Part shown: piece after piece, positions 1-64,000 of the stretch
Layout of the letters: each line of letters begins with the position of its first letter
Position numbering within the stretch: the stretch's first letter is position 1
Assembly (NCBI GenBank): GCA_958296125.1
Contig: OY282444.1
Location: 2,413,940 to 2,477,939, forward strand
Reading direction: 5' to 3'
Source: an uncultured Poribacteria bacterium
Lineage (GTDB): Bacteria > Poribacteria > WGA-4E > PCPOR2b
Length of the DNA: 64,000 bases
Program-made: the position numbers and the translations under genes
Notes under the pieces: generated by a model
Seen by the model: the letters and a program-made list of their open reading frames with translations, nothing else
The model's database searches: none
Told to the model about the DNA's origin: nothing

Positions 1-359
1 ACCGCCTGGGCGATACCTAAAGCCAGTTGTGTCCCGGAGCCAAATCCGGAATGTGGTGGTATTTCAGAGGCGAGTTGCAGGTGGATGCCCGGGAAACTGT
101 ATTTTGCTCGAAGCCTTTCGACGATGGTGCGTGCCCGCTCCTCGTATTCAGCAGACGCGACCCGAATCTGATTTGCTGGTTCGGCGATAATTTCAAAATG
201 CGGGTCATTGATTGCAAGACCGATGCTCCCGTCAATCCTGCCCAGCGAACCGTTAAGGTCAATGAGGGCAAAGTGGAGCCGGGCGGGGGTCGTGATTATG
301 ACCAAGTCGCCGCCGCTAGCGTTCATTCGTTGTCGGGAGACATGTGTCAATTCACTCAT
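1..359 (-). CDS. beta-RFAP synthase-like GHMP-family protein (N-terminal part, runs off the left edge)
   Basis: The minus-strand frame opens with ATG at 359 and stays open for 119 codons to the window edge, so the C-terminus is missing. The translation contains RLHFALIDLNGSLGRIDG near residue 32 and IPPHSGFGSGTQLALGIAQA near residue 100. The second is the glycine-rich nucleotide-binding loop of GHMP-type proteins, and both match the pattern of beta-ribofuranosylaminobenzene 5'-phosphate synthase, an early enzyme of tetrahydromethanopterin synthesis. The ATG overlaps the TGA of the upstream ABC ATPase by one base (TGATG), so the two are translationally coupled. Members of this family in bacteria outside methylotrophs may have other substrates; the family call is fairly firm, the pathway is inference. 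Confidence 0.75.
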   Translation of the reverse strand, partial: MSELTHVSRQRMNASGGDLVIITTPARLHFALIDLNGSLGRIDGSIGLAINDPHFEIIAEPANQIRVASAEYEERARTIVERLRAKYSFPGIHLQLASEIPPHSGFGSGTQLALGIAQA

Positions 360-1039
360 CACCCTATCTTCTCATCTCTCTCAATCAATCCATCCCGAAT
401 GTGGAGGATGCGTCGGGCATGTGCTGCGATTTCGGGTTCGTGTGTGACCATGATAATCGTGTTCCCCGCTTCGTTTAATTGGTCAAAAATCATCATGATT
501 TCGCCGCCAGAACGGGTATCTAGATTTCCCGTCGGCTCATCGGCAAAGATCATTGACGGGTTATTTACAAGTGCCCGTGCAATCGCTACGCGCTGGATTT
601 GGCCCCCCGACATTTCATTCGACTTATGATGAACGCGATCTGCGAGTCCAACGGATTCCAACGCTTCAAACGCTCTACGTCGCCTCTCCTTGCGCCCCAG
701 CCCGCTGTAGATGAGCGGCAATTCGACATTGTGCAACGCGGTGGTGCGTTGCAAAAGGTTGAATGACTGAAAGACAAAACCGACCTTCCGATTGCGAATC
801 TCAGCGAGGCGGTTATCGGACAGTTGGCCCACCTCTTCCTCTTCGAGGTAGTATTCTCCTTCTGTCGGCTTTGCCAGACAGCCGAGGATGTCCATCATTG
901 TGGATTTCCCTGAACCAGAAGGGCCCACAATGGCAATAAACTCGCCGCTTTCGACGGTGAATGAGACCCCCCTCAGCGCATGGACCTTTACATCCCCCAT
1001 TTCATATACTTTTGTTAGGCTACGAACATCAATTAGCAT
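359..1039 (-). CDS. ABC transporter ATP-binding protein, MacB/LolD type
   Basis: A 226-residue ATPase, the normal length for LolD/MacB-type nucleotide-binding subunits. It shows Walker A GPSGSGKST at residues 39-47, a Q-loop (FVFQSFNLLQRT), the signature MSGGQIQRVAIARAL and Walker B IFADEPTGNLD followed by the H-loop VTHEPE. These proteins energise extraction or export of lipoproteins, peptides or drugs across the inner membrane with an FtsX-like permease and a membrane fusion protein. It lies directly downstream of the fusion protein and TolC genes on the same strand, so a tripartite exporter is likely. The FtsX-type permease is not visible here and would have to lie left of the window or elsewhere. 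Confidence 0.92.
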   Translation of the reverse strand: MLIDVRSLTKVYEMGDVKVHALRGVSFTVESGEFIAIVGPSGSGKSTMMDILGCLAKPTEGEYYLEEEEVGQLSDNRLAEIRNRKVGFVFQSFNLLQRTTALHNVELPLIYSGLGRKERRRRAFEALESVGLADRVHHKSNEMSGGQIQRVAIARALVNNPSMIFADEPTGNLDTRSGGEIMMIFDQLNEAGNTIIMVTHEPEIAAHARRILHIRDGLIERDEKIG

Positions 1040-1049
1040 TGTTACCTCT

Positions 1050-3029
1050 CTATTTATTATTTAGACCTATTTTTGTGAGTTGTTGCATGGAGGGCACAAA
1101 CACACGGTCGCCCTCTACAAGACCGCTAATCAACTCAAAATGGGTGTTATTTCGCTGCCCGACTTCGATACGGGTCCGAGTCCCCTTCTCTCCCTCTTTC
1201 TTGTCCTTTTTCTGTTTCTTCTCAGCATCTGCTTTCGAGACCGCTTTATCGAGCTGAACGAAGTACTTCTTTTCGCTCTCAATTTCAGCTTCAAGCCCTT
1301 CAATCTTATCCGTCTCAGAGAATAAAACGTGCACCTCAGTAGGCCCCGCCCGCAAGCCGCGCGGTGTGCCATCGAGTAAGATTTCGACACTGCCCCGTGC
1401 GCTGTTCGGCGAGATCTTACCAACTTTGCCGGGAAACTTCTTTCCAATCAGGTTCTGTACTTCCACTTTCTGATCAGATTTGAAACGCCCTACCGAACCG
1501 GAGGGCACATTCACCTTGACCGTCAACACCACAGAATCGATCACCGAATCAATGGGAATCTGAAGGACATTGCTGTCCCGCATGACGATGATGTCTACGT
1601 CCGCCGACATGCCGGGCAGCAGTTCGGGAGGCGATCCGACCACTTCAATAATCACCTCGAAAGTAATCGTGCCATCTCCTTGTTGCCCTGCGGCAGGTGT
1701 GTATGCGCTCGGCGCGATTTCACTGACTCTGCCTTCAAAGACTTTATCACGGTAAGCGTCAACGCGAATTTCTACCTTTTGCCCCAGTGCAATCTTGGCG
1801 ATATCAACTTCGTTGATTCGCGTTTTGACAACCATTCTGGAGAGATCCGCGATAGTCAGGATGGCGGCCCCCTGCGAAAACGCGGAGCGGCCAGAGGTGA
1901 CAATTTCGCCCTCCTCAACGTTGAGGCGCGTAACGGTTCCTGACATCGGCGCGACAACGGTTGTCCAAGTGACACGTTCTTCTTGAGCTTTTAGGGTACT
2001 TGCAGCTTCTAGTAGGGCCGCCTGTGCGCCCGTCTTTGCATGAACGGTGAGTTTTCTCTCTTCATCCGTTGTCCCTAGAATCTGTTGGAGTCGAGTTTCC
2101 GCATTTTCCAACTCTGCGGCAAGTTGCCTTTTTTGCGCTGCTTGCGATTCTTTAACCGTAACCAGATTCTTTTCATGAAGCTGAAGGGTTGACCGGCGGC
2201 TTTCAAGTGCCTCTTTTCTTGCATCAATGGTTTGCTGTTCGGATTCAACCGCCTTAATCTGGGACTCAACATCTTTTTGAGCGGTTTCATATTGGGAAAA
2301 GGCGTTTGCACGGGCTGTTGCCGCTTCCTCAAGCACCCGCTTCGAGACCAACTTTTTCTCGAACAGCTCCTGATTTCGTTTCAATTCGGATTCGGCTGTC
2401 TCAGCGGTAACCTTCGCTGATTTCTCTGATGTCCGCGCTCGCTCAAGTGTAAGGGCTGCCTGCTGTAGCCCAATTTCAGACTGACGTAGCGAGATCTCGT
2501 CCTGCTGCAGTGCGTTTTTCGTTGTAGAAATTTGGGTCTCAGCTTCAGTAATCCGTTGGCGTGTGTTCGCATCCAGCGACTCGAGTGCTGCCTTTGCGAC
2601 TTCGACAGCGTTTTGGGCTTGCGTGATTTCGCTCTCCTGCTGCTTATCTGTCATCTCGATGCGGAGTTTCGCCTGTTCCAGTTGTGCCCTCCGTGCATCC
2701 CGATTCGCCGATGCCTGCTTTTCTTGTTCGCGAACCTGCTCATCATCAATTTTGAGGAGTGGCTGGTCTTTTTCAACTACATCGCCTTCTTTGATATAGA
2801 GCATTTCAATCTCCCCTTCGACATTCGAGCGCACCTTAACGGAGATCAAAGGTTCAAGGTTACCCGATTCCCTAACTTTGACAATGAATTCACCGCGTCG
2901 GACAACCTCTTTTTTCTCGTCCGCATCATCTTTATCTTTTTTACCTCGTGTTGTAGTTGCACGGATGGCAACCACAGCAACGAGGACCAGAATCCCGATA
3001 ATAAGGATAATCAACCGTTTTCTTTTCAT
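1050..3029 (-). CDS. HlyD/MacA-type periplasmic membrane fusion protein with a long coiled coil
   Basis: 659 residues, clearly longer than the roughly 350-450 usual for MacA-like adaptors. Residues 5-23 form one hydrophobic anchor, followed by a charged KDKDDADEKKE stretch and a lipoyl-like half (VRSNVEGEIEMLYIKEGDVV). A coiled coil rich in Glu, Gln and Lys spans about residues 100-330. The second lipoyl half (VVAPMSGTVTRLNVEEGEIV) and beta-barrel follow. The C-terminal third carries an extra region with a lysine/glutamate-rich insert (KADAEKKQKKDKKEGEKG). It should bridge the inner-membrane ABC pump and TolC. Its start overlaps the TolC stop by four bases (ATGA), so the genes form one operon. 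The long hairpin suggests a tall periplasmic channel; that is inference. Confidence 0.9.
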   Translation of the reverse strand: MKRKRLIILIIGILVLVAVVAIRATTTRGKKDKDDADEKKEVVRRGEFIVKVRESGNLEPLISVKVRSNVEGEIEMLYIKEGDVVEKDQPLLKIDDEQVREQEKQASANRDARRAQLEQAKLRIEMTDKQQESEITQAQNAVEVAKAALESLDANTRQRITEAETQISTTKNALQQDEISLRQSEIGLQQAALTLERARTSEKSAKVTAETAESELKRNQELFEKKLVSKRVLEEAATARANAFSQYETAQKDVESQIKAVESEQQTIDARKEALESRRSTLQLHEKNLVTVKESQAAQKRQLAAELENAETRLQQILGTTDEERKLTVHAKTGAQAALLEAASTLKAQEERVTWTTVVAPMSGTVTRLNVEEGEIVTSGRSAFSQGAAILTIADLSRMVVKTRINEVDIAKIALGQKVEIRVDAYRDKVFEGRVSEIAPSAYTPAAGQQGDGTITFEVIIEVVGSPPELLPGMSADVDIIVMRDSNVLQIPIDSVIDSVVLTVKVNVPSGSVGRFKSDQKVEVQNLIGKKFPGKVGKISPNSARGSVEILLDGTPRGLRAGPTEVHVLFSETDKIEGLEAEIESEKKYFVQLDKAVSKADAEKKQKKDKKEGEKGTRTRIEVGQRNNTHFELISGLVEGDRVFVPSMQQLTKIGLNNK

Positions 3030-4360
3030 TGGATTACTCCCATTGCTCGCTGCAAAGCAACTTGCGCGATTTTATAATCGTAAAAAGCTCGAACCTGATT
3101 GGTCAAGGCTTGTGCAAACTCTGTTTGGGCATTGAGCAATTCAAGCAGGATGGAGAGTTCCTGCTCGAAACGTCCTCTGATGACTTGGAGGCTTAACTCG
3201 GCGTTTCGCACCTGTGTGTTAGAGATTTCTACCGCCCTTTCAGCCCGCTTCAAGTTTAGGTAGGCTTGGCGGACATCTAATGCGACAGAGCGCTCAAGGT
3301 CACTCACATCTTCACGAACCTGTTCGAGCGATAACTCCGCTCCTTCGACGCGCCGCTTTGTCACGCCGCCATCGAAAATTGGAAAATTCAGTGTCGTTTT
3401 TACTTCCCAACTTTGGAAGTCCGTGAAATTGTCGCGCTCATGGAAGTAATCATCAAGGTTGACCCTATAATTATATTCAGCGTTCAATTGGGGCCAACGA
3501 TCCAACCTTGCCAATGTTAAATCCCATTCCAGTCGTTTTATTGTGGATTGGAGCTCCTTAAATTCAGGGCGAGTTTCAAAAGCCCTCTGGATAGCTTCCT
3601 CGACAGATACCTCTATGATTTCAATTTGTCCTTTCTGACTGTATAGTTGATAGTCAGTGTCTTCGGTAACCGTGATGAGCGTCGCTGGGTCTAGTCCCAT
3701 GAGCCGGGGCAAGGTTGCCATTGCAATCTCAAGGGCATTCTGATCATTCAGCAGACTCAATTCGTCGTTTGCTTCTCTGACTTGCGCGGTTGCGACATCC
3801 GCTTCAATCTGAATTCCCGCCTCGACAAAAGCCCTCACCCGGGCGGTATTCTCCTGCGATCGCGCTAGGATTTCCCGATCGACCTTCACCAATTCCTGCG
3901 CCTTGAGGACATTATAATAGGCTTGCGTAACTTGAAAAATCAGGTTCTGCTTTGTCTGTTCGTTGCGACTTGTTGTCGCATTACGTCGCTCCTTTACCTG
4001 CGAGAAATTTGCCTCTCTTTGTCCGTTGTCCCACAGCGTGTATCGTCCGCTCATCCCTAGGTCATAATTATCGCGCTCAAATCCGAAATCAACTGCATCT
4101 GAAAAATTGTATTGACCATCGAGGGAAATATTTGGATAATAGCGGGCACGCGCGTCTTTGATACGCAAGCCCTCAATGGCGAGATTGATGCGGGCATTCC
4201 GCATATCGGTTGAATTTTCAACAGCGAGCTGAATACATTGTTCCAAGGTAAGCGGTTGGGAGAGGTCAATTTCCTGTTCTTCTTGGGCAACTGCTGTGAC
4301 AGCAACAAAGATTAGCGTATAAACCAAAACGAACCATATCCTCCATCGGATCATTCTCAT
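3026..4360 (-). CDS. TolC-family outer membrane efflux protein
   Basis: 444 residues with a signal peptide (hydrophobic core at residues 8-24, likely cleavage after AVAQ). Two repeated halves of alpha-helical barrel type follow: LTLEQCIQLAVENSTDMRNA at the N-terminus and VSVEEAIQRAFETRPEFKEL at mid-protein are the paired OEP repeats of TolC proteins. Such trimers form the outer-membrane and periplasmic tunnel for efflux or type I secretion. It is the first gene of the minus-strand exporter operon, with ribosome-binding site TAGGAGATGAG just before ATG 4360. The substrate cannot be told from sequence. Confidence 0.93.
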   Translation of the reverse strand: MRMIRWRIWFVLVYTLIFVAVTAVAQEEQEIDLSQPLTLEQCIQLAVENSTDMRNARINLAIEGLRIKDARARYYPNISLDGQYNFSDAVDFGFERDNYDLGMSGRYTLWDNGQREANFSQVKERRNATTSRNEQTKQNLIFQVTQAYYNVLKAQELVKVDREILARSQENTARVRAFVEAGIQIEADVATAQVREANDELSLLNDQNALEIAMATLPRLMGLDPATLITVTEDTDYQLYSQKGQIEIIEVSVEEAIQRAFETRPEFKELQSTIKRLEWDLTLARLDRWPQLNAEYNYRVNLDDYFHERDNFTDFQSWEVKTTLNFPIFDGGVTKRRVEGAELSLEQVREDVSDLERSVALDVRQAYLNLKRAERAVEISNTQVRNAELSLQVIRGRFEQELSILLELLNAQTEFAQALTNQVRAFYDYKIAQVALQRAMGVIQ

Positions 4361-4959
4361 CTCCTATCGGTTATTTATTCAATTTGTTTCGTTCAGACAG
4401 AAGCAAAGTACGGATTTTCTGTGAGATTACATTGAAAAAAATGACATGCAAGGTTTTTACCACTGATTTTATCGCATACATCTGTGAGTAATTTGACAGT
4501 GAATTTTGACGGAATTGAAGATCGAAAGTTTAGACTGAAGATGAGAGGCTGTATCGAGAAGTCTATTAATCCAATAGTATCACTGGTGGGAAAACCCCTA
4601 CCCCAAATTGAATGAAGAGTGCGGTCAGACGGTTAGCCAGATCTGAGAAGCCTAATTTTTCCTTGCAACACCTTAACGAATTCTGCTACACTTATTTTAA
4701 TCTAAGTTGCTACCTACCAGAAATTGGGAGCTTTTGCATCTTTTTGGGTGTTCTGCATTGCGTGCCATTTATCAACTCCACTCGGCTTGGGGAATGGGGC
4801 CCGATGCTGCAATCGGGATTCAAAGCAACTTGGTAAATCGGAAACTTTACATACGCCCACCCCAAATTGACAAATCCAAGCCATCTCTCATTATCCCGCA
4901 GGGTCAAAAACCGATTTTTTTTGGCTTTTACGTTTTACACTTTGCATATTATGGGGTAA
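4361..4959. other. Intergenic region between divergent transcription units
   Basis: About 600 bases separate the minus-strand exporter operon from the plus-strand gene at 4960, so promoters for both must lie here. The stretch is AT-rich. Short open frames on both strands have no ribosome-binding site and no recognisable protein pattern. I saw no RNA gene and no strong consensus promoter. Confidence 0.5.
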
Positions 4960-6648
4960 ATGATGAAACAAATTCTAGTATTTATCGTATTCTTTATTGG
5001 GGTTTCACTTATCATCGTTTCGCCGTTAAACGCCCAATTTGTTGATGCGACAACTTGGTGGCTGATTGTGACCCCTGACGCTGATGCGCTTTCTCTAAGT
5101 AGTCTCGATTCATTGGTCAGTCTGCTGCAAGAACGCGGAACAGTCCCGTCGAAGCACATCCGCCGAATCAAAGGTGAGGAGTGCACCCGCGACGGTATCA
5201 AAGTTGGCTTAGACAACCTTGCCCGTGAAATGGGACCGGGCGATCGTCTCATCTTCTACTTTCGCGGCTTTGTCACAAAACCGAGAAGATCGAATTCAAT
5301 TTTCTTTCTGACATACGGAGCGACATCGGAAAATTTGGCGGATGCGCTTGAAAACCGCCAACTCAATCGTTGGTTTCGTGAATTGTCCCAAAATAGAGTC
5401 ATTGCCATTCTTGACAGCTACACTCGGGATCGGAATTTAATGGCTTACTACGCCAATCGTAGGATGCCTGGGACTGCGGCACTTATATCAATTCAGCGTG
5501 CAGCTTTAAGTGCTGAAGATCTGTTCGCGCAAACTCTATTGAGGGCACTGGGGACGGATGAGACCGACCTTGATGACAACCGACAAACTTCTATTGAGGA
5601 ACTCCACACGCACCTCACCTCGAATTTGGAGGAAGACACTTTGCGGCTTACAGAGGGAATTCTGCTCCCGATGGGAAGAATCGAGGAGGTCATCCTAAAA
5701 CTCAGTCCAATGCTCTCAACTGTGACAGTGCCTGATGGGGCATCCGTTGTCCTCAATGGACAAGAGATAGGGGTCACGCCGCAACGTTTTGCTGATAAGC
5801 TCCAACGGGGAACTTACACTGTGGAAGTGAGAAAACTGGGATACCTCATTCCACCCGCACGTTCCGTGCAAGTTGAAATGGTTCAGGGTGAGTCGATTAA
5901 TCTCTCATGGGATTTGGAATCCATCGCTGTTCACGGCAGTGTCAAAGCCTCTGATGGCATCCCCCTTGAGGGAACGATGGTGTGGATAGACGGAACGACG
6001 TATGAACAGAATCCGCTACACCTCAAAGCAGACGGTCGATATCAACTTTCCGCCAATATTGCTAACTTTACATATCAAGCAGGTCGATCAGATAAAAAAG
6101 TGCTGGAGCCGGGTAAAATGTACACCCTACGTGCCGCAAGCGATGCTCTCTATCATGCGGAGGCAAATTTTACACTCGCCCCACACAAATCCACCGAGCG
6201 CGACCTAATCCTTAGCAAAAAGACATGGTTTGAAGTCGCTCAAATGCGGTTCGATCGAAAGGCTTACGAGGAGGCAATTGCTGCATTCCAAAATGGTATT
6301 GAGGAAACCATCGAATTTCCATTGATGTCCCCTGAGTTTACCAAATTACTCTTCGATTCTTTTTCGGAGGTCGTGAATAAAGTAAACGTCCAAAACATCG
6401 CTTACGTCGTCACAACTGCAAAGCTAGCAGATAGACTGAATCTTCGAGAAGAATCCAAAGTCTACTGGGCGCAGGTAAAATTGCAGGCGGCAAAAGGTTC
6501 GACACCGCATGAACTCGCGACAAAGCGGCTACGGGAACTTAATTTTGGACATCAACTGATTAACATCGGTGTCTTGGTCTTATTCATTGTGGTGTTAATT
6601 TCTGGCGGATATGCTATCCGTAGGGCACTTCTGCGTGCTAAAACGTAA
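4960..6648 (+). CDS. Membrane-anchored protein with degenerate caspase-like domain and PEGA domain
   Basis: 562 residues. A signal peptide or anchor (residues 4-25) is followed by a region resembling the p20 part of caspase-like peptidases: GPGDRLIFYFRGFV at about 95-105 and AILDSYTRD at 149-157. The expected catalytic His-Gly is replaced by Arg-Gly-Phe (102-104) and the Cys of the usual D-A-C by Tyr154, so it is probably not a peptidase. A PEGA domain follows at about 253-300 (TVTVPDGASVVLNGQEIG), then a carboxypeptidase-regulatory-like beta domain (HGSVKASDGIPLEGTMVWID), a helical TPR-like stretch and a C-terminal membrane segment (about 535-553). Two ATG codons in tandem (4960, 4963) follow GGGG. 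A role as envelope scaffold or sensor is a guess. Confidence 0.7.
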   Translation: MMKQILVFIVFFIGVSLIIVSPLNAQFVDATTWWLIVTPDADALSLSSLDSLVSLLQERGTVPSKHIRRIKGEECTRDGIKVGLDNLAREMGPGDRLIFYFRGFVTKPRRSNSIFFLTYGATSENLADALENRQLNRWFRELSQNRVIAILDSYTRDRNLMAYYANRRMPGTAALISIQRAALSAEDLFAQTLLRALGTDETDLDDNRQTSIEELHTHLTSNLEEDTLRLTEGILLPMGRIEEVILKLSPMLSTVTVPDGASVVLNGQEIGVTPQRFADKLQRGTYTVEVRKLGYLIPPARSVQVEMVQGESINLSWDLESIAVHGSVKASDGIPLEGTMVWIDGTTYEQNPLHLKADGRYQLSANIANFTYQAGRSDKKVLEPGKMYTLRAASDALYHAEANFTLAPHKSTERDLILSKKTWFEVAQMRFDRKAYEEAIAAFQNGIEETIEFPLMSPEFTKLLFDSFSEVVNKVNVQNIAYVVTTAKLADRLNLREESKVYWAQVKLQAAKGSTPHELATKRLRELNFGHQLINIGVLVLFIVVLISGGYAIRRALLRAKT

Positions 6649-6806
6649 TGTCGGTGAAATCCCGACGATGCTAAGGTGTGTCAAGCAGCTGCAATCACGG
6701 CCTCATATCAGGGCGATTCAAAGCACCTTCTATTGAGGCATGACTGATTTTCGGCTTCCTGAATTCTGACAAGTTCGGCTACGCTCAAAGCGGCAAAGGG
6801 GATAAA

Positions 6807-7787
6807 TTGATTTTCTTTTTTGGCTTTAAGATTTTAGGTCGTAGACAATACCAAAACCTGCTTAATCAGCAAAAAGATCTGCGTCACGAACTCCATGAAC
6901 TTGAGGAGAACTTCAAAGCGCTGAAAACACAGAAGGGTGAACTTGAGGCACTTCATCAACAGGAAACCTCCGCGCTCAACCAGCAATTGGAAACCCTTCA
7001 GCAGACAAGTCAGGACTATGAACGGCTTCAGCAGCGCATCACGGAAGATATGGAGAGTGTGACAAAAGAATTTGGGATGAGTCGAACGCAAATTGAGGCA
7101 CTCTGGGCGGATAGATTGCATCTGATTGACCTGTATATTGATAAACTTTACTCACTCGCAAAGGGCTTCGCGCGCACCAACCGGGAAATGAAAAAGAATC
7201 GCGGGTTGTTTTTATTGCTAGTAGACCGCCGAAATATGGACCATGACAATTTCTCGGAATTTTACGAAGGTCAGATGGAACACTTAATGGAGAGACAGTA
7301 TCAGGGAATCAATCAGATTCCCCAGATTTTTTCTCCTAAAATCAATGAGATATTTAGTTATATGGGGGAAAAGGTCATCTTAAAGGACAAAAGCGGCGAA
7401 ATTACGGGACATGAAGAACGGGATGGCGCAATACTTGTCGATCTGAGTGGGGTCGCCTTTAGATCTCGTATTATGGTGGAAGGGGTGCGGACCCATCGGG
7501 TGTACGACAAGGTGGAACGTTTACAAAAAGGAAGTGCGAGACACAATGCTGCGATTTACGCTTCATCGCTTGATGAGATTATGGTGTCGATTGTGATTAG
7601 CGAGGAAACGAGTGAGGTCACGCTCTTCCGGGATGGACGCTTCATAGAGAGCTATGACCCTTACACCGATCAAGAGACGTTGCGTGAAGAGAAAGTGGTG
7701 TCCATGAAGCGCAAAGAAATTTCGGAAGAATCGCTAAACCGGGAACTCCAACAGGAAGAAACGGTGACTCAAGCATTCACCGAATGA
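6807..7787 (+). CDS. Coiled-coil protein with C-terminal diadenylate cyclase-like (DAC/DisA_N) domain
   Basis: 326 residues starting at TTG 6807 behind AAGGGG. The N-terminus is short and hydrophobic (IFFFGFKIL), then a coiled coil spans about residues 15-95. Residues about 190-285 resemble the DAC fold that makes c-di-AMP from two ATP: D206-G207-A208 (DGAILVD) matches the DGA motif, S243-ARHNAA matches the (T)RHRAA motif, and ISEETSEVTLFRDG matches the VSEETGxIS tail of CdaA-type enzymes in the same order and spacing. The second Arg of RHR is Asn247, so activity is not certain. I infer c-di-AMP synthesis or binding. It follows the PEGA protein on the same strand after 158 bases. Confidence 0.72.
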   Translation: MIFFFGFKILGRRQYQNLLNQQKDLRHELHELEENFKALKTQKGELEALHQQETSALNQQLETLQQTSQDYERLQQRITEDMESVTKEFGMSRTQIEALWADRLHLIDLYIDKLYSLAKGFARTNREMKKNRGLFLLLVDRRNMDHDNFSEFYEGQMEHLMERQYQGINQIPQIFSPKINEIFSYMGEKVILKDKSGEITGHEERDGAILVDLSGVAFRSRIMVEGVRTHRVYDKVERLQKGSARHNAAIYASSLDEIMVSIVISEETSEVTLFRDGRFIESYDPYTDQETLREEKVVSMKRKEISEESLNRELQQEETVTQAFTE

Positions 7788-7918
7788 TTGAGGGCAATCA
7801 GACGAGATGTCCCACAAAATGGAATCGTCGCATTCTTAACGACAAATGGGATGAGACGTAGCCCCTTAACGGAACTGACTTTGGCAGCCCGAAATTGGAT
7901 AACGTGCGAGAAATAGAG

Positions 7919-7956
7919 AAACGCCCCGGTGTCGAGGTTTGGCATCGGGGCGTTTT
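7919..7956 (+). terminator. Rho-independent terminator-like hairpin
   Basis: A 13-base-pair stem (7919-7931 with 7943-7955, one G-T pair) encloses an 11-base loop and ends in TTTT. It stands 132 bases after the DAC-like gene and before the promoter of the TPR gene. The AAA on the left side makes it potentially bidirectional. Confidence 0.7.
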
Positions 7957-8074
7957 GGGTTGAGTAGAGTTTTGATTTGACCACGGCTATCTCTCATCAA
8001 TATCCTCAAAAATATCTTCAAACGACTATCGCAATTCCCTTCGCTAAATGACCCTAAACAGGATCTAAAAAGGC

Positions 8075-8103
8075 TTGAAAACAGAGAGGGGCAATGATAT
8101 AAT
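8075..8103 (+). promoter_or_regulatory. Sigma-70-type promoter with extended -10
   Basis: TTGAAA at 8075-8080 and TATAAT at 8098-8103 are 17 bases apart, and TG at 8095-8096 gives an extended -10. Transcription would begin near 8110, about 33 bases before the ATG of the large TPR gene. Confidence 0.75.
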
Positions 8104-8142
8104 AACCACTCGGAAGCCTGTGAAACATTGAAAGGTCGAACG

Positions 8143-11100
8143 ATGATACGTCGAGTAGCCCCCTTATTTCGCAAAATATCGGTCATTATTACAATAATGA
8201 CATGGACAATTTGTCCCACGCTTGCGGGCGAGCGTGACGAATATATTTTTGCCTACAAACTCTTCCAAGAGGGTGCCTATTTCATTGCTAAGGATGCGCT
8301 TAAAGCATTCATCCAAGACTACCCACAGAGCGCAGATGCCGATGATGCACGTTTCCTCATGGGGGAATGTGCACTGCAGCTTGAGAAATATGACGAAGCA
8401 ATCCAGCATTATAAACAACTCCAGATTGATTATTCGGACAGCCCATTGCGTTTAGATGCGGTTCGCGGCACGGCAGCAGCTTGGTTCCATCAGGGTAGAT
8501 ATGAAGAAGCAATCAAGGCTTACGAAAAAATTGTCGAAAGTTCAGACGATGCCTCCGTCATCTCCCATAGCCTTTATCTCATTGGCGAGTCTTATGACAA
8601 CTTGGGGCTCTACCAAAAATCCTGTGAATATTACGAGCAGGGCCTCACTCAATATCCCCAGTCAGACGAAGCATCAGATGCCCTGTATGCAAAAGGTTGG
8701 AGCCTTTACAGACTTAAAAAATATGGCGAGGCATACGATACGCTGACGGATTTCATCAAAAAATATCCTACCCACTACGCCATCCCAGAAGCTTCCTACC
8801 GTGCAGCCGAATCCCTGTTCAACCTTGGCGATTGGGCAAAGGCACAACAAGCTTACCAGCAGGTCATTGACACCTACCAGAAAGACAAGGTGCACCAGCA
8901 ATTTGCCATAGATGCGCGATTCAGACTCGGTGAGTGTTATTTCCAGCAGGAGTTGATGGCAGCGGCGAAAAACACGTTTGAGCTCTTACTGCGCGAGCAT
9001 GGAAACTCCCCCATCGTCGCGGAAGCGCAATATTGGATTGCCGAAGTTTTGTTGGAAGAGCAGAAATATCCTGAAGCGATTCATGAATATCAAAAAGTTA
9101 TCACGCTTTACCCACAAAGCGAGGTTGTCGATGATGCCCAATACGGAATTGCGATGGCGCATTTTCTAAAAGGTGACTATGCCAAAGCAGGCGGTGAATT
9201 CAAGAGGGTTGTAGATAACCGGCGTTCCGAACTCACCGATGCAGCCCGCTTCCGCTTGGGCGAATGTTTCCGCTTGCAACGAGAGTTTAATTCTGCCCTC
9301 CTTCACTATAAGAAGGTGGACACGAAATCCGCTTACACAGATGACGCACTCTATGGGAGAGCTACCAGTGCATTTGAACTGCGAGACTATTCGCAAACTA
9401 TTGATGTGCTGAATGCGCTGTTGAGTTCCCAGCCATCCAGTCCACTCAGACCTTATGCCCTTTATCAACTCGGAGTCGCGTATTTTAACCAGAAGGCGTA
9501 TCAAGAAAGCTCCCAAGCCTTTGATAGCTTCCTATCCGAAAACCGTGATACCAACTTGGCAACTGCCCCTACTGATGAGGCACTGTTTTGGAAAGCGCGC
9601 GCCCGGTTTGAGCTAGAAGATTATTCAGAAACCCTCCAGGCCTGTGAGGAATTGCTTCAGCGTTTTCCAAATAGCCGCCTGCGCTATCGGGCAGAATTCT
9701 TTATCGCGGAAAGCACCTATTGGCGTGAACAAACCCCGCAAGCCTATCAATCGGCGCGTCAAAAATATCAAGCCTTGCTGAAGAAACAATCACAGATTGC
9801 TCCCGATGCTATTGATGCCGAGTGGGCTGAAAAGTGTCGCTATGGAATCGGTTGGACCCACTTCTCTGAGGCAACGCTCTCAAAAGACACCGCCGAGCAG
9901 CAAAAACATTATCGAGAAGCAGTATCGGCTTGGAAGGAGGTGCTTGCAAATCACGCGAAAGGTGCGCTGGCGGACAAAACGCAATACCATATCGGTATCG
10001 CTTATGTCAATCTCAAACAGTATGATAACGGAATTCAGACTTTCAAACAGGTACTTTCGGACTACTCCGGCAGCAAGTGGAGTGACAATGCACGATATCA
10101 GACGGGATGGGTGCTTTATAAGCAGGAAAAATATCCCCAAGCGATTGCCGCCTTCAATGAAATGCTCAAGGTGCACCCTGGGTCGCAGCTTGTGCCGCGA
10201 GCCATTTTCGGTATCGCCAACGCCTACTTCAAGCAAGGAAAATACGCGCAAGCGATTCGTGAATATCAACGGGTGGTTGACAAGTATCCCAATCCCATTC
10301 GCGAGGCGGGTGCTGAAAAGGCAATCGATCTCCGTCCAGAGGCGCAATACTATATCGCAGAAAGTTTTTTGAACCTTCAGAATTATCCCGACGCAATCGC
10401 CGCTTATCAACAGGTGCTCCAGCATCACCCCAAAAGCGAGTGGGCGGACGATGCACAATACGGCATTGCAACCGCCTACGAAAACTTGGGTCAAAAAGAG
10501 AAAGCGATCCAGGCCTATCGAACCCTGACGCAGAAATACCCCAACCGTGAACTGGCCCCAGATGTCCAACTCCAAATTGGGCGCTTCTACTATAATGAAA
10601 AAGACTATAAACGGGCGATTGCTGAATTCCAAAACGCGATTAACCAATATCCCAATACCCCATCGGCGTGGCTAGCGCAGTACAACATCGGTAAATGTTA
10701 CATTGTGCTGGGGTCTTACCGTCAGGCAATTAGGGCATTTGAACAGGTTGACACTAGGAGCGAGTTTGCAGCCACCGCAGCGTATGAAATCGGTTACGCC
10801 TGGTATGATCAGAATAATCCGAGCCGAAATCTTGGTAACGCAGTGAAGGCACTTCTTGCCGTACCTGAGCAATATCCGCAAAGCGCGGATCTCCCCCGCG
10901 CCCTATTGCTCGCCGGTGAGTGCTACAAAGAGTTGGTCGAATTGGACAAAGCTGCTGAGGTATACCATCGCCTCCTAAACGATTACCCGAGGTCGGAGCA
11001 AGCGCAGGGGGCGCAGTTGGCTTTGGGGGACACCTATCGCGCCCAGAAGAAGTATCAGCAAGCCGCTGCGGCCTACGATGTGATTCGGGAAAAGGGAACG

Positions 11101-11454
11101 GAGCAATACTCCGTTGACATCGTAATCGACGGGTTGCTCCGTCTGGCAGAAACGCAAGCACTGATGGGGAAACATAAAGATGCCGGCACAACTTATCTGC
11201 GTATTCGCTACTTGTACAAAGACGATGATCCGTTCAGGGCATTCCAAGCAACCGTTTATGCCGCCGATGCCTTTGCCAAAGCTGGTGAGACCTTAACTCA
11301 ACCGGCATACACCCATCAGGCGAAGGATGAGTATGAGAACGCGATTGAGTTTTATGAATCGAATGTTCAACAAGTGCAGGACGCAGGGGAACGGAAGAAA
11401 TGGGACGCGCTATACGATTATGCGAAGACCAAATCGCAACAACTCTTCGAGTAA
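8143..11454 (+). CDS. Large periplasmic tetratricopeptide-repeat protein
   Basis: I take ATG 8143 (AAAGG seven bases upstream) rather than the in-frame TTG at 8128, giving 1103 residues. A signal peptide ends near TLAGE. The rest is an almost unbroken run of TPR units of about 35-40 residues, many with the Tol-Pal/YbgF/BamD-like pattern of a Y-x-x-A-I helix followed by YPxSxxADDAxYxIG, for example QYPQSDEASDALYAKG and HPKSEWADDAQYGIA. Such solenoids bind partner proteins in the periplasm. The gene begins a same-strand set with a beta-barrel, ExbB/TolQ, TonB and a TPR lipoprotein, so a role in outer-membrane energisation or assembly fits. No catalytic domain is visible. Confidence 0.88.
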   Translation: MIRRVAPLFRKISVIITIMTWTICPTLAGERDEYIFAYKLFQEGAYFIAKDALKAFIQDYPQSADADDARFLMGECALQLEKYDEAIQHYKQLQIDYSDSPLRLDAVRGTAAAWFHQGRYEEAIKAYEKIVESSDDASVISHSLYLIGESYDNLGLYQKSCEYYEQGLTQYPQSDEASDALYAKGWSLYRLKKYGEAYDTLTDFIKKYPTHYAIPEASYRAAESLFNLGDWAKAQQAYQQVIDTYQKDKVHQQFAIDARFRLGECYFQQELMAAAKNTFELLLREHGNSPIVAEAQYWIAEVLLEEQKYPEAIHEYQKVITLYPQSEVVDDAQYGIAMAHFLKGDYAKAGGEFKRVVDNRRSELTDAARFRLGECFRLQREFNSALLHYKKVDTKSAYTDDALYGRATSAFELRDYSQTIDVLNALLSSQPSSPLRPYALYQLGVAYFNQKAYQESSQAFDSFLSENRDTNLATAPTDEALFWKARARFELEDYSETLQACEELLQRFPNSRLRYRAEFFIAESTYWREQTPQAYQSARQKYQALLKKQSQIAPDAIDAEWAEKCRYGIGWTHFSEATLSKDTAEQQKHYREAVSAWKEVLANHAKGALADKTQYHIGIAYVNLKQYDNGIQTFKQVLSDYSGSKWSDNARYQTGWVLYKQEKYPQAIAAFNEMLKVHPGSQLVPRAIFGIANAYFKQGKYAQAIREYQRVVDKYPNPIREAGAEKAIDLRPEAQYYIAESFLNLQNYPDAIAAYQQVLQHHPKSEWADDAQYGIATAYENLGQKEKAIQAYRTLTQKYPNRELAPDVQLQIGRFYYNEKDYKRAIAEFQNAINQYPNTPSAWLAQYNIGKCYIVLGSYRQAIRAFEQVDTRSEFAATAAYEIGYAWYDQNNPSRNLGNAVKALLAVPEQYPQSADLPRALLLAGECYKELVELDKAAEVYHRLLNDYPRSEQAQGAQLALGDTYRAQKKYQQAAAAYDVIREKGTEQYSVDIVIDGLLRLAETQALMGKHKDAGTTYLRIRYLYKDDDPFRAFQATVYAADAFAKAGETLTQPAYTHQAKDEYENAIEFYESNVQQVQDAGERKKWDALYDYAKTKSQQLFE

Positions 11455-11479
11455 AGTTGGGTGAGAGGGATAAGGAAGG

Positions 11480-13213
11480 ATGGCAAAAGTATTCTATGCA
11501 ATACGCCTGACACAATACCTCCCATGTTTTGCGTTTTGCGTTTTACTCAGTTTATCACAGGTCTACGCTCAAACGCCGGAGCCATCGGAAGAACAGCTGG
11601 AATCAGATCTCCCAGACGAAGTCATCGCAGAGATTATTGATACTACCCGAATCGTGCTTGAGCCGCGCAGCCGCTTTAGCGATTCGCTAGCACCCCAACT
11701 GATTCACGCCATCGCCCTTTATCCCAAAGAACGACTGTGGAATCTACCGCCCACTGCTACACCCCAGAAAGCTGTCAAGCCTGCTGCCCCTCCGCCGAAG
11801 AATTATAAGTTGCGCCTCACCGTCTATCCGAGTTTGCCAGAATCGTTATTCTATCAGGTGCTCTTCGCGGGACGTATGGAGCAGACACACGGTTTTCTCC
11901 ACTTGAACCGGCAGCAACTCGGTCAGACGCGGACCAAAGAACGGGGAGATTATAACCTTGACGGGGTTCGTGGTGGATTAAGTCATCGTTATCAGGAGTT
12001 GAGCGAAATCTCCTTTGACCTCGGGTTAAACCTCAAAGCCCTGGAGTGGTTGCCTACTACATCTAGAGAAATGAATGGGGAAACCCCAAATCCTCAGAAG
12101 AATTTGAGGCTTTTCCGTTCCGATCTGAATTGGCAGCAGCAGATTTCCGAAACGACATGGTCAACATTGAATCTCGACACGACACTACTTCGCGTTGGAC
12201 ACGGCCAATCCAATCTGCGGGATGAAGCGGCAGATCTCTATTTCAACGTTGACATAGCATTTTCGTGGCCCTTCTTGAACCCAATTCACGCCGGCGGTCA
12301 TGTCGAATATTTTTCCGTGACAGATGAGCAGTTCAATAGAGATGCTTGGGCGACCCTCTTTCGCCTATATGCCCGCGATGAGTTCACGCCATTTGGGCCG
12401 TTCGTCTGCAGCATAGGCGTGGAAGGAGTTAGCCTTCGCGAACGTGATGACACCGGCGAATATAAGGCGAACTTGCAGTTTAACCCGTCCCTTGCATTGA
12501 CGACCCATCTTGATAAACACTGGTTAATTCGACTTGAAGGGCTTCGGACAGTGGCACGGCACCGATTGTCAACACTTTACTTTGACACAGATTACATCAG
12601 CCTCAACCCGTTTCTTCGTCCGGAAAAGACTTGGAACGAACGGATTGTGTTAAAGTATCATCACGGTGGGAAATTTGAAGTGAACCTGTCCGGTTTCGCA
12701 AAGCAGATAGACGATCTCGTTGTCTTGACTCCTCAAACGGAACACCTCGAAATTATTGGTGTGCAACCTACCGCCGATGCCGCGGTCGGGCTTGCATGGA
12801 CTCCGACGAACATTGATGCGTCAATCTACGGCGGGCAGCTGCTTATATCCGCTCGCATTGTTGACCGCATCGACCTGCGGTTTCAGTACACGCATGAGGT
12901 TCCCGCGCCGAAGATGGGTAAACAAATCCCTTACAGGGCGGTGGATCGCATCGATATAGATGTAGTATATCATCTCCCATTGGAGTTCCACGTCACACTT
13001 CAGGCAGAATTTCAGGGGCCCAGGCATGTTGATACGATGACTGATGAAATACTGAAAGGCTATCTCCTGTTGAAACCCAAACTAAGCAAAACGATTGGAA
13101 GCTATGTTGATGCCTTTGTTGGCGGGACGTTTGCGATTGGGGAGTATCGTTTGCTAGAGATGTATGAGCTTTCGCAGGGTAATTTTGATTTTGGGATTGA
13201 GTTGAGATTCTAA
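11480..13213 (+). CDS. Outer-membrane beta-barrel protein, TonB-dependent-receptor-like barrel without a plug
   Basis: 577 residues. A signal peptide (hydrophobic core about 14-28, cleavage near VYAQ) is followed by an acidic segment and a proline/alanine-rich linker (about 90-110). From about residue 115 the chain alternates polar and hydrophobic residues in amphipathic beta strands (ISFDLGLNLKALEW, KLRLTVYPSL) and ends in FGIELRF, a terminal-Phe signal typical for BAM-dependent barrels. No TonB box or plug motif of classical TonB-dependent receptors is evident. It begins 25 bases after the TPR gene and is followed by ExbB and TonB genes, which supports a TonB-linked role. Substrate unknown. 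Confidence 0.75.
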   Translation: MAKVFYAIRLTQYLPCFAFCVLLSLSQVYAQTPEPSEEQLESDLPDEVIAEIIDTTRIVLEPRSRFSDSLAPQLIHAIALYPKERLWNLPPTATPQKAVKPAAPPPKNYKLRLTVYPSLPESLFYQVLFAGRMEQTHGFLHLNRQQLGQTRTKERGDYNLDGVRGGLSHRYQELSEISFDLGLNLKALEWLPTTSREMNGETPNPQKNLRLFRSDLNWQQQISETTWSTLNLDTTLLRVGHGQSNLRDEAADLYFNVDIAFSWPFLNPIHAGGHVEYFSVTDEQFNRDAWATLFRLYARDEFTPFGPFVCSIGVEGVSLRERDDTGEYKANLQFNPSLALTTHLDKHWLIRLEGLRTVARHRLSTLYFDTDYISLNPFLRPEKTWNERIVLKYHHGGKFEVNLSGFAKQIDDLVVLTPQTEHLEIIGVQPTADAAVGLAWTPTNIDASIYGGQLLISARIVDRIDLRFQYTHEVPAPKMGKQIPYRAVDRIDIDVVYHLPLEFHVTLQAEFQGPRHVDTMTDEILKGYLLLKPKLSKTIGSYVDAFVGGTFAIGEYRLLEMYELSQGNFDFGIELRF

Positions 13214-13275
13214 CCGCTTTGATAGTAGTTTAGTTAAATGGTTACAAGACAGCGGACGAGGAGAACAGATTCAGC

Positions 13276-13989
13276 ATGGGCAATCTGATTGAGATGATTA
13301 CTTCAGGATTAGAACAGTTGGGTGGGGGTGGGATCCTTCTCATCCCCTTGATTGGTTGTTCGATCTGTGCACACGCGATTATTATGGAACGGACTTACCA
13401 TTTGCGTCGTGAGCGAATCATCCCATCACAGTTTGTGACCCGTAGCATCTACCATGAACTCGTGCAGGGGAATTCCGATGCCGCGATCCAGATGTGTGAG
13501 AAGCGGCCGGGGCCTTTGACAAATGTCCTCCGTGCCGGGATAGAACGCAGAGATGCCGATGAGGAAACGCTCAAACGGATCGTCCGTTTATCCATCAACG
13601 GCGAAAAACCGATCCTGACGCGATACCTCCATATTTTGGGAATGCTGTCTGCTGTTGCGATATATACAGGTTTACTCGGCACATTTCTCGGCATGATAAT
13701 CTCATTTGGCAACCTATATGAGGTGAGCGGACAGGTGGGGCAGTCGAGTGAGATTGCTGCGGGCATCTCGCAGGCCTTAATCACAACAGCTGCTGGATTA
13801 ATGGTCGCGCTACCAACGTATGTCGCGTATTACTATTTCAACAGCAAGGCACAACTCTTTTTAACAGAGTTGGAAAGACACGGCATGTCTCTGGTTCGCT
13901 TCCTTGTCGCCGACGAACACAAGTTGTTTCAGGAAGGGTTTGAAGATATTCAGAGTTTAATCCAAGGCTCATCTCAAAAGAAAGTGTAA
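13276..13989 (+). CDS. MotA/TolQ/ExbB proton channel protein
   Basis: 237 residues with the ExbB/TolQ plan: a first membrane helix near residues 17-37, a cytoplasmic segment, and two helices in the second half containing LSAVAIYTGLLGTFLGMI and ISQALITTAAGLMVALPTYV, the conserved channel motifs. These proteins form pentamers that use the proton gradient to drive TonB or TolA. The usual partner ExbD/TolR is not adjacent: the next gene is TonB-like. The partner may be encoded elsewhere. Confidence 0.92.
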   Translation: MGNLIEMITSGLEQLGGGGILLIPLIGCSICAHAIIMERTYHLRRERIIPSQFVTRSIYHELVQGNSDAAIQMCEKRPGPLTNVLRAGIERRDADEETLKRIVRLSINGEKPILTRYLHILGMLSAVAIYTGLLGTFLGMIISFGNLYEVSGQVGQSSEIAAGISQALITTAAGLMVALPTYVAYYYFNSKAQLFLTELERHGMSLVRFLVADEHKLFQEGFEDIQSLIQGSSQKKV

Positions 13990-14062
13990 AGCGCAAATAG
14001 AACCCGTAGGGTTCTGTTGCACGATTTCTCAACATGAGCCTAACCCAAAAGGAGGTCAGCTG

Positions 14063-14959
14063 ATGAGCACGCGAGGTGAAGTTAAACTCAGTGCTTTTGT
14101 TGGGATTGCAATCGTTGAGCATCTGCTTCTTATTCTGGCGTTAGCTATGGCAGCCTATACAACCCCTGTGTCAAAGGTTAATGACACAGCCATAACTGTG
14201 GACATCTTGATAAATGAACCGGAGCAGAAACGTATTGAAAAGGAAATCCCCATCGCTATTTCTCCGACTCGGCAGCCCGACATACCTGCCGAATTGCCGC
14301 CAATCCAATCTGCCTATAATGTCCAGCGATATCTCAATCCTGGCGGTCCGTCGGGAGGCCTGCCGACCCGCGCCCTAGCACGGACGAGCAATCAAGATCC
14401 GAATCGCTTGGCGTTAGGGGCAGCCCCTTCACAAGGCCGAAATCAGACGCTAATCGATGATTTGGAAACCACGAATGCAACGGTCCGGGAGAAACCACTA
14501 GTTGATAAGGAGGGATACCACGGTGCCTCGGCTCGTCGAGGTGTACGAGATGCGGAGCGGCTGAGACCCAGCGGGGAACGTGGACACAACTTGACCCGGA
14601 ATGTCTCTACAGGAAACGTGACCCATACCGGGCAAAGTCGTGTGACAGATGGTGTTGGTTTCGAGTTGGAGATCTCCGGTGAAGTCAGCGGACGCGGCTA
14701 TCGTTTGGGAAAACCCATTCAAACAAAAGGGAAACAAGGCGGAGGTGTCCAGATCAGTTTCAAGGTGAGACCAGACGGCACGGTGTACGATGTTCGAGTA
14801 AAACCCGGTTTTCTAACGACGGTAGGCGAAGTTCGACTCAAAGAACAGGCCAAACGATACGTCGAAAGAATTCGATTCAACACCTTATCCAAGAAGGCAC
14901 CGCAGGTTGATCAGTCCGGGGAGATTTTCATTAATTTCACAACGCAATCAAGCAATTGA
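14063..14959 (+). CDS. TonB-like energy transducer
   Basis: 298 residues preceded by AAAAGGAGGTC. One N-terminal membrane helix (about 9-32, VGIAIVEHLLLILALAMAAY) is followed by a long extended periplasmic region rich in Pro, Arg and Thr. The C-terminal domain (about 215-295) resembles TonB C-terminal folds: GGGVQISFKVRPDGTVYDVR and VERIRFNTL. TonB carries energy from ExbB/ExbD to outer-membrane receptors. Location right after the ExbB gene supports this. The central linker lacks the Pro-Lys/Glu-Pro repeats of enterobacterial TonB. Confidence 0.78.
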   Translation: MSTRGEVKLSAFVGIAIVEHLLLILALAMAAYTTPVSKVNDTAITVDILINEPEQKRIEKEIPIAISPTRQPDIPAELPPIQSAYNVQRYLNPGGPSGGLPTRALARTSNQDPNRLALGAAPSQGRNQTLIDDLETTNATVREKPLVDKEGYHGASARRGVRDAERLRPSGERGHNLTRNVSTGNVTHTGQSRVTDGVGFELEISGEVSGRGYRLGKPIQTKGKQGGGVQISFKVRPDGTVYDVRVKPGFLTTVGEVRLKEQAKRYVERIRFNTLSKKAPQVDQSGEIFINFTTQSSN

Positions 14960-15002
14960 AAAATTTTTGGGTATTCTCAGGCTATCCTAGCAATATCGAC
15001 CA

Positions 15003-15057
15003 TTTTCCCAAGAAATTCAAAATGATTGTTGACAATTTTTGGGAAAACGATTATAAT
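15003..15057 (+). promoter_or_regulatory. Near-perfect sigma-70 promoter overlapped by an inverted repeat
   Basis: TTGACA (15029-15034) and TATAAT (15052-15057) are exact consensus boxes with a 17-base spacer. An inverted repeat of about 14 pairs with one bulged G (arms 15003-15017 and 15034-15047) covers the spacer, so it could be an operator. It serves the lipoprotein gene at 15133. Confidence 0.78.
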
Positions 15058-15074
15058 GGGATGGCAATTTTGAA

Positions 15075-15094
15075 CAGGATTCCTGAGAATCCTG
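15075..15094 (+). promoter_or_regulatory. Perfect 8-bp hairpin in the leader of the TPR lipoprotein gene
   Basis: CAGGATTC (15075-15082) and GAATCCTG (15087-15094) flank a four-base CTGA loop, 18 bases after the -10 box. It would sit near the 5' end of the mRNA and may stabilise it or bind a regulator. No T-run follows, so it is not a terminator. Confidence 0.45.
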
Positions 15095-15132
15095 CTAATC
15101 CACCAATCTAGTTAAAGTTAGGAGGAATAACC

Positions 15133-16635
15133 ATGAATCGCTGTTTTGTGAACCTTTCCTACTATATTGCGCTTGTAATCATAGCAGGGGTGATTACCGG
15201 TTGCGCGAATGTAATGCCAACAAGTATAAAGATCCAAAATGCAGACCGTAAATATGAGAAGGCTGAAACTATGCGCATTCGTACAGACACCATGGAAAAG
15301 AAAAAAGAGGACCTTGCCAAACGGAAAGCATTGTTGGATGCTGCACTCGAAGAGTATATCGGAATTATTGCGGTAAATCCGACCGGAAAGTATGCACACT
15401 ATTCACACTTTCAGGTGGCGGCAATCTACAAAAAACGTTTTGAATGGGATAAAGCCACAGAGCATTATCAAGCCATTGTGGACATTGCCCCGACCGGTTA
15501 TTTGGGGGGCCGTGCAAAGAGTGGTATTGCTGATATCCGTAAAAATCGTCAAGTCATCCAAGAAAATAGGCGCACCTATCAAAACCACGCACCCCTCAGC
15601 AAAGATTTAGCCAAGCGTGCGATGGAAGTAGAACAGCGTGCGATGGAAGCTAGCACCCCCGAAGAAGTTGAGATGCTCAATCAAGAAGCACAAATACTCA
15701 ATCAACAAGCACAAGAGAGCAACGATACAGCCGTACGTGCGCTTTACGAGGAGGCAAGGGCTTACCAAACGCTCGGTAACTCCGAGGAAGCAATTAAGCA
15801 GTTTGGACGAGCGGTCGAAGAGTTTCCTCAACATAAACTGGCACCTCAAGCGCAATTCCAAATTGGCAATATCTACTTTTACGACCTCTATAACTACTCC
15901 AACAATGGAGGGTGGGGGGCATTTGTCAAAGTCATTGAGAAGTTTCCAGATTCTTACGAAGCCTCCGATGCAGAAACCCTGTTGAAGAAGTCAGCGGACA
16001 TCCTGACAGAGATTAAGCAAGATCAGGATGACATTCAGAAGTATACAAGCAAGAAAGCAATCGAGTACGAAAGAGCGGGGCGGAAGATACTCCCGAGTGA
16101 CCGGTATGTCGCAGGTTACGCGGAGCGTATTGCTCAGAATTTCCAGAACATTGGATCTGGTTGGGTACAGATGAGAAACTACCCGTTTGCAATTGCTGCT
16201 TACCGCAAACTGGCGGAAAATTTGTCATACAAAAAGTTCCATGCTGCAGACGCGCTGTTCCGGATTGGCGACCTGTATCAAAAAGACGGGCAGTATCAGC
16301 GTGCAATTAGTGCCTATGATGATATGTTTGATAAAGCCCCTGAATCCACCTTCCGGGATGAAGCGGTTTATCAGCAAGCCGTTTGTTATCGCGCGGTCCG
16401 TGAGTTTGGGCAAGCCTACAGAGCCTTTAAGGCTTACATGAGTATAGACAAAGAGGGAAAATACTACCGTGAGGCGGAACAGATTGTCCGTCAGTATGAC
16501 CTGGATCAGGATGGAGATGGCTTCAAGTTCTATGTCGAGCAGGAAGCCGGCACCTCCGATAAAGATCCCAACGACAATCCTGATGTTTTGAAACAACAGG
16601 CTAAAGCCGAAAAAGCACAGGTCGGTGGTATGTAA
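15133..16635 (+). CDS. TPR-repeat lipoprotein, YfgL/BamD/Tol-Pal-like
   Basis: 500 residues, start ATG 15133 behind AGGAGG. A lipoprotein signal with lipobox ITGC puts the lipidated Cys at residue 24. Helical TPR-type units follow (ALYEEARAYQTLGNSEEAI, FHAADALFRIGDLYQKDGQY, DEAVYQQAVCYRAVREFG), with a coiled-coil segment about residues 150-195 rich in Glu, Gln and Ala. The end is acidic and has DQDGDGF, resembling a calcium-binding thrombospondin-3/dockerin-like loop. It probably works at the outer membrane with the preceding TPR, TonB and barrel proteins, although it has its own promoter. Function unassigned. Confidence 0.85.
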   Translation: MNRCFVNLSYYIALVIIAGVITGCANVMPTSIKIQNADRKYEKAETMRIRTDTMEKKKEDLAKRKALLDAALEEYIGIIAVNPTGKYAHYSHFQVAAIYKKRFEWDKATEHYQAIVDIAPTGYLGGRAKSGIADIRKNRQVIQENRRTYQNHAPLSKDLAKRAMEVEQRAMEASTPEEVEMLNQEAQILNQQAQESNDTAVRALYEEARAYQTLGNSEEAIKQFGRAVEEFPQHKLAPQAQFQIGNIYFYDLYNYSNNGGWGAFVKVIEKFPDSYEASDAETLLKKSADILTEIKQDQDDIQKYTSKKAIEYERAGRKILPSDRYVAGYAERIAQNFQNIGSGWVQMRNYPFAIAAYRKLAENLSYKKFHAADALFRIGDLYQKDGQYQRAISAYDDMFDKAPESTFRDEAVYQQAVCYRAVREFGQAYRAFKAYMSIDKEGKYYREAEQIVRQYDLDQDGDGFKFYVEQEAGTSDKDPNDNPDVLKQQAKAEKAQVGGM

Positions 16636-16662
16636 GGGCAATATATTGCCTCATGAATCCGC

Positions 16663-16697
16663 AAAAAAGCAGGGGAGCTCATTCCCTGCTTTTTTTA
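16663..16697 (+). terminator. Rho-independent terminator
   Basis: The arms AAAAAGCAGGGGA and TTCCCTGCTTTTTTT form a strong hairpin with a short GCTCA loop followed by T residues, 28 bases after the lipoprotein stop codon. The A-run on the left makes it usable in both directions. It closes the 8110-16635 envelope module. Confidence 0.9.
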
Positions 16698-16751
16698 TTC
16701 TCACTTTTTGATTTTAATTCCAGATCTAAAGAACTGCGGGTTGAGGAATAA

Positions 16752-18518
16752 TTGATTGGCAATAGGGCAGCTTCCTTTTCTGGGACCCCGCGAAAATCTC
16801 TCATTGGTTGGAGATGTTTGTGGCATGAGCCTTCCGTCCTGATAACCGTTATTCTCATCACCACGCTGCTCATCCTGTTCGTGGTGTTTCCGCTGTTTCA
16901 GGTGTTCAAAACCTGTTTCATCACGAGAGAGGGCGCAACGCTCACTCTGAAGTATGTTTGGGAACTCTTCACTAAATCTTACAATCGGCAGCCGCTCTAC
17001 AACAGCATCATCTTGGGTATCTGCGTCGCGTTGCTCGGCACAACCGTCGGATTCGCCTTTGCCTACGCCGTCACGAAGACGGATATGCGGTTCAAAAGAT
17101 TCCTCCAAGCCAGCACACTCTTGCCGATTATTTCCCCGCCTTTTGTTATTGCTCTTTCGGCGATCCTCTTATTTGGTCGAAACGGCCTGATCACGCGGAA
17201 ACTCCTCCTCGAAGGGGTTGGCATCGATCTCTACGCAGCGGGCTTCGACATTTATGGACTGACGGGGTTGGTCATCGTTGAGACACTCGCATACTTCCCC
17301 ACTGCCTATCTGGTATTGGTCGGTGTGTTGTCGTCCATTGAACCAGCGTTGGAGGAAGCCGCGTCAAATCTCGGCGCATCTCGGTGGAAAGTCTTCCGAA
17401 CTGTTACAGTCCCACTTTCGCTGCAGGGGATTGCAAGTGCGATGCTGTTGCTGTTCATTGAGTCGATGGCAGACTTTGGCAACCCGCTCATTTTGGCGGG
17501 GCGATTCAACGTCCTCTCTGTCCAAGCATATCTCCAGATCACCGGCAACGATAACCTTCCCGGCGGGGCAACACTAGCGATGGCACTGCTGCTGCCCTCA
17601 CTCGCGGTCTATTTCTTACAGCACTATTTCCTACGCCAACGGATCTTTGCCTCGCTGACAGGACGGGCCTCAGGCGCAGGGATACAAACGGTCGATAAGC
17701 GGGTGAAGTATCCGCTGATAGCTATCTGCTGGGGAGCGGTGGGATGCGTCTTTCTTTTATACGGGTTGGTGCTAGTGGGGTCATTCACTCAGCTGTGGGG
17801 CGTTGATTATTCGCTGACGCTGAACAACTACGTGGAAGCCTTTCGTCTAGGAGCAGATTACCTCCTAGACTCGCTCCTGCTCGCGGCGATTGCCACACCG
17901 TTGACAGGGCTGCTAGGAATGGTTATTGCATATCTGGTCAAGCGAAAGCGGTTTGTCGGTCGTGGGTTAATTGATGTGACATCCATGTTGAGTTTTGCCC
18001 TACCGGGGACGGTGGTTGGTATCGGCTACCTCCTCGCTTTTAATCAACCACCACTTATGTTAAGAGGGACAGCGGCCATCATTGTGCTGCTGTTTATCTT
18101 CCGTAACATGCCTGTCGGAATCCGTGCTGCCGCCGCTTCGCTGGACCAGATAGATGTTTCACTGGAGGAGGCTTCGATTAATTTAGGCGCAGGCAGCTTC
18201 ACCACGTTTCGTCGAATCCTGTTGCCGCTGATCGCGCCGGCATTTTTCGCTGGGCTCACCTACAGTCTCGTCCGTTGCATGACCGCTATCAGTGCGGTAA
18301 TCTTTGTTGTCTCCGGGCGGTGGAATCTGATCACTGTAGCGATTCTGGGCTTTGTTGAAAACAGCGACTTCTCGCAGGCGGCTGCGCTCTCGATGATCCT
18401 TATTGTGTTTGTAATGACCGCTGTGGGACTGATTCAGCTTGTGTTGACGTTAGCTTTCAAGCGGCGTATCACAGAATTTTTTCGGGATGCAAGCGTTTAT
18501 GAGCAGTTAAATTCCTAA
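16752..18518 (+). CDS. ABC transporter permease, Fe(III)/thiamine type (FbpB-like, two fused halves)
   Basis: 588 residues from TTG 16752 (GAGG upstream). About twelve membrane helices in two homologous halves. Each half has the EAA-type loop that docks the ATPase: LEEAASNLGASRWKVFRTV near residue 200 and LEEASINLGAGSFTTFRRI near 475. The double-permease layout is that of FbpB/SfuB iron(III) permeases. The periplasmic binding protein and ATPase usually sit beside such a gene, but neither is found here: the next genes are small membrane proteins. It may share subunits encoded elsewhere. Confidence 0.9.
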   Translation: MIGNRAASFSGTPRKSLIGWRCLWHEPSVLITVILITTLLILFVVFPLFQVFKTCFITREGATLTLKYVWELFTKSYNRQPLYNSIILGICVALLGTTVGFAFAYAVTKTDMRFKRFLQASTLLPIISPPFVIALSAILLFGRNGLITRKLLLEGVGIDLYAAGFDIYGLTGLVIVETLAYFPTAYLVLVGVLSSIEPALEEAASNLGASRWKVFRTVTVPLSLQGIASAMLLLFIESMADFGNPLILAGRFNVLSVQAYLQITGNDNLPGGATLAMALLLPSLAVYFLQHYFLRQRIFASLTGRASGAGIQTVDKRVKYPLIAICWGAVGCVFLLYGLVLVGSFTQLWGVDYSLTLNNYVEAFRLGADYLLDSLLLAAIATPLTGLLGMVIAYLVKRKRFVGRGLIDVTSMLSFALPGTVVGIGYLLAFNQPPLMLRGTAAIIVLLFIFRNMPVGIRAAAASLDQIDVSLEEASINLGAGSFTTFRRILLPLIAPAFFAGLTYSLVRCMTAISAVIFVVSGRWNLITVAILGFVENSDFSQAAALSMILIVFVMTAVGLIQLVLTLAFKRRITEFFRDASVYEQLNS

Positions 18519-18580
18519 CAGTATTTTCTACCCCTGTGGCAGAGCGAAAATTCTGTCCCCTCTTTAGGAGATTGAGACCG

Positions 18581-18880
18581 ATGAAAACCAAATTGATAAG
18601 AAAAACGATGCTTGTGGGCAGCGTGCTGTTGATAGCGATAGCCGTTTGTACGTCTGTGTGGTTTTTTCTTAGTGAGCACAAGGACAGAGGGAGCCCAACG
18701 CATGAGAATTCCAGTAGGGAACCCCAATCGGGATTCCCTATCAACAATAGGGTGACTCCTACTCAAAATCCCGATGGAAATCCGGGGGAAGAACAGTTGA
18801 CTGCTGAGGAAAGAGTCGCACGGCACAGCAAACGTGATTTTATGTCCATTAGAGATTCGGGCATGTGTTTTTACTTCTAA
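18581..18880 (+). CDS. Small single-pass membrane protein of unknown function
   Basis: 99 residues starting at ATG 18581, with AGGAGA ten bases upstream; an in-frame GTG at 18536 is less likely. One membrane helix (about residues 11-31, LVGSVLLIAIAVCTSVWFFL) is followed by a hydrophilic tail rich in Pro, Asn, Glu and Arg. No family recognised. It stands 62 bases after the permease gene. Confidence 0.5.
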   Translation: MKTKLIRKTMLVGSVLLIAIAVCTSVWFFLSEHKDRGSPTHENSSREPQSGFPINNRVTPTQNPDGNPGEEQLTAEERVARHSKRDFMSIRDSGMCFYF

Positions 18881-18908
18881 CTTCAAGCATAGGTAAAGGA
18901 AATTACCA

Positions 18909-19379
18909 ATGAAACGTCATCACGTAATAAGCGTATTTTGCATCATCTTCGCAGGGTTATCCGTTTATAAGGGCTTCCACGATGGTGATATAGGGCGTGC
19001 AATTGGAATGGGTATTGCGTTTGCCATATTTGGTGTCATCGCGTTATTTTATGGGAGATTGCGGACTGGGCTCAGACCCGTCGCCGTCGTGATCCCTGTA
19101 GTTCTCTTAGTTTTAACTGCTTATAGAGATTTTATCAGTGGAGATATAGCCAATGCACTTGTAGCGGGGATCGTGTTAATTATAGGGCTTGTGCTGACGT
19201 TGTATCAGGACAAACCATTCGTTAAGGAAAAAGTGAGACCTTGGTTGAGACCTATTTCGTTTATCGCGATGGCTTTTTTTCTTATTTTGGCACTGTATTT
19301 TCTCTTTTCTACTGAGCGAAAAAGGACCGAACCCGCAAAGATGGTGGGCGAGAGTCAAAAGGCAAGCGTTTCAGAATAA
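18909..19379 (+). CDS. Small multi-pass membrane protein of unknown function
   Basis: 156 residues with AAAGGA shortly before ATG 18909. Four or five hydrophobic helices separated by short charged loops; two segments look like an internal duplication (VYKGFHDGDIGRAIGMGIAF and AYRDFISGDIANALVAGIVL), each followed by another helix. The tail is charged. No known family; possibly co-transcribed with the preceding small protein. Confidence 0.6.
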   Translation: MKRHHVISVFCIIFAGLSVYKGFHDGDIGRAIGMGIAFAIFGVIALFYGRLRTGLRPVAVVIPVVLLVLTAYRDFISGDIANALVAGIVLIIGLVLTLYQDKPFVKEKVRPWLRPISFIAMAFFLILALYFLFSTERKRTEPAKMVGESQKASVSE

Positions 19380-19543
19380 GCTGCGCTCAACAGCAATTTG
19401 CAAGCAGCCTTTACACGCTCTAACCTCTTTCGTCTTCAAAAGCTCCACGACCTCGTCTCCTCTGAAACATTTGCCCATTTTTATGGCTCGTCCCGCGAAG
19501 CGATGTTGCACATTAAATCACGGATACAATTCACATAAATGTC

Positions 19544-19571
19544 AACACATCCTAACAATTTGTGTTAAAAT
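19544..19571 (+). promoter_or_regulatory. Weak promoter with dyad before the isomerase gene
   Basis: TAAAAT at 19566-19571 is preceded by TG in extended -10 position, and AACACA (19544-19549) pairs with TGTGTT (19561-19566) as a small dyad. No good -35 box is seen. The next start codon is 37 bases downstream. Confidence 0.35.
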
Positions 19572-19607
19572 ATCATTTCTAACCCATATTTCAGGAGGAA
19601 CACATTT

Positions 19608-20372
19608 ATGGCAGCATCACAACTGGCAGCACAACTGTATACGGTCCGTGATTTCACAAACACCCCAGCCGATATTGCCACGACAATGAAGAAGGTCAAG
19701 CAACTCGGCTACGACGCTGTGCAATGTTCGGCACTCGGTGCTATTGACCCACATGAATTGAAAAGCATTGTCGATGGTGAAGGCTTAACAATCTGTGCCA
19801 CGCATACAGACTACGATCGGATGCGCGACGAACCCCAAGCGGTCATCGACGAGCATAACCTCTGGGGCTGCAAGCATGCCGCAATCGGCGGTTTGCCCCA
19901 AGAATATCGCAACGCTGCAGGCTACGCGCGGTTTGCCAAAGATGCCTCCGAAGTTGCTAAACGGCTTGCGGAGGGCGGACTGATTTTCTCCTACCACAAC
20001 CACAGCTTTGAGCTGGAGAAGTTCAACGGGCGCACCGGGCTGGAAATCTTATATCAGGATAGCGATCCAAAATATTTCAACAGCGAGCTCGATACATACT
20101 GGATCCAACACGGCGGCGGTGATCCGGCGGCATGGATACGACAACTGAAGGGGCGTGCCCATATCATTCACCTAAAAGACATGGCGATGGAAGATCGGAC
20201 CCAGCTATTTGCAGAGGTCGGTGAGGGAAATCTGAATTGGCACACAATCCTTGATGCTTGTAAAGAAGCCGGCGTGGAGTGGTATATTGTTGAGCAGGAT
20301 ACCTGCCAACGCGATCCATTTGAGAGCTTGGGGATGAGTCTGAGGAATCTTAAGGAGATGGGGATCCACTGA
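19608..20372 (+). CDS. Sugar phosphate isomerase/epimerase (xylose isomerase-like TIM barrel)
   Basis: 254 residues with AGGAGGA ahead of ATG 19608. It has the AP-endonuclease-2/xylose-isomerase-like TIM-barrel pattern: LYTVRDF at the N-terminus, LGYDAVQCSALGAID, FSYHNHSFELEKF (metal-binding His region), ELDTYWIQHGGGDPAAWI and HLKDMA, then EVGEGNLNW and YIVEQDT. Family members convert sugars, inositols or hydroxypyruvate in the cytoplasm. Convergent with an oxidoreductase of the Gfo/Idh/MocA family that often works in the same sugar or inositol pathways. Exact substrate unknown. Confidence 0.9.
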   Translation: MAASQLAAQLYTVRDFTNTPADIATTMKKVKQLGYDAVQCSALGAIDPHELKSIVDGEGLTICATHTDYDRMRDEPQAVIDEHNLWGCKHAAIGGLPQEYRNAAGYARFAKDASEVAKRLAEGGLIFSYHNHSFELEKFNGRTGLEILYQDSDPKYFNSELDTYWIQHGGGDPAAWIRQLKGRAHIIHLKDMAMEDRTQLFAEVGEGNLNWHTILDACKEAGVEWYIVEQDTCQRDPFESLGMSLRNLKEMGIH

Positions 20373-20375
20373 TAT

Positions 20376-20439
20376 AGGACTCACACCGTTGCGGGGCAAG
20401 AGGCCCCGCCTACGGATGGTTTTGAAGTGCGTGAGTCCT
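20376..20439. repeat. Nested inverted repeat between convergent genes
   Basis: Outer arms AGGACTCAC (20376-20384) and GTGAGTCCT (20431-20439) enclose an inner GC-rich palindrome GCGGGGC/GCCCCGC (20391-20397, 20403-20409). The outer arms resemble the ends of the element at 44758. It may act as a bidirectional terminator, or be a small palindromic mobile repeat. Confidence 0.6.
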
Positions 20440-20442
20440 GAG

Positions 20443-21495
20443 CTAAAAATCATTAAACACTTTCACCGGCTGTCCTGTGCGAATGGATTCCCATGCAGCG
20501 ACACCGACAGCGACCGATTTTGCTCCATCAACTGCATTCGGCGATGGCTCCAGATCTTCTTCGAGACAGTTCTGGAAATGCCGCATGTAGCGGATGACGG
20601 TTTGACCGTGCCCGTAAACGCTCGTATCGATCTCCGGCGGGCACGTCATCTCCAACGGTTCTTTCGCCGCCATCTTATCCAAGATTAGCTTGACCTGTCC
20701 CCCTTTGTTATCGGTGAAATCCCCGATCATTGTGCCGCCCGTGCCGTAAAGCGAGACCTGCATCATCGGCATAGGGGGATGGACGATGTCATACAACCCC
20801 ATTGCTCGCGCAATCTGTCCGTTGATGAATTTCAGATTGAGGAAGAAGTTGTTCATTTTCGGGTATTCGGGGGTGAGTTTCCCCTTTGCACCGTAGGCGT
20901 GTACCTCTTCGACATCGCCCAAGAAACAGCGCAAAATATCGACGGGATGCACCACGCCACCGAACATTAGGTCTTGAGGAACCTGCAATCTCCAAGGGGT
21001 AAAATCGTAGACATCGCGGAGGTCATGTGCGTAATACGCTTCCGCCGCCATAATCTCCCCGAGCTCACCATCATCGAAGAAGCGGCGCATCGTCTGGAAT
21101 TGTAGGTCAAAACGCATCGTTTGACCCACCAGAAATTTAACCCCTTTTTCCCGGACCAATTCGACCAGTCGCTTGGCATCGTCAAGATTGGTCACCATCG
21201 GTTTCGTGCAGACAACATGCTTTCCGGCTTCAATCGCGGCGGCACAGTGCTCGGCATGTAGGTGGTCGGGCGAATAGACAGCAACCACGTCAATGTCATC
21301 GCGAGCAACCAACTCTTGATAGTCGGTGGTCCAAAATCCGACCCCAATCTGCGCCGCATACCCCTCTAAGACATCCGCCCTTTTGGCACATATCGCCCGG
21401 AGTTCGTATTTGAAATCGGGCACATCCTTGAGCAACGTTGCAGTTGACCCCATATTGGTGGGGTTCATTCCGATAACTCCTAATCCAATTGCCAT
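20443..21495 (-). CDS. Gfo/Idh/MocA family oxidoreductase
   Basis: 350 residues from ATG 21495, which has AGGAGAG six bases upstream; a longer frame from 21519 would add eight residues and swallow this site. The N-terminal Rossmann part reads GLGVIGMNPTNMGSTATLL, with the diagnostic CTKPMV (EKP-like, catalytic Lys) near residue 93, then AYYAHDLRDVYDFTPWR and GGVVHPVDILRCFLG in the C-terminal alpha/beta domain. Such enzymes oxidise sugars, inositols or their derivatives with NAD(P). Substrate unknown. Confidence 0.9.
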   Translation of the reverse strand: MAIGLGVIGMNPTNMGSTATLLKDVPDFKYELRAICAKRADVLEGYAAQIGVGFWTTDYQELVARDDIDVVAVYSPDHLHAEHCAAAIEAGKHVVCTKPMVTNLDDAKRLVELVREKGVKFLVGQTMRFDLQFQTMRRFFDDGELGEIMAAEAYYAHDLRDVYDFTPWRLQVPQDLMFGGVVHPVDILRCFLGDVEEVHAYGAKGKLTPEYPKMNNFFLNLKFINGQIARAMGLYDIVHPPMPMMQVSLYGTGGTMIGDFTDNKGGQVKLILDKMAAKEPLEMTCPPEIDTSVYGHGQTVIRYMRHFQNCLEEDLEPSPNAVDGAKSVAVGVAAWESIRTGQPVKVFNDF

Positions 21496-21694
21496 TTTAT
21501 CTCTCCTTCTCATTGCCATTGTTCATAAGGTATTTGAAATAGCTATTTAACAAAACTTGGACGAAAACCACTCTCATGTTGAATGCTTCTCCGTATAAAG
21601 TGCACGGTTTTTTGAGTTTACCCAAACGTGAAAATCTGATATATTGTAACTCATAACCGAACTGAAATGAACTTTTTTCTGGGAGCAACACATT

Positions 21695-22885
21695 ATGGAC
21701 TTCACATTGACCGCAGACCACGACGCTATCCGTAAGACTACACGAGAATTCTGTCAGCGTGAGCTTGTGCCACACCTCCGCGATTGGGATCGTGCCCAGC
21801 AGCTTCCGCGTGAGGTTATACAGAAGATGGGAGCAGCGGGTCTGTTGGGGGGGTGTATTCCCCGGTCTTACGGCGGGTTAGGCTTTGATTACTTGAGCCT
21901 CGGCATCGTCTCCGAAGAATTGGAACGTGCCGACAGTGCATTCCGCGTGCTAATCGCTGTCCACCTTGGGCTTAACTCGCTAGCGTTGTTTCAGTGGGGA
22001 AACGAAGCACAAAAACAGAAGTATCTTGTCCCGCAGGCGCGTGGCGAGAAATTGGGGGCGTTTGGACTGACTGAGCCGGGGGCGGGCAGCGATGTCACCG
22101 GCATCAGCACGACTGCCCGATACGATGGCGGCATCTACATCCTCAACGGCGAGAAAATGTGGATCGGTTGTGCCGATATCGCTGACCATTTCCTCATTTT
22201 CGCCTACACCGATCGGGCGGCGAAACATCGCGGTATCTCTGCGTTCATCGTTGAACGTGGCTTTGATGGCGTGACCACTTCCAGCATCCGCCACAAATTA
22301 GGGGGGCGCATGGGCAACGTGGGTAGCATCACCTTGCAAGACGTGTGTGTGCCCGCTGCAAACCGCGTCGGCGAGGAAGGCGACGGCTTCAAGATTGCGA
22401 TGAGTGCGCTAGATAACGGCCGCTACACAGTAGCGTCAGGCGCGGTCGGTTTGATAGAAGCATGTCTTGAGGCAAGCGTGGCTTATGCCAAAGAGCGTGA
22501 GACCTTCGGGCAACCCATCGGTAAACATCAGCTGGTCCAGCAAAAAATCGCTAATATGGTCGCCGGGCGCGATATCGGGCGGCTGCTTTACTATCAGGTC
22601 GGCTGGATGAAGAATCAGGGAATGCGCTGTACACGAGAGGTCAGTCTCGCCAAGTGGACGAACTGCCAGAACGCCTTTCAAGCCGCAGACGATGCGATAC
22701 AGATTCACGGGGCACACGGCTATAGCGACGAATACCCTGTGGAACGCTATTTCCGCAATGCACGTGGTGCACTAATCTATGAGGGGACGCAGGAGATTCA
22801 CCAGTTGATTCAGGCGGAGTATGCGCTAGGCGACCGGGTCGATAAACCTGTGACCCAACCGCTGCCATCTTATCCGTTTGAGTAG
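21695..22885 (+). CDS. Acyl-CoA dehydrogenase
   Basis: 396 residues, the standard length. FTLTADHDAIRKTTREFCQ at the start, the FAD-binding GAFGLTEPGAGSDV, and YEGTQEIHQL near residue 365, where the Glu is the likely catalytic base. These flavoproteins oxidise acyl-CoA thioesters and pass electrons to ETF. A CoA-transferase gene follows after 88 bases, a common pairing in the degradation of unusual acids. Substrate chain length cannot be told. Confidence 0.93.
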   Translation: MDFTLTADHDAIRKTTREFCQRELVPHLRDWDRAQQLPREVIQKMGAAGLLGGCIPRSYGGLGFDYLSLGIVSEELERADSAFRVLIAVHLGLNSLALFQWGNEAQKQKYLVPQARGEKLGAFGLTEPGAGSDVTGISTTARYDGGIYILNGEKMWIGCADIADHFLIFAYTDRAAKHRGISAFIVERGFDGVTTSSIRHKLGGRMGNVGSITLQDVCVPAANRVGEEGDGFKIAMSALDNGRYTVASGAVGLIEACLEASVAYAKERETFGQPIGKHQLVQQKIANMVAGRDIGRLLYYQVGWMKNQGMRCTREVSLAKWTNCQNAFQAADDAIQIHGAHGYSDEYPVERYFRNARGALIYEGTQEIHQLIQAEYALGDRVDKPVTQPLPSYPFE

Positions 22886-22973
22886 CTCCTCAATACCTCA
22901 AGGGTTGTTCAAGGAGTGCTTCAAATATTATGAGGAATAGAACATTTTCAAAGAGGAGAGGAGAGCGTATATA

Positions 22974-24167
22974 ATGACCTTGAGTCCGTTGGAGGGCAGC
23001 CATGTTCTTGACCTGTCGCGGCACTTGGCAGGCCCCTACTGCGCCATGATGTTGGGCGATTTAGGTGCCGAAGTCATCAAAGTCGAACGCCCCGGCGTTG
23101 GCGATGAAACTCGTCAGTGGGGACCCCCATTCCTCGGTGGTGAGTCGGCGTATTATCTCTGCTGCAACCGCAATAAAAAAAGTATTACACTCAATCTCAA
23201 GGACGAACAGGGCATCGCTATTGCGCGGAAACTCGCAGGGCAAAGCGATGTGTTAATTGAGAACTTCCGTATCGGCGGTTTGGACGCAATCGGTCTGGAT
23301 TACGCAGCACTCAAGGAGATTAACCCGCGTCTGATTTACTGTTCCATCAGCGGCTTTGGGCACACGGGACCCGACCATAAGTTGCCGGGCTATGACTTCT
23401 TGATTCAGGGACGTGGCGGTTTTATGTCCATCACCGGCGAGCGCGACAGCCCTCCCCTGAAAGTTGGCGTGGCGATCGTGGATGTCGCCTCAGCACTGTT
23501 TGCGTGTAATGCCATCTTGGCTGCATTACTTGCCCGCGAGCGCACCGGCGAGGGACAGCACATCGACATTGCACTGCTCGACTCACAGATTGCGCTGCTA
23601 GCAAACGTTGGCAGCAACTATCTCTGTTCGGGCCAAGTACCGGAACGCTGGGGGAATGCACATTCCAGCATCGTGCCGTATCAAGCGTTTCAGGCAATGG
23701 ACGATTACCTTATCCTTGCTATCGGCAACGATGGGCAGTGGGAACGTTTCTGTGCAGCAGCGGGGGTAAGCGCGTGGGCGGCGGATGAACGGTTTGTCAC
23801 CAACCCGCAACGCGTCGCTCACCGAGCGGTGTTGATTCCAATGCTGGAGGAGGTGTTCCGTCGCAAGCCCGCCGCTGAATGGCTGAAACGCTGCGCTGAT
23901 GCGGATGTTCCTGCCGGACCGGTCCACTCCCTTGATAAGGTGTTCGCTGACCCACAGACATTAGCGCGAGGGATGCGGGTGGAGATGCCACACCCAACGG
24001 CGGAAACCGTGCAATTGGCTGGCACACCCCTCAATCTATCAGGGACACCAACACAGATGCGGCTGCCGCCGCCGCTGCTTGGAGAACACACCGCCGAAAT
24101 TCTCACCAACCTACTTGGGCTGAATGACAAGATGATTGCAGGCCTGCGTCGGGATGGAGTTATTTGA
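22974..24167 (+). CDS. CaiB/BaiF-family CoA transferase (family III)
   Basis: 397 residues, start ATG 22974 behind GAGGAGAGGAGAG. Typical features are VLDLSRHLAGPYCAMMLGDLGAEVIKVE at the N-terminus (shown here only as pattern VLDLSRHLAGPYC then LGAEVIKVE), NKKSITLNLK, DVLIENFRIGG, and IDIALLDSQIALLAN, whose Asp is the residue that forms the acyl anhydride in this family. It moves CoA between carboxylic acids. Directly follows the acyl-CoA dehydrogenase. Confidence 0.93.
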   Translation: MTLSPLEGSHVLDLSRHLAGPYCAMMLGDLGAEVIKVERPGVGDETRQWGPPFLGGESAYYLCCNRNKKSITLNLKDEQGIAIARKLAGQSDVLIENFRIGGLDAIGLDYAALKEINPRLIYCSISGFGHTGPDHKLPGYDFLIQGRGGFMSITGERDSPPLKVGVAIVDVASALFACNAILAALLARERTGEGQHIDIALLDSQIALLANVGSNYLCSGQVPERWGNAHSSIVPYQAFQAMDDYLILAIGNDGQWERFCAAAGVSAWAADERFVTNPQRVAHRAVLIPMLEEVFRRKPAAEWLKRCADADVPAGPVHSLDKVFADPQTLARGMRVEMPHPTAETVQLAGTPLNLSGTPTQMRLPPPLLGEHTAEILTNLLGLNDKMIAGLRRDGVI

Positions 24168-24169
24168 AA

Positions 24170-25717
24170 ATGTGGAAGAAAAGATATGTATCGGAAACTT
24201 GCCTCTGGTTTTGCACACTATTCTGTTGTGCCGTATTATCTAGTTGTGGAGCACCTTCAACAATCGAAGTTTCACCACCCGCACCGCCAAAGCCGTCAAA
24301 ATCCGTTCGGCGATTACAGGCAAAAATCGAAGCCACGCTGAACGATCCACTCTTTGCTTCCTCAAATGTCGGAGTGAAAGTCGTTTCGCTTGCAACGGGA
24401 GAGGTGCTTTATGAGAAAGATGCCGAAAAATTGTATCACCCGGCCTCAACCATGAAGTTGATTACCGCAGCAACGGCACTTGTTAAGCTGAATCCAAACT
24501 ACCGTTTCTACACCACGCTTTACGTCGATCGCCGTGAAGATAAGCGTGTCCTAGGGAATATTTATCTCAAAGGGGGCGGCGATCCAGTGTTTGCTAGCGA
24601 TGATTTGGAGAACATGGTTGAAAAATTGGGGGAAATGGATACGAAAGATTTGCAGGGCGACATTGTGGTAGATGAAACCTATTTTGACGCTATCCGATGG
24701 GGCAAAGGTTGGATGTGGGACGATGGGCCCATTGGTGGGTATTTCTCACATTTAAGCGCACTGACGATTAATCATAACGGTGTACTTGTTCGCATCTCGC
24801 CCGGCAGCAAAGTTGGCGATTCGGTTTCCGTCCAGCTCGATCCGCCCACACAGTATATGAAAATTATCAATGAAGCAACCACCATAGCGACATCGGAAGA
24901 AGCACAACTGAAACTTAAACGGAAGATTGCTTTGAATCCCGATGCAAGCGGGGGGGGATCCACCGAGGAAAATGTCCTGATGATTGATGGAGTGATGGCA
25001 ATCGGTCAAGCTGAGATGAACCGACGTATAGATGTACTTGACCCGGCACTCTACTGTGGCACCCTATTACGGGAAATGCTTGCAAAGCGGGGGATGACCC
25101 TTCGGGGGAAGGTGCGTTATGGTGAAGTGCCTGAAGGTGCAGCGGAAATCACCAAACACGTGTCCCCACCGCTATCTCGCATCCTCTGGAAGATGAACAA
25201 ACCGAGTGATAACCTGATTGCCGAACTCCTGTTGAAAACAATCGGCACTGAAATCAAAGGAGCTCCGGGGACAGGGGAGAAAGGGCTGCAAGTAATTAAC
25301 GACTTTCTGGGCGAAATTAGGATGGATACGGGGCATTACGCCCTTGCCGATGGTTCGGGGGTATCTCGCTATAATTTAGTAACCGCTTCTCTGCTGACAG
25401 ATTTGCTGGTCTATATGTTCCGTAATTTTGCGGTGATGCCGGAATACCTTGCGTCTCTGCCCGTTGGAGGGAGGGATGGAACGCTAACACGGCGGATGCG
25501 GGGCATGACAGCGGAAGGGGTTTTACGCGCCAAAACTGGAACGTTGAGAGGGCTCACAACCCTTGCTGGCTATACCGCAACAGCGGATGGGGAAACGGTG
25601 GCATTCTCGATTTTAGCGAGCAATTATATCGGCTCCGCCAACCCACGTCGCGCCCTACAAGATAAGATTGGCGATATACTCACGCGGTTCAGCAGGCAGG
25701 ACTTTGATGACAAATAG
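24170..25717 (+). CDS. D-alanyl-D-alanine carboxypeptidase/endopeptidase, S13 family (PBP4-like), lipoprotein
   Basis: 515 residues from ATG 24170; a TTG at 24164 overlaps the preceding stop. The signal ends with lipobox LSSC, lipidated Cys26. The three penicillin-binding motifs are S93-T-M-K, S-D-N (PSDNLIAELL) and KTG (RAKTGTLRGL), in the order and spacing of family S13, with the large insertion between the first two that marks the group. It trims or cuts peptidoglycan cross-links in the periplasm. It lies two bases behind the CoA transferase gene, which has no obvious functional link. Confidence 0.92.
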   Translation: MWKKRYVSETCLWFCTLFCCAVLSSCGAPSTIEVSPPAPPKPSKSVRRLQAKIEATLNDPLFASSNVGVKVVSLATGEVLYEKDAEKLYHPASTMKLITAATALVKLNPNYRFYTTLYVDRREDKRVLGNIYLKGGGDPVFASDDLENMVEKLGEMDTKDLQGDIVVDETYFDAIRWGKGWMWDDGPIGGYFSHLSALTINHNGVLVRISPGSKVGDSVSVQLDPPTQYMKIINEATTIATSEEAQLKLKRKIALNPDASGGGSTEENVLMIDGVMAIGQAEMNRRIDVLDPALYCGTLLREMLAKRGMTLRGKVRYGEVPEGAAEITKHVSPPLSRILWKMNKPSDNLIAELLLKTIGTEIKGAPGTGEKGLQVINDFLGEIRMDTGHYALADGSGVSRYNLVTASLLTDLLVYMFRNFAVMPEYLASLPVGGRDGTLTRRMRGMTAEGVLRAKTGTLRGLTTLAGYTATADGETVAFSILASNYIGSANPRRALQDKIGDILTRFSRQDFDDK

Positions 25718-25795
25718 GCGACAGATCCGCTTGAGAGGTGAACTCCGCTACAGATTTCGCCGAGGAGAATTTTGAAAGGCAGCTTTCACGGCGTA

Positions 25796-27634
25796 TTAGG
25801 CATCAGGTGAGAACACGAAAATCGCTTCACGGAACTGTCCGAGTGACCAGCCATCATAAGTTACATCCAAGGGAATAACGGTGCGTTGCGTGCCGTTGGC
25901 GTGTGTCGGGATCGGAATCGAAAAGGTGATATGCCCGTCCTGCTTTGGTGGAATGCTCACTGCTTGTTCGGGGAGGTCAATGTCCCATGATTCAGGAAGG
26001 ATTGGGCGGCAACTCGCGGTGCGGGCTTGTGAGGAATGATTGGTAAAATATAGACGCAAAGTTGCTGTCTCGCCGGCGATAACGTCTTGCTCGTAAGGAT
26101 AGGGACGCACCCAGTGTTCGTCCATCCCGTAGTTGGGGTGATCCCACGGAAAAAGATCCGCATAGAGCCGCTCCCTTTCAGCAAGATTCGTGCGCATCTG
26201 CCGAATCTCGTCGTCCCTAAAAGCAAAGGCACACGATACGTGGCAGTTGAAGATATGGGTCGGTTTGAGTTCGGCAATCCAAGCCAGGCACCGATCATAT
26301 CCCACACCCTCACCGAGTAGGTTGCGATTCCCAGAGCAGTAGTCATCAATACCTGCCATTGTGAAAGAATCGCCGGCGAAGAACATACGGACCCCTCGCC
26401 CTTCAACGAGCAATCCACCGTGATAGTAGGTCTGACCGGGGAAGTGGTAAGCGGTCATCTTAAATTCGTTCCACCGCCACGAATCTCCGTCTTGGGTGCG
26501 ATAATCAATCTGAGCGGGGGCGGGCGAAATGCAGGGGAGACGGAAGCCGCGTGGGTTCTCCACAACATCCGCCACAACTGAATCAGTTCGCGTTGTGCAC
26601 GGAAAGCTTGCTTGAAATTCAGGGATGCTGTCCACATGATCGTCATGATAGTGCGTAATCCAGAACTCTGTCACGTCGGAGATTTCCCCTTCGGCTTTGA
26701 GCCGCTGAATCTGTTTCAGGATGCCGGGGCTGCCACAATCCATGACAAACGCCTCCCTGTTTTCCGAGATAATCATCCATGTTGTTCCGTAGTGACGTAG
26801 GAAGTCTGGCACTTCTTTGCCCTCGCGGATGGGCATGTGCCCGGTGCTGCCTTCAAACGCGGTGAATAGCTTCGGAAAGTAGTATCGGAGCGCGGAAATG
26901 GCAACGTATTTATCGTAGCAGGCATCAAGTCGCCGTAGGAGCACCTCAACTGCGTCCACTGGATCGCGCATAATCTTTCCATGTGAAGGGATAAGGACTT
27001 CGGGATACCGCTGCCGTAGTTTTTTGAGGCTATGGGTCAATCGTCCTCTATCACCAAGAAACCCGTGATAATCTGTTGTCTGTTCCCCCTTTTGGAGGCT
27101 GTATAGTTCCCAGATCTGTCCCGTGTCGTAAACCATATCGCCGCAAAAAGCGAAACAGAGTCCATCAACTTCAACCGTGTAAGATACACTCCCGTCCGTG
27201 TGACCGGGTGTATCGATAACACAGATTTTTGCGTTCCCCCACTGGATGGAATCGCCCTCCGCGTAGGCATCGGTTACAGGGATCGACTCGGCAAGCATCA
27301 GGTTGTGGGGACGATAGTTGTAGAGATGCCAGCGTGTCTGTGGGTCGTTCCAGAACGTTTCGACCGACTCGAACCATTGGCGTTCCTGTGCGGGAACACC
27401 AATGCGTGTATCATCCGACGCTACGATTCCAATGCCCGACGCTTGATCGCGGTGGTGGTGTGTGAATAGCACCGTATCAACCGTTGTAATTCCGAGCGCG
27501 TTGAGGGTTGAACGCACGCTACCGTCGCCACAGTCAATCAATAGGGCGCGATTTCCATCGCGCAAAATTCCGACGTTGACAGAGCCGTGATGAATGAAAA
27601 TTTGGTTGCCTAATTGAGTAAATTGGATTGACAT
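25796..27634 (-). CDS. Protein with two tandem metallo-beta-lactamase-fold domains
   Basis: 612 residues. The first domain (about 1-225) has THHHRDQ at residues 58-64 and later DTPGHTDGS and SHGK; the second (about 280-480) has ITHYHDDHVD and AYHFPGQTYYHGG, so each has its own HxHxDH-type metal site, although the first has Gln where the second His-like ligand is usual. A C-terminal beta-sandwich (about 505-612) of Ig/NEW3-like type follows. No signal peptide. Functions of MBL-fold hydrolases range widely; the tandem domains suggest one ancestral duplication. Substrate unknown. Confidence 0.82.
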   Translation of the reverse strand: MSIQFTQLGNQIFIHHGSVNVGILRDGNRALLIDCGDGSVRSTLNALGITTVDTVLFTHHHRDQASGIGIVASDDTRIGVPAQERQWFESVETFWNDPQTRWHLYNYRPHNLMLAESIPVTDAYAEGDSIQWGNAKICVIDTPGHTDGSVSYTVEVDGLCFAFCGDMVYDTGQIWELYSLQKGEQTTDYHGFLGDRGRLTHSLKKLRQRYPEVLIPSHGKIMRDPVDAVEVLLRRLDACYDKYVAISALRYYFPKLFTAFEGSTGHMPIREGKEVPDFLRHYGTTWMIISENREAFVMDCGSPGILKQIQRLKAEGEISDVTEFWITHYHDDHVDSIPEFQASFPCTTRTDSVVADVVENPRGFRLPCISPAPAQIDYRTQDGDSWRWNEFKMTAYHFPGQTYYHGGLLVEGRGVRMFFAGDSFTMAGIDDYCSGNRNLLGEGVGYDRCLAWIAELKPTHIFNCHVSCAFAFRDDEIRQMRTNLAERERLYADLFPWDHPNYGMDEHWVRPYPYEQDVIAGETATLRLYFTNHSSQARTASCRPILPESWDIDLPEQAVSIPPKQDGHITFSIPIPTHANGTQRTVIPLDVTYDGWSLGQFREAIFVFSPDA

Positions 27635-27835
27635 CTGTCCCCTTGATTCAAAGTTGACATACTCCCAAACCTAGCGGGCACAGCACCTGCCCCCAATACC
27701 TTCAAATAGCACCAGGTGGGCAAGGCACCCGCCGCACTTATATGCGGCCTATTATATCAGATTCCGCCCAACCTATAAACTAAAAAGGGGATACAAATTT
27801 TGGCGGGTAGGATACCCCCCTTAATCCCCCCGCAA

Positions 27836-27910
27836 GCGGGGGGAGGGGGGGCCTCATCGTAGGCGGGGGGAGGGGGCCTCATGGTAGGCGGGGGGAAGGG
27901 GGCCTCATTA
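27836..27910. repeat. Three tandem G-rich repeat units of 23-27 bases
   Basis: Three near-copies start at 27836, 27863 and 27888, each with GCGGGGGGA, a second G-run and GCCTCAT. On the plus strand the paired G-runs could fold into a G-quadruplex. Confidence 0.7.
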
Positions 27911-28025
27911 ATTGAATGACCCTGTGACACAAATTCCATCCCTGAAGAAGCAGTTTGAGGACTGAAGGGCGGATTTCGCACGGCGTATGCAACCCACCGT
28001 ATCACTGACTTCAGCATAGCAACAC

Positions 28026-28040
28026 CGTAAGTCCTAAAAA
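28026..28040. repeat. Solo arm CGTAAGTCCTAAAAA
   Basis: These 15 bases are identical to 51563-51577 and share CGTAAGTCCTA with the right end of the element at 44758-44951. No matching left arm was found nearby. Confidence 0.5.
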
Positions 28041-28084
28041 GTTATATCGGTAGTTGAACAGTAGCATTAAAAAAGGAAGTGCCA

Positions 28085-30073
28085 ATGGAAGCCTTGAAGG
28101 TGGGAAAGTTCTCTGACTCTCGGTCGCAGGCCGGGGAACGGGCGGAAAAACCAAACGCTTTTGGTCCCAATCGAGCCCAGGGGATTTCATGGAAGGCAGT
28201 CGTCTTTGCTGTCGTGCTCATCCCGCTCAACACCTACTGGATCGCTGTGACCGAGATGGTGTGGTCCGGATTGCATTTCACCGCCGTATCACTTCCGCTG
28301 AACGTAATCTTCATCCTGTTTTGGCTCATCGGCTATAACGCTATTGCGCGTCGAATCTCCCCGCAACTGGCGTTCTCACAGAGAGATCTCTTGGTGATTT
28401 ACATCATCTTGGCGACATCGAGCGCGGTTACAGGCTACGATAGCCTTGTTGGGCTGATAGGCGTTTTGCCACACACGACATGGTTTGCAACGCCTGAGAA
28501 CGATTGGGGAAATCTGTTTGCAGGGCACCTCCCGACGTGGCTGATCATCACCAATAGAGAAGTCGTCCGCGATTTTTACGTTGGAGAGGTCGATTTTTAC
28601 GCGGCAAATTATTGGCAATACTGGTTAATCCCAGCAATCAGTTGGACCCTGCTTGTGTTAATTTTAACCGTTTTGCTGCTCTGTATCACCGTCCTCCTGC
28701 GCCGTCCCTGGACAGAACAGGAGAAATTGACCTATCCGATCATACAACTGCCGCTTTCGATGAGCAACCCCAAAACCCGGTTGTTTCACAGCCGGTTGTT
28801 CTGGATTGGCTTTGCGGTGGCGGCGGTCGTTGATATTATCAACGGGCTAAATTACCTTTACCCTAGCGTCCCCTACATTCCAGTGCGGGGCATCCGCCTC
28901 GATCACTATTTCACGGAAAAACCGTGGAACGCCATCGGGTGGACCCCCATCCGTTTTCGCTTCTTCATGATTGGCATGACCTATCTGCTGCCGCTAGATC
29001 TGTCCATCTCTTGCTGGTTTTTCTACATACTCCGCAAAATCGAACGGATTACCGGTCATGTCACCGGATGGTCGAATATCCCGGGATACCCCTTTTTGGG
29101 GCAACAATCAATGGGAGCCTTGCTGGGAATCTGTATAATTGCCCTAATCTCCATCAACCGTCATCTTCGGGGGGTGGTTAAAAAAGTCTGCTTGGGGACA
29201 GGAATCGACGATTCTGGCGAACCGTTGCGTTATCGTGGAGCGGTGCTTGGCATTGTGATTTGCAGTATACTGCTCGGTATTTTTGCACAACGGATGGGGT
29301 TGTCCCTTTGGGTGGTAGCGGTCTTTTTTCTCGTTTTTCTGCTGATGTGCATTGCCATGGCACGCATCCGGGCTGAATCCGGCGTGCCGGAGCATATTAT
29401 GCACGTGGTCTCCCCACAAGATTCGCTCGTGAAGTTGTTGGGAACGCGAAGCTTCGGGCCCCGTAACCTTTCGGGCCTATCCCTTTTCGTGTGGTTCAGC
29501 TACCGCAAGAGAAACTACTTGATGCCGCATCAACTCGAAGGCTTCAAGATTGCCGAACAAGCAAGTTTTTCAAGCCGACCCGTCTTCTGGTTTCTGCTCT
29601 TGGCAACCGGAATAGGGCTCCTTTCGGCGTTCATCATTTTTCCGCAGGTGCTTTACCGCTATGGTGCTGAAGCGCGTGCCGGTGGGATGAAGGGGGTCGG
29701 ATGGGATTCCTTCAACCGATTATCTGACTGGTTGCAGCACCCCCGTTCACCGGATTGGATTGGCAATGGCTGTTTGCTTTTGGGGCTGTTATTGACATTT
29801 GTCTTGACCTTTTTACGTCGCACGTTGCTCTGGTGGCCATTTCACCCGGCGGGCTATGCGTTAGCGACGAGCCGTGCCATCGACGACTACTGGTTCACGA
29901 TAGTTTTTGCCTCAACCTTAAAATGGGTGATTCTGCGGGGTGGCGGTGCCCGGGCATATCGCCGATCGCTGCCGTTTTTTCTGGGACTGATTGTGGGGGA
30001 TTACATCTTCGCGTGCGGTTGGTCGCTGCTTGGGATCATCTTAGATCGCCCGATGTATACGGTGTGGGTGTGA
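28085..30073 (+). CDS. Large multi-pass membrane protein, DUF6785/DUF6784-like
   Basis: 662 residues from ATG 28085, with AAAAGGA seven bases upstream; a GTG at 28079 is also in frame. It has about twelve or more hydrophobic helices, with charged loops after the first two thirds. Recognisable stretches include ISWKAVVFAVVLIPLNTYW at the start, SQRDLLVIYIILATSSAVTG, and ARIRAESGVPEHIMH. I relate it to the DUF6785/DUF6784 membrane family found in poribacterial, planctomycete and related genomes, with possible distant likeness to oligopeptide transporters. Function unknown. Confidence 0.72.
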   Translation: MEALKVGKFSDSRSQAGERAEKPNAFGPNRAQGISWKAVVFAVVLIPLNTYWIAVTEMVWSGLHFTAVSLPLNVIFILFWLIGYNAIARRISPQLAFSQRDLLVIYIILATSSAVTGYDSLVGLIGVLPHTTWFATPENDWGNLFAGHLPTWLIITNREVVRDFYVGEVDFYAANYWQYWLIPAISWTLLVLILTVLLLCITVLLRRPWTEQEKLTYPIIQLPLSMSNPKTRLFHSRLFWIGFAVAAVVDIINGLNYLYPSVPYIPVRGIRLDHYFTEKPWNAIGWTPIRFRFFMIGMTYLLPLDLSISCWFFYILRKIERITGHVTGWSNIPGYPFLGQQSMGALLGICIIALISINRHLRGVVKKVCLGTGIDDSGEPLRYRGAVLGIVICSILLGIFAQRMGLSLWVVAVFFLVFLLMCIAMARIRAESGVPEHIMHVVSPQDSLVKLLGTRSFGPRNLSGLSLFVWFSYRKRNYLMPHQLEGFKIAEQASFSSRPVFWFLLLATGIGLLSAFIIFPQVLYRYGAEARAGGMKGVGWDSFNRLSDWLQHPRSPDWIGNGCLLLGLLLTFVLTFLRRTLLWWPFHPAGYALATSRAIDDYWFTIVFASTLKWVILRGGGARAYRRSLPFFLGLIVGDYIFACGWSLLGIILDRPMYTVWV

Positions 30074-30093
30074 TGCGCCTAATCTCCATATAG

Positions 30094-30250
30094 GTGTCGG
30101 GCTAGGAAGCCCGACCTACGGGAATAGGGAATAATTTGTCTGTAGGGACAAGCCCCGCCCCTACATTTTGCCGGCCTGTCGGTCGATTTTCCCAAATCGA
30201 CATTTGGGTGTCGGGCTAGGAAGCCCGACCCACAGGAATAGGGAATAATT
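30094..30250. repeat. Two copies of a 43-base palindromic repeat
   Basis: Copy one (30094-30136) and copy two (30208-30250) differ at two positions. Each starts with a hairpin TCGGGCT AGGA AGCCCGA and ends with GGAATAGGGAATAATT. They lie between two convergent genes and could act as bidirectional terminators. The stretch between them holds another imperfect palindrome around 30142-30165. Confidence 0.8.
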
Positions 30251-30269
30251 CGTAGGCACAAGACGGCCC

Positions 30270-33200
30270 CTACTTCAGAATCAGCATCTTGCGTGTGGCT
30301 GAGAAGTCACCTGCGCTTAGGCTATAGAAATACATGCCGCTCGCAACCTGTTCACCGAAGCGGTTACGACCATCCCAGTAGATTGCTTTGGCTCTCGACT
30401 CATACACTGCTGCGGGTTTATGTCCCACATCAATGCTTCGCACAACAGCTCCGCCTGTATCATAAATGGTCAACGTTACGACCGCATCTTCTGCCAACCG
30501 ATACGGAATCCACGTTTCAGGATTGAACGGATTCGGATAGTTCCGAAGCAGTTCAGTCTCTGCGGGAATCTCATAAGCGATGAGATCTTCCACCTCAAGG
30601 ATACCGCTCTTCACATCATCAACGGTAACGATGTGCCGCACCGGTTGGACCCCGATCAACGGATCCGGTGAATCAGCGGAAATCTCCAGCACATCCCCGA
30701 CTCGTGCCGCATGACCCGCAGTCAAATCAACAAAGGTCATGTTGTAACCGCCCCTGCCTGTCCCCGATTGCATCGGGCCTGCCCTCGGAACGGGGACAGG
30801 CCCGTTCGCGGGGGTCTCGGCACGGACCGCCGCCGTTTCGACGGAGGTGACCCGGCTGAGCGAAACTTTCGTTGACAGGTTCTTCACCTTGACGCGGAAG
30901 CTTCCCCTTGCCAAGCCGGTGATTTCGTCAACAACGGCACCGTGGATATCAAGGACGGGGGTTTGACCGTCAACCTTGTATCCAGCGAGCGCGATGGGCG
31001 CAGCTGTTGTGCCGCCATTACGCCAACCGTCACCCCTGACCGTTGCGGACGCATCGGTAGTCGCCGTGACGAGATATGCCGCATCCCCCATGACGGGACC
31101 ATCCCCGGGGTCACCTGCTCGACCAATGACTCCGAATTGACCGGCCCTCGCCGCAATAATTATGTTTGCGACGACATTTCGACCGAACAACCCCATGATG
31201 TCGCTGATCCTCACCACATCCGGATCATTGACGGGCAGCCCGATGAGATTCGTTCCAGCCTTGAGGCTTATCATCGATGTGCCGTCACCCCACGCATTGC
31301 CTGTAAAAGTAACCGTCTGATCGGCGTTCATCGAAGCGACGATGCCGAGGTCAGCTGTAATCGGGACCGCATCGCTACGGCTATTCCACGTCCCTGATGC
31401 GGTATTATAGGTGATTAACAGGCTAACAGCGTTGCCAAGCATCCTGCGGAGATCGCCTATGTTGTCGAGGCCGTCAACCTCCAATGGCACGTGGAACAGA
31501 CTGACCCCTGACGGTATCGTTGAGGTGTACCTCAGTATGTTTGTCAACATAACGGTTGTAGACCCCATACCACTATTGCCAGCGGCATCCGTCGCTGTCA
31601 CAATGATGGTTTGCGGGCCGCTGGCTGCCTCGTTATCATCACCGAGAGTGAAGGTGGTCCTATAGGTTGATAGCGTCAGCTGAATCGGTGCTGTTTGCGT
31701 CGTATCGAGTGCGGAGACATCTGCCGCGACGGAAGAAACCGCCTCGGACACCGTAGCGGTGATAGTCACCGTATCCCCGTTTGAAACGGTGTCCGGAGAT
31801 GCCGTAACCGTAACCGTTGGTGCGGCGGTGTCAATGGTGAGAGCCCCCGCTGTCGCGCGGACACTGTTGAGGTTGACAGTAACCGTGTGTGTCCCATCGT
31901 GCAAACGATCAACGACGGTAAAGCGGCCGGTATAAGTCCCCGCCGGGGACTCGGTCATAGCAACATTGGGGACAACCGAACCGATCGAGAAGGTGGCCCT
32001 CTCATCCGATGTGCCGATGGCGGTCACCGTTACCCTGTCCCCCGCCTTCGCGATGGTCTTATCAATCGTAGCGGTGATAATGAGAACCACGGGCGTGACG
32101 GGAGTGACGGGAGCGACGGGCTTAACAGGGGGAGTGGGCGTGCCGGTGCCGACTCTCACCTGCGTGTTGTCGCGAATCTGTGCCCCATCAAAAAACATCC
32201 TGAAAATAGAGTTTTCAGAAGTCGCAGGCGCGGCGACATTCTGGTAAGTGAATATAATTTGATCCTCCGCCTCTACCTCAAGCCCCCCTAATCTCACGCG
32301 GGCAATCATATCCCGGCCAGCCGGATTGAGTTTTTCCACACTCGTCGTCGTCTCTACGCTACGGTGCCGATGCACCACGGTGTAGGTCCCCCTATTGTTA
32401 GGCGAGGTTGCAGCCGCACTCGGTGGGGGCCAACCTGAGGGCACTTGGACGCGGAACTCCCGCGGCCCAGAAATCTCACCGACCGCGGTGTAGGTAAAGG
32501 TGAGGTTCACCCCGGTCGCACCGAGGGCAACGCTTGTCGGCGTGACCCTTCCGGATCCGGACCCCGGTCTCGCCTCTCGGACCTCAACCGTGAGCATCGT
32601 CCCCTCTCCCGTAACTTCTTCAAACGAATCTCCGGAAAACCCGCTGTGCACCTCAACGCCAAATTTAACAGCAGATGCTGTCCTTGGCTGCACATTACCG
32701 GTATAGACGAAGGTTAACCTACCGTTTGCATCCAAATTGATACCCTCAACAACCACTATTTGACCATCATAGCGGGTGGGAATCGAAGGCCTGACCGTAA
32801 CGGTGCTAGTGGTCGGCCGGGACCAGTTGAAGGGGATGGTGAACCGAGCCCTGCCCGAAACTATTTGACCGGCTGCGGTGTAAATAATGGTGATCTGGCG
32901 ACGGGTATCACCGGCATAGAGGGCGGTATCGCCACTGACGGGTCTCACGGTGAGGACCGCTTTGCCTTCGCCACTCGCTTGACCTCTGACCGTCACGGTG
33001 GGCTGCCTTCGAATCGCTTTAAGGCTACCCCCTTCATGCCCCTTAACCTCAATCCTGAATGTATCTGTGCCCGTCGCGGCGGAGGCAATGGCACGGCCCG
33101 TGTCGGTCGCGCCGTAGGTAATTGTGATGGTATTTGATCTGTCAAGTGTATAGATAGGCACGGTGACAGAGGATCTACCATTATCCGTGGCAGTGCCAAG

Positions 33201-35969
33201 GCCCAAGCCCTCGAATTCGGTATACCCCGGACTCCCCGCATCATCCACCTCCGGCTTACTCCAACCAGTCGGAACGGTGAATCTCAGTGCCCCATCTTCG
33301 ATCGTCTGACCCGGGTTGTAGGTAAACACCAGCCTCACAGCCTCAGCGGCCCGAACCTCTCTGGGCTCAACGGTCGCCGTGCCCGTGCCATCCACTGCGC
33401 CGCCCACCTGAATTTGCAAGACACCGGGGGCATCTGCATAAATCCGCCCCAACTTTTTAGGATTTCTTATCTGCTCTCTGCCTTCGTGCTTCACATCGCT
33501 TTTGACTCTTTTGAAAACATCGTCCCCATCTCCATCGGATTTAACCATGAAGGAGGCAATCCCAGTATCGGGCTGGACCTCCACACCGTTTTTGGTGCTC
33601 GATGTGCCACCGCCATAAATAAATCGGATACTGCCCCCTCTGCCAAGCTTCCTGACCGTCGCTGTCGCTGTGGTGCTCCCGACCTGCAATGAGGATACAG
33701 CGGACCCTCTAGTCGTAACGTAATTCCGCAGTGTGGGGTCCTCCTGCATTGAACCCCAACCCGATGGAATTTCAAGGTTTATTTTACCGCCATCCATCGT
33801 TCCGGCTGCGGTGAACACTATTTCAATCGTTCGATTGTCGCTGCCTGCCTCAACGGCGGTCGGCGATAGCGTTGCAGAACCGGTCCCGTCTGCGACGTTT
33901 TTCAGCGTGACCATGGGCCGCCTTCCCACAGATCTGGTGCTCGCACTTGATGAGACCCGAAAAGTGCCGGTAACTCTTACTGCATCATTTGCTACATGAT
34001 GGAACTCGGCTTTCTGACGATCATCGGTCGTCCCATCATCGGTTGTCGTATCACCATACTTAACCTTGACAATACCCCCGATAGCCAGCTGCTTGACTGC
34101 AACGTTGACGGTCCGCCCTGATACGGTGGGCTGCTTCGCTTCAACCGGCTCACCACTCCTCTCAATGGTGGCGGTCACCCGCCCGGGTCTCCCTTCCGCC
34201 GTCGTCGGTGCAGATCCCAAATCGGAGGGGATTGTCAACGAAACCCTGCCATTCCGAATGGGGGTGCTCTCCGTTGTAAACTTGAAGATAATTGTCCCCT
34301 GACTTGCGGCGTGGAAGGAGGTGTCGCCATCGATTTCAAATAGAACCGGGTTCCCTGATGTGCTCACAACGGAGAGGACCGGTCGCTCATCAAGATCTCT
34401 GGTGGTCGGATCGTCTATAAGTATGATGCCATTAACCTTCACCGTCCATGAATAGTTGTCAGCGGTGGGTAAGATATCGACTCTGCGTATGGTAGTCCTC
34501 AACGTTCTATTTTTACGAAGGGTGATACCTGTCCACTTAATAGTATCCCCATCTATAATCGTTAAATCACTAGAAGAAGGACCAGAGACATAACCGTAGT
34601 CATCGGAGTTGTCTTTCTGTAGTATCTCATCACCACCACTAATATCAATCCCCATCGGCTCAATCTCTAAAGTGAGGGGACTGGCATCGGTAAAGTCGGT
34701 ATAGGCGGTATAAATCAGGGTGATAGTTCTGCGCGGAGAACCCACCTCCACAAAAGTAGGCGAAATGCTCATACTTCCAGAACCCGCTACTGCACTCGCC
34801 ACTCCTCCCGTAACCTTTGCCCCTTCCTCTGTGGCATTTACGGTAGTCGTCGCGGTGACCTGACCAATAGTACCCCCAACCGTCGCTATGTCATAGGAAA
34901 CGGTAACTCTCTCACCCTTATCGATCTTATCCATGCGGATAGTAAGGATATTGCCGCTGGAGATACTAGGTTTATCATCGTCATCATCATCAATAGTGGC
35001 CCCGCCCCCTCCTACTATCTTTATGGGCTTATTAGCTCCAATAACCGTATTGTCAAAGTCGGGTTTCGTCTGGAGAGCAGAGGGAACGGTTATTTGGAGA
35101 GCAGAACCATACATCGGCCCAGGGGCTGTAAAGGTGATTTTGAATCGGATATTTGTCTCGCCTGGGAATACTCTCGTCGGTGTAACCTTAAACTCCCTTA
35201 TGAGAGGGTCACGAGTCTCTGGATCAGTAGGGTCAGATAAATCACGATCCCCCAAAATGTTTCCAACTTGGACATAAACGCTATCCGATAACCGACTCAG
35301 TGTGCCGTTCGCGGCACTGGAGCTGCACTGGAACTGAATATTCTCAAAGTCATCAGCAAAGTCATCAGGAGTATCGTTATCTTCAGTTAAATGACGAGGG
35401 ATAGGGGCAATTATATCAGCGAGTATAATTTCGAGTTTTCTATCCTCATCAGTCCTACCGGACCCCCAATTTGAACCGAGGGTAACCGTTATGCGTCTGT
35501 TGGCTTCAAATGTCACCTTAGCATTTGCTTTCACCCGCTCCCTCTCGTCATCATCATTAAAGGCCGCAACGAGATTCCCATCGCCACCCGTTTCGTATAC
35601 CACGCCATTGTTACCAGGCCCGAGAAGATCTCCATCCGTGACTTTTATGAATTTATTAGACACCTTCCAACCGCTTGGAAACGCAATCCGAACTCTCCCG
35701 CCAGCCATGTTTATGGCCTCATTATCCTCGTCCCGTGCTGTGTAGGTAAATTTCAGAGCATTTCGAATAGAACCGGCAGCCAAAGTATTAGTATCAAAAG
35801 GCACAAACCCAACGGTTGAGATACCATCATCAGCAGCGTCACGGGATCCACCCTCTACCTCTACCTCTCCCTCGCCATCATTTGTTGCTGTCATTGCTGC
35901 GTTATTGAATACCCCTACAATCATCATCAAACCGATAACAAAAAGTGCTCTTAATTTCCAATTATACAT
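30270..35969 (-). CDS. Giant secreted repeat protein with FlgD-like C-terminal tail
   Basis: 1899 residues. An N-terminal signal (about 6-26) is followed by an acidic linker. About eight related beta-domains come next, spaced roughly 110-170 residues, each with a pattern such as GTGSATLSPTAVEAGS, then IEIVFTAAGTM and a segment ending IPSGW (first near residue 50, last near 1170). Ig-like beta modules follow (about 1270-1420: AGDRVTVTAIGTSDE, DTVTITATVSEAV), then a domain with AGTNLIGLPVNDPDV. The last 100 residues (from about 1800) are LRNYPNPFNPETWIPYRLAE, IYDTGG and YFYSLSAGDFSATRKM, the FlgD-like tail used as an outer-surface sorting region in many such bacteria. AAAGGAAG precedes the ATG. 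Probably cell-surface or released; function unknown. Confidence 0.82.
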   Translation of the reverse strand: MYNWKLRALFVIGLMMIVGVFNNAAMTATNDGEGEVEVEGGSRDAADDGISTVGFVPFDTNTLAAGSIRNALKFTYTARDEDNEAINMAGGRVRIAFPSGWKVSNKFIKVTDGDLLGPGNNGVVYETGGDGNLVAAFNDDDERERVKANAKVTFEANRRITVTLGSNWGSGRTDEDRKLEIILADIIAPIPRHLTEDNDTPDDFADDFENIQFQCSSSAANGTLSRLSDSVYVQVGNILGDRDLSDPTDPETRDPLIREFKVTPTRVFPGETNIRFKITFTAPGPMYGSALQITVPSALQTKPDFDNTVIGANKPIKIVGGGGATIDDDDDDKPSISSGNILTIRMDKIDKGERVTVSYDIATVGGTIGQVTATTTVNATEEGAKVTGGVASAVAGSGSMSISPTFVEVGSPRRTITLIYTAYTDFTDASPLTLEIEPMGIDISGGDEILQKDNSDDYGYVSGPSSSDLTIIDGDTIKWTGITLRKNRTLRTTIRRVDILPTADNYSWTVKVNGIILIDDPTTRDLDERPVLSVVSTSGNPVLFEIDGDTSFHAASQGTIIFKFTTESTPIRNGRVSLTIPSDLGSAPTTAEGRPGRVTATIERSGEPVEAKQPTVSGRTVNVAVKQLAIGGIVKVKYGDTTTDDGTTDDRQKAEFHHVANDAVRVTGTFRVSSSASTRSVGRRPMVTLKNVADGTGSATLSPTAVEAGSDNRTIEIVFTAAGTMDGGKINLEIPSGWGSMQEDPTLRNYVTTRGSAVSSLQVGSTTATATVRKLGRGGSIRFIYGGGTSSTKNGVEVQPDTGIASFMVKSDGDGDDVFKRVKSDVKHEGREQIRNPKKLGRIYADAPGVLQIQVGGAVDGTGTATVEPREVRAAEAVRLVFTYNPGQTIEDGALRFTVPTGWSKPEVDDAGSPGYTEFEGLGLGTATDNGRSSVTVPIYTLDRSNTITITYGATDTGRAIASAATGTDTFRIEVKGHEGGSLKAIRRQPTVTVRGQASGEGKAVLTVRPVSGDTALYAGDTRRQITIIYTAAGQIVSGRARFTIPFNWSRPTTSTVTVRPSIPTRYDGQIVVVEGINLDANGRLTFVYTGNVQPRTASAVKFGVEVHSGFSGDSFEEVTGEGTMLTVEVREARPGSGSGRVTPTSVALGATGVNLTFTYTAVGEISGPREFRVQVPSGWPPPSAAATSPNNRGTYTVVHRHRSVETTTSVEKLNPAGRDMIARVRLGGLEVEAEDQIIFTYQNVAAPATSENSIFRMFFDGAQIRDNTQVRVGTGTPTPPVKPVAPVTPVTPVVLIITATIDKTIAKAGDRVTVTAIGTSDERATFSIGSVVPNVAMTESPAGTYTGRFTVVDRLHDGTHTVTVNLNSVRATAGALTIDTAAPTVTVTASPDTVSNGDTVTITATVSEAVSSVAADVSALDTTQTAPIQLTLSTYRTTFTLGDDNEAASGPQTIIVTATDAAGNSGMGSTTVMLTNILRYTSTIPSGVSLFHVPLEVDGLDNIGDLRRMLGNAVSLLITYNTASGTWNSRSDAVPITADLGIVASMNADQTVTFTGNAWGDGTSMISLKAGTNLIGLPVNDPDVVRISDIMGLFGRNVVANIIIAARAGQFGVIGRAGDPGDGPVMGDAAYLVTATTDASATVRGDGWRNGGTTAAPIALAGYKVDGQTPVLDIHGAVVDEITGLARGSFRVKVKNLSTKVSLSRVTSVETAAVRAETPANGPVPVPRAGPMQSGTGRGGYNMTFVDLTAGHAARVGDVLEISADSPDPLIGVQPVRHIVTVDDVKSGILEVEDLIAYEIPAETELLRNYPNPFNPETWIPYRLAEDAVVTLTIYDTGGAVVRSIDVGHKPAAVYESRAKAIYWDGRNRFGEQVASGMYFYSLSAGDFSATRKMLILK

Positions 35970-36078
35970 CGTTCAAACTTCCTTTAGATTGTAGTCGCTG
36001 GACATATCGAGCGACGAGAGATGTGTTTTTCGGCGATTCATCGCTGACCTACGACGATGAATTCTCGAATTATCGTTA

Positions 36079-36108
36079 AGTAGGGAACGTAGATCAGCGT
36101 TCCCTACT
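36079..36108. repeat. 11-bp perfect hairpin after the NHL gene
   Basis: AGTAGGGAACG (36079-36089) and CGTTCCCTACT (36098-36108) flank an eight-base loop, five bases past the NHL stop on the minus strand. No T-run follows, so termination is uncertain. Confidence 0.5.
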
Positions 36109-36112
36109 CAAG

Positions 36113-37108
36113 CTACTCTTGGTGGAGTGTCGGCGATCGTCTCGGGGGCCCGAACTCTAGCTCCGTTAGCGGAATGGCGTGCTTCTTGTAGACCTGCACC
36201 CGATAGGAGCAGTTGTCCGCTATAAACAGCAGCCCATCTCCGTTGATCGTCACCGAGGTCGGACGCCTCAACAATCTCTGTGGTTCAAGATTTGACATAT
36301 CCCGCAGACGATTGGGACTGGCGTTTGTCATCATATAATCGATCGCGGTCTCTGACAGAGTTGCGTCTCCTAGGAATTTTTCTACGTACCTCGGTTCGGA
36401 ATTGAACAGTTGGACGCGGTCGTTTCCACAGTCAGCCACGTAGATATCGCCGTGATCGTCCACCGCCACGCTGGTGGGTCTATTGAACTCGCCATCCTCG
36501 CAACCCGACTTGCCGAATGCGAAGATAAACTCGCCCTTAGCATTGAACTTCTGCACCCTGTCGTTGCGCCAGTCTACGACGTAAACGTCTCCCAGTTCAT
36601 CGACGGTTATGCCCCAAGGCATATTGAATTCGCCCTCTTGATCACCGTAGCTGCCCCACTTCGAGATAAACTCGCCAGCCTTGGTAAACTTCTGGACTCT
36701 GTGATTCATGCTATCAGCAACGTAGATATTCTCTTCGGCATCAAAGGCGATGCCCGCGGGTGCATTAAGTTGTCCATCTCCGTCGCCATACTCCCCCCAG
36801 GTGCCGAGGGACTCACCATCTGTGTTGATTGCTGCGATACAATGCTTCGCTTCGTCGGAGATGTAAAGATTCTCCTCACTGTCGGCAATAATTGCCACCC
36901 CCCACATAGCCACACCGCCAATTTCGCCCAAGTTATCCTCATCTACGGTGTATTTTCTAATCATCGATGCGTCGCCGTTTCGACACAAGATGTATAGGCG
37001 GTTTTCCTTTCCAAGCGCAACATCCACCGGAAAGTTGGTGTGTCGCCGCATACCGACAGTCTTGAAAAATGGGAATCCTGCGCGTAACAGTCCGTAAGGT
37101 CTACCCAT
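36113..37108 (-). CDS. NHL-repeat beta-propeller protein
   Basis: 331 residues with AGGAGGTGAATC before ATG 37108. At least four NHL-type blades are visible, with LNAPAGIAFDAEENIYVADS, FNMPWGITVDELGDVYVVDW and FNRPTSVAVDDHGDIYVADC as typical strands, each followed by N/D-x-R-VQKF. A propeller for protein or ligand binding. No signal peptide. The gene is in a minus-strand block with DUF1800 and DUF1501 genes and the giant surface protein, a combination common in planctomycete-like and poribacterial genomes. Confidence 0.85.
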   Translation of the reverse strand: MGRPYGLLRAGFPFFKTVGMRRHTNFPVDVALGKENRLYILCRNGDASMIRKYTVDEDNLGEIGGVAMWGVAIIADSEENLYISDEAKHCIAAINTDGESLGTWGEYGDGDGQLNAPAGIAFDAEENIYVADSMNHRVQKFTKAGEFISKWGSYGDQEGEFNMPWGITVDELGDVYVVDWRNDRVQKFNAKGEFIFAFGKSGCEDGEFNRPTSVAVDDHGDIYVADCGNDRVQLFNSEPRYVEKFLGDATLSETAIDYMMTNASPNRLRDMSNLEPQRLLRRPTSVTINGDGLLFIADNCSYRVQVYKKHAIPLTELEFGPPRRSPTLHQE

Positions 37109-37134
37109 GATTCACCTCCTAAAATTTGTGCGAG

Positions 37135-37209
37135 CGAGTGTGTGAGGGAGCGAGAAGGCACGTCCCGTTATCCCGTTTTCCCACGCCTCCTCATATACTC
37201 ACACACTCG
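37135..37209. repeat. Long-range 12-bp inverted repeat between DUF1501 and NHL genes
   Basis: CGAGTGTGTGAG (37135-37146) and CTCACACACTCG (37198-37209) are perfectly complementary with 51 bases between them. It lies between the DUF1501 stop and NHL start and could be a leader structure or a palindromic repeat. Confidence 0.55.
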
Positions 37210-37238
37210 CCCTCTCAAAGTTTCAGCTACTCAAAGTT

Positions 37239-38378
37239 TCACTTGCTACCAAAAGGATGGATCTGTTCAAATGTTCCATCCACGACTGGGGTGGGATCAA
37301 GTTTCAACCACTGCTCAAGGACTGTTGAGTATACGCCGCGGAAGTCTATCGTATGCTCAAGGTCCTCGCCGTTTGCCCATCGGGCGGGGTCAAGGGATGG
37401 ATACTCTGCGTATAACCCCCCTTGGACATGGTCACCGATGATGAATGCGCCACCTCCTGTGCCGTGGTCGGTGCCGCTGGCGTTGTCCCTGATGCGTCGT
37501 CCGAACTCTGAAAAGACGAGCATAACCACCTCGTCAGAGACGTTGTGGTCGCGCAAATCCTTGAAGAAATCGCGAATCGCTCCCGACAGCTCGGCGAGCA
37601 GCTTCGGATGCGACGGGACCTCATTTGCATGGTGGTCGTAACCGCCATGCTGCGTATAAAAGACCCTCGTTCCGAGGTCGGCAAGATGCACCCGCGCAAC
37701 GTCCCGCAAGCTCTTGGCGATTGGGTTGTCCCCATACTCAACTTCAGATGTATACATCGCTGGCGCTTTCTTTAGCGCGTCAGAACCTTTAATGACATCA
37801 AGGCCCGTTTGCGACAGGTAATCCATTACCATACCGGTGCCGATAGCAGGGCTGTACATTTCCTTGAATATCTCAAGGGCTTGGAGTCGCTGCGGGTCTG
37901 CCTCGATATCGGTCATCAACCCGTAGGTGTCAAGATTATCAATAGAGGTAGCCGGCACGCCGGAGAGGGCGAGGGCTCTCGGCAGCCCTTTGCCGAAGGA
38001 GACCCCCGTTAAGACGTTATCGCCATTGGGATCGAGTTCCCGGATGACTCTGCCGACCCACCCCTCCGTGCCAATTTCTATCGGTTCGCAAGTGTGCCAC
38101 ACGTCCATCGCTCGGAAATGGGAACGACTCGAATCGGGATAGCCGATGCCCTGAACAATGGCTACGTCGCCTTGGTCATACATATCCTTGAGCGGCTCAG
38201 TATTTGGATTCCAGGCTAAAGTATCGTTGAGCGGGAGGCCTTCTTCCTCCTTGAGCCCTACCACTGGCCGTGAATCGTAGTATACGCCCGCGGTATAGGG
38301 AATGATTGTGTTCATGAAGTCGTTGCCACCCTTCAGTTCGACAACGACGAGGACCGGATCTTTCTTACTGACAGCCAT
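37239..38378 (-). CDS. DUF1501 family protein
   Basis: 379 residues. LVVVELKGGNDFMNTIIPYT, YPDSSRSHFRAMDVWHT, and LVFSEFGRRIRDN with GTDHGTGGGAFIIG are typical of DUF1501 proteins, which belong to the alkaline phosphatase-like/sulfatase superfamily. It lacks the usual twin-arginine signal, perhaps because this copy is cytosolic. Paired with the DUF1800 gene 81 bases upstream, the usual partner. Exact role unknown. Confidence 0.9.
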   Translation of the reverse strand: MAVSKKDPVLVVVELKGGNDFMNTIIPYTAGVYYDSRPVVGLKEEEGLPLNDTLAWNPNTEPLKDMYDQGDVAIVQGIGYPDSSRSHFRAMDVWHTCEPIEIGTEGWVGRVIRELDPNGDNVLTGVSFGKGLPRALALSGVPATSIDNLDTYGLMTDIEADPQRLQALEIFKEMYSPAIGTGMVMDYLSQTGLDVIKGSDALKKAPAMYTSEVEYGDNPIAKSLRDVARVHLADLGTRVFYTQHGGYDHHANEVPSHPKLLAELSGAIRDFFKDLRDHNVSDEVVMLVFSEFGRRIRDNASGTDHGTGGGAFIIGDHVQGGLYAEYPSLDPARWANGEDLEHTIDFRGVYSTVLEQWLKLDPTPVVDGTFEQIHPFGSK

Positions 38379-38459
38379 GTGCCTTACTCCTTCCCCGCAG
38401 GAAATGTGGCCCTGCGGCGTATAGAACCTGAAACGTGATGCGTGAAAACAATTACCAAA

Positions 38460-39848
38460 TTAGGCAAACTGATACTCTCTCGAAGATACAATCAACTGTA
38501 GCATACGCACCACTCGAGCGTTGTTCTCTTCTTCAGCGTCGTCAGCCCCTATGTTGAGGTCGCCCTGAGATGCTGCAAGCCGGGTCAAAGACTCGCGTGT
38601 CATTTCACCGACATCTAGCGGCCCCACTAGTTCGAGACATCTATCCACAAACTCGTCGGGAGATAGTGGGCTGCCATCCGCTTTAAGCCGACTGATGATT
38701 TGCTCAATCCCCGGCTTTTGGGGATCGCTGACCTCACCAACAGAAAAGTTAATGCGCTCGGTAAGCGTACCGCCATCAATCCATTCTTTACCGGTGTGCC
38801 AACCTTCTACCGTCGGGGGATTCAATAACTCCTGCCCCATCAAAGTGGTGGCTCCCGGATATTTCCCCATGCCCAGTTCGGGCTGCTGATAAGTCCCTAC
38901 CAGCTTCACGATACCTGTGACAAGCTCTGTAGGACTCTTAACCTTTTTGAATCGGGCTTCCTTGAAGAAATCGGAGTTGAAGAGCGTTCTGAGTATGTGG
39001 CGCATATTCCCATCCGACTCCAAGAAAGCGTTAGACAGCGTATCAATCGCGTCCGGGTCTTGTGGAGGGGTCACGTTCCAAGACGGGACCTGCGGTTCGT
39101 CGGCGACAAAGAAGTTGTAAAGGTGTCTAGATATGAACTTCGCGCAGGAAGGCTGCTTTACGATGATGTCGATTATATCATCACCGTTAAGATTCCCTGT
39201 ATGCCCCAAGAACGTCTTTTCGCCATTATCGTGTTCCTCTTCAATGAACACGAAGTGTGCAGGGTAGTAACCTTGCGGGTATAAGGGCGGCGGCTGGGTG
39301 AATGTCCATCCTGTAAAGGCGCGGGAACAATCCTTAATATCGTCCTCTGTGTAATTACCGACACCCATTGAGAACAGTTCTAATAACTCCCTGCCGTAGT
39401 TCTCATTCGGTTCACCTTTCCGATTCTCGTTATTGTCAAGCCAGAAAATCATCGCTGGGTCTTTCGATAGCGCGAGCAGAATCTCTCGCATATTTGAAAG
39501 CCCTACGCGCCGGAACGTATCAATCTGGAGGGCAGAAGCGAGAATATGCTGATTTTTCCCAACACCGGTGGCGAACACATGGTGCCAGAAAAGTGCCATT
39601 TTTTCTTCGAGCGGGCGTGGACTATTAATCATACGAAACATCCACGTTGTCCTATATCCACCCTCAGAGCCGCCGAAGTAACGATCCAAAATATCCTCGT
39701 CAACCGGCGGGCAACGTTCTAGCTCTACTAAGTCTTCAACAACATTTTCGTAGCCCTTCTTGACGTATTCCTCTAACTCTGTTAAGGTTGTGCCAAACCC
39801 TGCACGACGCATCAGATGGGCGGTTAAAGCAACATCGGCATTCGACAT
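38460..39848 (-). CDS. DUF1800 family protein
   Basis: 462 residues with AAGGAGGAGAAA before ATG 39848. Typical patterns are HLMRRAGFGTTLTELEEYV near the start, FWLDNNENRKGEPNENYGRE, LLELFSMGVGNYTEDDIK, and NPPTVEGWHTGKEWIDGGTL. DUF1800 proteins almost always sit beside DUF1501 genes, as here; their function is unknown. It starts a minus-strand block that runs to 30270. Confidence 0.9.
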   Translation of the reverse strand: MSNADVALTAHLMRRAGFGTTLTELEEYVKKGYENVVEDLVELERCPPVDEDILDRYFGGSEGGYRTTWMFRMINSPRPLEEKMALFWHHVFATGVGKNQHILASALQIDTFRRVGLSNMREILLALSKDPAMIFWLDNNENRKGEPNENYGRELLELFSMGVGNYTEDDIKDCSRAFTGWTFTQPPPLYPQGYYPAHFVFIEEEHDNGEKTFLGHTGNLNGDDIIDIIVKQPSCAKFISRHLYNFFVADEPQVPSWNVTPPQDPDAIDTLSNAFLESDGNMRHILRTLFNSDFFKEARFKKVKSPTELVTGIVKLVGTYQQPELGMGKYPGATTLMGQELLNPPTVEGWHTGKEWIDGGTLTERINFSVGEVSDPQKPGIEQIISRLKADGSPLSPDEFVDRCLELVGPLDVGEMTRESLTRLAASQGDLNIGADDAEEENNARVVRMLQLIVSSREYQFA

Positions 39849-40220
39849 TTTCTCCTCCTTTGATTGACGAAAAATTATCGCCCAAAAACACTAAGACTTT
39901 AGATAAAATCCATCCTGTGACACACTCCCATACTCAAGCGTGGAATGCTTACCCCGGCTCAGTAGGGGGGCTAGCAAGCCCTGGTCTGAGCAGCGGGACA
40001 ACGAAATCTGCTCTTGGATGACAGCCTCGGATCTCAACCTTGGTGACTTCGGATGATGATGTCCAATCAGATACTTTTTCATCGTATCACAGTTGCCAAA
40101 AGCTGTCAACCCTTTTCTCATATTTATTTAGGGCTATTTAGCAGGGCAACCTCTCATTTGTGGTGACAAAAATTTTGTTTTTCGTTCCAATAGTCATAGT
40201 AAGATCCTTTCTTTCACCTA
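39849..40220. other. Intergenic region between two minus-strand genes
   Basis: It must hold the promoter of the DUF1800 block and the 3' end of the unit that contains birA. Small open frames here lack ribosome-binding sites. No RNA gene or strong terminator was seen. Confidence 0.4.
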
Positions 40221-41021
40221 CTAATCTGTCGGCGTTTCCGGTCCGGTTTGGATGACCTCCCCAACCAGAAATCTCCGCCGTTTTCCATTCATATCTCTGA
40301 GCAGCAGTCCACCCCCCTGATCAATCGCTTCGGCTTGACCGCGAAAGACGCGATCAGCCATCTGAATCTGGACCCAATCGTCAGAGCGGTATAATAGCCT
40401 GTTAGCGGTTGCGATAATCGAAGCAGTTTCACCATGTTTCAAGCGCAGGTAGTTTTCTTCAAGCCGATGCAGAATAGCTTGGAGGAGGGAGACGCGGGAG
40501 ATTTCCCGGTTGCTTTCCATCTGCAAAGAGGTAGCGGAAGCGCGAAGTTCCTTCGGCAAGGCTGCCCATGTCGTATTGACGTTGACCCCGAATCCCATGA
40601 CGAAAAACGGCTGCCGATGTCGGTCATATTCCAACTCCATCAAGACACCGCTCACCTTTTTCCCGCGAATCAACACATCGTTGGGCCACTTAATCTGCGT
40701 CGAAAGATTTGTCAACTCGTTGATTGCGATTGCGATGGCGACCGCACCGATGAGGTTGGGTAAACCGACCTGATGAGCGCGGAGCCGATGCCGCAGGATG
40801 ACCGATGCAAGAATGCTGGATCCGGGAGGAGCCAGCCACCTTCTGCCGTGTCGTCCCCGTCCTTGGGTTTGGCTCTCCGCTAAGATAAGTGCCCCCTCCT
40901 GCGCTCCATCAATACCATATTGGCGCGCCAAATCGTTCGTTGAGCTCACCTGATTGTAGATTTGGATCTGCCGCCCGATGGTTTGATTTTGCAGCCCGGA
41001 TAGAATGTCGTCGGTTGTCAT
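40221..41021 (-). CDS. birA: Biotin--[acetyl-CoA-carboxylase] ligase
   Basis: 266 residues without the N-terminal DNA-binding domain of the E. coli type, so this is a monofunctional ligase. Key motifs: STNDLARQYG, AESQTQGRGRHGRRW (ATP/biotinyl-AMP loop), IKWPNDVLIRGKKVSGVL with the catalytic Lys, and GFGVNVN. It attaches biotin to carboxylases. Divergent from ackA with 275 bases between them. Confidence 0.93.
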   Translation of the reverse strand: MTTDDILSGLQNQTIGRQIQIYNQVSSTNDLARQYGIDGAQEGALILAESQTQGRGRHGRRWLAPPGSSILASVILRHRLRAHQVGLPNLIGAVAIAIAINELTNLSTQIKWPNDVLIRGKKVSGVLMELEYDRHRQPFFVMGFGVNVNTTWAALPKELRASATSLQMESNREISRVSLLQAILHRLEENYLRLKHGETASIIATANRLLYRSDDWVQIQMADRVFRGQAEAIDQGGGLLLRDMNGKRRRFLVGEVIQTGPETPTD

Positions 41022-41169
41022 TATGAGTGTTCATAGTATCACGCCCATACCTAACGTGTCAACGCCTAACTTCGATTGGAAAATCTGGAAAATCCCCTTA
41101 CCAAATCCAACAAAGCGTCTATATGGATTACACAGATTGAGTAGGCAAGGATATATCAAATCTTTTCGC

Positions 41170-41198
41170 TTGACTTTGCGTTATTGTTATCCTAAAAT
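41170..41198 (+). promoter_or_regulatory. Sigma-70-type promoter for ackA
   Basis: TTGACT (41170-41175) and TAAAAT (41193-41198), 17 bases apart, each match five of six consensus bases. Transcription would start about 90 bases before the ackA ATG, leaving a leader with no further obvious structure. Confidence 0.65.
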
Positions 41199-41296
41199 TG
41201 CCCCGATGAACGTTGTAGTTTGCGAGCAGCTGTCTGAATCTCGATCTGATCGGGATACTTCAATCACCCATTGCCTACGACATATCACGCTGGCCC

Positions 41297-42505
41297 ATGC
41301 CTATAATACTCACAATCAACGCCGGAAGCTCCTCTGTTAAGTTCCAATGCTTTGAGATGACGGACGAAGTGTGTTTAGCAAAGGGGCAAGTCGATCGATT
41401 GGGTTCTCCATCCCCGAATCTTTTCTATAAGCGGCATGATAGCGTTACACATCAAACCAACGTTCCACCAGTGGAGTATGAGACCGTTTTCCACTCGATC
41501 TTTGAGATACTTCTCAACATAGAAAAGGGCATCCTCCAAAATCTCAATGACATTGCCGCCGTTGGACATCGTGTCGTCCACGGAGGGAGCCGCTTCGCCG
41601 AATCCGCATTAATTACGCCCAAAGTTGAAACGGCGATTGATCAGTGCATTCCCCTTGCTCCACTGCACAACCCGTATAACTTAGGTGGCATCCATGCCTG
41701 TCGTCAAGCACTGCCAAACGCTACACACGTCGCTGTATTCGATACAGCATTCCACCAAACGATGCCGGATTATGCCTATATGTATGCACTTCCTTACTCG
41801 CTTTATGAGCAGCACGGTATTCGGCGATACGGCTTTCACGGCACATCGCACCGATATGTCTCAATGCGAGCAGCAGAAATCCTCGGACACCCGCTAACCT
41901 CGCTCAAGCTGATTACCTGCCACCTTGGAAATGGGTGTAGTCTTACAGCGGTCAATCAGGGAAGGTCGGTTGATACTAGCATGGGATTAACGCCACTCGA
42001 AGGCTTAATGATGGGGACCCGCTCTGGCGACATTGACCCCGCGATTATCTTTCACCTGATGGAGGAAGGACAGATGCCCGCGGCCGCGATTAATCAGATG
42101 CTCAACCGTGAGAGCGGTTTGCTTGGTATTTCAGGAATCGCGTCAGATGTCCGAGACCTGTTCCGGGCTGTTTCGGAAGGCAATCCAATGGCGGCACTGG
42201 CACTAAAGATGTTCTCCTATCGCGTGAGACAATATATTGGAAAATATGCGGCGGTTCTCGGCGGTTTGGACGCACTGATTTTCACCGCAGGGATTGGCGA
42301 AAACGCCCCGTCCATCCGTGCCACAATCTGCGAGAAACTTGGATTTCTGGGAATCCACCTTGACGAAGAGAAGAATCGGTCAGACGAGATGGAAAAGGTA
42401 ATTCATCAAGCAGACGCTCCGGTAAAGCTGCTTGTCATACCAACCAACGAAGAGTTGATGATTGCCCGCGATACCTTGCGTCTCATTGAAGGTTCAGGAA
42501 CATAA
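41297..42505 (+). CDS. ackA: Acetate kinase
   Basis: 402 residues, the usual length. INAGSSSVKFQCFE at the start (phosphate-binding), VGHRVVHGG, FHGTSHRYVS, CHLGNGCSLTAV and TPLEGLMMGTRSGDIDP are all in order, as in acetate kinases of the ASKHA superfamily. It converts acetyl phosphate and ADP to acetate and ATP and back. No phosphate acetyltransferase gene is beside it. Confidence 0.96.
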   Translation: MPIILTINAGSSSVKFQCFEMTDEVCLAKGQVDRLGSPSPNLFYKRHDSVTHQTNVPPVEYETVFHSIFEILLNIEKGILQNLNDIAAVGHRVVHGGSRFAESALITPKVETAIDQCIPLAPLHNPYNLGGIHACRQALPNATHVAVFDTAFHQTMPDYAYMYALPYSLYEQHGIRRYGFHGTSHRYVSMRAAEILGHPLTSLKLITCHLGNGCSLTAVNQGRSVDTSMGLTPLEGLMMGTRSGDIDPAIIFHLMEEGQMPAAAINQMLNRESGLLGISGIASDVRDLFRAVSEGNPMAALALKMFSYRVRQYIGKYAAVLGGLDALIFTAGIGENAPSIRATICEKLGFLGIHLDEEKNRSDEMEKVIHQADAPVKLLVIPTNEELMIARDTLRLIEGSGT

Positions 42506-42589
42506 CAAATAACGCTCTCCTCCGAACTTTGATAAAATAACTAGATAGTTGAGCGACTTAAATAACCCCAAACGATGAAGGAGATTTCT

Positions 42590-43450
42590 ATGAAAATTGG
42601 TTTACGTATACCGGGCACAGCGCGCGAGCTGCCCTTTGATGAGTTTTGTCGTTGGTGTGTAGATAACGGTTTTGACGCTGTCGATATAAGTAGCGTCACG
42701 CCCGAAATTGTGGGGACAGCAAGGGACGCTGGATTGGTCATTGGCACGGCGGACCTGCCGGGCACTAATGACCTGTTAAGCGTTGATAAATCTAAGCAAG
42801 AAGCGGGGGCAGCAGCGGCAAAAGCCGCCATCCAAGCTGCAGTCGATAACAATGTCTATCTCATGTTTTGTGTTTTCGTGCCGGCAGATCCAACCCTTGG
42901 ACGGGCGACAGCCTTCGACCTGTGGAAGGAAACTGTCCCACCAATCGCAGAATTTGCCGCGGATAATGGGGTTACAATCTCCGTTGAAGGTTACCCAGGT
43001 CCCTCGCCCCATTGTCCCGCGCTCGGTTGCACTCCTGAGACGCTGCGAGCGATGTTCGCGGAGTGCCCGAGAGGACTCGGCGTAAATTATGATCCATCAC
43101 ATTTAGTCCGCATCGGCATTGATTACCTGCGGATGCTCAATGAATTTGCCGCGCACGTCGTGCATGTCCACGGCAAGGATACCGATTTTGATCAGGAGGC
43201 ACTCTACCTCCACGGCAACTTGGGACCAAGTTTCCACGCTCCACGCGGTTTTGGTGAGGATTGGTGGAGATATACCATCCCCGGCGATGGTGTCGTCGAT
43301 TGGCTCAAGGTTACTCAACGACTTGAGGACGAAGGGTTTGACGGGATTGTCAGCGTTGAGCTCGAAGACTACCGTTACTGGAAGACTTGGGAGGCAGAAG
43401 CCGATGGGCTCAAGCGTTCACGAGACTACCTCGCACAGTATGTGCGGTAG
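42590..43450 (+). CDS. Sugar phosphate isomerase/epimerase
   Basis: 286 residues from ATG 42590; the upstream in-frame ATG 42575 lies within the ribosome-binding site AAGGAGAT and is not the start. TIM-barrel pattern with MKIGLRIPGT, DNGVTISVEGYPGPSP, GVNYDPSHLVRIGIDYL and VVHVHGKDTDFD, in which Glu, Asp and His are the metal-ligand candidates. Second of three isomerases of this superfamily in the window. Substrate unknown. Confidence 0.9.
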   Translation: MKIGLRIPGTARELPFDEFCRWCVDNGFDAVDISSVTPEIVGTARDAGLVIGTADLPGTNDLLSVDKSKQEAGAAAAKAAIQAAVDNNVYLMFCVFVPADPTLGRATAFDLWKETVPPIAEFAADNGVTISVEGYPGPSPHCPALGCTPETLRAMFAECPRGLGVNYDPSHLVRIGIDYLRMLNEFAAHVVHVHGKDTDFDQEALYLHGNLGPSFHAPRGFGEDWWRYTIPGDGVVDWLKVTQRLEDEGFDGIVSVELEDYRYWKTWEAEADGLKRSRDYLAQYVR

Positions 43451-43544
43451 GACCCTGTGAAACGAATGAGGGGTGTTCTAATAAGCGTTCGTTGATATGC
43501 CCCAGATGGCCATCGGTAACAGCACGGAAGAAAGGAAGAATACA

Positions 43545-44663
43545 ATGATCATCGACTCCCACGCATACTGCTTTGAGCCGGCGGATAGCCCCCGCGGATA
43601 CGCTAGCAGTGAAGAACATCTCAAGTGGGTGCAGGTATCGCATGCAGCGCATCACCAGCCGGCGTTTCGGATTCGAGACCGCGCCCCCGGTCCCTCAGCT
43701 GTTCTTGCCCCCGACGGACGTAGCGATTTATCCAACCTTCCCGATGTGCGATTTCGGATTAACCACCCGCGCGGTAGAGTGGTCTGGAACTACGAAGGCG
43801 AGGAGTACACCAAACACTACTATCCACCGAATCTGCGAAGCTGTGAATTCACGCCTTTCAGCTTGAACTGCGAGATGGATTATGCAGATGTGGACATGGC
43901 ACTGCTCCACACGAACCCGATGCTGGGGCGGGATAGTACCTATCAGGCGGAATGTGTGCAGCGGTTTCCAGACCGTCTCCGCTCAATGACGCATGTTGAT
44001 GAGTGGCGGATCCGCGATGAGATGGAGACCGTCATTGATGAAGTTACCACTGCTATCACCGTGCACGGCTTGCACGCTATCAAGTTCAATCCGTTAACCT
44101 ACCTCGTGAGCCCCGACCCTTGGGATGATGGTGTCTACCGACCATTCTGGGAGGCAGTTACCGCCCTCAATGTTCCCATATTCTTCACGATGGGCACGGG
44201 CCCAGAGGCAGAGCACCGCACCCTTTCCAATGCCGAACAGCGAGCGGGCTATCTGAACGAACTGCGCCTCCTGATGCGATGGATGGAGCGTTACCCGGGG
44301 GTTACTTGTAGTATTACCCACGGCTTCCCTTGGCGCGCATTTCTGGACGGGGACCACATCACGCTGCCAGAAGCCATCTGGGAGCCGTTCCAAAGTCCGA
44401 ATCTCAACCTAGAAGTGTGTTTTCCTATCCGACTCGGCGACATCTTCGATTATCCCTATCAAGAGGTCTGGCACACCCTCGAAGCGATGGTTGAGCACAT
44501 CGGCGCAGATCACCTGCTTTGGGGAACGGATATGCCGTTCCAAAACCGTTTTTGCACATACCGCCAGTCTCGCCACTGGATTGAGAAATACTGTAGCTTC
44601 CTGACCCCCGATGATTTGGCGATGATCATGGGCGGCACTGTTGCACGTATCCTCGAGCTTTGA
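43545..44663 (+). CDS. Amidohydrolase family protein (amidohydrolase-2/TIM-barrel hydrolase)
   Basis: 372 residues from ATG 43545 behind AGGAAG; an in-frame ATG at 43497 lacks a site. IIDSHAYCFEP replaces the usual DxHxH, with only one His. HAIKFNPLTYL, TCSITHGFPW and HLLWGTDMPFQNRF at the C-terminus (Asp of the active site) are typical of the amidohydrolase-2 branch. It probably hydrolyses or decarboxylates a small aromatic or sugar acid. Follows the isomerase gene after about 95 bases, so a shared pathway is possible. Confidence 0.83.
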   Translation: MIIDSHAYCFEPADSPRGYASSEEHLKWVQVSHAAHHQPAFRIRDRAPGPSAVLAPDGRSDLSNLPDVRFRINHPRGRVVWNYEGEEYTKHYYPPNLRSCEFTPFSLNCEMDYADVDMALLHTNPMLGRDSTYQAECVQRFPDRLRSMTHVDEWRIRDEMETVIDEVTTAITVHGLHAIKFNPLTYLVSPDPWDDGVYRPFWEAVTALNVPIFFTMGTGPEAEHRTLSNAEQRAGYLNELRLLMRWMERYPGVTCSITHGFPWRAFLDGDHITLPEAIWEPFQSPNLNLEVCFPIRLGDIFDYPYQEVWHTLEAMVEHIGADHLLWGTDMPFQNRFCTYRQSRHWIEKYCSFLTPDDLAMIMGGTVARILEL

Positions 44664-44757
44664 AGCCTGAACCCGATGAACTACATGAGCCAATTTGGTT
44701 TCGGTGTTTGCCAAGGTTCGTATAATCCTTGACATTTTTTAATCACTTTAATTATAA

Positions 44758-44951
44758 TAGGACTTACGCACTTCAGTTTGTAGTCGCGCAATTCAACCCG
44801 CGTTCGGACGGGCGATAAATCGCCGAACTACCCCCCTGAACCTCCTTGATAGGGGGGGATGTCAAAGGGGACCCCAACCCCCCGGCCTGCTCTCGGCACG
44901 GAGCTCCCTTGACAGGGGATTGGCTTTGAGCGTTCAACTGCGTAAGTCCTA
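44758..44951. mobile_element. MITE-like element with 14-bp perfect terminal inverted repeats
   Basis: ATAGGACTTACGCA (44757-44770) and TGCGTAAGTCCTAT (44939-44952) are exact reverse complements about 170 bases apart. If the element begins at GGACTT, TA flanks both ends, the target-site duplication of the IS630/Tc1-mariner group. The inside has no open frame, but has short palindromes (GGCGATAAATCGCC) and C/G-rich runs. It lies in the intergenic gap between the amidohydrolase and rhodanese genes. Confidence 0.72.
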
Positions 44952-45036
44952 TATAATTGGGAAATTATTATTTTGCGAGAAGCAGCACTCATCATTTTAA
45001 ATTCATACTATATGACAATAGGCAAGGAGAGAGCCG

Positions 45037-45492
45037 ATGCTGAACATTATTAAAAAAGCACTACAAGAGCTCTTCAATAGGAACACAAATAGGAACACAG
45101 CCCCCTCGGTCAAAAGAGGTTTGCCCCGAGCCGCACCCAGTGCCGAAGAAGCAATTATCCCTTTTAATCCTGCTGAACATGCCCTCCAACCTCAGCACCT
45201 CAAGCGATTGATAGATAACGGTCACGATATTATTTTATTAGATGTGCGTGAAGCGTGGGAATACGAAATCGTCCATCTTAAAAATGCAAAGCAGATTCCC
45301 CTAAGAAAGCTACCGCAACAGGCATCTTTACTGAACCCCTACGCCGAAATCATTGTTTACTGCCATAAAGGGATGCGCAGTCTAGATGCGGTGCATCTGC
45401 TACAACAACTTGGATTCAAGCGAGTTAAAAGTTTGGTTGGCGGTATCGATCGGTGGGCAAGGGAATTTGACACCAAACTTCAGCGATATTAA
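45037..45492 (+). CDS. Rhodanese-like domain protein
   Basis: 151 residues. A basic, low-complexity N-terminus (about 1-55) precedes a single rhodanese domain: IILLDVREAWEYEIVHLKNA, then IIVYCHKGMRS with the active-site Cys, and GFKRVKSLVGGIDRWAREFD. Rhodanese domains carry sulfur as a Cys persulfide or act as phosphatase-like modules. AAGGAGAGAG precedes the ATG. No sulfur-transfer genes adjoin it. Confidence 0.93.
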   Translation: MLNIIKKALQELFNRNTNRNTAPSVKRGLPRAAPSAEEAIIPFNPAEHALQPQHLKRLIDNGHDIILLDVREAWEYEIVHLKNAKQIPLRKLPQQASLLNPYAEIIVYCHKGMRSLDAVHLLQQLGFKRVKSLVGGIDRWAREFDTKLQRY

Positions 45493-45554
45493 CTCAAGCA
45501 GATAGTAGTAGGCATACTCCGTATACCGTAACCTCTGAACCGACAATGAACTTC

Positions 45555-46394
45555 TTACCCGCTGATGGCTTCTATCTTTTCACGCAGGACAGCGACGCAT
45601 CCGTCCACCTCTGCCTCGCTGAGCCCGTGAAGAATTATCGGGATGTCGGAGTCGATCTCGTTGAGCAATGACAGGTATTGGTCATAATCTAAAAGGCCCT
45701 TTCCCGCGGCAAGATGCCCCGCTTCGCCATCACGGTCAAGGTCTTTCGCGTGTGCAAAAGCGATGTCTTCACTAAGGAGCCCGAAGGCTTCATCAAGGAT
45801 TTCACGCATGTGAGGCAATTCCCCGGCATGAAAGATATTGGCACCATCCATGACCACCTTCAGATAGGGTGAACCGATCCGGTCAATTAAGCGACGGGCT
45901 TTGCTTGCGGAATCAACCACATTAGCAACCTCCGGCTCAAAGGCAAGGGTGACTCGGTATTCTTCAGCGACTTCTATGGCTTGACGCATTGAAATTATCA
46001 GATCGTCCCATGCCTCCGGCGAGTCATTGTCAGGATGTCGCCGCCACATACTATTGGGGTCTCGTGTACCCGTACACAGTGTAATCACCGACGTGCCTAG
46101 CTTGTCACAAGCAGATGCCAACACACGCAGTTTTCGCAATCCATCGGCGCGTTGTTGTAAATCGGGATGAACCATGTTATAGGTGCCAGAAAGCGCGGTC
46201 ATTGTGATGTTGCGCGCACCCATTTCTTCGCGGATTTTATCACACAGGCTCGTATCAATATCCGTTGGCAGTTCAGTCACACCGGCACTGGAAAGATCGA
46301 ATTGTATACAGTCAATGCCATGGTTTGCAACGGCATCCAATTCTTCCTCCAGCGTCGCACGGGCAAAGGTTCTGGACATAATTCCAATCTGCAT
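45555..46394 (-). CDS. Sugar phosphate isomerase/epimerase
   Basis: 279 residues. QIGIMSRTFARATLEEELDA, CIQFDLSSAGV, LAFEPEVANVVDSA, KVVMDGANIFHAGEL and FAHAKDLDRDGEAGH fit the xylose-isomerase-like TIM barrel with its metal-binding Glu, Asp, His and Glu. Start ATG 46394 has GAGGAGGAGACG upstream. Third isomerase of this type in the window. Substrate unknown. Confidence 0.9.
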   Translation of the reverse strand: MQIGIMSRTFARATLEEELDAVANHGIDCIQFDLSSAGVTELPTDIDTSLCDKIREEMGARNITMTALSGTYNMVHPDLQQRADGLRKLRVLASACDKLGTSVITLCTGTRDPNSMWRRHPDNDSPEAWDDLIISMRQAIEVAEEYRVTLAFEPEVANVVDSASKARRLIDRIGSPYLKVVMDGANIFHAGELPHMREILDEAFGLLSEDIAFAHAKDLDRDGEAGHLAAGKGLLDYDQYLSLLNEIDSDIPIILHGLSEAEVDGCVAVLREKIEAISG

Positions 46395-46588
46395 TTGCGT
46401 CTCCTCCTCAACTCAAGCCAATTCTCGATTTATGCACGACCAATCTATAAACGATCCACCACTATACCACCCTTCATACACCGCATCAAGTGAAAATCGA
46501 TTGATACCACGACCGGGAAAAAACTGAACGTATCAAACAGCAATTCATCGAACATCGCCGATCCTATTCTCTGATTCTCCAATACGTC

Positions 46589-48277
46589 TTGACTATGCAC
46601 ACACTATCAATCTTACTCACAGCCAGTTGGCAGGGCTGGTTAAATAATATACAATACGCTTCAGAGGAGAGACGGAAAAAGGTCGCAGAAACCATCGGTT
46701 TTCTCGTGCTGATGGCTGCCTTATACTTGATAGGACACGCTATCTTCAAAGTGGTGGAACAGCAGATCGACACCCAGGGACAAACAATACTACATGCCAT
46801 CAATATTTGCGTAGGGCTCAGCGTATTCATCTTGGTGAAAGACGCAACTGAGGACACAATCAAACAGTTTTACGAAGCCACGGATACATCACTACTGCTG
46901 TCGTCGCTATCTCCATCAACCGTTTTCGGATTTAAGTTAGTCCAACTCATTGCATCGAATCTATCGAGCATGGTGATGTGGCTGTTCCCCCCGTGGATTG
47001 CATTTGGACGACTCTTCGGTTTGCCTTGGCATTTCTACCTAGGCCTCATCCCAGCCTGCTTCTGCCTACTCGTCATCATCGTGACGACTGTTGCGGTTGT
47101 GATGATGTTCGTTACGCGCTTTTTTTCTTCGCAGCGAACGATACAGCTCTTAAAAATCGTCGGCGCAACTATCGGTGTGCTCGCCGGTTGGTTTCTCTCG
47201 GTCAGCTTTCTTGCATTTGATCAATCCGATGAAATTGCCAAATTTCTCCTAGAACGATTAAAACTTCCCACGTCCGACTGGTATCCGCATTTGTGGACAG
47301 CGAAATTGATGATGAGTTGGCTTCCTGAGTCGGGAATCCAACCGTTACGGTGGGTGCTCCAACTGGTGGTTGCAAGTATAGCAATACCGTTCTTGAGTGT
47401 ATTATTCGCTTCCAAAATCTACCACCAGAGTTGGGAATATGCTAGGCGCGTGGAAGTCGATCCGAGACAGGGCGGCAAGAAGCGGATGAGTGCTGCCGTC
47501 CTAGGTCGAGGCAAAATCCGTTCAATGATGGCAAAGGATTTCCATATCTTCCTCCGACATAAGGGGCGGGTGATGATGATTATAATGCTAACCCTCATCC
47601 AGTTGATACTGATATTTGCCGCAGCTTACCAGATACGAGCAGATGATGAAAGCAGCTACGGCGTTCATCTGCCACTCTTAGGGGGGATAGCCGTTCAGAT
47701 CATGATTTACAGCGTGATGGCGACATCTGGATTCTCATGGGGAGGCTGCAAAGCGGAGGCAAAAACGTGGTGGCTGTTAAAATCAAGTTCGATTTCGCCG
47801 GCGCTGCTGTTCAACAGCAAATTTTTTATCGGGACCCTCTGTGCGGTTGTTTACGCAGAAGTGTGGTTTTTTGTAGGATTAATTCTGTTTCGGATCCCCC
47901 TTCAGCTATGGCTGCCCATCCTATTGATGACTACAGTGATTACGGCGACAGCGACAGCGTTCAACACCGCAATGGGGACACTGCCCTGGGTCGCGGAAAT
48001 CGGAGAAACGGATTGGGATTCCCGCAAGCAACCAACCCTCCGATTTGCGACACTTCTGGTCACAATGATCGCTAACCTAATACTGCTCAGTGGCCCCATC
48101 ATCGTCTTGGAAATCGTCGTTCTTGGCGAAATGGAGTTTTTTGGAGGAAAACAGAACGGCTCACTTTCGACCCCACAACAACTCACGATTGTGTTTATTC
48201 TGAGCACCCTCATTGGTGTGTGGGTCATGTTATACCTACTCGGCAAGCAATCGTTACGGAAACTGCTCTATCAATAA
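46589..48277 (+). CDS. Putative ABC exporter membrane subunit
   Basis: 562 residues; starts at TTG 46589 or ATG 46595, neither with a clear ribosome-binding site. About twelve hydrophobic helices in two halves separated by a basic cytoplasmic loop (RRVEVDPRQGGKKRMSAA, about 290-315). It resembles large ABC-2-type permease proteins of the putative ABC exporter group. The next gene encodes a fused ABC exporter, but that has its own membrane part, so the usual separate ATPase is missing. Substrate unknown. Confidence 0.6.
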   Translation: MTMHTLSILLTASWQGWLNNIQYASEERRKKVAETIGFLVLMAALYLIGHAIFKVVEQQIDTQGQTILHAINICVGLSVFILVKDATEDTIKQFYEATDTSLLLSSLSPSTVFGFKLVQLIASNLSSMVMWLFPPWIAFGRLFGLPWHFYLGLIPACFCLLVIIVTTVAVVMMFVTRFFSSQRTIQLLKIVGATIGVLAGWFLSVSFLAFDQSDEIAKFLLERLKLPTSDWYPHLWTAKLMMSWLPESGIQPLRWVLQLVVASIAIPFLSVLFASKIYHQSWEYARRVEVDPRQGGKKRMSAAVLGRGKIRSMMAKDFHIFLRHKGRVMMIIMLTLIQLILIFAAAYQIRADDESSYGVHLPLLGGIAVQIMIYSVMATSGFSWGGCKAEAKTWWLLKSSSISPALLFNSKFFIGTLCAVVYAEVWFFVGLILFRIPLQLWLPILLMTTVITATATAFNTAMGTLPWVAEIGETDWDSRKQPTLRFATLLVTMIANLILLSGPIIVLEIVVLGEMEFFGGKQNGSLSTPQQLTIVFILSTLIGVWVMLYLLGKQSLRKLLYQ

Positions 48278-48410
48278 CCCAAGTTGCTATCGGATAGGAG
48301 AGCGGGTCGTAATCATCGCGGGAATACCGGCGGACGTACCAGGCAGCACGCACATGATTAAAGCGGATATCCTCTAGGATAACTCGCTTTGACGAAAGGA
48401 CAAAATCCGT

Positions 48411-50153
48411 TTGCAAAGAGTACCACTTAGACAATATGTTTCACTCCTCACTTATTACCTCAAGCCCCAGTGGTTTCGGGTGACGCTGCTTGCCATTTTC
48501 ATGTTTGGTGGGATTGGCTTGAACCTGCTCAATCCACAGATTCTACGTTACTTCATTGACACTGCAAAGGCGGGTGGCGCACTCCGAAATCTGCTTATCG
48601 CTGGTGGACTATTCCTTGCGATTGGTATCTTGGGGCAAGTCGTTACGCTGGTCAGTTCCTATCTAGGTCAGGATGTGGGCTGGCGGGCAACGAATCGGAT
48701 GCGGGGGGACTTGGCGTTTCACTGTCTGAATCTTGATATGTTGTTCCATCAACAGTATACCCCTGGAGAGATGGTTGAGCGCGTGGACGGTGACACAACC
48801 GCGCTCTCAAACTTCTTCTCGGAGTTTGTGCTTCAGGTTATTGGCAGCACATTCTTCCTAATCGGTGTCGTCATCTTGGTCTTCCGAGAGGATTGGCGGG
48901 TTAGTGCTGCACTGACAGCGTTTGTAATTATTGCGTTTATCATCTACAACCTCATACGAAGCATCGCTATTCCAACATATACTGCCGAGCGAGAGGGCTA
49001 TTCCAAACTGTATGGCTTTATCGAAGAGCGGCTAATAGGGATTGAAGACATCCGGACGAACGGCGGAAAAGCCTATATGATGGATCGGTTCTACGATGTC
49101 AACAGTGATGCCTATCAACGGGTGCTGAAATCTGAGATCATGGGCGAAGTCGTGCAAGCAATCACGAGGATTATGTTTGCCCTAGGGCTTGCGATTTCAA
49201 TGGGTATGGGCATCTACCTCTATCGGGAAGGGGTATTCACCATCGGCACGGTTTTTTTGGTCGTCTATTATACCGCCATGCTTCGGCATCCCCTTGACCA
49301 GATCAGTCGCCAGCTTAACGATCTTCAGAGAGCGACAGCGGGTTTAAAGCGAATCGAAGCCTTGCAGCGTAGGAGCTCTCACATTCAAGATGGGACAGAA
49401 ACGCTTCCCGCCTCGGGCGCAATCTCGATCGAGTTTGATGAGGTGACATTCAACTATACTGAAGGTGAACCTGTTCTAAAAAAGATTTCCTTTAATCTAG
49501 CACCGGGCAAAGTCCTCGGCCTGTTGGGGCGCACAGGCAGCGGAAAAACAACCATAACGCGCTTACTGTTTCGATTTTACGAACCGAATATGGGGGAAAT
49601 CCGTCTGGGTGGCACGCCAATAATGACGGTATTGCTAGACAACTTACGCCAGCATGTGGGGTTGGTCACACAAGATGTTCAGCTTTTTTATGCGACCGTC
49701 CGCGACAACATTACACTTTTCAACCCTGAGATTACCGATTCGCAGATTTTGGCGGTTATTGAAGACCTTGGGCTGTCGGCATGGTATGCCTCGTTGTCAG
49801 ACGGGCTTGACACCGTGATCGCCTCTGGAGGGCTTTCCGCTGGAGAGGCGCAGCTGATCGCATTTGCGCGAGTATTTCTCAAGGATCCGGGGATTATCAT
49901 CCTTGACGAACCCTCGTCACGGCTGGATCCAGCGACCGAACAACAGATTGACCGCGCGGTTCAGAAGTTGCTCCATAACCGGACAGGCATTATCATCGCC
50001 CATCGTCTTGGGACGGTTGAGCGGGTCAACGAAATCATGATTTTGGAAGATGGCGAGATTCGAGAACATGGGGAGCGGGAACACCTTGTGAAAGACCCGA
50101 ATTCGCGATTTTCACAACTGCTCAAAACAGGACTGGAGGAGGTAATTGTGTGA
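48411..50153 (+). CDS. ABC exporter with fused membrane and ATP-binding domains
   Basis: 580 residues from TTG 48411 behind AAAGGA. Six helices in the type-IV exporter domain (about 15-310), then the nucleotide-binding domain: Walker A GLLGRTGSGKTT (about 370), Q-loop VTQDVQLFY, signature LSAGEAQ in place of LSGGQ, Walker B IIILDEPSS and H-loop IIIAHRLGT. Works as a homodimer or heterodimer exporting lipids, drugs or peptides. The weakened signature may mean it is the non-hydrolysing half of a heterodimer. Confidence 0.9.
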   Translation: MQRVPLRQYVSLLTYYLKPQWFRVTLLAIFMFGGIGLNLLNPQILRYFIDTAKAGGALRNLLIAGGLFLAIGILGQVVTLVSSYLGQDVGWRATNRMRGDLAFHCLNLDMLFHQQYTPGEMVERVDGDTTALSNFFSEFVLQVIGSTFFLIGVVILVFREDWRVSAALTAFVIIAFIIYNLIRSIAIPTYTAEREGYSKLYGFIEERLIGIEDIRTNGGKAYMMDRFYDVNSDAYQRVLKSEIMGEVVQAITRIMFALGLAISMGMGIYLYREGVFTIGTVFLVVYYTAMLRHPLDQISRQLNDLQRATAGLKRIEALQRRSSHIQDGTETLPASGAISIEFDEVTFNYTEGEPVLKKISFNLAPGKVLGLLGRTGSGKTTITRLLFRFYEPNMGEIRLGGTPIMTVLLDNLRQHVGLVTQDVQLFYATVRDNITLFNPEITDSQILAVIEDLGLSAWYASLSDGLDTVIASGGLSAGEAQLIAFARVFLKDPGIIILDEPSSRLDPATEQQIDRAVQKLLHNRTGIIIAHRLGTVERVNEIMILEDGEIREHGEREHLVKDPNSRFSQLLKTGLEEVIV

Positions 50154-50231
50154 TGGAGCTCCCACGCTGTATGGCATCCTGAATGCGTGAAATGCAAGCC
50201 GCGATAATCCAGCGTGATAAGCCTTCAGATG

Positions 50232-50257
50232 CCTTCGGCGGATCGAAGGGATTTTTT
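50232..50257 (+). terminator. Probable rho-independent terminator
   Basis: CCTTCG (50232-50237) and CGAAGG (50244-50249) form a six-pair stem with a six-base loop, followed by GATTTTTT. It stands about 80 bases after the ABC exporter gene. Confidence 0.55.
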
Positions 50258-50414
50258 GTGGGAATTGGAGCGGTTTCTTCCTATATTTAGTGAGCTATCT
50301 TCTCTCTTAGTTGACTCTGAGGCAGGTAGAATGTATAATTAACGTATCTTAACTCAAGTTTCTAGTAGAATGCAAGTCTCACGCATTACGTTTCAGACCT
50401 GACGGATAACAGAT

Positions 50415-51533
50415 ATGACAACCAAATTTACGCTCCCCGAACTCGGAGAAGACATTGACACAGGCGATGTCGTTGCCCTGCTAGTATCTATCGGCGATAC
50501 AATAGAAATAGATCAGCCGGTGCTGGAGATCGAAACGGATAAGGCTGCTATCGAAATACCTTCTTCAGTCAGCGGTGTCATCACGGCGATTCATGTGGAG
50601 GAAGGCGGAATAGCAGAAGTCGGGAAGCCGATTCTCACAGTGGATACGGAGGCAACGGGCGAAGCGGCAATCACACCTACAGAGACACCTCAGAAAACCG
50701 TTCCTGCCCGCGAGGCCGTATTGCGTTCACCTGTCAGCGTGGTAGAGCAAAAGGAAACGCCGGCTATCGTAGCAACGGAAACACAACTGACTGCTGGAAT
50801 TGCTGAACCGCTACCAGATTTCTCAAAATGGGGTGCAATCGAACGAGCGGCGATGGGGGGGATACGCCGTGCTACAGCGACGCATATGGCTGCTGCTTGG
50901 GCGACGATTCCGCACGTCACGAATTTCGATAAGGCGGACATCACAGAGTTAGAGAAACTCCGAAAACAGTACACCTCAAAGGTTGAGGCTGCCGGTGGCA
51001 AACTCACCATCACGGCAATACTCCTCAAAATTGCCGCGGGGGCGTTGCAGCAGTTTCCGCAATTTTGTGCAAGCGTGGATATGGAGAAAGCGGAGATTAT
51101 CTACAAAAAATATTATCACATCGGTGTGGCGGTCGATACGCCGCAAGGGCTTCTGGTACCCGTTATCCGCGATGTCGATCAGAAAAGCATTATCAAATTG
51201 GCTGTTGAACTCAGTCAAGCGGTGGAGAAGGTAAAAAATAGGAAACTCGGTTTAGAGGAAATGCAGGGTGGAACCTTCACGATAAGCAATCTCGGCGGCA
51301 TCGGTGGGACAAACTTCGCCCCGCTTATCAACACCCCCGAAGTTGCTATTCTCGGTGTTGCCCGTGGTCAGATTGAACCGGTATTTATCGATGACCAATT
51401 TCAGCCGCGTCTAATGTTGCCGCTTGCACTTTCCTACGACCACCGCTTGATTGATGGTGCCGATGCAGCCCGTTTTCTCCGTCGGTTGGTTGATGTGCTG
51501 GAAAACCCTTTCTTGATCGCTCTGGAGGGATAA
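50415..51533 (+). CDS. 2-oxoacid dehydrogenase E2 (dihydrolipoyl acyltransferase), without E3-binding domain
   Basis: 372 residues, shorter than most E2 proteins. The lipoyl domain (about 1-78) carries EIETDKAAIEIPS with the Lys that is lipoylated. A Pro/Thr/Glu-rich linker of about 60 residues follows. The catalytic domain starts near residue 150 (GGIRRATATHMAAAW) and ends with the HxxxDG motif SYDHRLIDGADAARFL. The peripheral subunit-binding domain normally found between them, which binds E1 or E3, is not visible. No E1 or E3 gene adjoins it. It may work with subunits encoded elsewhere or have a special role. Confidence 0.88.
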   Translation: MTTKFTLPELGEDIDTGDVVALLVSIGDTIEIDQPVLEIETDKAAIEIPSSVSGVITAIHVEEGGIAEVGKPILTVDTEATGEAAITPTETPQKTVPAREAVLRSPVSVVEQKETPAIVATETQLTAGIAEPLPDFSKWGAIERAAMGGIRRATATHMAAAWATIPHVTNFDKADITELEKLRKQYTSKVEAAGGKLTITAILLKIAAGALQQFPQFCASVDMEKAEIIYKKYYHIGVAVDTPQGLLVPVIRDVDQKSIIKLAVELSQAVEKVKNRKLGLEEMQGGTFTISNLGGIGGTNFAPLINTPEVAILGVARGQIEPVFIDDQFQPRLMLPLALSYDHRLIDGADAARFLRRLVDVLENPFLIALEG

Positions 51534-51560
51534 ATGCGGAACGGACCCAATCTTATCGGG

Positions 51561-51577
51561 TGCGTAAGTCCTAAAAA
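51561..51577. repeat. Solo end of the TGCGTAAGTCCTA repeat
   Basis: TGCGTAAGTCCTA (51561-51573) matches the right end of the MITE-like element at 44939-44951, and it shares CGTAAGTCCTAAAAA with 28026-28040. No left arm is seen, so this is a decayed copy or a solo end. Confidence 0.55.
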
Positions 51578-51633
51578 CAGTGCAATTTCCTCACTCAACG
51601 CTAGTCCATTCAAGACACTTCTAAGGATATGTT

Positions 51634-52227
51634 ATGGAAGATTATGATATTAATGAATTGATTGAACAGTTGGAATATGATGAAGATCGAGAAGCGGCGA
51701 TCTCTGCGTTGGTCAAAATTGGTGAACCTGCAGCGCCCAACTTGATAGCGGCGTTAGAAAACGTAATTTGGGATGTGTGTGACGGCGCGGCCGATGCCTT
51801 AGCGCGGATTGGAGAACCTGTCCTCCCTGCTTTAATAGATGCGTTTGCCCACGAACTGAGGCATGTTGCGCTCAATGCTTCCGATGCCGTCGCTCGAATT
51901 GGAGAACCTGCCGTTCCGGCTTTAGTTGAGGTATTAAACGATACCTATGACCCCGTCCGAGAAAACGCTGTCCGTGCGTTGAGCACGCTTGGAAAGTCGA
52001 CCCAATCTGTTGTGCCTGCATTGATTCAGGCACTCGGTGACGATGAAGTGGAGATTCGCACCTACGCTGCGGTTGGGTTGGCAAACGTTGGTGAAGCTGC
52101 GAGCGATGCCGTGCCTGCTTTGATCGCCGCATTAACAGATGAGTCCGATCGGGTCCGTGAACATGTCGCTTTCGCGTTGGCACAAATCGGGACACCAGAG
52201 GCAGAAAAAGCGTTAAGTGAGCTGTGA
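51634..52227 (+). CDS. HEAT-repeat protein
   Basis: 197 residues with AAGGAT before ATG. Five or so HEAT/PBS-lyase-type units of about 30-35 residues, with ALVKIGEPAAPNLIAALE, ALARIGEPVLPALIDAF, AVARIGEPAVPALVEVL, VPALIQALGDDEVEIRTYA and VPALIAALTDESDRVREHVA. It is a helical scaffold for protein binding. No signal peptide. Function unknown. Confidence 0.9.
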   Translation: MEDYDINELIEQLEYDEDREAAISALVKIGEPAAPNLIAALENVIWDVCDGAADALARIGEPVLPALIDAFAHELRHVALNASDAVARIGEPAVPALVEVLNDTYDPVRENAVRALSTLGKSTQSVVPALIQALGDDEVEIRTYAAVGLANVGEAASDAVPALIAALTDESDRVREHVAFALAQIGTPEAEKALSEL

Positions 52228-52564
52228 GGGAGAAAAACAGTTAAAATTGTTGTTCAGATTACTGTTCAGGAAGAAAACATTTCTCCTTAACGAAAACGCG
52301 GGATGTCGCTAATTGAGATAATTCATTTGAAAAATAAAGCGGGATGTGGTATTCTTAATATGATCTTCTGCCGCCCAGACTTTATCCAACCATCAAAAAT
52401 TTGGTACATTGGCTTAGTTGATCAACGAACTCTTGACCCCATGAACTCCTGAATTTGGTATAGTCAAAAGCAAATTTCTCATCTCTCACTATGTAGAAGA
52501 AACTTGCCTTTGTCAATCTGCGATTTTCAAACAGGTGGAACCCCTATGATAGAAAGGATATAAA
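52228..52564. other. Leader and promoter region before the korA-korB pair
   Basis: No gene seen. TATAGT (52459-52464) with TG in extended -10 position is a candidate promoter, and GCGGGATGT occurs twice, near 52300 and 52340. Both signals are weak. Confidence 0.35.
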
Positions 52565-54346
52565 ATGGCAAATTACGATTTTGCGATTGGTATGGGTGGG
52601 GCACCCGGACAAGGAATTGAAAGTAGTGGACCACTGCTGTTGAGGATTTGTGCGCGGCGTGGCGTTTATGCGTTCACTTATAGTGCCTATCAATCCCTCA
52701 TCCGTGGCGGCCATACTTATTTAACGATGCGGCTCAGCTCCGAGCCGGTCGCAAACCATGGTGATAAGGTTGACTTAGTAATTGCGTTGAATCAGGACGG
52801 GATGGACAAGCACCTTCGGAACGTCATCTCCGGCGGCGCAATTCTCTACAATAGCGACAATACGAAGCCCCCAGATGATGCCCCAGAGGGGGTCCAGCTG
52901 TGTCCACTCTCCTTTAAGGAAATGTCCAACAACAGTCGAAACCGGATTATGCTGAATACCTTGTTGCTTGGTGCCACCCTTAAAATGATTGGCGCAGGCT
53001 TGGAACAGCTTGAAGATATTTTAACGATCCAGTTCCAGCGAAAAGGACCAGCCGTTGTTGACGAAAACGTCGGGCTCGCCAGAGCAGGATACGATCATGC
53101 CGCTGAACATTTCACGCCGTTTCCCACATCACTGCCCATCCAAGACAAGCCGCTCGCCGTAACGACTGGCAATGAGGTGATGGCAATGGGGGGTGCGGCA
53201 GCAGGTGTCAAATTCTACTGCGCCTATCCGATGAGCCCTGCGACCGGTGTGCTGCACTGGATGGCTGCAAACGCGCGCGATTTGGGTATCATGGTACGGC
53301 AGGTTGAAGACGAAATCGGTGTTGCGAATATGGCAATCGGTGCTGCTCATGCGGGATGCCGTGCGATGTGTGCGACCTCCGGCGGCGGCTTCGCGTTGAT
53401 GACAGAGGCCATCGGCAGTGCAGCGATGATGGAAATTCCGGTTGTTGTTATTAATGTTCAGCGTGGTGGGCCTTCAACCGGGCTGCCGACCAAGACCGAG
53501 CAGGGCGACCTGTGGCAGGTGCTCGGTGCCAGCCAAGGGGACTTCCCGAAGATTATTGTGGCACCAACCAGTATCATGGATGGTTTCGATGTGATTCCAG
53601 AGCTCTTCAATTTAGTGGATAAATATCAGTGTCCGGGGATGGTGATTTCCGATCTCACACTCTCTATGGGATACACGAATATCGCTCCAGACCTCATCAA
53701 GTGGGATCAGAAGATCGATCGGGGCGAGATCATCACTGAAGGCAACGATACAGACGAAAAGTATCTGCGTTACAAGATTACCGACAGCGGAATCTCCCCG
53801 CGAGCGTTGCCCGGAACGCCGGGCCATGTTTATGTTGCGGCCACTGATGAACATGATGAGGATGGTGGACTGATTAGCGATGAGTTCACGAACCCCCACA
53901 TACGCCGAGACATCATGGAAAAACGCCAGCGTAAGATGGACGGTATCGTTGCTGAGTTACCGCTTCCCCCGGTGGAGGGGCCTGAAGATGCAGCGCTCAC
54001 CTTGATCGGTTGGGGGTCTACGAAGAGTGTCATTGGGGAAGCTGCCAGTCTGTTGAGAACGGAAGGGCACAGCGTCAATCATATCCACTTCAAATGGCTT
54101 TACCCAATGAGCGAAGAAAAGGTCAATGAGATCCTCTCGAAATGTAAGCAGTCAATTATCATCGAGTGTAATTACACGGGTCAATTTGCACGCTTCCTGC
54201 GTAGTGAAACCGGCTTCAAGGCTAATGGCCATATCCGCAAATATGATGGTGAGCCATTCATGCCACACCACATTGTTGATGGTGCTAAAGAGATTGAGGC
54301 GGGTCAGACCGAGTTATATATCCCGTATCAAGAAATTGTAGTTTAA
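52565..54346 (+). CDS. korA: 2-oxoacid:ferredoxin oxidoreductase, fused gamma-alpha subunit
   Basis: 593 residues with AAAGGAT before ATG. The gamma domain comes first (IGMGGAPGQGIESSGPLL, IRGGHTYLTMRLS), then the alpha/pyrimidine domain (about 200-420: MGGAAAGVKFYCAYPMSPAT, VEDEIGVANMAIGAAHAGCR, VQRGGPSTGLPTKTEQGDLW), then the C-terminal transketolase-like domain (LTLIGWGSTKSVIGEAA). This is the usual KorA layout. With the beta subunit it oxidises a 2-oxoacid such as 2-oxoglutarate to acyl-CoA and CO2 and reduces ferredoxin. The acid used cannot be fixed from sequence. Confidence 0.93.
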   Translation: MANYDFAIGMGGAPGQGIESSGPLLLRICARRGVYAFTYSAYQSLIRGGHTYLTMRLSSEPVANHGDKVDLVIALNQDGMDKHLRNVISGGAILYNSDNTKPPDDAPEGVQLCPLSFKEMSNNSRNRIMLNTLLLGATLKMIGAGLEQLEDILTIQFQRKGPAVVDENVGLARAGYDHAAEHFTPFPTSLPIQDKPLAVTTGNEVMAMGGAAAGVKFYCAYPMSPATGVLHWMAANARDLGIMVRQVEDEIGVANMAIGAAHAGCRAMCATSGGGFALMTEAIGSAAMMEIPVVVINVQRGGPSTGLPTKTEQGDLWQVLGASQGDFPKIIVAPTSIMDGFDVIPELFNLVDKYQCPGMVISDLTLSMGYTNIAPDLIKWDQKIDRGEIITEGNDTDEKYLRYKITDSGISPRALPGTPGHVYVAATDEHDEDGGLISDEFTNPHIRRDIMEKRQRKMDGIVAELPLPPVEGPEDAALTLIGWGSTKSVIGEAASLLRTEGHSVNHIHFKWLYPMSEEKVNEILSKCKQSIIIECNYTGQFARFLRSETGFKANGHIRKYDGEPFMPHHIVDGAKEIEAGQTELYIPYQEIVV

Positions 54347-54357
54347 GGAGGAATAAG

Positions 54358-55260
54358 ATGGCAAAGGATGGAAAACCCATAAAGGCGGCTCCAACAGCGA
54401 AGGATTTTAAGGGGAGCGTTTCCCCTGATTGGTGTCCCGGTTGTGGTGATTTTGGCGTATTGAGATCTCTTGAAATGGCATGCGCCAAGACGGGACGCGA
54501 GCCGCACGAGTTCGTCACAATCAGCGGAATTGGCTGCTCGTCTAACTTGCCCGGATTTTTTAACACCTATGGGATGCACACCCTTCACGGTCGAGCTCTC
54601 GCTGTGGCAACGGGCATGAAACTCGCCAACCACGATATGGAAGTGATTGTCACCGGAGGCGATGGCGACGGCTTCGGTATTGGTGGAAACCACTTCATGC
54701 ATACCATGCGCCGCAACATCGATCTCCTGTATATTGTGATGGACAACCAGATCTACGGATTAACAATCGGTCAAGCTTCACCCACGAGCCGAATGGGTAT
54801 GAAGACCCAAAGCACACCGTTTGGCAGTGTCGAACAACCCATCAATCCGCTCGCGTTGGCTATCGTTTCAGGTGCGACCTACGTCGCCAGAGGGTTTAGC
54901 GGTGATACGAAGCATCTCGCCGAACTGCTATATAGGGGTATAGAACACAACGGGTTTGCGTTCGTGGATGTCTTCAGCCCCTGCATCACCTTCAACAAGG
55001 ACAACACCTTCGCTTTCTTCAAACAGCATGTGCGGAAACTCGAAGAGGAAGGGCATGATCCGACGAATACGCAGGCGGCCCTTGAGCAAGCCATGATTTG
55101 GGGGGATGAGATTCCCATTGGCCTGTTTTATGAGGACACAAGTCGTCCCGCGCTCGAAGACCTCGAACCCGTCCTACACGATGGCGTGCCCCTTGCCCAA
55201 AAGACGGGTCTGGCTGTCACAGCGGAGCAAGGCGAAGCAATCATCAAGCGGATGATGTAA
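54358..55260 (+). CDS. korB: 2-oxoacid:ferredoxin oxidoreductase beta subunit
   Basis: 300 residues, AAGGAGGAATAAG before ATG. TPP-binding subunit with DWCPGCGDFG near residue 24 (Cys pair for the [4Fe-4S] cluster), ISGIGCSSNLPGF and the TPP/Mg motif GDGDGFGIGGNHF with NIDLLYIVMDNQIYG. It begins 11 bases after korA, so they form one operon, and a strong terminator follows it. The reduced ferredoxin produced could feed geranylgeranyl reductase downstream; that is inference. Confidence 0.94.
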   Translation: MAKDGKPIKAAPTAKDFKGSVSPDWCPGCGDFGVLRSLEMACAKTGREPHEFVTISGIGCSSNLPGFFNTYGMHTLHGRALAVATGMKLANHDMEVIVTGGDGDGFGIGGNHFMHTMRRNIDLLYIVMDNQIYGLTIGQASPTSRMGMKTQSTPFGSVEQPINPLALAIVSGATYVARGFSGDTKHLAELLYRGIEHNGFAFVDVFSPCITFNKDNTFAFFKQHVRKLEEEGHDPTNTQAALEQAMIWGDEIPIGLFYEDTSRPALEDLEPVLHDGVPLAQKTGLAVTAEQGEAIIKRMM

Positions 55261-55316
55261 ACCAGTTCGCGGAGCACTCGGAGTCGGCGCAATTTATGTC
55301 AGTCGCGATTGGAAAT

Positions 55317-55354
55317 CAGCCTGAAATTTTCAAATCAATTTCAGGCTGTTTTTC
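55317..55354 (+). terminator. Rho-independent terminator after korB
   Basis: A 12-bp perfect stem (55317-55328 with 55337-55348), an eight-base loop and a TTTTTC tail lie 57 bases after the korB stop. It separates korAB from the lipid genes, which therefore have their own promoter between about 55360 and 55500. Confidence 0.93.
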
Positions 55355-55500
55355 TTTCTATTCTTGAGGATTTCCGTAGTCAACGGGTTGTTCTGAATTC
55401 CGATGTAATCGGGATTGACATCCGTTGACCCCAAACCACGATGAAATGATTGCATACGCGGCTGACGGTCTTCGGGTGAAGGGGCGAACACAAATCAATA

Positions 55501-56346
55501 ATGCAACCCACCCTCGCTTATCTCGAACTTTCACGCCCGATTAACGGTGTGATTGCATTCATCTCCGTGTTCTTGGGAGCGATTTTCGCCGTTGGGATTG
55601 GAACGGCTTTCGTGCCGAAAACCTGCATCGTGGCGGTTGCAGCGTTGCTCATCTTGTCCGCTGGCAATGCGTTGAATGACTATTGCGATTCCGAAATGGA
55701 TCGAATCAACAAGCCGAAACGGCCGATTCCCTCTGGACGGATTCGCCGAAGCGAGGCACTAATCTTTTCGATAATTTTATTAAGTTTGGGAACGTCGCTC
55801 GGATGTCTGGTCAACCGATACGCGGTTGTCATAGCGATGGCGGTGTCCGGCTCTCTGGTCCTATATGCACTATGGCTCAAACGCACCCCACTTGCTGGTA
55901 ATCTGGTCGTCGGCTGCCTCACAGGCTTGATTTTCATCTCCGGCGGCGTTGCGGTTGGCTCCATTCGTGGGACGTTTGTTCCGGCGACTTTCGCTTTTTT
56001 ATTTACAACTGCACGAGAAATTGTCAAAGACCTTGAGGACACGGAAGGGGATTCCGAATACAACGCGCAAACCATCGCGGTCTTATGGGGGCAGCGTGTT
56101 GCGGTGTTGACCGCCTTGGTCTTTATGTTTGCGCTGATCTTATTCAGTCCGATCCCTTACCTGTTGGATTGGTATTCGTGGCACTATTTGCTGATAGTTT
56201 TTATCGGTGTGGATCTCGCCCTCATTTGCTTTTCTATTCGTCTCTGGCGAGATCCTTCCAAAGAAAATAGCGCGAAGATTCAGCGATGGATGAAGTGGGA
56301 TATCTTTGTGGGACTCGGTGCAATCTATCTTGGATCGTTCGCATAA
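55501..56346 (+). CDS. UbiA-family prenyltransferase, digeranylgeranylglyceryl phosphate (DGGGP) synthase-like
   Basis: 281 residues with seven to nine membrane helices. It carries the two Asp-rich motifs of UbiA enzymes: NALNDYCDSEMDRINKPKRP near 58-77 and REIVKDLEDTEGD near 175. The SEMDRINKPKRPIPSGRI form is that of archaeal DGGGP synthases rather than of quinone-type enzymes. In archaea it adds the second geranylgeranyl chain to GGGP by an ether bond. The next genes are a ferredoxin, a geranylgeranyl reductase and a GGGP-synthase-like protein, which strongly supports this role. No good ribosome-binding site is seen before ATG 55501. Other UbiA substrates remain possible. Confidence 0.8.
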   Translation: MQPTLAYLELSRPINGVIAFISVFLGAIFAVGIGTAFVPKTCIVAVAALLILSAGNALNDYCDSEMDRINKPKRPIPSGRIRRSEALIFSIILLSLGTSLGCLVNRYAVVIAMAVSGSLVLYALWLKRTPLAGNLVVGCLTGLIFISGGVAVGSIRGTFVPATFAFLFTTAREIVKDLEDTEGDSEYNAQTIAVLWGQRVAVLTALVFMFALILFSPIPYLLDWYSWHYLLIVFIGVDLALICFSIRLWRDPSKENSAKIQRWMKWDIFVGLGAIYLGSFA

Positions 56347-56383
56347 ATGTATCCCCGTGGAAACGAAAAAAGAAAGACCGGCT

Positions 56384-56602
56384 ATGATTCTCATTAACGA
56401 AGAACTGTGTAGCTACTGTGGGGCATGTGTTGCTGTCTGCCCTGAAAATATCATTGATCTTGTGGATATCTACATAAAAATTGACCAACCTAAATGCACA
56501 GATTGTGCGCGTTGCGTTAAAGGTTGTCCTGTTGGAGTCTTGGCTTTGGAACGAAACGGTAAGGTCTATTATCCTGCCTACGAAGGACGAGGTTTATTTT
56601 AA
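56384..56602 (+). CDS. 2x[4Fe-4S] ferredoxin
   Basis: 72 residues, start ATG 56384; longer in-frame starts reach into the prenyltransferase gene and are less likely. Two CxxCxxCxxxCP motifs: Cys9, 12, 15, 19 and Cys38, 41, 44, 48, each giving one [4Fe-4S] cluster. Its TAA overlaps the ATG of the next gene by one base (TAATG), so it is translationally coupled with geranylgeranyl reductase. In Methanosarcina a similar ferredoxin gene lies next to geranylgeranyl reductase and serves it as electron donor (from memory), which suggests the same role here. Confidence 0.92.
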
Positions 56603-57795
56603 TGTTAGGTTCAGAATACGATGTGATTGTTGTCGGTGCCGGACCGGGCGGTTCGATCGCTGCAAAGGTTGCGGCCGAAAACGGCTTGAAGGTCCTCATG
56701 CTTGAGAAGCGTCAAGAAATTGGTGCACCTGTCCGCTGAGCGGAGGGTATTGGTGCAGAGGCACTGCACGAGTTTATTCAGCCGGATCCGGCATGGGTTT
56801 CCATCGAAATCAACGGTGCCCGGTTATTCTCTCCCGACGAAACTCCCGCGACCATCCGTTACCCCGGTGCGGGGTATGTCCTTGAGCGGAAGGTCTTCGA
56901 TCGATGTCTGGCAGAGATGGCAGCGGAGGCGGGCGCAGAGATTATCGTCAAAGCGCGGGTAACGGGTGTCACCAAAGCGGATGATGGGTTCGTCGACGGG
57001 GTTATCTTCCGTTACTTCGGTCGTGACTATACCTGCAAAACTAAAGTGGTCATTGCTGCAGACGGCATCGAATCGCAGGTGGGACGTTGGGCGGGAATCG
57101 ATACAACGCACGATTTGCGCGATGTTGATATCTGTGCCCAATACCTAATCTCTAAAATTGACATCGTTCCAGATTCTTGTGATTTTTATCTCGGACGAGA
57201 AATTGCGCCGCGGGGATATATTTGGGTCTTCCCCAAGGGCGACGATATCGCCAATGTTGGAGTAGGCATCGGTGGAACAATCTCAGGTCGAGGCGGCAAA
57301 CTTGCCATCGATTACCTGAACGAGTTTGTCAAACGTAAATTCCCCAACGGCAAGATCTTAGCTCAAGTTGTTGGGTGTGTTCCGGTCGGCGACAGCCTCC
57401 CTGACCTTGTTGGGGATGGCATCCTACTCATCGGCGACGCGGCTCACCACAGCGATCCAATTTCAGGAGGAGGCATCGCAAATGCCATGTATTCTGGGCA
57501 GTTTGCCGCTGAAGCCGCCGTTGAGGGCATCCGAATCGGGGATGTGTCTGCGGAGGTGTTACGGGCTTACCAAAAGCGTTGGGACTCGCAGATTGGAAAA
57601 AATTTCAAGCATATCTGTCGTATAAGGGATGGTGTCCTCAAATTCAGCGACGAGGTGTTCAATAGGTGTGCTGCTGTCTTGTCCAAGATGCCGCCCGAGA
57701 AGGTAACAATGGCTCAGATTTTCAAAACAGTATTGAAGCATCAGCCACGATTGCTGCTGGAGTTAAGGCATCTGATTCTCGCCGGATGGGTTTAG
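56602..57795 (+). CDS. Archaeal-type geranylgeranyl reductase, probable selenoprotein (Sec at codon 46)
   Basis: The frame from ATG 56602 runs to TAG 57793-57795 with one internal stop, TGA at 56737-56739, codon 46. Read through, it gives 397 residues closely matching digeranylgeranylglycerophospholipid reductases of methanogens: FAD motif VGAGPGGS (11-18), [19 protein letters not shown] where archaeal enzymes have PVRCAEG, then [21 protein letters not shown], the PxxYxWxFP-type [19 protein letters not shown] and [19 protein letters not shown]. The enzyme saturates the double bonds of geranylgeranyl chains. TGA replaces exactly the conserved Cys, and a hairpin suited to a bacterial SECIS follows. 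A mutated TGC/TGT is the alternative. No second disabling mutation is seen in the remaining 350 codons. Confidence 0.82.
56740..56775 (+). promoter_or_regulatory. Candidate bacterial SECIS hairpin after the TGA codon
   Basis: GTGCAG (56753-56758) and CTGCAC (56764-56769) form a perfect six-pair stem around loop AGGCA. Below a G-G mismatch three further pairs (TA, TG, AT) extend it. The loop begins 20 bases past TGA and has G at its second position, fitting bSECIS rules (apical loop about 16-37 bases from TGA, G in the first two loop positions). The stem TGCAG/CTGCA is close to that of the E. coli fdhF element, which I recall to have its loop at 19 bases. Confidence 0.6.
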
Positions 57796-57856
57796 CGTGA
57801 TGCGTGATTTCAAAAGTTCATTTGAATTTTGACCCCATTTTTTGTAAACTAATGAT

Positions 57857-58603
57857 ATGCAATCAAATTCCGTCCTCGATTATTTGCTAAAAATCCCCAC
57901 GAAATACAAAGCGGGATACTTGGTGCTCATCGATCCGGACCGATACGAGCGCGATGCCTGCATCCGTTTAGCCCATCAGGCGGAGGAAGCTGGGGTTGAT
58001 GCGTTGCTGCTTGGCGGCAGCTTCTTGACCGGTGAGCTCAATCCGATCGCGGAGGTTTTGCATAACGAAATCTCAATTCCCCTAATTCTTTTTCCCGGCG
58101 ATGCGATGCACGTTTCTCGCCACGTTGACGCAATCCTATATCTAAGCCTCATTAGTGGTCGGAATCCCAACTTGCTCATCGGTGAACAGGTGAAGGCGGC
58201 ACCGCTCATTCAGCGTTATGGAATTGAAGCGATACCAACGGGCTACATGCTAATTGATGGCGGCTGCCAAACATCAGTTGGCTTCATGAGTGGAACCAAC
58301 CCCCTGCCACGCGATAAATTTGACCTCGCCTGGGCCCACGCCCTTGCGGCTCAATACCTCGGCATGAAGCTCATCTATCTTGAGGCGGGCAGCGGGGCAA
58401 ACCTTCCCGTGCCGAATGGGATGATCTCGGTCATTCGGGAACAGATTGGTTTGCCGATTGTTGTCGGTGGCGGGATTAAAACGCCAGAAATTGCAGCTGC
58501 GAAGGTTGATGCAGGGGCAAACTTTATTGTGACGGGCACCATCGTTGAACGTGGAGCGGATAGCTCATTGATGAAAGCACTGACGGAAGCGATTCATCGG
58601 TAG
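57857..58603 (+). CDS. Geranylgeranylglyceryl phosphate synthase family protein (GGGPS/PcrB)
   Basis: 248 residues of a TIM barrel with the family motifs GYLVLIDPDRYERDA at the start (IDPD, metal binding), LLLGGSFLTGELNP, YLEAGSGANLPVPNGMI (diagnostic glycerol-phosphate site) and VVGGGIKTPEIAAAKV near the end. In archaea it joins geranylgeranyl diphosphate to sn-glycerol-1-phosphate; in Bacillus the PcrB homologue uses heptaprenyl diphosphate. Length and company of DGGGP-synthase-like and GGR genes favour the geranylgeranyl version. It begins 61 bases after GGR, without a clear ribosome-binding site. Chain length is not provable here. Confidence 0.87.
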   Translation: MQSNSVLDYLLKIPTKYKAGYLVLIDPDRYERDACIRLAHQAEEAGVDALLLGGSFLTGELNPIAEVLHNEISIPLILFPGDAMHVSRHVDAILYLSLISGRNPNLLIGEQVKAAPLIQRYGIEAIPTGYMLIDGGCQTSVGFMSGTNPLPRDKFDLAWAHALAAQYLGMKLIYLEAGSGANLPVPNGMISVIREQIGLPIVVGGGIKTPEIAAAKVDAGANFIVTGTIVERGADSSLMKALTEAIHR

Positions 58604-58693
58604 ATGTGAAACGCAAAACCTGATTTGTGATGTAACTGGTTTCTCGCCCGCTACGCTTCCTATTTGCCGATCTCTACGCCCATGACATTTTGC

Positions 58694-58755
58694 TTGACAA
58701 ATCCCTCCGAAAATGGTAGTTTAAGCCGTTAGCATTCTTAAAATTAGAGTGCTAA
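58694..58755 (+). promoter_or_regulatory. Heat-shock promoter with CIRCE operator
   Basis: TTGACA (58694-58699) and TAGTTT (58717-58722) are 17 bases apart. The CIRCE inverted repeat TTAGCATTC-N9-GAGTGCTAA (58729-58755) follows with one deviation from the consensus TTAGCACTC-N9-GAGTGCTAA. It overlaps the expected transcription start, so HrcA would repress its own operon. Confidence 0.92.
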
Positions 58756-58783
58756 AAAAACCTGCGAATTGAGGCGATTCCTG

Positions 58784-59824
58784 TTGGCAACTCCTGCGCT
58801 AGATTCTCGAAAACATGACGTTTTAGAAACGATTGTCGATTGCTATAATCGAACAGCAGAGCCCGTCAGTTCACAGAAAATTGTGCGGGACTACGATATG
58901 GGATTAAGTGCGGCGACGCTTCGGAATACTATGGCAGATCTTGAGGAGCTTGGCTATCTGACGCATCCGCACACCTCCGCCGGGCGTATTCCAACGGAGC
59001 AAGGCTATCGTGTCTATGTTGATAACCTGATGACCGATCAGAAGTTGAGTCGAAAGGAAAAGCAGTTTATCCGAGATAGATACGCTTCAGCTCGCCGCGA
59101 TTTTGAAGAGATTATGGAGCAGACCTCCAAGATTCTGTCTGCGATTTCGCATCATATCGGTGTCGTCTTGAGCCCAGAGTTGCACCAGAGCATCCTACGC
59201 CGCCTTGAGCTTATCTCGATTGACAGTGAGCACATACTTGCGGTTTTACTGATGGCTTCTGGTGCTGTTAAAAATCAGGTCGTTTCTATTCCTAAAGATC
59301 TGCCCGATGAGGAGCTCTACCGGATAAACCGGATATTAAATGAAAAGTTAGCAGGGCTGCCATTGAAACAGATACGGCAGATTTCACAAGATCCCGTAAA
59401 GTTGAGAGCTGTTTTCGATCGACCCTTGTCGGACCCGATAACGGTTGTCACACAGAATACTTTTGCGCTAGAGCAGGAGATTCATGTTTACATCGATGGG
59501 ACTTCCAACTTCTTCAGTCAGCCTGAGTTTGGCGAGGTTCGGAAAATCGAATCGCTATTTCGAGTCTTGGAGCAGAAGGAGCAGGTTGCCGATCTGTTGT
59601 CCGCTCGGCAAGAACCCCTTGGAATTCAGGTACTTATTGGGAGTGAAAACGGTTGTGAAGGTATGGAAATGTGCAGTATCGTAAGATCCAGCTACCGGGT
59701 ACGAGGGAATCAGTTTGGGACGATAGGTGTCATTGGGCCGACCCGGATGGCGTATCCGCGTATCGTATCGATTGTCAAATTTACATCCCAGATGATTAGT
59801 AAATTGTTTGAAGAATCACTGTAG
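58784..59824 (+). CDS. hrcA: Heat-inducible transcription repressor HrcA
   Basis: 346 residues from TTG 58784, with TGAGG nine bases upstream; the TTG at 58769 adds five residues and lacks a site. Winged-helix N-terminus (DVLETIVDCYNRTAEPVSSQ, SAATLRNTMADLEELGYLTH, TSAGRIPTEQGYRVYVD) followed by the GAF-like core and ending with GPTRMAYPRIVSIV. It binds CIRCE, depends on GroEL in studied species, and controls the operon that follows. A CIRCE is right upstream, supporting autoregulation. Confidence 0.96.
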   Translation: MATPALDSRKHDVLETIVDCYNRTAEPVSSQKIVRDYDMGLSAATLRNTMADLEELGYLTHPHTSAGRIPTEQGYRVYVDNLMTDQKLSRKEKQFIRDRYASARRDFEEIMEQTSKILSAISHHIGVVLSPELHQSILRRLELISIDSEHILAVLLMASGAVKNQVVSIPKDLPDEELYRINRILNEKLAGLPLKQIRQISQDPVKLRAVFDRPLSDPITVVTQNTFALEQEIHVYIDGTSNFFSQPEFGEVRKIESLFRVLEQKEQVADLLSARQEPLGIQVLIGSENGCEGMEMCSIVRSSYRVRGNQFGTIGVIGPTRMAYPRIVSIVKFTSQMISKLFEESL

Positions 59825-59878
59825 TACCGGCAAGATGTGAAGCCTACTTTGTAGCTATCCCTTAGAGAGGTCATAGGT

Positions 59879-60517
59879 ATGTCAGAAGAAAAAGCAGAAG
59901 TGCAAGAAACAGAAACACATACAGCCAATTCAGAAACGGCAGAAAGTCCACCGATTAACGATGAGTCGGGAGACTCGCCCGAAGCGGAGGTCCTTGCTAA
60001 GCTTACAGCCGAATATGAGGCCTATAAAGCCGAGTCTGAGGCACGACACGATCAGATGCTTCGCACCATTGCGGAGTTCGATAATTCAAGAAAACGGGTT
60101 GAACGCGAGAAGGAGGAATCCTTAAAATACGCACTTGAAAGCTTTGTAAAAGAGTTAATCCCGACGGTAGATAGTATCGAAAGAGCTATCCAGTCGACAA
60201 AAGAATCTCAAGATTTTGCCGCCATTGCTGAGGGAGTTGAAATGATTTACAAGGGCATTCTTAGCACCCTCGAAAAACGTGGTGTCACTCCAATTGAAGC
60301 TGTCAATGAACCATTCGATCCTACGCAACATGAAGCGGCGATGCACGTCGAATCAGAAGAGGTCCCCGAAAATAGAGTTATTGAAGAGTGGCAAAAAGGG
60401 TATATGTTAAATAACCGCGTGATTCGTCCATCGATGGTTTCGGTCTCTAAAGGAAAAGGCGAACAGGTTGCGGAAAGTGAAGCCCCGAACATCGAGGAGA
60501 AAGAATCAAATGAGTAA
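59879..60517 (+). CDS. grpE: Nucleotide exchange factor GrpE
   Basis: 212 residues. An acidic disordered N-terminus (about 1-45) precedes the long helix ([37 protein letters not shown]) and the beta-wing ([36 protein letters not shown]). It exchanges ADP on DnaK. AGAGAGG precedes ATG 59879. Its end overlaps the dnaK start by eight bases. Confidence 0.96.
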
Positions 60518-62435
60518 AGTAATCGGCATAGACCTCGGTACCACGAATTCGTGCGTTGCCGTTTTAGAGAGCGGAGAACCGAGGGTCCTCGAAAATGCTG
60601 AAGGTAACCGTACCACCCCTTCCGTAGTCGCTTTTACGAAAGATGGTGAGCGGATTGTTGGGCAGGTTGCGAAGCGGCAGGCCGTGACAAACCCCCAGAA
60701 CACGGTATCTTCGGTCAAACGTTTCATGGGGAGGCGTTATAACGAAGTTAGTGAGGAAATGCAGCGGGTGCCTTATGCAGTCATTGAGGGAGACGGTAGC
60801 GAAGCAAGAATCAGGATTGACAATCGTGAGCACGCTCCTCCTGAGATTTCAGGACTGGTTTTGCGTAAAATGAAGGGGACAGCGGAAGCGTATCTCGGCG
60901 AAACGGTGACGCAAGCTGTCATTACGGTGCCTGCATATTTTAACGATGCACAACGCCAAGCCACCAAAGACGCTGGCCAAATCGCTGGACTCGAAGTGCT
61001 GCGAATTATTAACGAACCGACAGCGGCCTCCCTCGCTTATGGATTAGATAAAAAGACGGATCAGAAAATCGCCGTTTATGATTTAGGCGGTGGCACCTTT
61101 GACATTTCGATCCTTGAGATTGGCGAAGGCATTTTCGAGGTCAAAAGCACAAATGGAGACACGCATTTGGGCGGCGATGACTTCGATGAGAAAATTGTCG
61201 ATTGGTTAGCTGAAGAATTCCTCAAAGAGAATGGTATCGATCTGCGGCAAGATCCAATGTCGCTTCAACGCCTGAGAGAAGCGGCGGAAAAAGCGAAATG
61301 TGAATTATCAACGGCACTACAGTCAGAAATTAATCTGCCTTTTATTACCGCGGACGGAAGCGGTCCCAAGCATCTGAATCTTACGCTCACGCGCGCAAAA
61401 CTGGAGCAGCTCACCGCAGCCCTCATTGATCGGGCAATTGAGCCGTGTCGCCAAGCCCTTGCTGATGCGGAGTTACACGCATCGGACATTGACGAAATAG
61501 TACTCGTCGGCGGGCAGACACGGATGCCAAAGGTGCAGGAAGCGGTCCAGCAATTTTTCGGTAAAGAGCCGCACAAAGGGGTCAATCCCGATGAAGTGGT
61601 CGCCATTGGGGCATCAATCCAGGGCGGTGTCCTCTCCGGCGATGAAGGGGTCAAGGATGTGCTATTGCTCGATGTCACCCCCCTTTCACTCGGCATCGAA
61701 ACACTTGGCGGTGTCTTCACCCGTCTGATTGAGCGAAATACCACCATCCCAACCAAGAAAAGCCAAGCCTTTTCAACAGCTTCGGATAACCAAGAGGCTG
61801 TGAATATACATGTGCTACAGGGCGAGCGGGATATGGCGGTCTATAATCGCACGCTGGGTAGATTCGATCTGATAGGCATTCCCCCGGCACCGCGGGGGGT
61901 CCCAAAGATTGACGTAACGTTTGATATCGATGCGAATGGCATTGTGCATGTTTCTGCGAAAGACCTTGGCACAGGGAAAGAACAGAAAATTCGGATTGAA
62001 TCCTCAAGCGGCTTGTCCGACGAGGAAATCGAGCAGATGGTTACAGATGCCGAAGAGCACGCCGAAGAAGATTCGCAAAGGAGAGAGGAGGCCGAGGCTC
62101 GCAACAGTGCCGACTCGCTAATTTATAGCACGGAAAAGTCCCTCAACGAATATGGGGATAAAATCGCTGAAGCAGATTGCAACGAAGTCCAGAGGGCGAT
62201 CGAAAAGTTAAGGGAAGCGTTGAACGGAAATGATATCGAAGCCATTAAGGCAGATACCGATGCGCTGACGCAAGCGAGCCATAAATTGGCAGAAGTAATG
62301 TATGCCCAAGCAGCAGCCGAATCCGAGGCTACAACGGAAGCAGAAGATGTAACAGCAACATCAGATGAAACTGTTGTCGATGCTGAAGCGGAAGTTGTTG
62401 ATCGAAACACAGACGACAGGGCAGATAAAAAATAG
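60510..62435 (+). CDS. dnaK: Chaperone DnaK (Hsp70)
   Basis: 641 residues from ATG 60510 (GGAGAA upstream). Longer in-frame starts would extend into grpE. Phosphate-1 motif [60 protein letters not shown] and the linker region [19 protein letters not shown] before the substrate-binding domain, then an acidic tail ending DDRADKK. It folds proteins with GrpE and DnaJ. Confidence 0.98.
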
Positions 62436-62447
62436 TAGGGAGGAGCC

Positions 62448-63584
62448 ATGGCACCAAAACGTGACTATTACGAAGTGCTCAATGTCAGTCGAAACGCAGG
62501 CGAAGATGAAATTAAGAAAGCTTACCGTAAGCTGGCAATTAAATACCACCCTGATAAAAATCCTGATAATAACGAAGCCGAAGAAAAATTCAAAGAGGCA
62601 ACCGAAGCATACGAGGTATTGCGTGACTCCGAAAAACGTAGCCGCTATGACCAGTTTGGTCATGCAGGGCTAGAAGGAATGATGGGGGCAGGTGGATTTG
62701 ACTTTGGTAACTTTGAGGATATCGTCGGGGATATTTTCGGTGACTTTGGTGATATCTTCGGAGTTGGTGGATCTAGCCGCAGGCAGGGAGGCCCGAAACG
62801 TGGGCGAAGCCTCCAATATGATCTGCAAATCTCCTTAGAGGATGTCATGCTTGGAAAGGCCTTGACCATTGATGTCCCTCGCTTGGAGACCTGTCAAACC
62901 TGTCACGGTACTGGTGCTGAAGTCGGATCCAAACCTGAGACCTGTCCAGAATGTTTTGGGCGTGGACAGGTCACACGCACACAAGGCTTCTTTAGTATGT
63001 CGCGCACCTGCCCACGGTGTCAAGGTAATGGTCGAGTGATTCCAAACCCTTGTAACGAGTGCAGCGGTCAGGGGCTTGTTCGGAAGGTCCGCCAGATTAA
63101 GGTTCACATCCCCAAGGGGATTGACACTGGGGCTAAAATTCAGATGCGGAGTGAAGGCGAAGCAGGAGTCAACGGTGGACCGCCTGGTGACCTCTTTGTT
63201 ATGATTCGCGTGGCACCGCACGAATTTTTTGTAAGGGAAAACAATGATCTGGTGACAAGGGCAAAGATTTCATTCCCACAAGCTGCGCTTGGCACCACCA
63301 TTGAAATCCCGACGATTGATGGCACAACCAAACTCACGGTCCCCAGCGGCACACAATTTGGTGCGCGGTTACGAATTCCCAATAAGGGAGTTCCCTACTA
63401 CAACCACTACGGTTCCGGGGATCTCATCGTTGAAATCCAAGTCGAAACCCCAACGAACTTAACAGAACCAGAAAAAGAGCTTTTGGAAGCGTTTGGGCGG
63501 GCTCGCGATGAAGGCGAGGACGAAGAACGTTCAGGCTTTTTCGATAAACTTTTCCATCGCCATGATGACCACGATGAAAGCTGA
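62448..63584 (+). CDS. dnaJ: Chaperone DnaJ (Hsp40)
   Basis: 378 residues with AGGGAGGAG before ATG 62448. J domain (1-70) with HPD at 34-36, a Gly/Phe-rich region, four CxxCxGxG-type zinc motifs ([32 protein letters not shown]) and the C-terminal substrate domains. Type I DnaJ; stimulates DnaK ATPase. The gene is 12 bases after dnaK in the operon. Confidence 0.98.
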
Positions 63585-63751
63585 CGGTTTGGAATGGATG
63601 AGAAAACCGCATAAAAAAAGCGGCGAATACCGCTTCCACGAACTCCCTCTGGCTTACTGTGTCGCAGGCACATTACGGCCAGGCAGTCCGACATTTTGGG
63701 GACTTTCCACCCAGGCAGTGCGGATCACTCATAATGCGTCAGGTGTTCGAT

Positions 63752-64000
63752 ATGAAATGGGCTCAGGTAACAATCGCAACCTCTCAAGAAGCATCGGACG
63801 CTGTCACAAACTATCTCTTTGAACACAGTGCAACGGGCATTGAGATAAGAGATAACCCCTCCTCAAATTCTACCGCCGTTACACTAATCTCCTACTTCCC
63901 GACGGACGATCTCATCGGTGAGCGCGTCCAAGATTTGCGCGAATTTCTAGCCAGCTTAGTTCAAACCGGAATCGATACGCAGCCTGAAAAGGTCTCGATC
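63752..64000 (+). CDS. prmA: Ribosomal protein L11 methyltransferase, N-terminal part (runs off the right edge)
   Basis: ATG 63752 (AGGTG six bases upstream) opens a frame of 83 codons to the window edge. MKWAQVTIATSQEASDAVTN then YLFEHSATGIEIRD match the N-terminal L11-binding domain of PrmA; the methyltransferase domain is beyond the window. prmA behind dnaJ is a common order, seen in many bacteria. It follows dnaJ after 167 bases that hold a small hairpin near 63618-63635 but no clear terminator. Confidence 0.8.
   Translation, partial: MKWAQVTIATSQEASDAVTNYLFEHSATGIEIRDNPSSNSTAVTLISYFPTDDLIGERVQDLREFLASLVQTGIDTQPEKVSI

Follow-up and report, generated by a model that had tools for sequence, protein, structure and literature searches.

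Open reading frame 6807-7787 of an uncultured member of the Poribacteria probably encodes a new class of diadenylate cyclase (DAC) within a known enzyme superfamily, with its activity predicted from sequence. The gene lies in the window, the stretch of 64,000 nucleotides analyzed here (G000:C1:2413940-2477939, from a genome of 5.16 Mb in one contig). The reading that we favor, based on sequence comparisons and structural modeling and held with reasonable though far from complete confidence, is a Poribacteria-specific diadenylate cyclase in which a coiled coil would bring two DAC domains face to face to convert 2 ATP to c-di-AMP. Few DAC classes are known, each with a different regulatory partner domain. 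If this reading is correct, a further class as distant as the known ones are among themselves would bring a new mode of c-di-AMP control, and the c-di-AMP signal would extend to Poribacteria, for which no c-di-AMP study was found in the literature searched.

Gene and domain architecture

ORF 6807-7787 is a real conserved gene whose product has a coiled coil and a helix in front of a complete DAC domain (Table 1). Its sole relevant Pfam match is to DAC (PF02457), at E-values of 2e-5 to 4.5e-5 and 23.5-25.5 bits, and spans residues 205-278 only; since the score is below the cut-off of 27, a standard annotation threshold would miss this protein. Individual matches to Pfam DAC were obtained for 19 of the 20 family members, and the relatives in G002, G016, G064 and G066 score above the cut-off. 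Sequence searches of the PDB using phmmer gave weak DAC matches only (E 0.03). An AlphaFold model of the full-length protein built from 12 rows reached a pLDDT of only 58, and the trimmed domain (region 86-296, 20 sequences) was used instead, with a pLDDT of 80 and a pTM of 0.82. The best 50 PDB matches of this modeled domain identified by Foldseek were all diadenylate cyclases (CdaA, CdaM, DisA, CdaS), with E-values of 1.2e-5 to 5.9e-4 and a probability of 1.0. These alignments cover 164-202 columns, corresponding to the whole domain, and TM-scores to known DACs were moderate (0.34-0.48 on the query). DAC matches were therefore found both by profile and by structure. Orthologues were identified in 20 of the 85 genomes of the phylum, and dN/dS values of 0.07-0.21 (pairs of the window, close relatives and one genome of the same family) show purifying selection. 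Together with the Pfam matches and the DAC fold, these results indicate that this feature is more than chance.

The initial annotation had described a DAC-like domain behind a coiled coil of about 80 residues, with the segments DGAILVD, ARHNAAI and ISEETSEVTLFRDG. All three segments are present as described, and the domain order agrees with the profiles, the fold and the helices modeled by AF2. The coiled coil itself is also supported: the helical part comprises about 125 residues, about 72 of which look like a coiled coil, because AF2 places helices at residues 3-89 and 93-124, and in residues 19-90, which are free of proline, hydrophobic positions recur every 3.55 residues with a power reached by 2 of 2000 shuffles. 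DGA and (V/I)SEE motifs accompany the DAC fold, and the literal RHR motif is absent (RHN). In the alignment, the segment from DGA to RH is 5-7 residues longer than in other DACs.

The reading frame starts with TTG, and most close relatives have an ATG one codon downstream, at which position the window has ATT. A TTG start is plausible because of the AAAGGGG found 5 nt ahead of it and the position of the ATG in relatives. The N-terminal tip has a pattern common to the family, [FI][KR][ILF][LIM]...Y..L.

Table 1. Features of the coiled-coil DAC-like gene and its upstream neighbor; positions are those of the window and residue counts refer to the 20 family members.
Feature	Positions	Strand	Basis or remark
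Upstream neighbor, caspase-like + PEGA + C-terminal membrane helix	4960..6648	+	
Shine-Dalgarno-like AAAGGGG, kept in close relatives	6795..6801	+	5 nt 5' of TTG
Whole gene, coiled-coil DAC-like protein, 326 aa	6807..7787	+	ORF, relatives, dN/dS
N-terminal tip (MIFFFGFKILGRRQYQNL), short hydrophobic/amphipathic motif	6807..6860	+	putative function
Coiled coil, residues about 19-90, length differs among relatives	6861..7076	+	
Conserved helix, residues 93-124, joins coiled coil to DAC core	7083..7178	+	
DAC domain, residues about 130-290	7194..7676	+	
NRGLFLLL, counterpart of GALI motif (adenine side of pocket)	7197..7220	+	
DGA motif, D206-G207-A208	7422..7430	+	D 20/20, G 20/20, A 19/20
EGVRT, conserved family-specific stretch in DGA-to-RH segment	7479..7493	+	
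RHN (R245-H246-N247), counterpart of RHR	7539..7547	+	
SEE motif (S265-E266-E267), phosphate + metal ligands	7599..7607	+	S 20/20, both Glu 20/20
C-terminal tail, variable, probably disordered	7695..7784	+	relatives, AF2

In the mechanism that we propose, the conserved N-terminal tip would anchor or dock the protein and the coiled coil would dimerize or oligomerize it. Opposed DAC domains would then join 2 ATP into c-di-AMP, and E267 would hold a divalent metal. Catalysis, its product, oligomerization by the coiled coil and a coupling to the upstream membrane protein are parts of this model that we infer. A structural protein which kept the DAC fold and does not bind nucleotides could also have a coiled coil and a disordered tail and be encoded next to a membrane protein whose caspase domain is degenerate, yet the most conserved columns include nucleotide-binding ones, and we regard this possibility as very remote.

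Active-site residues

The active site of CdaA is formed by the side chains of Leu31, Asp71, Thr102, Arg103, His104, Ser122 and Glu124 and by the main chains of Leu88, Gly101 and Glu123 (PMC7288161). In the new family, the residues predicted to contact ATP and metal (DGA, R/K-H, SEE) are nearly invariant (Table 1); the RH columns hold Arg in 13 and Lys in 7 of the 20 members, followed by His in 19/20 and Arg in 1/20. At the position of Thr102, which contacts phosphate in CdaA, 19/20 family members have Ala, and DacZ has Ala or Ser.

The suggestion that catalysis may be lost because the motif reads RHN is not supported by this argument, since the ten active-site residues of CdaA given in PMC7288161 do not include the third Arg of RHR, which is also absent from the DacZ-type domains examined. 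This position is Arg in 31/34 CdaA and 27/30 DisA sequences (the rest being Lys, Leu or Gln) and Ala, Ile, Met, Val or Trp in 16/16 DacZ-type domains examined, so a literal RHR does not define the DAC superfamily. DacZ of H. volcanii makes c-di-AMP in vivo (PMC6741144), an activity that we link to the third-position residue by class and not via the sequence of that particular protein. In DisA of M. tuberculosis, replacing RHR by AAA led to loss of both ATP binding and activity (PMC3328451), but this triple change takes away the Arg and His that the new family keeps. RHR should not serve as a test of an active DAC, given that the DacZ-type domains examined also do without the third Arg.

The protein could instead be a catalytically dead DAC working as a sensor of ATP or c-di-AMP, in which case the coiled coil would relay the signal. 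The altered RHR, the change of Thr to Ala before RH and the longer DGA-RH segment are in line with such a role, which we consider unlikely but worth weighing: the catalytic Asp and His hardly vary, nor do the two Glu, one of which is the metal ligand, and a pure sensor need not keep these residues; the third Arg is missing in the DacZ-type domains examined too. Retention of the putative ribose-binding Asp and metal-binding Glu argues for catalysis over a pseudoenzyme, without proving catalysis.

Distribution, c-di-AMP turnover and gene neighborhood

The 20 genomes carrying the gene belong to families f1, f2 and f4 to f8, and named relatives are all Candidatus Poribacteria. Members share as little as 49% identity over the DAC region. 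Outside the phylum, a sample of 302 bacterial genomes gave three weak matches only, all of which were rejected as family members; those in G179 and G317 are DacZ-type and the one in G214 is a DAC with the RHR of CdaA type. No relatives were found in plasmid records, phage records or viral structures. In the samples searched, the family is restricted to Poribacteria.

A search for other DAC genes in the genome of the window returned ORF 6807-7787 as the only DAC match, and no other DAC was detected in the genus of the window. Elsewhere, the new gene was found together with CdaA (G062, G070) or with a DAC of 354-377 aa and thus of DisA-like length (G008, G063). It is therefore not simply a substitute for these enzymes, and their coexistence in several genomes would also suit a sensor. 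The f3 genomes have no copy of the new gene and mostly have DisA instead; in f3 genomes such as those of L036 and L032, no DAC other than DisA was detected, nor was PgpH above cut-off or GdpP. G006, from the same family as the window, keeps the window gene order without the DAC gene (L192 3485-8615), a clean case of presence and absence, and has no DAC match at all. A hidden diverged copy after the neighbor gene was looked for in f3 and G006 and not found. The deeper phylum members G059 and G060 (L077, L078, L089, L095) have CdaA, and one of them also has a DacZ-type DAC.

PgpH (PF07698) was detected above cut-off in ten phylum genomes belonging to f5, f6, f7, f8 and f10. It is present in 6/6 f7 genomes with complete HD-domain motifs (domains of one confirmed). 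Four of these (G064, G066, G067, G069) combine PgpH with the new gene as their one intact DAC; the two f7 genomes in which no DAC was matched are 61% and 79% complete. For this reason, the new gene would be the best candidate for a c-di-AMP source in f7, if c-di-AMP is still turned over there, and the same observation speaks against a pure sensor. A decayed, frameshifted DacZ-like remnant with several frame changes was observed in G066 (L113 around 4637-4786; G066:C125:16636-16785), which keeps the new gene and PgpH.

In the genus of the window, searches that covered PgpH and GdpP among phosphodiesterases and the ydaO-type riboswitch among c-di-AMP receptors found none of the three. The case for c-di-AMP in this genus therefore rests on the protein itself, and the absence of PgpH and GdpP is a further point in favor of a sensor. 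Across the phylum, a c-di-AMP riboswitch was found in G059 only.

The upstream neighbor has a signal-like N-terminus and a caspase-like domain that has not retained the canonical His/Cys dyad; a His is present in one member and a Cys one residue early in two. It directly precedes the new gene in f1, f2, f4 (one genome, L075) and f6. The gap between them ranges from an overlap of 8 bases (L075) and a spacing of 4 bases (L069) to 329 (L099). In the window's own genus it is 59-191; the window itself has 158 bases up to the TTG. Small or overlapping gaps suggest an operon in some lineages. The neighbor gene was identified in 78/85 phylum genomes, f3 included, and because it is nearly universal its product probably belongs to the core envelope proteins of Poribacteria. 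Since no copy of the new gene follows it in the f3 genomes read, and the gene directly after it in G006 is the one that comes next in the window's order, functional coupling to the DAC-like protein can be offered only as a hypothesis. The pairing of CdaA with its extracytoplasmic regulator CdaR would be an analogue of the proposed coupling. A more detailed version of the favored reading is a phylum-specific c-di-AMP synthase that is the sole c-di-AMP source in some Poribacteria, is controlled through its coiled coil and possibly by the upstream envelope protein, and occurs in genera without PgpH and GdpP, the usual c-di-AMP hydrolases. We put this forward tentatively, as a possibility that may well not hold in full.

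A reading as a defense system, based on the caspase-like neighbor, was rejected: PADLOC was not significant for the DAC-like protein and gave no better than E 0.004 for the neighbor, a gene of 78/85 genomes without the His/Cys dyad. Further downstream, 8128-11454 encodes a 1108-aa protein with the look of a TPR-repeat protein; the genes after it resemble an ExbB/TonB-like set (13276-14959), and the order of neighbors is conserved in the genus.

Relation to known DAC classes

While hhalign against a small mixed alignment gave a probability of 7%, class-wise profiles gave a clear result. The family matched DacZ over the whole domain (E 1.2e-10), CdaA over the C-terminal half (E 8e-8) and DisA at E 0.11; among themselves, the known classes matched at 4e-18 (CdaA-DacZ), 7e-11 (CdaA-DisA) and 5e-10 (DisA-DacZ). 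By profile, DacZ/CdaZ is thus the nearest class, at a distance typical of that between known DAC classes. A tree built from 63 domains sets the family apart as one side of a branch with support of 100/100 and a length of 5.2 changes per column, vs 4.9 for DisA. It is drawn on its long branch beside the DacZ rows with attachment support of only 22/65, and on these sequence comparisons it is therefore a separate class with DacZ affinity, not a demonstrated member of DacZ. The early proposal of a distinct DAC class in this phylum is supported by these distances, by the clade and by the 20 genomes.

Class-level divergence could also mean that the protein is an active nucleotide cyclase with a different product, either another cyclic dinucleotide or a linear one, and the family-specific conserved EGVRT and ERDGA context beside the active site would fit. 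We consider this quite improbable, as the characterized DAC-fold relatives in the literature cited make c-di-AMP and PgpH, a c-di-AMP hydrolase, accompanies the gene in f7.

Compared with known systems, the favored diadenylate cyclase shares the DAC fold with DisA, the DAC of sister family f3; the linker and HhH domains of DisA are absent from the window protein in domain profile searches. CdaS likewise has a helical N-terminal part followed by a DAC domain, and is among the fold matches (2fb5). However, its N-terminal domain is autoinhibitory, where the window protein has a helical stretch of about 125 residues that includes a coiled coil, and the NCBIfam CdaS model scored 13.5 bits, far under the cut-off of 225. 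With CdaA, which provides the top Foldseek matches, the protein has in common the DAC fold, DGA, RH and SEE. CdaA differs in having RHR and three N-terminal membrane helices (PMC5508000; PMC6741144 for the architectures of CdaA, CdaM and DacZ), no such helices being present in the window protein, for which the NCBIfam search reported no match to TIGR00159 (CdaA).

DacZ and DacY-CdaZ, a class of archaea and some bacteria, have the motif A/S-R-H-x, with x not Arg, as does the new family, and a Phe and a Gly after the S-E motif (V-x-x-F-x-x-G) are common to DacZ and the family. In contrast, DacZ has SES where the family has SEE, its DGA-RH segment is shorter, and its N-terminal pyruvate-kinase-C-like (PK_C-like) domain (PMC6741144) is replaced in the window protein by a helical coiled coil. 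CdaM shares the DAC fold, and 7dfx and 7dg0 are among the best fold and sequence matches; no match to NCBIfam CdaM was reported for the window protein. CdaM is a lineage-specific class described as Mycoplasma-specific, with its own N-terminus and one membrane helix (PMC5508000), and the new family resembles it in being a lineage-specific class with an N-terminus of its own.
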